This document shows, piece after piece, positions 1-21,224 of a DNA stretch of 21,224 bases. The position numbers and the translations under genes are program-made. The first letter of the stretch is position 1. Each line of letters starts with the position of its first letter. This stretch comes from a virus, in IMG/VR virus record IMGVR_UViG_3300033146_001130, positions 1 to 21,224 of that record, one strand, 5' to 3'. Under the pieces are notes generated by a model, which saw only the letters and a program-made list of their open reading frames with translations, searched no databases and was not told the DNA's origin.

Positions 1-72
1 CGGCATTGAGCCTGTATATTTTTTTTTTTTTTTTGGAACAAATTTTCCCTGCCTATATTTACATCTCGCCAT
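1..72 (-). CDS. Probable head-completion protein, T4 gp4-like (N-terminus only; runs off the left edge)
   Basis: The first 24 codons of a minus-strand gene are visible. The ATG at 72 is preceded by a strong ribosome-binding site (GAGGTG, 5 nt away), with a late-type box AATAAATA at 95-88. The visible peptide starts MARCKYRQGKFVP, continues with five lysines, then YTGSMP. From memory, gp4-type head-completion proteins of distant T4 relatives begin with a similar pattern (a basic stretch, KGxFxP, then KYxG), so this is a tentative match; only the start is available. The five lysines are encoded within an uninterrupted run of 16 A on the coding strand, which is unusual and could cause polymerase slippage or a sequencing error. 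The frame on both sides of the run fits the remembered family pattern. Alternative: a short unrelated basic protein. Confidence 0.5.
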   Translation of the reverse strand, partial: MARCKYRQGKFVPKKKKKYTGSMP

Positions 73-87
73 ATTTCACCTCACAAC

Positions 88-95
88 TATTTATT
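88..95 (-). promoter_or_regulatory. T4-late-type box upstream of the gp4-like gene
   Basis: The minus strand reads AATAAATA, 7 of 8 matches to the T4 late consensus TATAAATA. A start about 6 nt downstream would leave a leader of roughly 10 nt containing the GAGGTG ribosome-binding site. No other gene is convincing between 73 and 294; the stretch is AT-rich and otherwise featureless apart from a short direct repeat of CCACCATTA near 274-290. Confidence 0.4.
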
Positions 96-294
96 GCGTT
101 CCTTGGCCACAATAAATCAATGGACATCATTTTTGCATACGATTTTGATGATGATAGACATGATTTTTTCTGTGCATAACTCGTTCTTATATTGTGTGTA
201 AAGTAATACCACAACACAACACAAAAATCGATACAACCAAAGCTATAATGTTAATTATATCAAGTATTCGTTCCACCATTAAAGGCCACCATTA

Positions 295-672
295 TTATAC
301 ACTCTCAGCACATAACTCATAATCAACCAAATCAAAAAACCGCCACAAAATAATAGAACTGCCACATTCCTGTTCAGTGACACCATCCATTTCAACCCAC
401 ACACCACTTTCGTTCAATTTGGCATAAGAATGCGTTGGATAAGAATGATTAAAACTATCAACTTTAACAACAACTGGTATCATCGTTGGGGGTTTATCAC
501 TCAACACATGAAAATCATGCATGTTGTGCAATGTCTGCATAATATGCTTAAACTCTGGTAAGTTTATATTTTGTTCAACAACATATTGATATAGCAATCC
601 AACACTATCAGCACTTTTTGCCATTTTATCCTGCTTATCATTCACTGAAAAAAAATCTATATTTTTATTCAT
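295..672 (-). CDS. Hypothetical protein, 125 residues
   Basis: I do not recognise this protein. The ATG at 672 was chosen over an upstream in-frame codon because TTGGAG lies just before it. It is a soluble, mixed-charge protein without a signal peptide or membrane segment; the C-terminal half has the aromatic stretch SIILWRFFDLVDYEL. It is the only gene in this part with its own convincing sigma70-type promoter (703-731), which suggests expression early in infection, unlike the virion genes further upstream. About 220 bases without a clear gene follow it before the gp4-like gene. Confidence 0.7.
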   Translation of the reverse strand: MNKNIDFFSVNDKQDKMAKSADSVGLLYQYVVEQNINLPEFKHIMQTLHNMHDFHVLSDKPPTMIPVVVKVDSFNHSYPTHSYAKLNESGVWVEMDGVTEQECGSSIILWRFFDLVDYELCAESV

Positions 673-702
673 TGTAATCTCCAAATAATTATATTTGTGG
701 AT

Positions 703-731
703 ATAATCGCACAAATATATACAATTGTCAA
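703..731 (-). promoter_or_regulatory. Sigma70-type promoter for the 125-residue protein
   Basis: On the minus strand a perfect -35 TTGACA (731-726), a 17-nt spacer and a -10 GATTAT (708-703, 4 of 6) preceded by an extended -10 TG are seen. Predicted start is near 696, giving a leader of about 24 nt with a ribosome-binding site. Confidence 0.55.
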
Positions 732-736
732 CAAAA

Positions 737-1498
737 TTAAACTAATATCCCACTGTATGTGTTAGCATTAAATTTATTAGCATATTTCAAATCATATGGT
801 GTAACATAAATATATGGTTCATTTGCCATTATAGCACCCATAACTCTATGATTACCGTCACGCATTACCGCCCACAATTGTCCGTAATCCCCATATGACT
901 TTTCTTCGGCCTCTTTTAAGTAGTCCATCACATTTTTATATTCTTCATGCATATCGGCATATTCTTCATACGTATCTGACTCAATATCACCATCTTCTAA
1001 TTCTTTTTTAAGCCTAGCCATGTCTATTGTTCGTTCATCAACATCAATATAATCTTCATCAAAATACATCAAATGCTGTTGAGACCATGACAAAAAATCT
1101 CGAATAAATAGATCACACTCTTCATCGCCAGTTGTAAATGGCCTAGATAATGAATACTCCATATCTAATCTATCAGACGCATAAGCCATTTGTGTTTCTT
1201 CAATATAATCAAAATCAATTTTTCTAACATCAGCAACACATATTTCAAACTCAACAGGTTCTTCACTCCGCAGAATATAATTCTTAACTGATATTAATTT
1301 ATCTGTATCGAATATATTGTCCTCCCTTGAAGAAACATATTTTGCATTTATTTTTAAATTATTACCTTCTGTGCCGTACCAAATAACGTTCCGTCCATGG
1401 TATTTTTTATATAGTTCATGATCACTATCACCATTATAAAAATCTTCAAAATTATTATTTGATGATGAATTTTTTAAATCTTCAAAATTGTATATCAC
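737..1498 (-). CDS. ParB/sulfiredoxin-fold-like hypothetical protein, 253 residues
   Basis: The start is GTG at 1498, chosen because GGAGG lies 5 nt upstream. The protein is acidic and rich in Tyr, Asp and Glu. Near the C-terminus (about residues 205-222) it has LWAVMRDGNHRVMGAI, matching the DGxHR turn of the ParB/Srx-like fold, where this motif binds nucleotide or phosphate. The rest, including a long acidic helical stretch around 150-200, is not recognisable. The fold assignment rests on one motif. A second protein with a similar motif (DHEGRSRS) is at 6305-6796. The function could be DNA binding, CTP or ATP hydrolysis, or nuclease activity; the sequence does not decide. Confidence 0.7.
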   Translation of the reverse strand: MIYNFEDLKNSSSNNNFEDFYNGDSDHELYKKYHGRNVIWYGTEGNNLKINAKYVSSREDNIFDTDKLISVKNYILRSEEPVEFEICVADVRKIDFDYIEETQMAYASDRLDMEYSLSRPFTTGDEECDLFIRDFLSWSQQHLMYFDEDYIDVDERTIDMARLKKELEDGDIESDTYEEYADMHEEYKNVMDYLKEAEEKSYGDYGQLWAVMRDGNHRVMGAIMANEPYIYVTPYDLKYANKFNANTYSGILV

Positions 1499-1555
1499 TT
1501 AAACCTCCGAACGATGAAACTCATCCATAATTTCAGATTTTTTGTCTTGGATATA

Positions 1556-2008
1556 TTAAACCAATTCATATTTAACACCGCCAGCAACAACCTCAACAAT
1601 ACCATCTACGGCAACATTTGTTGTTCTGGACGGCCTGTCTGGGCGTTTTGCGTTGACGCGCATTAAACTATGATTCTGATAACCATCTTTAGATGTTCCA
1701 ACGGGTGAACCTGTTCCAGTTGTAATATCACGCTTGCTACCACCATATCGGCATTCTGGATATTTTACAATATCACCAGCTTTAGCAACTAAAACACCCT
1801 TAACCTTTTTATCATTACGTCTTTTCACACTAAGACCAAAAAAATGTGCACCCAAATCAGTAAGACCATAAATCCAATCTGGTATTGCTATTTCTTTTCC
1901 ATCCAATTTAATATGCGTTCCAGACACCCGCTCAACAGAAACCACGGGATAATTCCTAGAACCTTCACACATATATGTTTCAATTATACTATCAAATTTA
2001 TTCAACAT
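1556..2008 (-). CDS. Hypothetical protein with a possible capsid-targeting leader, 150 residues
   Basis: The ATG at 2008 has AAGGAG about 6 nt upstream, inside the end of the preceding ART-like gene, so the two overlap by 11 nt and are probably translationally coupled. The N-terminus MLNKFDSIIETYMCE followed by GS resembles the leaders shared by the proteins of 13167-17911 and could be a prohead-protease site, although Met replaces Leu/Ile. The remainder is basic and Gly/Val-rich with probable beta structure (a KAGDIVKY turn and a C-terminal IVEVVAGGVKYELV). No catalytic motif is seen. Confidence 0.7.
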   Translation of the reverse strand: MLNKFDSIIETYMCEGSRNYPVVSVERVSGTHIKLDGKEIAIPDWIYGLTDLGAHFFGLSVKRRNDKKVKGVLVAKAGDIVKYPECRYGGSKRDITTGTGSPVGTSKDGYQNHSLMRVNAKRPDRPSRTTNVAVDGIVEVVAGGVKYELV

Positions 2009-2426
2009 CAATATCTCCTTCTATTTTATAAAATTTTAGTGAATTTGTATTATAAAACACAGTACCACCAAATGACTCATCTTTAATACCGTCTATACCA
2101 AAACCTCTCATAATACTATCAAAATCATCTCTTGACAATAAACCGTCAACACCAACACCCCGATATGACAAAGATTTATATATTTCCCAATCTTTAGAAT
2201 TTGCTAAATCCAAAATTCTAGCATCACCGTTGACCTTGAAAGATAAAACAACACCAGCATCATCTGAAAAGTTTGCATAATTCTCTTTGGCCAACTCCAA
2301 GTCTGGTGTAGTGTAAAAACCAACACCAAAATAACCTTTGGCTGATTTTGACATATCAATCCCACCATTTATAATAGAATTTAATGAAGATATTGCCGTA
2401 CCATGATAAACGATATTATTTTGCAT
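1998..2426 (-). CDS. ADP-ribosyltransferase-like protein, 142 residues
   Basis: The internal ATG at 2426 was chosen because GGGGAAG lies just upstream; the alternative ATG at 2444 lacks a ribosome-binding site. The protein has the signature of small H-Y-E-type (PARP/diphtheria-toxin-like) ADP-ribosyltransferases: YHGT at residues 7-10 (His8 would hold NAD) and GYFGVGFYTTPD at 31-42 (Tyr38), followed by a helix LAKENYA and the strands GVVLSFKV and ARILDL. The usual third motif, an acidic or Gln residue before a strand near the C-terminus, is not obvious: the likely segment is GGTVFYN. Phage ARTs modify host proteins early in infection, but this enzyme's target and activity are unknown. It overlaps both neighbours by about 11 nt. 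Confidence 0.65.
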   Translation of the reverse strand: MQNNIVYHGTAISSLNSIINGGIDMSKSAKGYFGVGFYTTPDLELAKENYANFSDDAGVVLSFKVNGDARILDLANSKDWEIYKSLSYRGVGVDGLLSRDDFDSIMRGFGIDGIKDESFGGTVFYNTNSLKFYKIEGDIDVE

Positions 2427-2628
2427 TTTTATCTTCCCCAACATCCCGATCTATTATCATCTCTTCTCGACGCTTTTCATAATACCAACTAATAGATAAT
2501 AACGCTATTGGAGTGAAAACCTCTGCCGATATTTTATCATAAAAAAAGCCAGCGATAACACTTATAGCAAACAAAAATGCAAGGGTTGCCCTAACTTGCA
2601 TTCTTGTATTTTTATCTACAAATGGCAT
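2416..2628 (-). CDS. Small two-helix membrane protein, holin-like, 70 residues
   Basis: The start at the ATG 2628 lies 1 nt after the stop codon of the previous gene (2630-2632). Two hydrophobic helices are visible, about residues 14-28 (TLAFLFAISVIAGFF) and 36-49 (EVFTPIALLSISWYY), joined by a short DKIS turn and followed by a charged tail (EKRREEMIIDRDVGEDKNAK). Small two-helix proteins with this DKIS...F turn are common in phages and are often labelled holins, but no lysis gene is recognisable nearby, so a holin role is only a possibility. It overlaps the ART-like gene by 11 nt. Confidence 0.6.
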   Translation of the reverse strand: MPFVDKNTRMQVRATLAFLFAISVIAGFFYDKISAEVFTPIALLSISWYYEKRREEMIIDRDVGEDKNAK

Positions 2629-2629
2629 C

Positions 2630-2977
2630 TTAATCACCACTTTCAAGGTCGACATCTAAATCTAAATCTAATTCATCATCTTCTTCTTCATTTGGGCCCA
2701 TTTCAACGCCCACTACAGCCGCCCCAGCACCACAACCAATACCTAGACCAAATCCAGACCCCAAACCAACCGTTTCGGCCTCTAAACCCAGTTCTTCGTA
2801 AATAAGACTTCTAAGATTGCTTAAAGCGGTTTCGATTATACTGTGAATCCGCTCCCCAGGAAAGCAATCACAGTCATCTAACGCACCTTTAATACAACCA
2901 TCTGAATTATCATTGAAAATACCAATCAATAATTTATTGTATTGTTCTTTCAATTTCTCAATCGTAATATCACTCAT
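2630..2977 (-). CDS. Hypothetical protein with Gly-rich segment and acidic tail, 115 residues
   Basis: The start at 2977 was chosen because GGAG precedes it at good distance, and this start avoids overlap with the gp13-like gene ending at 2989. Residues 1-65 are helical (SDITIEKLKEQYNKLL) and Cys-containing (DDCDCFPGE). About residues 70-97 form a Gly/Ala/Val-rich, weakly hydrophobic stretch, and the last 20 residues are almost all Asp, Glu and Leu. The acidic tail could mimic DNA or bind a basic partner; this is inference only. Position directly behind the neck gene and before the membrane protein suggests a late accessory gene. Confidence 0.65.
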   Translation of the reverse strand: MSDITIEKLKEQYNKLLIGIFNDNSDGCIKGALDDCDCFPGERIHSIIETALSNLRSLIYEELGLEAETVGLGSGFGLGIGCGAGAAVVGVEMGPNEEEDDELDLDLDVDLESGD

Positions 2978-2988
2978 ATTAACTCCAT

Positions 2989-4389
2989 TTAACCATTTAT
3001 ACACATTGTTATATGTGAAACCAACAATGAAACAGGGGTAACAATGGCCAATAAAAGCCCAATGAAAAATCTAGCTGGCACAACTTCTCCATATCCATTT
3101 TGCAATTCTGCTTCAAGTTTATCTTTTTCTTTCTCACCTTGCACCATCAATTCATTGTAATTCAATGACCCACCACCAAATAATTGGATGGCACCATATT
3201 TACCTCTAATGTGGCCAATAGTCATCTTAGTCAGTGCAAGTGCATACTGATATATCCACCGCTCCATTATCAAATCCTTAACGGCCTTCTCAACAAAACA
3301 CCCAACAACACCATAATACCGACTTCCCTTATGTGGTGCTGGAATAATTCTCAATAATTGATTTCTTTCATCAAAATCAATATATTGTTTTTGTGCTAAC
3401 ATCTTTTCCCGCAAATCGAGCCACTGTTTCAATACTTCCCAAGTAACCAAATCAAAGCCCATATTACCAAGCATATAACTGAAATATGTTTGCTGTGCCA
3501 TGGCCTGTTCCAATGTGAACAATGTATTAACCCCACTAGTCTCGCCTTGTTGAAACTCAAATATCCCTATAACTCTTCTATAATCTCCCAAATCATAATC
3601 ATATGATCCCGAAAGGCCACTACTATTAGTTGCACGAATTGTTGGTGTCATACTAAACAACTCATCAATCCTCAACCCACCGTCTTCATACAAGTCAGAA
3701 TGAAATACTAAAAACTCTTCTGTAAAACCAGCATACTTGGTGTACCATTCAATACCCTGATCGATATTATCACAAATCTGAAAATCATCACAAATTTCTA
3801 AATTAATATACGGATGCCCAAGGGACATTTTAATTCTTTCAATAAGATCAGAATATGATTTAATTTTTGCATTTAAATTTGTAGAACCATTTCTTCTTTG
3901 TTTTATATCAACTGTAGGATCAACACGCAGTCTAGTAGTAACATCTGTAACAACTGGGGTAAATGTTTGCAAATCTGGATAAGACGTATCATAAGTATAT
4001 AATGGAATGCCATACATTTCATCATTAACTCTTGAAACAAAAAACTCACCAGTAGACCGTGCATTGGTAACAATGGTAGGGGTTTCTACAAATACCTGAA
4101 TACCATCATCAACACTTTTATCTGCATGGTATAATGGAACACATAATGCAGAATTTGCAACACTAAACGCCATAAACAGCCCGTAACTTTCCGCACCGTC
4201 TTCAATTGTTTGATTTTTAATAACTAAATCAGTCACTGGTGGAACCAAATCTATATTTGGAAATGATTGATTAAATGTATAAATTGGAAGTGACACATTG
4301 TTACCATTCAATCGAATTGTAACAAACCCGCTAGTAGACGTCGCACCCGTGATTAATGTCGAATTATCAAGATTATCTATATATTTCAT
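2989..4389 (-). CDS. Neck protein, T4 gp13-like, with extra N-terminal repeats and C-terminal hydrophobic tail
   Basis: Residues about 175-444 correspond to T4 gp13, which joins the portal vertex to the tail. LGHPYINLEI (190-199) matches gp13 LGAPIINVEL, and the C-terminal RWIYQYALALTK...GGGSLNYNELMVQGEKEKDKLEAEL matches gp13 RWVKDYATALAK...[25 protein letters not shown]. T4 gp13 is 309 residues; this one is 466. The extra N-terminal 150 residues contain three diverged beta repeats centred on LPIYT (34-38), VPLYH (84-88) and IPLYT (128-132). After the conserved end FFIG (441-444) there is a 22-residue, largely hydrophobic extension not seen in gp13. The ATG at 4389 has AAGG upstream; the gene follows the portal by 11 nt. 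Confidence 0.85.
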   Translation of the reverse strand: MKYIDNLDNSTLITGATSTSGFVTIRLNGNNVSLPIYTFNQSFPNIDLVPPVTDLVIKNQTIEDGAESYGLFMAFSVANSALCVPLYHADKSVDDGIQVFVETPTIVTNARSTGEFFVSRVNDEMYGIPLYTYDTSYPDLQTFTPVVTDVTTRLRVDPTVDIKQRRNGSTNLNAKIKSYSDLIERIKMSLGHPYINLEICDDFQICDNIDQGIEWYTKYAGFTEEFLVFHSDLYEDGGLRIDELFSMTPTIRATNSSGLSGSYDYDLGDYRRVIGIFEFQQGETSGVNTLFTLEQAMAQQTYFSYMLGNMGFDLVTWEVLKQWLDLREKMLAQKQYIDFDERNQLLRIIPAPHKGSRYYGVVGCFVEKAVKDLIMERWIYQYALALTKMTIGHIRGKYGAIQLFGGGSLNYNELMVQGEKEKDKLEAELQNGYGEVVPARFFIGLLLAIVTPVSLLVSHITMCING

Positions 4390-4400
4390 TCCGCATTACC

Positions 4401-6239
4401 TTATTGATTATTGACAACCTGTGCCACACCTTCTTGACCCTGCTGTTGTTCGCCACCACCTTGATCCATTTGTGGTTCAGCACCAGCGCCACCACCCATT
4501 TCTGGGCCTGTACCAAAATCAGGTGGGATGTCTGGACTAAAATCAGCGCCACCGCCGCCACCCATCGGCATTCCACCATCCATAACACTATCTATTTCTT
4601 GTTCAGCCGCCATGTGTTCACGGAAATTTGGCCCCTCTGATGCAATATTTTGAATTTCCCATTGAAGCGCCGCATCTTTTCGTAACCACTCCCTATTTTC
4701 TGACATCTGCTCAACAGTCATACCCAAGTAATACTTTTGACAAAAACTTTGAGACATCATTTCGGAAGTAATTAGGCCATTATAATTTTCTTTTTTCAAA
4801 TTAAAAATTTGTTGATCTCTAAGAACTGCAAAACTCGTTGGCATATTAAACATCAAATGAATTTGATGCTCTCTCAACTTAAATTGTCTCCACAAACTTT
4901 CAGACTTTGGATCATCTAGTCTTTTCTCTCTAAGTTTTAAATGGGAAATGAACGAATTTTTCAAACCCTTTGCAATCTGCTCTTGTATACGAATAATGAA
5001 TCTTGAGAACCTTAATTCTTCTCTCGTAATTTCCATCCCATCCTTAAACGGGTCTTGTGGGTCTAAACGACTAACTGGAACTCTAAGTGATTTATATAAT
5101 TTTTTAACAAAATACATCAAATCATCTAACTGGCCAAGATTCTGACCACCAGCCAACTGCTCAACCGTTGTTCCATCCTGACCACCACGCTTTGTAAACC
5201 AAAAAGCATCAAGCATAGATTGTGGTGCATATACATTACCAACATTGCCCTTTGAATTATCAAAGTTCTTTCTCGCCCAATACTGTTGCATCAGCTTCTT
5301 AACATATTCCTCGGCTTTAGGAACAGGCATATTACCAACATCAACCTTAAATACCAATCTTTCAGGTGCCCGAACTAGACGATAAATAATAATACTATCT
5401 TCAATCAAAGATAACTGTTTATAAGCACGTCTGGAATTTTCAATAAATGGCAAGCGAATTGAATGATCTTCATTCCACAAACCAGAATTACAATATGTAA
5501 CTTGGTTCTTATCAAAAACAACCAACTCTTCTTTTGTTTGGTTTGTAATATTCCGTTTTGGGTTTACCATTGGCTTTCTCAACAAAAAGCCTTGGATTAT
5601 TTGGTTTTGGGTGTTGTCATAAATCGGGTTGATCAATTCAGATGGGATTTCAACAAAACCAATTATACCATAATCTGGTCTGTTCTGTGATATGATGTTT
5701 TCAAAATAAACTTCACCTTCTACTAAGAATTTGCGAACAAGTTCCCATCCACGATTCTCAATATCAAATGCATTTATGAATTTGTACCATTCTTTTCTAA
5801 TTGAATCTACAATCAATTTATCATGCTCACCACGAACTTCTAATTGTATCACTTCATTTGTAGACATATCCTTTACAATGGCCTCATCAGAAATTTCATC
5901 AATACAATCTGCTAACTCGGAATAGCCTGCCATTTTTCTATATTCTTGAATTCGTCTAACTTTATCAGTGTCAACATCAGCATACATGATTTGATGATAA
6001 CGCTTATCTAACAATACCTGACCACCAGCGACACCATCCTGATCTTGAAATACTGATTGATTTCTTACACGAATATCTTTTTTAGATTGTAAAGAATCAA
6101 ATATGTCGAATTTTGGATTTGATTCTACAGCATTATGCAACACTTTATGTGTGTATGGCATTCTTGCCACCATAGTACTGATAAATCCCTGTCCAGCAGA
6201 TGAAGTGCCTGCATTAGCTTGTCCCATTCCATTTACCAT
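4401..6239 (-). CDS. Portal vertex protein, T4 gp20-like, 612 residues
   Basis: The portal ring is the DNA gate of the capsid and nucleates head assembly. Colinear similarity to T4 gp20 is clear: YRKMAGYSELADCIDEISDEAIV (about 80-102), LIEDSIIIYRLVRAPERLVFKVDVGNMP in the centre, then KKLYKSLRVPVSRL and ITREELRFSRFI. T4 gp20 has 524 residues; the extra length includes a low-complexity C-terminus of about 60 residues rich in Gly, Met, Pro and Gln. The ATG at 6239 has AAAGGTG upstream, and late-type boxes lie at 6265-6300. The gp13-like gene follows immediately, and gp15-like precedes it with one gene between, an order different from T4 (13, 14, 15 ... 20). Confidence 0.93.
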   Translation of the reverse strand: MVNGMGQANAGTSSAGQGFISTMVARMPYTHKVLHNAVESNPKFDIFDSLQSKKDIRVRNQSVFQDQDGVAGGQVLLDKRYHQIMYADVDTDKVRRIQEYRKMAGYSELADCIDEISDEAIVKDMSTNEVIQLEVRGEHDKLIVDSIRKEWYKFINAFDIENRGWELVRKFLVEGEVYFENIISQNRPDYGIIGFVEIPSELINPIYDNTQNQIIQGFLLRKPMVNPKRNITNQTKEELVVFDKNQVTYCNSGLWNEDHSIRLPFIENSRRAYKQLSLIEDSIIIYRLVRAPERLVFKVDVGNMPVPKAEEYVKKLMQQYWARKNFDNSKGNVGNVYAPQSMLDAFWFTKRGGQDGTTVEQLAGGQNLGQLDDLMYFVKKLYKSLRVPVSRLDPQDPFKDGMEITREELRFSRFIIRIQEQIAKGLKNSFISHLKLREKRLDDPKSESLWRQFKLREHQIHLMFNMPTSFAVLRDQQIFNLKKENYNGLITSEMMSQSFCQKYYLGMTVEQMSENREWLRKDAALQWEIQNIASEGPNFREHMAAEQEIDSVMDGGMPMGGGGGADFSPDIPPDFGTGPEMGGGAGAEPQMDQGGGEQQQGQEGVAQVVNNQ

Positions 6240-6264
6240 CGATACACCTTTAATTCCTTAACAT

Positions 6265-6300
6265 GATTTATAATTATTTACAGTATAACTATTATTTACA
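6265..6300 (-). promoter_or_regulatory. Cluster of three late-type boxes upstream of the portal gene
   Basis: The minus strand holds TATAAATC (6272-6265) and two copies of TGTAAATA (6282-6275 and 6300-6293), each one base off the T4 late consensus. The proximal box would give a leader of about 20 nt containing the AAAGGTG ribosome-binding site. The same TGTAAATA variant occurs before the gp15-like gene. Confidence 0.45.
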
Positions 6301-6304
6301 ATAC

Positions 6305-6796
6305 TTACATTAAATATTCGCCATATTTGACTAACAAAAACTCTTTAGTATACTCTTCACCCATGGCCTTGGCCAAACCACCTTCATCTTGTGGCAAAAA
6401 TGGCAACTCTTTCATATCCTCTGTTACGTCACGACCACGCATGCCACCATATAAAAAAATGTGAACTTCCATAAATTCATCACCAAACACTTTTTTAACA
6501 GCCTTACTCCTAGAACGACCTTCATGATCTAACACATCCCACCTGTTAAAATCTTCATTATATTCCACGGTTAAAAAAGGCTGACCAATTTTCCCACCAT
6601 CCTTAATTTTATCCACAATATAATCAATAGAAGAGTCATTTCCACCATCGGACGCCAATTTCAAAAACGTAGACGGACGCATTTTAACAGCAAACCCCTT
6701 GTAATTAACACTATGGTTATCTGGGACAGAACCCAAACCATCAGCACTAAAAATCTCCATATTCTCCCTAACCACACAATAATTTTTAAAGTTCAT
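6305..6796 (-). CDS. ParB/sulfiredoxin-fold-like hypothetical protein, 163 residues
   Basis: The ATG at 6796 is preferred over an in-frame GTG at 6811; neither has a strong ribosome-binding site. The centre (about residues 74-100) reads FLTVEYNEDFNRWDVLDHEGRSRSKAVKKVFG and ends in MEVHIFL. The DHEGRSR turn followed by a helix and a VHI strand is the pattern seen in ParB/Srx-like phage proteins. No nuclease or kinase motif is evident. The N-terminus MNFKNYCVVRENME could be a diverged version of the packaging leader described for 13167-17911, but this is weak. Lying between gp15 and the portal gene suggests late expression and perhaps a virion-associated role. Confidence 0.65.
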   Translation of the reverse strand: MNFKNYCVVRENMEIFSADGLGSVPDNHSVNYKGFAVKMRPSTFLKLASDGGNDSSIDYIVDKIKDGGKIGQPFLTVEYNEDFNRWDVLDHEGRSRSKAVKKVFGDEFMEVHIFLYGGMRGRDVTEDMKELPFLPQDEGGLAKAMGEEYTKEFLLVKYGEYLM

Positions 6797-8036
6797 AAAT
6801 TTGTATTCCACTTACACATGGGAACTGCAACTCCTCATAAGTTGCATATTCCCGCTCATCTTCATTATATGGGTTTAACATCTCTCTAACAGAATCCTTA
6901 GAAAGAACAGCATACCCAGCCTCATTTGCCACAATAACATCACAACTACCAGACGAATAAAACTGATTAGTGAATGTTAACATATTCTCCGTTTTTTTAT
7001 AGTCATAAATTTCATAACCATAAAACGGTGGATACTCGGCACTCATAGAAACAGTCTCATTGTCTGTCACACCACCAACAACCATCTCCCGATTACCGAA
7101 CAAATCAAAATAGCTTGGGTTTGCTGTAACCGCACTAACAAGATTACTATCCGTATCATAATACCACGATATTCCAGAAGTATACTGGAACATAGTCAAA
7201 TCATTTGATGATAGATACACATTCTCTGTATAGTCCAACATCTTACCATACAAAATAATACTGCGGTCTGCACCACAATACGTTGAATATGGATAACAAT
7301 TATAAACTTGTGGTATTGCTGAAATTTCTCGATAGTCCGTATTATACTCGGATTCTTTGGACTTCATAAATTCATACGTATCCACAGCAGATACGCTCGT
7401 AAATGACATGTCAATAACATGTATCGGCTTTCCATCTGGGGGACTGTTCTTAAACATCCAAGTTTCTATTGCAAATGAAGTATTGCCAATAATTCGGTAT
7501 GGTGCTGTGTTTTGAATATCCTTTGGATATTCATAGCTTATATTTTCACTCCACTTAACATTATGCCTCAATTCAAAATCAGCCCAAAATATCTCTTCTG
7601 GCCATTTCATTGAAATAGTGACATATGGGTCACAATACGGAACAAAGTTTGTAATGATTTGATCGATGTCCATCTGATACCTAGCTATAATGGACATATC
7701 AATGTTCATTATAATAGGCACAGGTTGGGGGAATATGCTAATATTAGAACCCCTCGGAACATTACTATAGTGTGCATAATCTAACTTATTAAACACCCTA
7801 TTCCTATCTCTTGAAATGCTACTCTGTGAAATGCTAATGACAGGCAACTTTATATGTTGGCTTTTTTGTACCAAGTCATACAACACCCTAGTCTTAGGTG
7901 CATACTTAAAATCTACATGTATTCTGTCTTGTTCTTCTTTGTCAGCATTGAAGCGTTTAATGACAACATCATTAAATGCATCCGAGAACATTTTCAATAT
8001 ATTTTGTGTTTCAAAGTGGAAAGTATAAGTATTCAT
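6786..8036 (-). CDS. Tail sheath stabiliser/completion protein, T4 gp15-like, 416 residues
   Basis: T4 gp15 caps the tail and contacts gp13/gp14 at the neck. Similarity: Y-F-x-F...MFSDAFNDVVIKR (residues 4-28) corresponds to gp15 Y-F...LMGDLFSNIQIKR; RIHVDFKYAPK to the RVPITYASK region; then VPIIMNIDMSIIARYQMDIDQIITNFVPYCDPYVTI corresponds to gp15 PIKMIYELSIFTRYEDDMFQIVEQILPYFQPHF. T4 gp15 is 272 residues; here the C-terminal half is longer and not recognised. The N-terminal match fixes the ATG at 8036, which notably has no Shine-Dalgarno sequence but a late-type box exactly 5 nt upstream and an 8-bp hairpin over the start codon. It follows the helicase gene by 35 nt. Confidence 0.8.
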   Translation of the reverse strand: MNTYTFHFETQNILKMFSDAFNDVVIKRFNADKEEQDRIHVDFKYAPKTRVLYDLVQKSQHIKLPVISISQSSISRDRNRVFNKLDYAHYSNVPRGSNISIFPQPVPIIMNIDMSIIARYQMDIDQIITNFVPYCDPYVTISMKWPEEIFWADFELRHNVKWSENISYEYPKDIQNTAPYRIIGNTSFAIETWMFKNSPPDGKPIHVIDMSFTSVSAVDTYEFMKSKESEYNTDYREISAIPQVYNCYPYSTYCGADRSIILYGKMLDYTENVYLSSNDLTMFQYTSGISWYYDTDSNLVSAVTANPSYFDLFGNREMVVGGVTDNETVSMSAEYPPFYGYEIYDYKKTENMLTFTNQFYSSGSCDVIVANEAGYAVLSKDSVREMLNPYNEDEREYATYEELQFPCVSGIQIYEL

Positions 8037-8062
8037 GTGAATATTTACAAAATAATGAATAC
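8029..8062 (-). promoter_or_regulatory. Start-codon hairpin with embedded late promoter (gp15-like gene)
   Basis: On the minus strand GTATTCAT (8062-8055) pairs perfectly with ATGAATAC (8036-8029), which begins with the gp15 start codon. The 18-nt loop contains TGTAAATA (8049-8042), one base off the T4 late consensus, followed by exactly 5 nt and the ATG. In mRNA reading through from the helicase the start codon would be buried; mRNA initiated at the late box would begin at or within a base or two of the ATG and lose the 5' arm. The stem and box are visible; the switch is inferred by analogy with T4 gene e. Confidence 0.6.
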
Positions 8063-8071
8063 AATCATCAC

Positions 8072-9697
8072 TTAATATATCCTATCTTTAAAATGTTTTG
8101 GCAAATAAACATAATTTCTTTTTATCAAATTCATCAATGTGCCATCTAAAACGTATGTAACAGAGTGATCGTCCTTATTTCTAGTACACCGACCACACAT
8201 CTGCAAAAAGACTGTTAAAGTCTTATTCTCATACCATTTTTTATTTCTATCAAACAATATTTTAATTCTTTTAGAGCCTAGAGGTAAGAATGGTGCCTTA
8301 ACAATTATTTGGAAACGACCCATATCATCCGCTAAGTCAGTACCAAAGGCCAACGATGGTGACACTAGCACGGTAGATTCCTCGGACTCATAGTGCTGTT
8401 CAATCAATTTATCATTAGGAACCCCAGGCTCACGAAATAAGAATCTTGGATCATACTCCAATTTATCTTTCATAAAATTCGTTATTTTCATGGAATGAGT
8501 ATGAATCAAGCCCTTATCTCCACTATGGTGCTCACAAATCTTTTCAATCATATCTGCAAGAATAGGAAGATTATTGTCTAAATTTCCATAATTTAATTTT
8601 ATCTTCGTGGAACATTTAATTGGTGATCGCTCGGCATCAAATTCAGAATCAACCTCAATATACTTATATTCGCCCTTATTAATGCCCAAGGTTTTTGCAA
8701 ACAACTCATGGTTAATAATTGTTGCCGACATTAAAATAACAGTTTTTGACGGTGCAAACAGCCTCTTAGCAAAGATACTAGAATATAATGGTGTTATGCT
8801 AACTTCATTAGCATCGTACTCCACAACACGCTCAGAACACGACCACGTACCAAGTGTAGTGTCCAAACTATCATTAAGGCGTTTCAATCTATTGTAACTA
8901 TTCATAAACCGAGATTTTGTTGCCTTGTTTGAGCTTTTTATTTTTTTTGCCAAGTCATTCATGGTATCATTAACGACCATAGACAATTCATTTAGCCATG
9001 TTAAAATATATTCTGGATCATCATCATACACTTTACTTTTAATAACGTCCTTGAACTGTTTATACTCAAGCTTAAAGCCATAATGATTTACTAAGTAGTC
9101 CTCTAACTCAGACACTTCATCACAAATCAAAACATCCCGATGCTTAAACTCATCTGGCAAACATAAAAATGAACTATAATTAAACACGGAGTCTTTACTA
9201 CTCAATGCAGTATTAATCTGTTGCATGTGTGGGCAAATATTCTCTTCTCTGCAACTGACCTTTGTTTTTGGCAACATTGTGCATGGTGCAAAGTCACAGG
9301 TAAATTCTCCATCCAACCCACACTTATAATTAGACTTCCCCTTTAATGTCACACAATCATCAAACAATGTATCATACTGGTCTTGCAGTGCCTTACTAAC
9401 AGTCAAAATAGAAGCACCAAATGCCCCGTACTCCTCCAAATATGACTCATAAATATATGACTCGCCTTCTTTTCCAAAAATATTCTGCTGTTTGGCAAGG
9501 TGTTCAACTTCAAGTGGGACATCAACACTACCATTAGCAAAGGTCTTTGCTATATGTGATTTTCCACAACCAGTTGGTGCTTCGATTATAATGTATTTAT
9601 ACCCTTCAGCAACGGCTGATTGTACTTTTTCAATAACTTCAACTTGTTTATCACGTGGTGTGTATTCGGCAGGGAACTTCAACAACAAATTATTCAT
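8072..9697 (-). CDS. XPD/DinG-type DNA helicase with probable 4Fe-4S cluster, 541 residues
   Basis: Superfamily 2 helicase motifs are in order: Walker A APTGCGKS (40-47), Walker B LICDE (190-194), SATI, and the C-terminal arginine-finger motif QMCGRCTR. Between motifs Ia and II lies LKGKSNYKC followed by further cysteines (Cys126, 134, 139, 149 and 155), matching the iron-sulfur domain of XPD/Rad3/DinG helicases, as does the downstream NYSSFL. Such enzymes unwind DNA 5'-3'; DinG resolves R-loops and G-quadruplexes in bacteria. Residues about 57-90 appear to be an insertion between the Walker A helix and the ILTVSKALQDQY segment. The ATG at 9697 has AGGA about 10 nt upstream and a perfect late box at 9716-9723. 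Confidence 0.85.
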   Translation of the reverse strand: MNNLLLKFPAEYTPRDKQVEVIEKVQSAVAEGYKYIIIEAPTGCGKSHIAKTFANGSVDVPLEVEHLAKQQNIFGKEGESYIYESYLEEYGAFGASILTVSKALQDQYDTLFDDCVTLKGKSNYKCGLDGEFTCDFAPCTMLPKTKVSCREENICPHMQQINTALSSKDSVFNYSSFLCLPDEFKHRDVLICDEVSELEDYLVNHYGFKLEYKQFKDVIKSKVYDDDPEYILTWLNELSMVVNDTMNDLAKKIKSSNKATKSRFMNSYNRLKRLNDSLDTTLGTWSCSERVVEYDANEVSITPLYSSIFAKRLFAPSKTVILMSATIINHELFAKTLGINKGEYKYIEVDSEFDAERSPIKCSTKIKLNYGNLDNNLPILADMIEKICEHHSGDKGLIHTHSMKITNFMKDKLEYDPRFLFREPGVPNDKLIEQHYESEESTVLVSPSLAFGTDLADDMGRFQIIVKAPFLPLGSKRIKILFDRNKKWYENKTLTVFLQMCGRCTRNKDDHSVTYVLDGTLMNLIKRNYVYLPKHFKDRIY

Positions 9698-9715
9698 ACG
9701 TATGTGTCCTTTATA

Positions 9716-9723
9716 TATTTATA
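9716..9723 (-). promoter_or_regulatory. T4-late-type promoter box upstream of the helicase
   Basis: The minus strand reads TATAAATA, a perfect match to the T4 late consensus, in the gap between the Zn-ribbon gene and the helicase. Predicted start near 9710 gives a leader of about 12 nt that includes AGGA. The gap (9698-9766) holds nothing else recognisable. Confidence 0.55.
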
Positions 9724-9766
9724 AACTATTCAATTATACAGCGTGTTTCAATTAAATCAAGAACAT

Positions 9767-10075
9767 TTAACTTAAAACACCAGCACTGTTAGCATTATGC
9801 CCTTTACTTAACATATACCGAGCAATTTCTTTATCAATATATTTAGACACACATTTTGTGCAAAGTGCATATTCATTATTTTTAATATTACGACCAACGT
9901 ACATACGACCAAAACACTGTTTGCATTGTATTGTTGCTGGGTCTTTTCCCAATGGTATGTCATTGACAGTAATAAACTTCATGAAATCTTCAATTTCTGA
10001 TTTATTAACCATGCTGGGCTTTTCAACACACCGAATCTCTCCAGATGAAATATTAAATATATACACTTTACTCAT
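9767..10075 (-). CDS. Zn-ribbon hypothetical protein, 102 residues
   Basis: Two CxxC pairs, Cys51/Cys54 (CKQC) and Cys72/Cys75 (CTKC), separated by 17 residues form a typical zinc ribbon. The N-terminal 45 residues look like a small beta-alpha segment, and the end is a helix (DKEIARYMLSKG). No specific family is recognised; phage proteins of this size with one ribbon are often DNA- or RNA polymerase-binding. The ATG at 10075 has AAAGGG upstream. It starts 2 nt after the end of the previous gene, so it is part of the 13074-9767 operon. Confidence 0.7.
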   Translation of the reverse strand: MSKVYIFNISSGEIRCVEKPSMVNKSEIEDFMKFITVNDIPLGKDPATIQCKQCFGRMYVGRNIKNNEYALCTKCVSKYIDKEIARYMLSKGHNANSAGVLS

Positions 10076-10077
10076 AA

Positions 10078-10410
10078 TTATTCCCTTTCAATATAATTGT
10101 CCAATACATCCTTTTTTGATATGTTGTACGCATTATCCACTATATTTCCAGACTTGTCAAGAGTATTATCTAATCTGTATGCCAAATCAAATTTATCGGT
10201 TCCAAGATCATTCGATGTTATTGTAGAAATAAGATGAACAACCATCCTATTTTTTAACTCATCAACGTCAGTAACAAACGGAACAAATAAACGCCCAATA
10301 TCATCACGAAATTTATCTAAAGCACTATGATACTCTTTTAGCACTTCTTCGCCCTTGCTGTTTACACTATCTTCACCGATTATACTGTTGGTGTATCTTT
10401 CAAAATCCAT
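10078..10410 (-). CDS. Hypothetical protein, 110 residues
   Basis: Not recognised. The ATG at 10410 has GAGG 6 nt upstream and overlaps the end of the preceding gene by 11 nt. The protein is mostly helical and acidic, with segments SALDKFRDDIGRLFVPFVTDVDELKNRMVVHLIST and a C-terminal ISKKDVLDNYIERE. No membrane segments, cysteines or catalytic motifs are visible. Its place in a tight operon next to replication-type genes suggests a small accessory factor. Confidence 0.65.
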   Translation of the reverse strand: MDFERYTNSIIGEDSVNSKGEEVLKEYHSALDKFRDDIGRLFVPFVTDVDELKNRMVVHLISTITSNDLGTDKFDLAYRLDNTLDKSGNIVDNAYNISKKDVLDNYIERE

Positions 10411-10762
10411 TTATTACCTCAATCTCAAGTATAGAATTGTAAAATTTATTAACACACTCATTTTCAACCAAACTGTTGACAATTTTTCCAACTTTAGTGT
10501 TTTTATTTTTAATAAAAGTATCAATTCTATAATCAAAGTACAAATACCCATCATCCCATCTCTCAATTGAGAACGGAATGGGAACTTCACACCGTTCCAT
10601 TTTCTTAGGAGTTTGAATATAAAATTCAATAAAATAATTATTCTGCTTAAACAATAAAAACTTACCACGTTTAAGCTTTTTATTGTTTATAGTCATTTTC
10701 ACTTCACGTTGAACCAACTCCAACAAAGTGTTCTCAATATTTGTATCAGATAAAACAATCAT
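10400..10762 (-). CDS. Hypothetical protein, 120 residues
   Basis: Not recognised. It is basic in the middle (NNKKLKRGKFLLFKQNN) and otherwise beta-rich with many aromatic residues (YFIEFYIQ, WDDGYLYFDYRID). No Shine-Dalgarno sequence precedes the ATG at 10762; instead GATAAATT lies exactly 5 nt upstream, a poor (6 of 8) late-box match at the same spacing as other SD-less genes here. A 35-nt gap separates it from the previous gene. The true start could also be the internal Met at residue 23. Confidence 0.6.
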   Translation of the reverse strand: MIVLSDTNIENTLLELVQREVKMTINNKKLKRGKFLLFKQNNYFIEFYIQTPKKMERCEVPIPFSIERWDDGYLYFDYRIDTFIKNKNTKVGKIVNSLVENECVNKFYNSILEIEVINGF

Positions 10763-10797
10763 ATAAAAATTTATCGCAAAAATTTAAAAGTCAATAC

Positions 10798-11181
10798 CTA
10801 TCTACTCATAAAGTCTATTTTCTCAGACGGCGACATTGATTGTAGATATATATTAAAATAATTCCAAAATATTTCAGGTGGGTTCACTGGAATCACTGTT
10901 ATAACCTTGCTTGTTTCGACTGAAATCATTCTCCAATCTTGCCAAAACAAATCCCACGTACACACCAAATTCCGAGATTTCCAATCATAAGCAGGAGAAT
11001 TCGTTGGTGGCTTAAAACGAAGTGCGGCCAACCCAGGAGCACTATTCAATATAGTGGCTGAATTGGTACACAACATTCTTCTTGAAGCTGGCCAGCCTTG
11101 CTTGGCTATCCGTCTATCAAATTTAACCTCTACAACATTTGTTTTTAAGGTTCGCATTAACCCAGCTTGTGACAGTTTCAT
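10798..11181 (-). CDS. SH3-barrel-like phage protein (DUF2693/WYL_2-like), 127 residues
   Basis: Residues about 28-100 contain SRRMLCTNSATILNS, LRFKPPTNSPAYDWKSRNLVCTWDLFWQDWRMISVE, a pattern I associate with the small phage family DUF2693 (WYL_2, Sm-like SH3 barrel): a tRRMxCT strand, then an LVxxWDxxxQDxRxI strand. The C-terminus adds NPPEIFWNYFNIYLQSMSPSEKIDFM, probably helical. Molecular function is not known to me. The ATG at 11181 has no Shine-Dalgarno sequence; AATAAATA lies exactly 5 nt upstream, overlapping the stop codon of the GroES-like gene. Confidence 0.65.
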   Translation of the reverse strand: MKLSQAGLMRTLKTNVVEVKFDRRIAKQGWPASRRMLCTNSATILNSAPGLAALRFKPPTNSPAYDWKSRNLVCTWDLFWQDWRMISVETSKVITVIPVNPPEIFWNYFNIYLQSMSPSEKIDFMSR

Positions 11182-11186
11182 GCAAG

Positions 11187-11194
11187 TATTTATT
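11187..11194 (-). promoter_or_regulatory. Late-type box 5 nt before an SD-less start codon
   Basis: The minus strand reads AATAAATA, CTTGC, ATG: 7 of 8 to the T4 late consensus, with the same 5-nt spacing as at 8042-8049 and 18506-18513. A T4-like late start would fall on the A of the ATG. The box overlaps the stop codon of the upstream gene, so a chance match in AT-rich sequence is possible. Confidence 0.35.
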
Positions 11195-11549
11195 TCTTTT
11201 TACAGATACAAAAGATTCTTTCTTCATTAATAAATACTACAGGCTCTTTTTTTGATCCAAAATTGACCGCCTTAATACCACGATCATTTGGCAACATCAC
11301 AAGACACTTAGGTGTAATGCTCTCCGAGACGCTTGGCCCACACATAATAACCTCGGCAACACGCCAGCAACTACGCTGTGAATCCAATGACATTAAAATA
11401 CCCTCACGGTCAACATATTCGCCCTTTTCATCACAATCAATAAACTTGGCCATGATAATATCATCCATAACACCAACGATATCATATTCCGATGGCAATG
11501 AAATGTTTGCATAATCTTCTAGTCTCATTCTACTTGTTAATGTACTCAT
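11190..11549 (-). CDS. GroES-like co-chaperonin (possible gp31 analogue), 119 residues
   Basis: The layout is that of a GroES barrel: an opening strand YDIVGVMDDIIMAKF (about 22-36), a mobile-loop-like segment REGILMSLDSQRS (49-61), WRVAEVIMCGP (63-73, like the GxVVAVGxG strand), a ...CLVMLPNDRGI strand (83-93) and the closing VVFINEERIFCICK. T4 gp31 replaces GroES on GroEL to fold the capsid protein; a similar role here is inferred from the phage context. Similarity is structural in style rather than by identity, so certainty is moderate. The ATG at 11549 has AAGGAG 5 nt upstream and starts 1 nt after the previous stop codon. Confidence 0.6.
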   Translation of the reverse strand: MSTLTSRMRLEDYANISLPSEYDIVGVMDDIIMAKFIDCDEKGEYVDREGILMSLDSQRSCWRVAEVIMCGPSVSESITPKCLVMLPNDRGIKAVNFGSKKEPVVFINEERIFCICKKK

Positions 11550-11550
11550 C

Positions 11551-11958
11551 TTACTCCTTTGTTTGTTTTCTATATTCTTTTGTTTCTAATAAACCCAAGT
11601 CAATCATTTGTCTAACTTCACGTTTAGACATTTCCTGTGCATTAGCAATACTTTCAATAACCAGCACATCTCTATCAACTTTAACCGAGGGTTTCTTGCT
11701 TTTCTTAACATAATGTATTTTTCGATTTGGAACCTTTGGTAGCATTCGTATCATCAATTTGTTGTACATAAGCTTATCTTCAAATGACACATACAGCCAA
11801 TTTGGGATGTTGACCATTTTACAAAAATCATCAGAATACATAGACAACCAACGCTGTACCATGAATACACTAAATTCTTTTCTTTCATCAGAATCACAGC
11901 CACTCAAAATGTCAACTTTTTTGTTTAATATGTATGCTATAAATTTGAATATGTTCAT
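11551..11958 (-). CDS. Putative clamp-loader small subunit (T4 gp62-like), 135 residues
   Basis: The order of motifs resembles T4 gp62, which with gp44 loads the sliding clamp gp45: FSVFMVQRWLSMYSDDFCKMVNIPNWL (about 29-55, cf. gp62 YSKFMVENALSQ), a ...DKLMYNKLMIRMLPKVPNRKIHYVKKSKK segment (61-89, cf. FNYLMAAVPRGKRYGKWAK), then a helical VIESIANAQEMSKREVRQMIDLGLL. It is shorter than gp62 (187 residues). No gp44- or gp45-like gene is in the window. The ATG at 11958 overlaps the previous stop as ATGA. The upstream coding sequence contains TATAAATA at 11988-11981, which may or may not be used. Confidence 0.5.
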   Translation of the reverse strand: MNIFKFIAYILNKKVDILSGCDSDERKEFSVFMVQRWLSMYSDDFCKMVNIPNWLYVSFEDKLMYNKLMIRMLPKVPNRKIHYVKKSKKPSVKVDRDVLVIESIANAQEMSKREVRQMIDLGLLETKEYRKQTKE

Positions 11959-12518
11959 TTAAACAACCGATACGTTTCTTTATTTATATTATTATTTATG
12001 TTATAAAAAGTTTTTACAACATCCCCCATAAAGTATTCCACCTTATCTTCTTCAAGAGTTAGGTCATACAAATTCATGTTTGATTTGATATTCAATATAA
12101 TATGACCTCTATAAAACATATCACAGTATTTACCCAAATTCAAGTTAATACACAAAGATTCTTCACTTGGAGATTCTGGCAAAACACTCATTGTAGAATT
12201 ATCGATATTAACACCACCACCCAAATATGCCCCCAAAATAGAACCAATATAATTAATAAAATATAGGTTAAACAATGTGGAATACTTTAACCCCACATCA
12301 GCCAGCATATATGAAAAATGAAGAGAATCACTCATAGTAATTTTCCCCTCACATTCAGTAACACAATACTTAGTGTATTCTTCATTTAAAAATGTTGGGC
12401 ACCTAAACGCCACAATACCACAATCCTTACTAATAACATTTGAAATTGCGGTATGTTCTATAACATTACACTTAAAAAACGACCCATCAAAAAAATCTTT
12501 ATTTATTATGTAATCCAT
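11955..12518 (-). CDS. Hypothetical protein, 187 residues
   Basis: Not recognised. The ATG at 12518 overlaps the end of the QueC-like gene by 20 nt. The N-terminal half is beta-rich with several cysteines (Cys residues in KCNV, DCGIVAFRCP, YCVTECEG), the middle has SLHFSYMLADVGLKYSTLFNLYFINYIGSILGAYLGGG, which is hydrophobic but probably a buried helix rather than a membrane anchor, and the C-terminus is acidic then Asn-rich. Translational coupling to the QueC-like gene hints at a shared process, but no reaction can be proposed. Confidence 0.65.
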   Translation of the reverse strand: MDYIINKDFFDGSFFKCNVIEHTAISNVISKDCGIVAFRCPTFLNEEYTKYCVTECEGKITMSDSLHFSYMLADVGLKYSTLFNLYFINYIGSILGAYLGGGVNIDNSTMSVLPESPSEESLCINLNLGKYCDMFYRGHIILNIKSNMNLYDLTLEEDKVEYFMGDVVKTFYNINNNINKETYRLFK

Positions 12519-13074
12519 CAATAAGCCCACTTTCAATTAATGATTTAATTATTTCATCCCTAGTTTTAAGAATATATGGTGTTGATACCTTCACGTCGTT
12601 GCAGTTTATGTTGTATGAAAAAATATCATCACCAGTATGTATGTCTCTACGGACAGAATCATGACCAAGTATAGTAGAACCCCGACCAGCCTGAATTGTA
12701 AATTCTAACAACCTGAAAAAATCCTCCCTACAATCCCTAGTTTCAAAATCATCACTGCAAACACCAAATACAATCTCATTTGCACCAAACCGTTCTGCAT
12801 AAATTGCACCATAAGTTCCAAATAACAAATTCTTTTGTATAATGACCTTACTGACACTCTTACTACTGCAATAACCCATTATCGGTATTTTAATATCCAT
12901 GGTAGAAATTTCATTATCGGATAAGAATTTTGCAGTCTCCTTCTCAAATACACATGCACCGCCAGTAGAATCATAAAAATTCACAGACAAAATATCTGAA
13001 CCAAATCTACTGTAGTACTCTTTCAAACACATTAATGACTTATATCCACCGCTGTTAAGAATAATTTTTTTCAT
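12499..13074 (-). CDS. QueC-like PP-loop ATPase, divergent and shortened, 191 residues
   Basis: QueC makes 7-cyano-7-deazaguanine (preQ0), used for tRNA queuosine and, in some phages, for 7-deazaguanine DNA modification. Seen here: the PP-loop NSGGYKS (residues 7-13), where SGGxDS is usual, so the conserved Asp is Lys; IVFGVCSDDFETRDCREDFF, close to the QueC DxxxYPDCRxEF substrate loop; and a C-terminal TRDEIIKSLIESG helix. The C-terminal CxxCxxC zinc site of QueC is absent; the protein ends at GLHNK. Other 7-deazaguanine genes (QueD, QueE, FolE, DpdA) are not in the window. It may have a different nucleotide-dependent activity. The ATG at 13074 has AAAGG upstream; an early-type promoter lies at 13119-13146. 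Confidence 0.7.
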   Translation of the reverse strand: MKKIILNSGGYKSLMCLKEYYSRFGSDILSVNFYDSTGGACVFEKETAKFLSDNEISTMDIKIPIMGYCSSKSVSKVIIQKNLLFGTYGAIYAERFGANEIVFGVCSDDFETRDCREDFFRLLEFTIQAGRGSTILGHDSVRRDIHTGDDIFSYNINCNDVKVSTPYILKTRDEIIKSLIESGLIDGLHNK

Positions 13075-13111
13075 TTTTTTACCTTTCATATATAACAATT
13101 ATCTTGATTTT

Positions 13112-13119
13112 GATAAATA
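13112..13119 (+). promoter_or_regulatory. Late-type box for the plus-strand core-type gene
   Basis: The plus strand reads GATAAATA, 7 of 8 to the T4 late consensus, 47 nt before the ATG at 13167. An alternative sigma70-type reading is TTGATT (13104-13109), 18 nt, TATAAA (13128-13133). Either would serve the plus-strand gene; the first fits a leader-bearing structural protein. Confidence 0.35.
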
Positions 13120-13146
13120 TTTTAAACTATAAAACAAATAAGTCAA
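13119..13146 (-). promoter_or_regulatory. Sigma70-type promoter for the QueC-like operon
   Basis: On the minus strand TTGACT (13146-13141), a 16-nt spacer and TAAAAT (13124-13119; 5 of 6) are seen. Predicted start near 13112 gives a leader of about 38 nt with AAAGG before the ATG. The architecture equals that of the promoter facing uvsY (TTGACT, 16 nt, TATAAT). Confidence 0.55.
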
Positions 13147-13166
13147 GATTTAATAGGAGAAAACTT

Positions 13167-13577
13167 ATGTACAAAAATCTTTTTAATAAAATAATCAAAG
13201 AAGATATTGACTCACCACTGACTACAGAATTAACACCAGAAGATGATCGTAACGCATACGAATCTAGTTTTGAGAACAAAGCAGATGCTAAACACTTCGA
13301 TGTTGAAGGTGTTCCGCCTGAACAAATTGCGCAATATGTGGACACTATCAATTCATGGAAATCTGACATCGGTGATATTAATGGCAAATTAGAAAACATG
13401 TACAAGTATGCGTCAACATATGCTGATAAAAATGGTGCCGATGAAATGTTCAACACAATCAGCAAATCTGTTCAAAAAATCTTAGCAGATGTCGGTGGTT
13501 TGGAAGGACAACTTAGAACTTTAGGTAGTCGAATCACGGTTAACATCAAACGTAATAAGATTAATGGAAAAAAATAA
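13167..13577 (+). CDS. Putative packaged/prohead-core-type protein with leader, 136 residues
   Basis: The ATG at 13167 was chosen over an upstream ATG at 13104 because TAGGAG lies just before it. The N-terminus MYKNLFNKIIKE followed by D matches the leader shared with the genes at 14609-17911 and ends in IxE, the T4 prohead-protease recognition type. The rest is hydrophilic and helical (NSWKSDIGDINGKLENMYKYAS, SKSVQKILADVGGLEGQLRTL), like a coiled-coil core protein, with a basic end RNKINGKK. It is on the plus strand, opposite to the other leader-bearing genes, and is followed after 35 nt by the primase. Confidence 0.7.
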   Translation: MYKNLFNKIIKEDIDSPLTTELTPEDDRNAYESSFENKADAKHFDVEGVPPEQIAQYVDTINSWKSDIGDINGKLENMYKYASTYADKNGADEMFNTISKSVQKILADVGGLEGQLRTLGSRITVNIKRNKINGKK

Positions 13578-13612
13578 TTGATTATAATGAAACTATATGA
13601 TATGGTTCTTTT

Positions 13613-14608
13613 ATGATTTCAGAAGACTTTATTGTAAACATTATATATCAAAATGCAAAACGGGTAAAATTCAACAAATCACAAAATTTGTATAATTTTG
13701 AATGCCCTATTTGCAACGAAGGTAAATCCTCTGGCATTAAACGCCGAGGATTTTATCTTTTAGATACGGGAGTATTCTCTTGTCACAACTGCCAAAGATC
13801 GTGGGGCGCTGTAAAATGGGTACAAACCGTAACAAACTACACATACCACGAAATCATAAAACTATCAAATGAGTATGAATACATACCACATGAAAATGAT
13901 GAAATGTCATTTTCAAAAAAGAAAACAACACACACATTACCATTTGATTCAATAAATCTGTCAGATGAACTACAACTAAACTACCACAAAGATGAGAAAT
14001 ATCTCAAATTGTCCTTAGATTACATACACACTCGCAGATTAGACACGGCCATCAATAAACCAAAAACATATTACATCAGTTTTAAGGATTTTACACATAA
14101 GAATCGTCTAATAATACCATTCTACGATGTTAACAATAAAGTGATATTCTATCAAACAAGAACATTGGACAAATCAGATGATGGCCAAAAGTATCTTTCA
14201 AAAACTGGTGCAGATTTCTCATTATTTGGAATAAACAAAATAATTGATGGATACAAAAACATCTTCATGTTTGAGGGGCCAATAGATTCTATGTTTGTTC
14301 CAAACGGTGTTGCAATGGGCGGTCTATCATTAAAGGACAATCAATTAAACCAACTACGCCACTTCCCATTTCATGACAAAATATGGGTACTTGATAATCA
14401 ATTTGACAATTGTGAAGTTGTTGCGAGGTACAATAAATTAATAGAATCTGATGAAAAGATATTCTTCATGCCTGAAAAATTGTCAAAATTCAAAGACTTG
14501 AATGAATTATGCTGTAATGCAAAAATAGACACAATATCCCCCAAATTTATTGAAAACAATACATTCAGGGGAATACGTGCAAAACTAGAATTGTCTAAAA
14601 GAACTTAA
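13613..14608 (+). CDS. DNA primase, T4 gp61-like (DnaG type), 331 residues
   Basis: An N-terminal zinc-binding domain has Cys31/Cys34 (CPIC) and Cys57/Cys60 (CHNC). A TOPRIM core follows: FEGPIDS (220-226) carries the catalytic Glu221 and Asp225, and VLDNQFDN (259-266) the metal-binding Asp pair. Length is close to T4 gp61 (342). The enzyme makes RNA primers for lagging-strand synthesis with a replicative helicase, which is not in this window. No clear ribosome-binding site precedes the ATG at 13613; a TATAAT occurs at 13583-13588 without a good -35. The stop codon abuts the stop codon of the convergent gene with no base between. Confidence 0.88.
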   Translation: MISEDFIVNIIYQNAKRVKFNKSQNLYNFECPICNEGKSSGIKRRGFYLLDTGVFSCHNCQRSWGAVKWVQTVTNYTYHEIIKLSNEYEYIPHENDEMSFSKKKTTHTLPFDSINLSDELQLNYHKDEKYLKLSLDYIHTRRLDTAINKPKTYYISFKDFTHKNRLIIPFYDVNNKVIFYQTRTLDKSDDGQKYLSKTGADFSLFGINKIIDGYKNIFMFEGPIDSMFVPNGVAMGGLSLKDNQLNQLRHFPFHDKIWVLDNQFDNCEVVARYNKLIESDEKIFFMPEKLSKFKDLNELCCNAKIDTISPKFIENNTFRGIRAKLELSKRT

Positions 14609-15361
14609 TTACGTAAGATTTGGTGTTGCAGATTGCTCACCATTCTTAAAATCATCAACAAGACTCTTCATGCCTTTCTTGAATGCGTCGATGGCAGTTC
14701 CAACTGGATTTCTGTTAAGAATTTCATTATACTTAGCGTCTGTCATATAAACCAAAGATTTATTCTTATCCTTTATAAAGACTTTAATAATGGCGTTGTG
14801 GATATTCCTAACTTGTTCACCAGTTGGCACCCTTATATTTTCAGTCTCCCCAGTGGTGTTAATAGACCTACGACTATTAACTGTTTTAGAACTTCCATCT
14901 TTATTACGTTTGTTGTGTAATCTACTATTACCAGCGTAATCACCAAAATATACCCGACCTATATCGTAAGCGGTAAGCCCAGTTCCGTTACGAACACCAC
15001 CAACAACACGATTGACAACAACATTCACAAACCCATTATAATTGACAACATTACCCTTTCCATCAAATGGGCTTTCTTTCCTCATTGGAACACTTGGAAC
15101 ATCCTCAACAAGATATTTAGCGATAACAGAATCAACCTTAGACTCCTGATAATTAAAATCTAAAGTATTATTAGGCTCTTCTTGCTGTTGTTGCTGTGAG
15201 GCTTGCTGTTCGGAATATACATCTTTCATAAACTTATCAATAACCTTTTCGATATCGATAGTGCCCATCTTAGTGTATTTTTCTAAACTAATAAAAAATT
15301 TCTTATCTTGTGAAATCTTCTCGTTTAAAATATCCTCAACCAGAAATTCATATTTACTCAT
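14609..15361 (-). CDS. Hypothetical protein with packaging-type leader, 250 residues
   Basis: The ATG at 15361 lies inside the end of the preceding gene (8-nt overlap); a longer GTG-started version at 15409 has no better signal. The N-terminus MSKYEFLVEDILNE followed by K matches the leader shared by neighbouring genes, ending in LNE. After a short Gln-run linker (about residues 53-64) the protein becomes basic and Gly/Asn/Arg-rich (NRVVGGVRNGTG, SRLHNKRNKDGSSKT), with a C-terminal globular part (VRNIHNAIIKVFIKDKNKSLVYMTDAKYNEIL). Its basic nature would suit a DNA-associated internal head protein. No enzyme motif is recognised. Confidence 0.7.
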   Translation of the reverse strand: MSKYEFLVEDILNEKISQDKKFFISLEKYTKMGTIDIEKVIDKFMKDVYSEQQASQQQQQEEPNNTLDFNYQESKVDSVIAKYLVEDVPSVPMRKESPFDGKGNVVNYNGFVNVVVNRVVGGVRNGTGLTAYDIGRVYFGDYAGNSRLHNKRNKDGSSKTVNSRRSINTTGETENIRVPTGEQVRNIHNAIIKVFIKDKNKSLVYMTDAKYNEILNRNPVGTAIDAFKKGMKSLVDDFKNGEQSATPNLT

Positions 15362-16232
15362 ACCATTTCTTCTCTTTTTTAGGATACCATCTAGGCTTTT
15401 CTGACTCACCAGCAGGCTCTACGTCAAAACCAAGGTTCTCTTCATCGTCGGGGCGCATATCTACTGTTTCTGGGGCATCAGAATCACCAATCAAGTCTTC
15501 GATACCAGATTCAATCTCTTCTGTATCATATTCTAGCGCATCATCAGATATCGTTTTTCGTATCTTCTCAATTTCACTCTCAAAATCGGCATTAATAGAA
15601 TAACTCCCATCATCACCCTTATTGATCATACTATTAGAACCCTTTGACATGACTTTAAGGGCGAACTTAATAGTGGGAAGTTCAAAGTCCTCTGAACTAA
15701 CAATTGGATCAGATTTAATCTCTTTTAGATTTTTTGCTCCATTGGCCAAAACCTTTTTAATTGCCACTTGAGCATCCACCAAATCACCCATATTGTTCAA
15801 ATTAGTGTTGATATCAGCACTAATATCATAATCAGCATCATCATAATCCGAGTAAGCCACAACACTTCCATTTGAAATAGAGTTACTAGCTAAAAGTTTT
15901 GTCATATTCTTAACTTGTGAATATGCGTCAGCGTCCGAAAGTTCTTCGCCACCTTTAATTTTTGTGTTATATTGGTTTATCAACTTTTTAAGATACTTGC
16001 TCATGGTGTCACTTGAAAAGCTTTTACCATCAAAATGCTTCACAAACTTGTTTGTAACCCAGTTGGCTTTTCGTAGAGCATTCCTATAGAACTTTCCATC
16101 CAATTCAGCAGAACCACTAACAACACTTTCAATATCATCCCGTGTATAATTTGGTGCACCATTGCCAATTGTCAATGATTTATCTTTAACACCCTCATTC
16201 AAAATCAAATCTTGTAAATTATCAAATCTCAT
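15354..16232 (-). CDS. Hypothetical protein with packaging-type leader, 292 residues
   Basis: The N-terminus MRFDNLQDLILNE followed by G is the best match to a T4-type capsid-targeting leader with an LxE|G cleavage site. The body is hydrophilic: helical around 45-110 (FYRNALRKANWVTNKFVKHF, MSKYLKKLINQYNTKI), acidic around 120-145 (YSDYDDADYDISADI), and very acidic from 215 to 270, ending in the basic-aromatic tail PRWYPKKEKKWYE. The composition fits an internal or core protein; no catalytic motif is visible. The ATG at 16232 has AGGTGG upstream. It overlaps the next gene by 8 nt. Confidence 0.72.
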   Translation of the reverse strand: MRFDNLQDLILNEGVKDKSLTIGNGAPNYTRDDIESVVSGSAELDGKFYRNALRKANWVTNKFVKHFDGKSFSSDTMSKYLKKLINQYNTKIKGGEELSDADAYSQVKNMTKLLASNSISNGSVVAYSDYDDADYDISADINTNLNNMGDLVDAQVAIKKVLANGAKNLKEIKSDPIVSSEDFELPTIKFALKVMSKGSNSMINKGDDGSYSINADFESEIEKIRKTISDDALEYDTEEIESGIEDLIGDSDAPETVDMRPDDEENLGFDVEPAGESEKPRWYPKKEKKWYE

Positions 16233-16253
16233 ATTACCACCTATTCGTTTTAA

Positions 16254-16895
16254 CTATTTAGCAACTTCAAGGTCTTTTATTAGACTTTCCTCTTCACTGA
16301 AAGCTTTGCCATTATCCTTAACATAAAATTTGGATAATTGAATGCGCTGTTCACGATCACCATACATTTCAATAATAGGACACCTACCCAGCTTATAGTC
16401 AATAGGAAAATAAACTGTAGACCCTTTAAGGTATGCACCCATCAATGATTTGAAGATATAATCAATCTCATTCCGATAAACTCCATCACAATCACGATTT
16501 TTCTTCTTCTCAATTTTCACTGGTGAGTGTTTTGTTATTGGCATAAAAAATATCAAATCATACAGTGGAAGACTATTACCAACAATATCAATTGTTTTCT
16601 TAACAAACTCATCACTAACTTTGTCAGCACTGTTCAGCCATAATGTATAAGCAAGATTGTCTAATGGTGTTCTGTCATAAATAACATTAGTTCTTTTTGT
16701 TGTAGTGATTTGATCTACAAGTGTATTCAAAATGGCCATTTGACTTTCTTCATCACCGTTCCGATTTAACTTATCACTATTCTTTTTTGTCACGTATTTA
16801 TGCTTATCAAACTTATACATATCCCAGTTTGATACAAAATCATTACAAAACGTAGTCTTGCCAATACATTGTGTTCCCGCTATTCCAATTTTCAT
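16254..16895 (-). CDS. P-loop nucleotide kinase/ATPase (AAA_28/NadR-like), 213 residues
   Basis: Walker A GTQCIGKTT is at residues 7-15. VIYDRTPLDNLAYTLW (about 74-89) matches the DR...D.LAY motif of AAA_28/NadR-type and deoxynucleoside-kinase-like proteins, where the Asp-Arg binds substrate; LYDLIFFMPI is the following strand. Phages use such enzymes for nucleotide salvage or modification, but the substrate is not evident. The ATG at 16895 has AAGGA 7 nt upstream. A perfect -35 hexamer TTGACA lies at 16946-16941 on the same strand, though without a clear -10. It interrupts the series of leader-bearing genes and itself has no leader. Confidence 0.75.
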   Translation of the reverse strand: MKIGIAGTQCIGKTTFCNDFVSNWDMYKFDKHKYVTKKNSDKLNRNGDEESQMAILNTLVDQITTTKRTNVIYDRTPLDNLAYTLWLNSADKVSDEFVKKTIDIVGNSLPLYDLIFFMPITKHSPVKIEKKKNRDCDGVYRNEIDYIFKSLMGAYLKGSTVYFPIDYKLGRCPIIEMYGDREQRIQLSKFYVKDNGKAFSEEESLIKDLEVAK

Positions 16896-16976
16896 TTATA
16901 TTCCTTTATCAATTTAAGTTATTTAACTACACATTTAATATGTCAATTCACATATATCAAAAAACGGAATGTCGGA

Positions 16977-17462
16977 TTAAACCCCAGGCCCACTAGGGCC
17001 ACTACCATCAACCCCACCATGCCCAGCATCTGGCTCCATTGACACGTTATTGCTAAGATTATTAGCACTATCGTTCAATTTACCAAAAAGATTCTTAAAT
17101 TGCTCTTTAACCCCCAAGAATCTTTCAGCCTCTACAAAAAATGTATTATAGTACTTTTTCATAGAATCTTTATCAACACTTGTAAGGTCATTGCTGAAAT
17201 TATCGATATACTGGTTAAAAGTTTCAACTGGAACCTTTGACATCATCTCTAACAATGATTCAATATACGAATTAGGATCAGTATCAATTTTATCTTTATT
17301 ATCCATATCATTAGAACCACCATCAGGCTCACCACCAGCCAACTCACCACCACCCATTCCAGGCAATGCAGTTTCCTCGCCAGCGTCCATGTCTGTCTGA
17401 ATTTCTTCGTTCTCTGTGATAAAACTATTATATTTCGTCAAAACCGCATCAAATCGTTTCAT
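16977..17462 (-). CDS. Putative prohead-core-type protein with leader, 161 residues
   Basis: The N-terminus MKRFDAVLTKYNSFITE followed by N carries an IxE site like its neighbours. Next comes an acidic, Gly-rich linker (about 20-55), then a helical domain (SYIESLLEMMSKVPVETFNQYIDNF, KKYYNTFFVEAERFLGVKEQFKNLF; 66-130), then a Gly/Pro/Ser-rich end. Acidic helical proteins with a protease-sensitive leader are typical of T4-type scaffold or core components (gp67, gp68, gp22), so a scaffold or core role is plausible but unproven. The ATG at 17462 has AGAGG upstream and follows the Gln-rich gene by 8 nt, so they form one operon. Confidence 0.7.
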   Translation of the reverse strand: MKRFDAVLTKYNSFITENEEIQTDMDAGEETALPGMGGGELAGGEPDGGSNDMDNKDKIDTDPNSYIESLLEMMSKVPVETFNQYIDNFSNDLTSVDKDSMKKYYNTFFVEAERFLGVKEQFKNLFGKLNDSANNLSNNVSMEPDAGHGGVDGSGPSGPGV

Positions 17463-17470
17463 AATACCTC

Positions 17471-17911
17471 TTAACCGTTCTGCTGAACCATGTTTGGGTT
17501 GTTAGTATTAGCACCTTGTGCAACATTAGTATTCTGCCCATTGACGGTAACATCATCAGCACTGCCTTGTTGAATCTGATTATAAATAGGCCTAAATTTC
17601 TTTGACTGCTGAACGGCTTGGTTGAACAGTTTGGCGACGCCATCAGGATTACCATCACTAGAAATACTATCTAAGGCATCTGCCAATGCTTGTGCTGGGT
17701 CTACCTGTTGCTGACCCTGTTGAGGTGCTTGTTGCTGTTCCTGCCCCTGTTGTTGCTGTTGAGGTGCTTGTTGCTGTTGTGGTGCCTGTTGCTGACCCTG
17801 TTGAGGTGCTTGTTGCTGTTGTGGTGCAACACCTTGCTGTGCTTGCTGTGAAAAACTAGCTTCATCCAGTGTGCCCAACTTATCACTAACCATTGATTCA
17901 AATTTTGACAT
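17471..17911 (-). CDS. Gln-rich protein with packaging-type leader, 146 residues
   Basis: The leader MSKFESMVSDKLGTLDE followed by A has an LxE|A site, the classic T4 prohead-protease pattern. Residues about 22-73 are nearly pure Gln with AP and G interruptions, a prion-like low-complexity tract; the coding DNA includes an exact 36-bp repeat. A short helical part follows (PAQALADALDSIS, VAKLFNQAVQQSKKFRPIYNQIQ; about 75-118), then an Asn/Gln-rich tail. If cleaved at residue 17, the packaged part would begin with the Gln tract. The ATG at 17911 has AAAGGAG upstream; AGTAAATA at 17950-17943 is a poor late-box candidate. Function unknown. Confidence 0.75.
   Translation of the reverse strand: MSKFESMVSDKLGTLDEASFSQQAQQGVAPQQQQAPQQGQQQAPQQQQAPQQQQQGQEQQQAPQQGQQQVDPAQALADALDSISSDGNPDGVAKLFNQAVQQSKKFRPIYNQIQQGSADDVTVNGQNTNVAQGANTNNPNMVQQNG
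17704..17820 (-). repeat. Exact 36-bp direct repeat inside the Gln-rich gene
   Basis: Positions 17704-17739 and 17785-17820 are identical over 36 bp, offset by 81 bp (27 codons, so frame is kept). Shorter partial copies of the CAA/CAG-rich unit fill the interval. The offset allows in-frame gain or loss of Gln units by recombination or slippage. Confidence 0.9.
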
Positions 17912-17954
17912 TATACTACTCCTTTATAATCCATATTTTAACTATTTACTAAAT

Positions 17955-18500
17955 CTATACAATATATTTTAAATTATTTCCACTATTAAACAAATTTGAA
18001 TGGTGCAACAAACCGTTAGCATTCATAAATGCCTTTATGCGTTTAAAATTGCGAGTACCCCTAGACCTAACACGGCTTGAAGTATATAAACTGTATAACT
18101 CTTTCAAATAACCATAGTCATCAGAACGTTCCATATCAATGTTCATAGTATAAAACATTCGCAGTTTACCAATTTTACCCATTATGCAGTTAAAAACACC
18201 AGCCAGTTCATCCTTGTCAAAAAATTCATATAACTCGCCGTTATATTTTGACATGAAACCACTAACATAAACAACATTGCGAGAAAACTTCCCACACGTC
18301 ATAGACATTAAGTAATTCACAACTTCATGCATGATGATCTTCTTACAGTCTGCATCTAGTTTTGATCTTGGCATGGCCAAGTCCTTATATTGAAAAATAT
18401 GATTGAGTATTCCAACATCACATTGTCTTAAAATCTCATAATCATATATCAAAAAAGTGTGGGTGTTATGTGATTTAATGAAAGATGCTATGTTATTCAT
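17955..18500 (-). CDS. Hypothetical protein, 181 residues, under an apparent early/late switch
   Basis: Not recognised. The N-terminal part is alternating helix and strand (THTFLIYDYEILRQCDVGILNHIF), followed by CKKIIMHEVVNYLMSMTCGKF, a strand NVVYVSGFM, and a basic segment SSRVRSRGTRNFKRIKAFMNANG near the C-terminus that could contact nucleic acid. The ATG at 18500 lacks a Shine-Dalgarno sequence. A perfect late box TATAAATA ends 5 nt before it, and a 6-bp hairpin covers the start codon. Upstream lies the 335-base non-coding region with its own sigma70-type promoter, so the gene probably has two transcripts: an early one with a long leader and a late leaderless one. Confidence 0.75.
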   Translation of the reverse strand: MNNIASFIKSHNTHTFLIYDYEILRQCDVGILNHIFQYKDLAMPRSKLDADCKKIIMHEVVNYLMSMTCGKFSRNVVYVSGFMSKYNGELYEFFDKDELAGVFNCIMGKIGKLRMFYTMNIDMERSDDYGYLKELYSLYTSSRVRSRGTRNFKRIKAFMNANGLLHHSNLFNSGNNLKYIV

Positions 18501-18517
18501 GCTAATATTTATAGCAT
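18499..18517 (-). promoter_or_regulatory. Start-codon hairpin with embedded perfect late promoter
   Basis: On the minus strand ATGCTA (18517-18512) pairs with TAGCAT (18504-18499); the last two bases of the 3' arm are the first two of the start codon. TATAAATA (18513-18506) lies across the 5' arm and the 7-nt loop, and is followed by TTAGC then ATG. A T4-type late start would fall on the A of the ATG and remove the 5' arm. The arrangement matches that before the gp15-like gene. Confidence 0.6.
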
Positions 18518-18595
18518 ATCGACAGTATTATTCAACCTTTTTTTTGAAGATGTTTACCACCAACACTTTAATGATTTTCTCAATTTTTTTAGTCA

Positions 18596-18683
18596 AAATT
18601 TTTTATTTTTTCCAAAATGATTTTATTTTTTTATTTGCTGTTTTTTATTTAATTTGCCCCAAATTTTTTATTTTTTTCCAAAA
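18596..18683. repeat. Two near-identical A/T-tract repeats
   Basis: Positions 18596-18617 (22 bp) and 18661-18683 (23 bp) differ only by one extra T in a T-run; the plus strand of each reads AAA, T6, A, T6-7, CCAAAA. Further T-runs lie between them. Such tracts would curve or easily unwind DNA. Confidence 0.75.
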
Positions 18684-18763
18684 ACTTTTATTTAAATTGT
18701 CGTTGAAAAAATTTTGACATGTTATTTATTTATATTTATGTTATTAATATTATATATATTATT

Positions 18764-18779
18764 CCCACCCACCCACCCC
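18764..18779 (-). other. G-quadruplex motif with single-base loops
   Basis: The minus strand reads GGGGTGGGTGGGTGGG, four G-runs separated by single T residues, the topology known to give very stable parallel quadruplexes in DNA and RNA. It stands out in this AT-rich window. It lies immediately downstream of the -10 element of a sigma70-type promoter, so the RNA would start with it. Confidence 0.85.
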
Positions 18780-18783
18780 ATAT

Positions 18784-18811
18784 ATTTTAATAAGAATTTT
18801 GGAAATGTCAA
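18784..18811 (-). promoter_or_regulatory. Sigma70-type promoter whose transcript starts in the G-quadruplex motif
   Basis: On the minus strand a perfect TTGACA (18811-18806), a 16-nt spacer and TAAAAT (18789-18784; 5 of 6). A start 7 nt past the -10 falls near 18777, in the first G-run. The transcript would lead into the 181-residue gene through about 277 nt of leader. Confidence 0.6.
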
Positions 18812-18835
18812 TAGGTGAACTTAAAATAAATCAAA

Positions 18836-19402
18836 TTATTTTTTCAATATCTCAATCATGTTTTTATAAAGGATATTATCAACATCAGTATTTTCATCAC
18901 AACGATACTCATTTATAAGATCAAACAACTCATTCAAAATAACATTAGACTTTAATTCAAACAGTTTATTATTTTCAATGTTGATCAAACTATTATCAGA
19001 TTTGGTGTTCATTGAGTTTGCAGTTTCAAGTAATGCAATATCACTAATGAAATCTAATTTATTTTCACCAAGAAGTTTTTTAATCTTGTGGATGAATTTA
19101 TCAATGTTACTATTTTGATTATAGTTCTCACTAAAGAATTTATTGATCAATAGAGATGCCACAACATTCTTGTGAAATGATTCTTTGGCCATTTGATTAT
19201 ATTCAACACCATGAACATGAACTTTAGCAAATGGATTATAAATACACCCATTGCCAAATGCAGTACTTCCACAGTAGATACAACGTTTAGGGTCATCTGC
19301 ATGTACATGAAACTTGTGTGGTGAGTAAATACACCCTCTTCCATATGCCTCTGCGTTACAGTACATGCATTTGCTATTACGATTGGTTCCTAAAATTTTC
19401 AT
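18836..19402 (-). CDS. Protein with tandem Cys3-His modules, 188 residues
   Basis: Two copies of one module follow each other with a period of 29 residues: CMYCNAEAYGRGCIYSP...HVH (Cys12, Cys15, Cys24, His32, His34) and CIYCGSTAFGNGCIYNP...HVH (Cys41, Cys44, Cys53, His62, His64). The consensus CxYCxxxAxGxGCIYxP(x)nHVH looks like a compact zinc-binding unit; I recall similar single or repeated motifs in bacterial proteins of unknown function but cannot name a family. The rest (about 70-188) is helical with Asn/Lys/Leu-rich segments (NIDKFIHKIKKLLGENKLDFISDIALLETA). The ATG at 19402 overlaps the nuclease stop as TAATG, indicating coupling, so a nucleic-acid-related role is likely but inferred. 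Confidence 0.72.
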   Translation of the reverse strand: MKILGTNRNSKCMYCNAEAYGRGCIYSPHKFHVHADDPKRCIYCGSTAFGNGCIYNPFAKVHVHGVEYNQMAKESFHKNVVASLLINKFFSENYNQNSNIDKFIHKIKKLLGENKLDFISDIALLETANSMNTKSDNSLINIENNKLFELKSNVILNELFDLINEYRCDENTDVDNILYKNMIEILKK

Positions 19403-19914
19403 TATTCAAAATCTCTCAAGTTTAGTATTGCTTCTACATTGTTTTCAAAAAAGTCATTCTTAGATACTATTATATAAATACCATCATTTGATTTGTATTT
19501 CAAATAATTTCCATCAATGGTGAACGCATCAAAAAAATGAGAATCAAACACCACATACTCACCGTAGTTGTTTATCTTAAAACAAATAAACCAACACAAT
19601 TTCGAGGTCATGTTGCATTGTTTTATCCACGTGTCTAAATTCTTCTCACCAGTTGTGAATAATTTAGACCAGCGAAAGTCTTTATACCATTTACATTCAA
19701 TTGATACATGGGCAAGTTCTTTTGGAACTATGATATCACCATCCATTAACAACATTTGTTCATCTGTGATCTTTTGACTCCTAAAGGAGTTCTTACCACC
19801 AACAAATGCCCCAGAATTTGGAACCCGTTCAAAATTTAGGTCAAATATTGAGCTAAAGTCTTTTGCAACTTTTCTCTCGTATGTTTTTCCTTTGTTTTTA
19901 CTATTATTTCCCAT
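19402..19914 (-). CDS. Holliday-junction-resolvase-like PD-(D/E)xK nuclease, 170 residues
   Basis: The motif order fits the Hjc/Hje-type nuclease fold: KGKTYERKVAKDF (8-20, Glu13), RVPNSGAFVGG (30-40, with the SG turn), GDIIVP (59-64, Asp60), and the catalytic IECKW (72-76, Glu73 and Lys75). These enzymes cut branched DNA with Mg2+. T4 uses endonuclease VII (gp49) to trim junctions before packaging; this gene could supply that activity with uvsY and the uvsW-like gene nearby, but this is inference. Other PD-(D/E)xK roles are possible. The ATG at 19914 overlaps the preceding stop as TAATG; AGGAG lies 9 nt upstream. Confidence 0.72.
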   Translation of the reverse strand: MGNNSKNKGKTYERKVAKDFSSIFDLNFERVPNSGAFVGGKNSFRSQKITDEQMLLMDGDIIVPKELAHVSIECKWYKDFRWSKLFTTGEKNLDTWIKQCNMTSKLCWFICFKINNYGEYVVFDSHFFDAFTIDGNYLKYKSNDGIYIIVSKNDFFENNVEAILNLRDFE

Positions 19915-20405
19915 TACCAGAACTCTCCTATAACATGCGTAATTTTATTTGTCGTGTTTATCTGTTTATATTTATCTATAACATTTTGAATATAATGGTC
20001 ATTATTGATAAATTCTGTGATTAAATAACCTTCTTCAACAAATTCTTCATATTTTACATCATTTTTTTCTAAGAATGTCTTGAACATTTCATGTTGTATT
20101 TTTGATTTTGTTAAAGATGCGCATGATAATTCTGTGTCATCCATAGACTCTGCTGTCAATGTTTCAATCATCGCACGTTTATACAGTGGAAATCCTGCGT
20201 TCTTTTTCTTTTTCTTTTTAGAAGACTTTTTCTTAGAGTTTGTTTTCTTTTTTGGTTCTGACACTCCCCACAAATTTCTCGCGTCTCCTGTTGCATAAAA
20301 ATCAACATTACCAACATTGCCGCCGTTGTCTCCAACGTCCCCAAACACACCACCGCCAACGGTGACATCTTCTACAACCAATCGCATACCTTCAATATAA
20401 TTCAT
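19914..20405 (-). CDS. Hypothetical protein with Gly-rich N-terminus and poly-Lys tract, 163 residues
   Basis: The ATG at 20405 was chosen because AAGGA lies 6 nt upstream and a perfect late box precedes it. The N-terminal 50 residues are Gly/Val/Asp-rich with a YATGDARNLWG segment; residues 52-69 are extremely basic, KKKTNSKKKSSKKKKKKN; the remaining part is helical and acidic (MFKTFLEKNDVKYEEFVEEGYLITEFI). The basic tract could bind DNA. The start MNYIEGMRLVVED is a marginal candidate for the packaging leader. It is the first gene of the unit with the nuclease and the tandem Cys/His protein. Confidence 0.68.
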   Translation of the reverse strand: MNYIEGMRLVVEDVTVGGGVFGDVGDNGGNVGNVDFYATGDARNLWGVSEPKKKTNSKKKSSKKKKKKNAGFPLYKRAMIETLTAESMDDTELSCASLTKSKIQHEMFKTFLEKNDVKYEEFVEEGYLITEFINNDHYIQNVIDKYKQINTTNKITHVIGEFW

Positions 20406-20413
20406 AATATTCC

Positions 20414-20441
20414 TTGACTTCGCTTTATAAGTATTTATAAT
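20414..20441 (+). promoter_or_regulatory. Sigma70-type promoter facing uvsY
   Basis: On the plus strand TTGACT (20414-20419), 16 nt, and a perfect TATAAT (20436-20441). Predicted start near 20448 gives a leader of about 29 nt with AAGG before the uvsY ATG. It overlaps the oppositely directed late box at 20432-20439, so the two could compete. Confidence 0.65.
20432..20439 (-). promoter_or_regulatory. T4-late-type promoter for the nuclease unit
   Basis: The minus strand reads TATAAATA, a perfect late consensus, giving a leader of about 20 nt that contains AAGGA before the ATG at 20405. It is within a small inverted repeat (TTATAA, 4 nt, TTATAA; 20425-20440). Confidence 0.6.
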
Positions 20442-20476
20442 AGAGCTACAAAAATTCAAATTAAGGTTATATCTAT

Positions 20477-20884
20477 ATGTCAAAAACAATTGAAATGATG
20501 GACACTTATGGTGGCGAATTTAAGGAAGAAATGGTGTTTGATGAATTCCATATACATGAATTGATGCAAAAGCTTCCAGTAATAAATCACAAGTGGGTTG
20601 CTAGAATGATTCGGTATAAAGATGACCTGAATAAAATAAAAAGATTGAAAGAGGGTAAAAAGAAAGAATTATACGAATATTATAAATCAACACAGATTGT
20701 TAATATGTCGGATGCCGCATTATATCGGAAAATTGACGCTTGTGATGATATAAAAAAAATAAATCGGGTTATGGAAGATACTAAACTTATGATTGAATAT
20801 CTATCTGGGATTGTTGATATTTGTAGACGGTCTGGTTATGACGTTAAGAACATTATTGAATGGATTAAATTAGAGACAACATGA
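20477..20884 (+). CDS. uvsY: Recombination mediator, T4 UvsY-like, 135 residues
   Basis: T4 UvsY (137 residues) loads the recombinase UvsX on single-stranded DNA coated with gp32. The same layout is seen: KWVARMIRYKDDLNKIKRLKEGKKKELYEYY (39-69, cf. UvsY KWLNKHSSIKKEMLRIEAQKKVALKARLDYY), an acidic DACDDIKKIN segment, and the C-terminal IVDICRRSGYDVKNIIEWIKLE (cf. LDAIKSRGFAIKHIQDM). Length and C-terminal helix fit well. Driven by the sigma70-type promoter at 20414-20441, so probably expressed early or middle. Its stop overlaps the next ATG (ATGA), coupling it to the uvsW-like gene. Confidence 0.8.
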   Translation: MSKTIEMMDTYGGEFKEEMVFDEFHIHELMQKLPVINHKWVARMIRYKDDLNKIKRLKEGKKKELYEYYKSTQIVNMSDAALYRKIDACDDIKKINRVMEDTKLMIEYLSGIVDICRRSGYDVKNIIEWIKLETT

Positions 20885-21224
20885 TAGATATTATTTTTGA
20901 TTGGGACGTAACACAGAATAAGCTTAAAATGTCTTCCGAATACTTAGATATTATTCGTGAGAAGTACTCTGTTTCAAATGATACTTATTTTCGTAAACGT
21001 GGCGGGGAATTAATAAAAAAGAAAAGTAGAAAGTATGTAATAAATAAATTTGGAAAATTCAAATTTGGTTTGTTGTATGAAGTTCTTGGGTTTATAAAAA
21101 AGCAGGAACTAAAATTTAATATTAAGAAAACCGAAGCTTTTGTTAAAAGCTTTACAAGTATTAAACGATACAAGATTGATACGGTTGAAGAACTATCCAT
21201 GCCGTTGCGTTATTACCAAGAGGA
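20881..21224 (+). CDS. UvsW-like superfamily 2 helicase, N-terminal part (runs off the right edge)
   Basis: An open frame starts at the ATG overlapping the uvsY stop and continues to the window end (about 114 codons). It begins MIDIIFDWDVTQNKLKM, contains YFRKRGGELIKKKSRKYVI and FGKFKFGLLYEVLGFIKK, and ends SMPLRYYQEE. T4 UvsW has the same plan: a small N-terminal domain with an FGLVGQIKKF segment and then HWYQKDAV, the Q-type entry into the helicase core. UvsW remodels R-loops and recombination branches. The ATP-binding motifs lie beyond the window, so the helicase assignment rests on the N-terminal plan and the uvsY linkage, as in T4 where both genes are close. Confidence 0.65.
   Translation, partial: MIDIIFDWDVTQNKLKMSSEYLDIIREKYSVSNDTYFRKRGGELIKKKSRKYVINKFGKFKFGLLYEVLGFIKKQELKFNIKKTEAFVKSFTSIKRYKIDTVEELSMPLRYYQE

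Follow-up and report, generated by a model that had tools for sequence, protein, structure and literature searches.

The locus and its phage

The window analyzed here, a stretch of 21,224 nucleotides, is a 21-kb viral contig that represents a fragment of an uncultured T4-like phage. It carries a T4-like gene set (portal, tail sheath stabiliser, DnaG-like primase, helicase, PDDEXK nuclease and uvsY), and the top match of its portal among cultured phages shows about 30% identity. The site described here is found within an intergenic region of 335 nt (18501-18835) located between two genes of the minus strand. The features of this region, together with uvsY, are listed below in the order in which the minus strand is read.

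20477..20884, plus strand: uvsY, recombination mediator (Pfam PF11056, 5.8e-09; PHROG 231, 3.4e-12)
18836..19402, minus strand: upstream gene of 188 aa, conserved across the phage family, whose product has two zinc-knuckle-like repeats of the CxxC type
18806..18811, minus strand: -35 element TTGACA, by direct reading (the family homologues all have TTGAC(A/T))
18790-18805, minus strand: spacer of 16 nt, which shares TTTCCA-AAT with the promoter of the related contig L265
18784..18789, minus strand: -10 element TAAAAT, by direct reading
18780-18783, minus strand: ATAT between the -10 and the G-runs, by direct reading
18764..18779, minus strand: GGGGTGGGTGGGTGGG on the non-template strand, with four G-runs separated by single-T loops, by direct reading and motif scan
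18501..18763, minus strand: A+T-rich leader and possible DNA-unwinding element, with a GC content of 0.11 in the first 100 nt
18576..18693, no strand assigned: two imperfect A/T-rich direct repeats of 53 nt within the leader
18513-18506, minus strand: TATAAATA, late-promoter-like, just before the ATG of the 181-aa gene
17955..18500, minus strand: downstream gene, 181 aa, an open reading frame

The minus strand, when read directly, gives TTGACA-N16-TAAAAT-N4-GGGGTGGGTGGGTGGG, and both the spacing and the coordinates given for these elements in the preliminary description were exact. The promoter scores 11/12 against the consensus, and only one of the 118 promoter-like sites in the scanned part of the window scores higher. 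GGGGTGGGTGGGTGGG is the sole motif of four G-runs (three or more G each) on both strands of the window. A G-run motif placed four nucleotides past TAWAAT was found in none of 100 dinucleotide shuffles, and three units of GGGN followed by GGG are expected from base composition about 1.4e-4 times per window, a figure that understates chance through its assumption of independence, since the motif is a tandem GGGT repeat. From spacing alone, the predicted start of transcription is position 18777 (range 18775-18779), the third G, 7 nt past the -10. The RNA would then begin GGUGGGUGGGUGGG, with its first G-run shortened, and four full G3 runs in the RNA require a start at 18778 or 18779. An RNA with a quadruplex at its 5' end had been proposed for this promoter; the predicted start does lie inside the first G-run, but that run is cut short.

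The nearest gene of the minus strand begins 263 nt downstream of the G-runs. The leader in between is the least stable stretch of the window, both at 100 and at 200 nt. As a control we considered other intergenic DNA in these phages, which is likewise A+T-rich, so that an A+T-rich unwinding element is weak as specific proof of an origin. The fold of the leader RNA was not notable (z-score -0.90), and the leader gave no Rfam match and no tRNA. The motif TATAAATA, the -10 of T4 late promoters, is found in the window at 9723, 11988, 18513 and 18734, always on the minus strand. Three of these copies are a short distance ahead of a gene and one is in the leader, past the G-cluster; in L265 it comes immediately after the G-cluster. 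The 188-aa zinc-knuckle-like protein is present in more than 100 viral contigs and has no Pfam or PHROG match. In 73 nonredundant relatives the gene next to the zinc-knuckle gene is mostly at a distance of about 100 nt or less, and the intergenic region of the site is missing, indicating that the intergenic region of the window is a lineage-specific addition. The uvsY gene of the window is located 1.7 kb from the promoter, on the opposite strand, and two other genes flank the promoter module, so that here the link to uvsY is indirect.

A search for the locus at the DNA level in cultured phages gave no matches. The nearest contigs (L002-L005 and L090, with identities of 68-74% for the portal and 68% for the zinc-knuckle gene) stop short of the site, and no close relative of the exact locus was found when the two proteins flanking it were each searched alone. 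The GC skew of the window was discarded as a signal of an origin, as it makes no clear turn at the site. Two other sites of the window are strongly promoter-like and have no G-run, TTGACT-N16-TATAAT at 20414-20441 (plus strand), just upstream of uvsY, and TTGACT-N16-TAAAAT at 13146-13119 (minus strand), just upstream of a QueC-like gene; both look like ordinary early promoters of the phage. The QueC-like gene (PHROG 1550, 12499-13098) hints at a 7-deazaguanine modification of the phage DNA, which would alter the formation of G-quadruplexes. Finally, a 146-aa ORF contains, at 17704-17827, imperfect tandem repeats of 39-42 nt coding for a Q/P-rich stretch.

Promoters with a G-cluster in the phage family

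We have gathered about 240 loci of the phage family. One relative, L254/L265, was recovered from viral contigs with the loose pattern TTGANN-N15-18-TANNNT-N2-9-(GGGN)3GGG and belongs to the same family, with homologues of uvsY, the nuclease, the zinc-knuckle gene, the kinase and the primase. When all the family loci were scanned for promoters, the same design appeared also in L173, L181, L174 and L209/L031. Five distinct relatives (35-50% protein identity) therefore carry consensus promoters with a G-cluster, of the form TTGAC(A/T)-N16/17-TAnnnT-N3-6-G-cluster. All are placed in the divergent gap that directly precedes uvsY, and this gap is enlarged in the carriers (225-331 nt). L173, L181 and L209/L031 have two G-cluster promoters each, in tandem, while L174 and L265 have a single one; L174 has a second promoter (the upstream copy) free of G-runs. 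The promoters of the relatives point away from uvsY and toward the nuclease and zinc-knuckle genes, and that of the window has the same direction. About 90 other uvsY flanks had neither the consensus promoter nor the G-cluster, and since both parts are missing together, promoter and G-cluster appear to be gained or lost as one unit. The spacers of the window and L265 promoters are identical at 10 of 16 positions (shuffle p 0.0035, one of eight comparisons).

The G-cluster is on the non-template strand in every case, and the distance between the -35 and its first G is 25-28 nt in the window and in each of the eight cluster promoters. In each of the eight, 10 or more of 16 consecutive nucleotides just past the -10 are G, as against one of the 2,590 other promoter-like sites of the family (the C-rich mirror was also found once). 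These eight promoters were chosen by their cluster, so that the fair figure is 8/9, counting the upstream promoter of L174. The preliminary description had looked to related phages for G-runs kept at the start site, and they are indeed kept, in a fixed register to the -10, with the exception of this upstream copy. Over three carrier contigs (183 kb), non-genic G-clusters were confined to the locus, except for one at a contig end and another at G316:51893. In addition, the 100 nt that follow the cluster of the main copy are A+T-rich and rank among the least stable 1% of the sequence in every carrier.

Two descriptions of this distribution were rejected. A start on a G-run is not a general promoter feature of these phages, as the other TTGAC promoters of the three carrier contigs have no G-run. 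Neither do the carriers form a single clade: three changes are required on the kinase tree, where L173, L174, L181 and L209 group together and L265 and the window are placed apart, the window on a long branch. Among the loci gathered, we also observed that the portal homologue of L007 is in two pieces (10001-11149 and 12371-13069), 1.2 kb apart, with about 5 kb between it and its usual upstream neighbour. This suggests that the split reflects an inserted intron or homing gene.

The G-runs themselves differ among the promoters. Four G3 runs with one-base loops are found in the window and in L265 only, and the runs of the remaining relatives follow other arrangements, e.g., 4-6-3 or 3-2-2-3. In seven of the nine family promoters the predicted RNA lacks four G3 runs, even allowing one lost base. 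The full set is predicted in L265 alone and nearly so in the window; the RNAs of the others would hold one or two G3 runs, because the +1 falls inside the first run. This bears on the proposal of a protective RNA cap, in which a 5' quadruplex of the nascent RNA would guard it from 5'-dependent decay, or else control translation or pausing. A start at 18778 or 18779 would give an RNA with four full runs in the window, the RNA of L265 keeps its four G3 runs and the long leader (263 nt in the window) is compatible with such a role. On the other hand, a start at the usual +1 would deprive most RNAs of their first G-run, those of the other carriers are left with one or two runs, the cluster starts upstream of the predicted +1, which is needless for a function in RNA, and RNA motifs of the GG type mostly do not fold intramolecularly (PMC11602125). 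The cap is disfavoured by these data, and we consider it improbable. What these promoters conserve is a G-cluster on the non-template strand, kept in register to the -10 and the predicted +1, and not a perfect quadruplex.

A G-rich stretch at +1 could also act as an operator, where a protein of the phage or of its host would bind and shut down the early promoter. Its place over the +1 would be ideal for a repressor, and the module is often in tandem, but the core varies in length, loops and number of runs, which is atypical of a protein operator, and the same design is found in unrelated viruses (see below). The operator appears to us quite improbable.

The design in other viruses and in known systems

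The loose pattern gave 22 matches in viral contigs, which fall into 15 groups. The fifth base of the -35, free in the pattern, was a C in 13 of the 15 groups (p about 1e-6) and the spacer was of 17 nt in 11 of them, so that most of these matches look like real promoters. They include unrelated viruses that differ in GC content; each genome has one or two copies of the design, and the reversed pattern was not found in these viruses. It had been stated that no phage leader of such a design was known, which no longer holds given its recurrence in relatives and in other viruses. The DNA downstream is A+T-rich in some of the unrelated viruses (L264, L259) and not in most. In two of them (L248, 4565; L256, 7972, plus strand) a strong hairpin is located within about 10 nt of the promoter that starts in a G4, which suggests that the RNA would be very short and have a quadruplex at its 5' end. 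With a strict TAAAAT plus G4 pattern there was one unrelated match in the viral contigs, L088, which was rejected as not being a promoter arrangement; there GGGTGGGTGGGTGGG follows TAAAAT (4309-4334, minus strand) in intergenic DNA with G/C-rich hairpins. The design was not frequent in bacteria, as in 299 genomes of one phylum, that of the seed genome, the seed genome alone matched, and a strict genome scan gave two poly-G matches only.

These comparisons leave little room for chance, i.e., for a GGGT microsatellite that arose by slippage and happens to follow a promoter-like sequence. It is true that in the window a tetranucleotide is repeated perfectly and that A+T-rich DNA gives many promoter-like sites. 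Against this, the shuffles gave no match, 8/9 promoters of the uvsY gap have G-clusters with different loops, the free positions in the viral search match the promoter consensus, and in E. coli (G3T)n repeats are prone to deletion when transcription runs through them in this orientation (PMC7603069). The different loops of the relatives indicate that GGGGTGGGTGGGTGGG is not merely the product of slippage, and such an origin, already made unlikely, is in our opinion very remote. We are dealing with a conserved promoter type that is probably functional.

The closest tested precedent is the G4 promoter of pilE in Neisseria gonorrhoeae, where a sigma70-type promoter lies beside a G4 and gives an sRNA that starts within it (5' RACE) and is needed for pilin variation (PMC3547852). 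An RNA-DNA hybrid on the C-rich strand has been proposed to let the G-strand fold, acting in cis (PMC3547852). The module described here is alike by its anatomy: in the window a sigma70-type promoter adjoins the G4, the G-strand is the non-template one, the predicted start is within the G4 and, in the relatives, uvsY provides a context of recombination. The pilE element is found in a bacterial chromosome and drives gene conversion of pilin with a non-coding RNA of low abundance. Unlike it, the present module belongs to phages, is located beside uvsY in the relatives, has an A+T-rich leader before genes and is described from its sequence.

A second comparison is with phage T4 itself. Its origins oriF and oriG each combine a promoter with an A+T-rich unwinding element, where the transcript forms an R-loop that primes synthesis (PMC3016281). 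The oriF annotation of the T4 record is placed at the start of uvsY. The resemblance to oriF, or ori(uvsY), includes the T4-like phage and the promoter followed by an A+T-rich element. In the five relatives the module adjoins uvsY; in the window it is 1.7 kb away, and its direction is the reverse of that in T4. The promoters are different, since oriF and oriG have a MotA middle promoter (oriE has an early one) and the window and its relatives a consensus -35, TTGACA/T. Besides, oriF transcribes uvsY and has no G-cluster, while the present module points away from uvsY and has a G-cluster at the predicted +1. In ColE1 RNA II and in the mitochondrial CSB II, replication is primed from a persistent hybrid that involves a G-rich RNA; the G-rich stretch is there inside the transcript, and here at the predicted +1. 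Priming by transcripts is mentioned in PMC3016281. Templates engineered with a non-template PQS (PMC7341879) or with (G3T)n (PMC7603069) likewise have G-runs just past the start, and the (G3T)4 unit is identical, but the present module is natural and conserved in its register to the -10.

Proposed R-loop seeding and a possible replication origin

There is prior evidence of what a G-cluster in this position can do. G clusters start R-loops (PMC6442632), and a quadruplex motif (PQS) on the non-template strand downstream of the +1 stabilises them and raises RNA output via successive R-loops (PMC7341879). The d(G3T)4 unit folds as a parallel quadruplex, and (G3T)n transcribed as the non-template strand forms a DNA G4 in E. 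coli (PMC7603069). Together with the conserved non-template G-cluster, this literature favours the seeding of an R-loop in the DNA over an RNA cap, and among the functions first proposed the R-loop nucleator is the one that we infer. The best explanation overall, to which we give about an even chance of being right, is that the module seeds an R-loop at the non-template G-cluster, leading either to an origin or to boosted transcription.

The events could be as follows. A host sigma70-type (early) promoter would set the +1 inside the non-template G-cluster, and the first G-rich nucleotides of the RNA would pair strongly with the C-rich template as the RNA polymerase starts. The displaced G-strand would fold in vivo (for the window, into a (GGGT)4 quadruplex), and both the pairing of RNA and template and the folded G-strand would keep the R-loop open right where transcription begins. 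The A+T-rich leader would allow the R-loop to extend, and the leader RNA would then become the leading-strand primer of a T4-type origin.

Regarding the output, the anatomy similar to that of T4 ori(uvsY) leads us to prefer, tentatively, a T4-type R-loop replication origin primed on the leading strand by the leader RNA, which we regard as a possibility well short of probable. As in the T4 origins, the promoter is followed by an A+T-rich element, a weak test given that intergenic DNA is generally A+T-rich here, and against an origin there are no G-runs further downstream that could sustain a long R-loop. The distance from uvsY in the window, the direction opposite to that of T4 and the absence of G-runs from T4 oriF also weaken the case for an origin, as does the DNA downstream of the design in unrelated viruses, which is often not A+T-rich. 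In the other output of R-loop seeding, the genes downstream would be transcribed more strongly or repeatedly, and this we hold to be rather unlikely.

The main rival has no replication role at all: short cycles of R-loop and G4 at the non-template G-cluster would simply speed up escape or re-initiation at a strong early promoter. The increase of RNA output by a non-template PQS downstream of the +1 (PMC7341879) speaks for it, as do the unrelated viruses that have the design without an A+T-rich stretch downstream and the position of the promoters, ahead of genes that share their direction. A general booster would be expected at other promoters of the same phages too, and these have no G-cluster; the low copy number (one or two per genome) and, in the relatives, the place beside uvsY suggest rather a special locus. 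We consider that this booster is unlikely, without being far-fetched.

Returning to the preferred reading, R-loop seeding with an origin as its output, these uncultured T4-like phages may have a new class of origin, in which an early promoter starting in a non-template G4 or G-cluster would give a persistent R-loop that primes the first round of replication near uvsY, and unrelated viruses may have arrived at the same trick. We put this forward as a speculative proposal, which could well be wrong. The G-clusters come and go with the promoter-plus-leader module at the uvsY locus, a natural rule that can be tested, and the pilE-type promoter that starts inside a quadruplex is no oddity of Neisseria, since, judged by its anatomy, it recurs in viruses.
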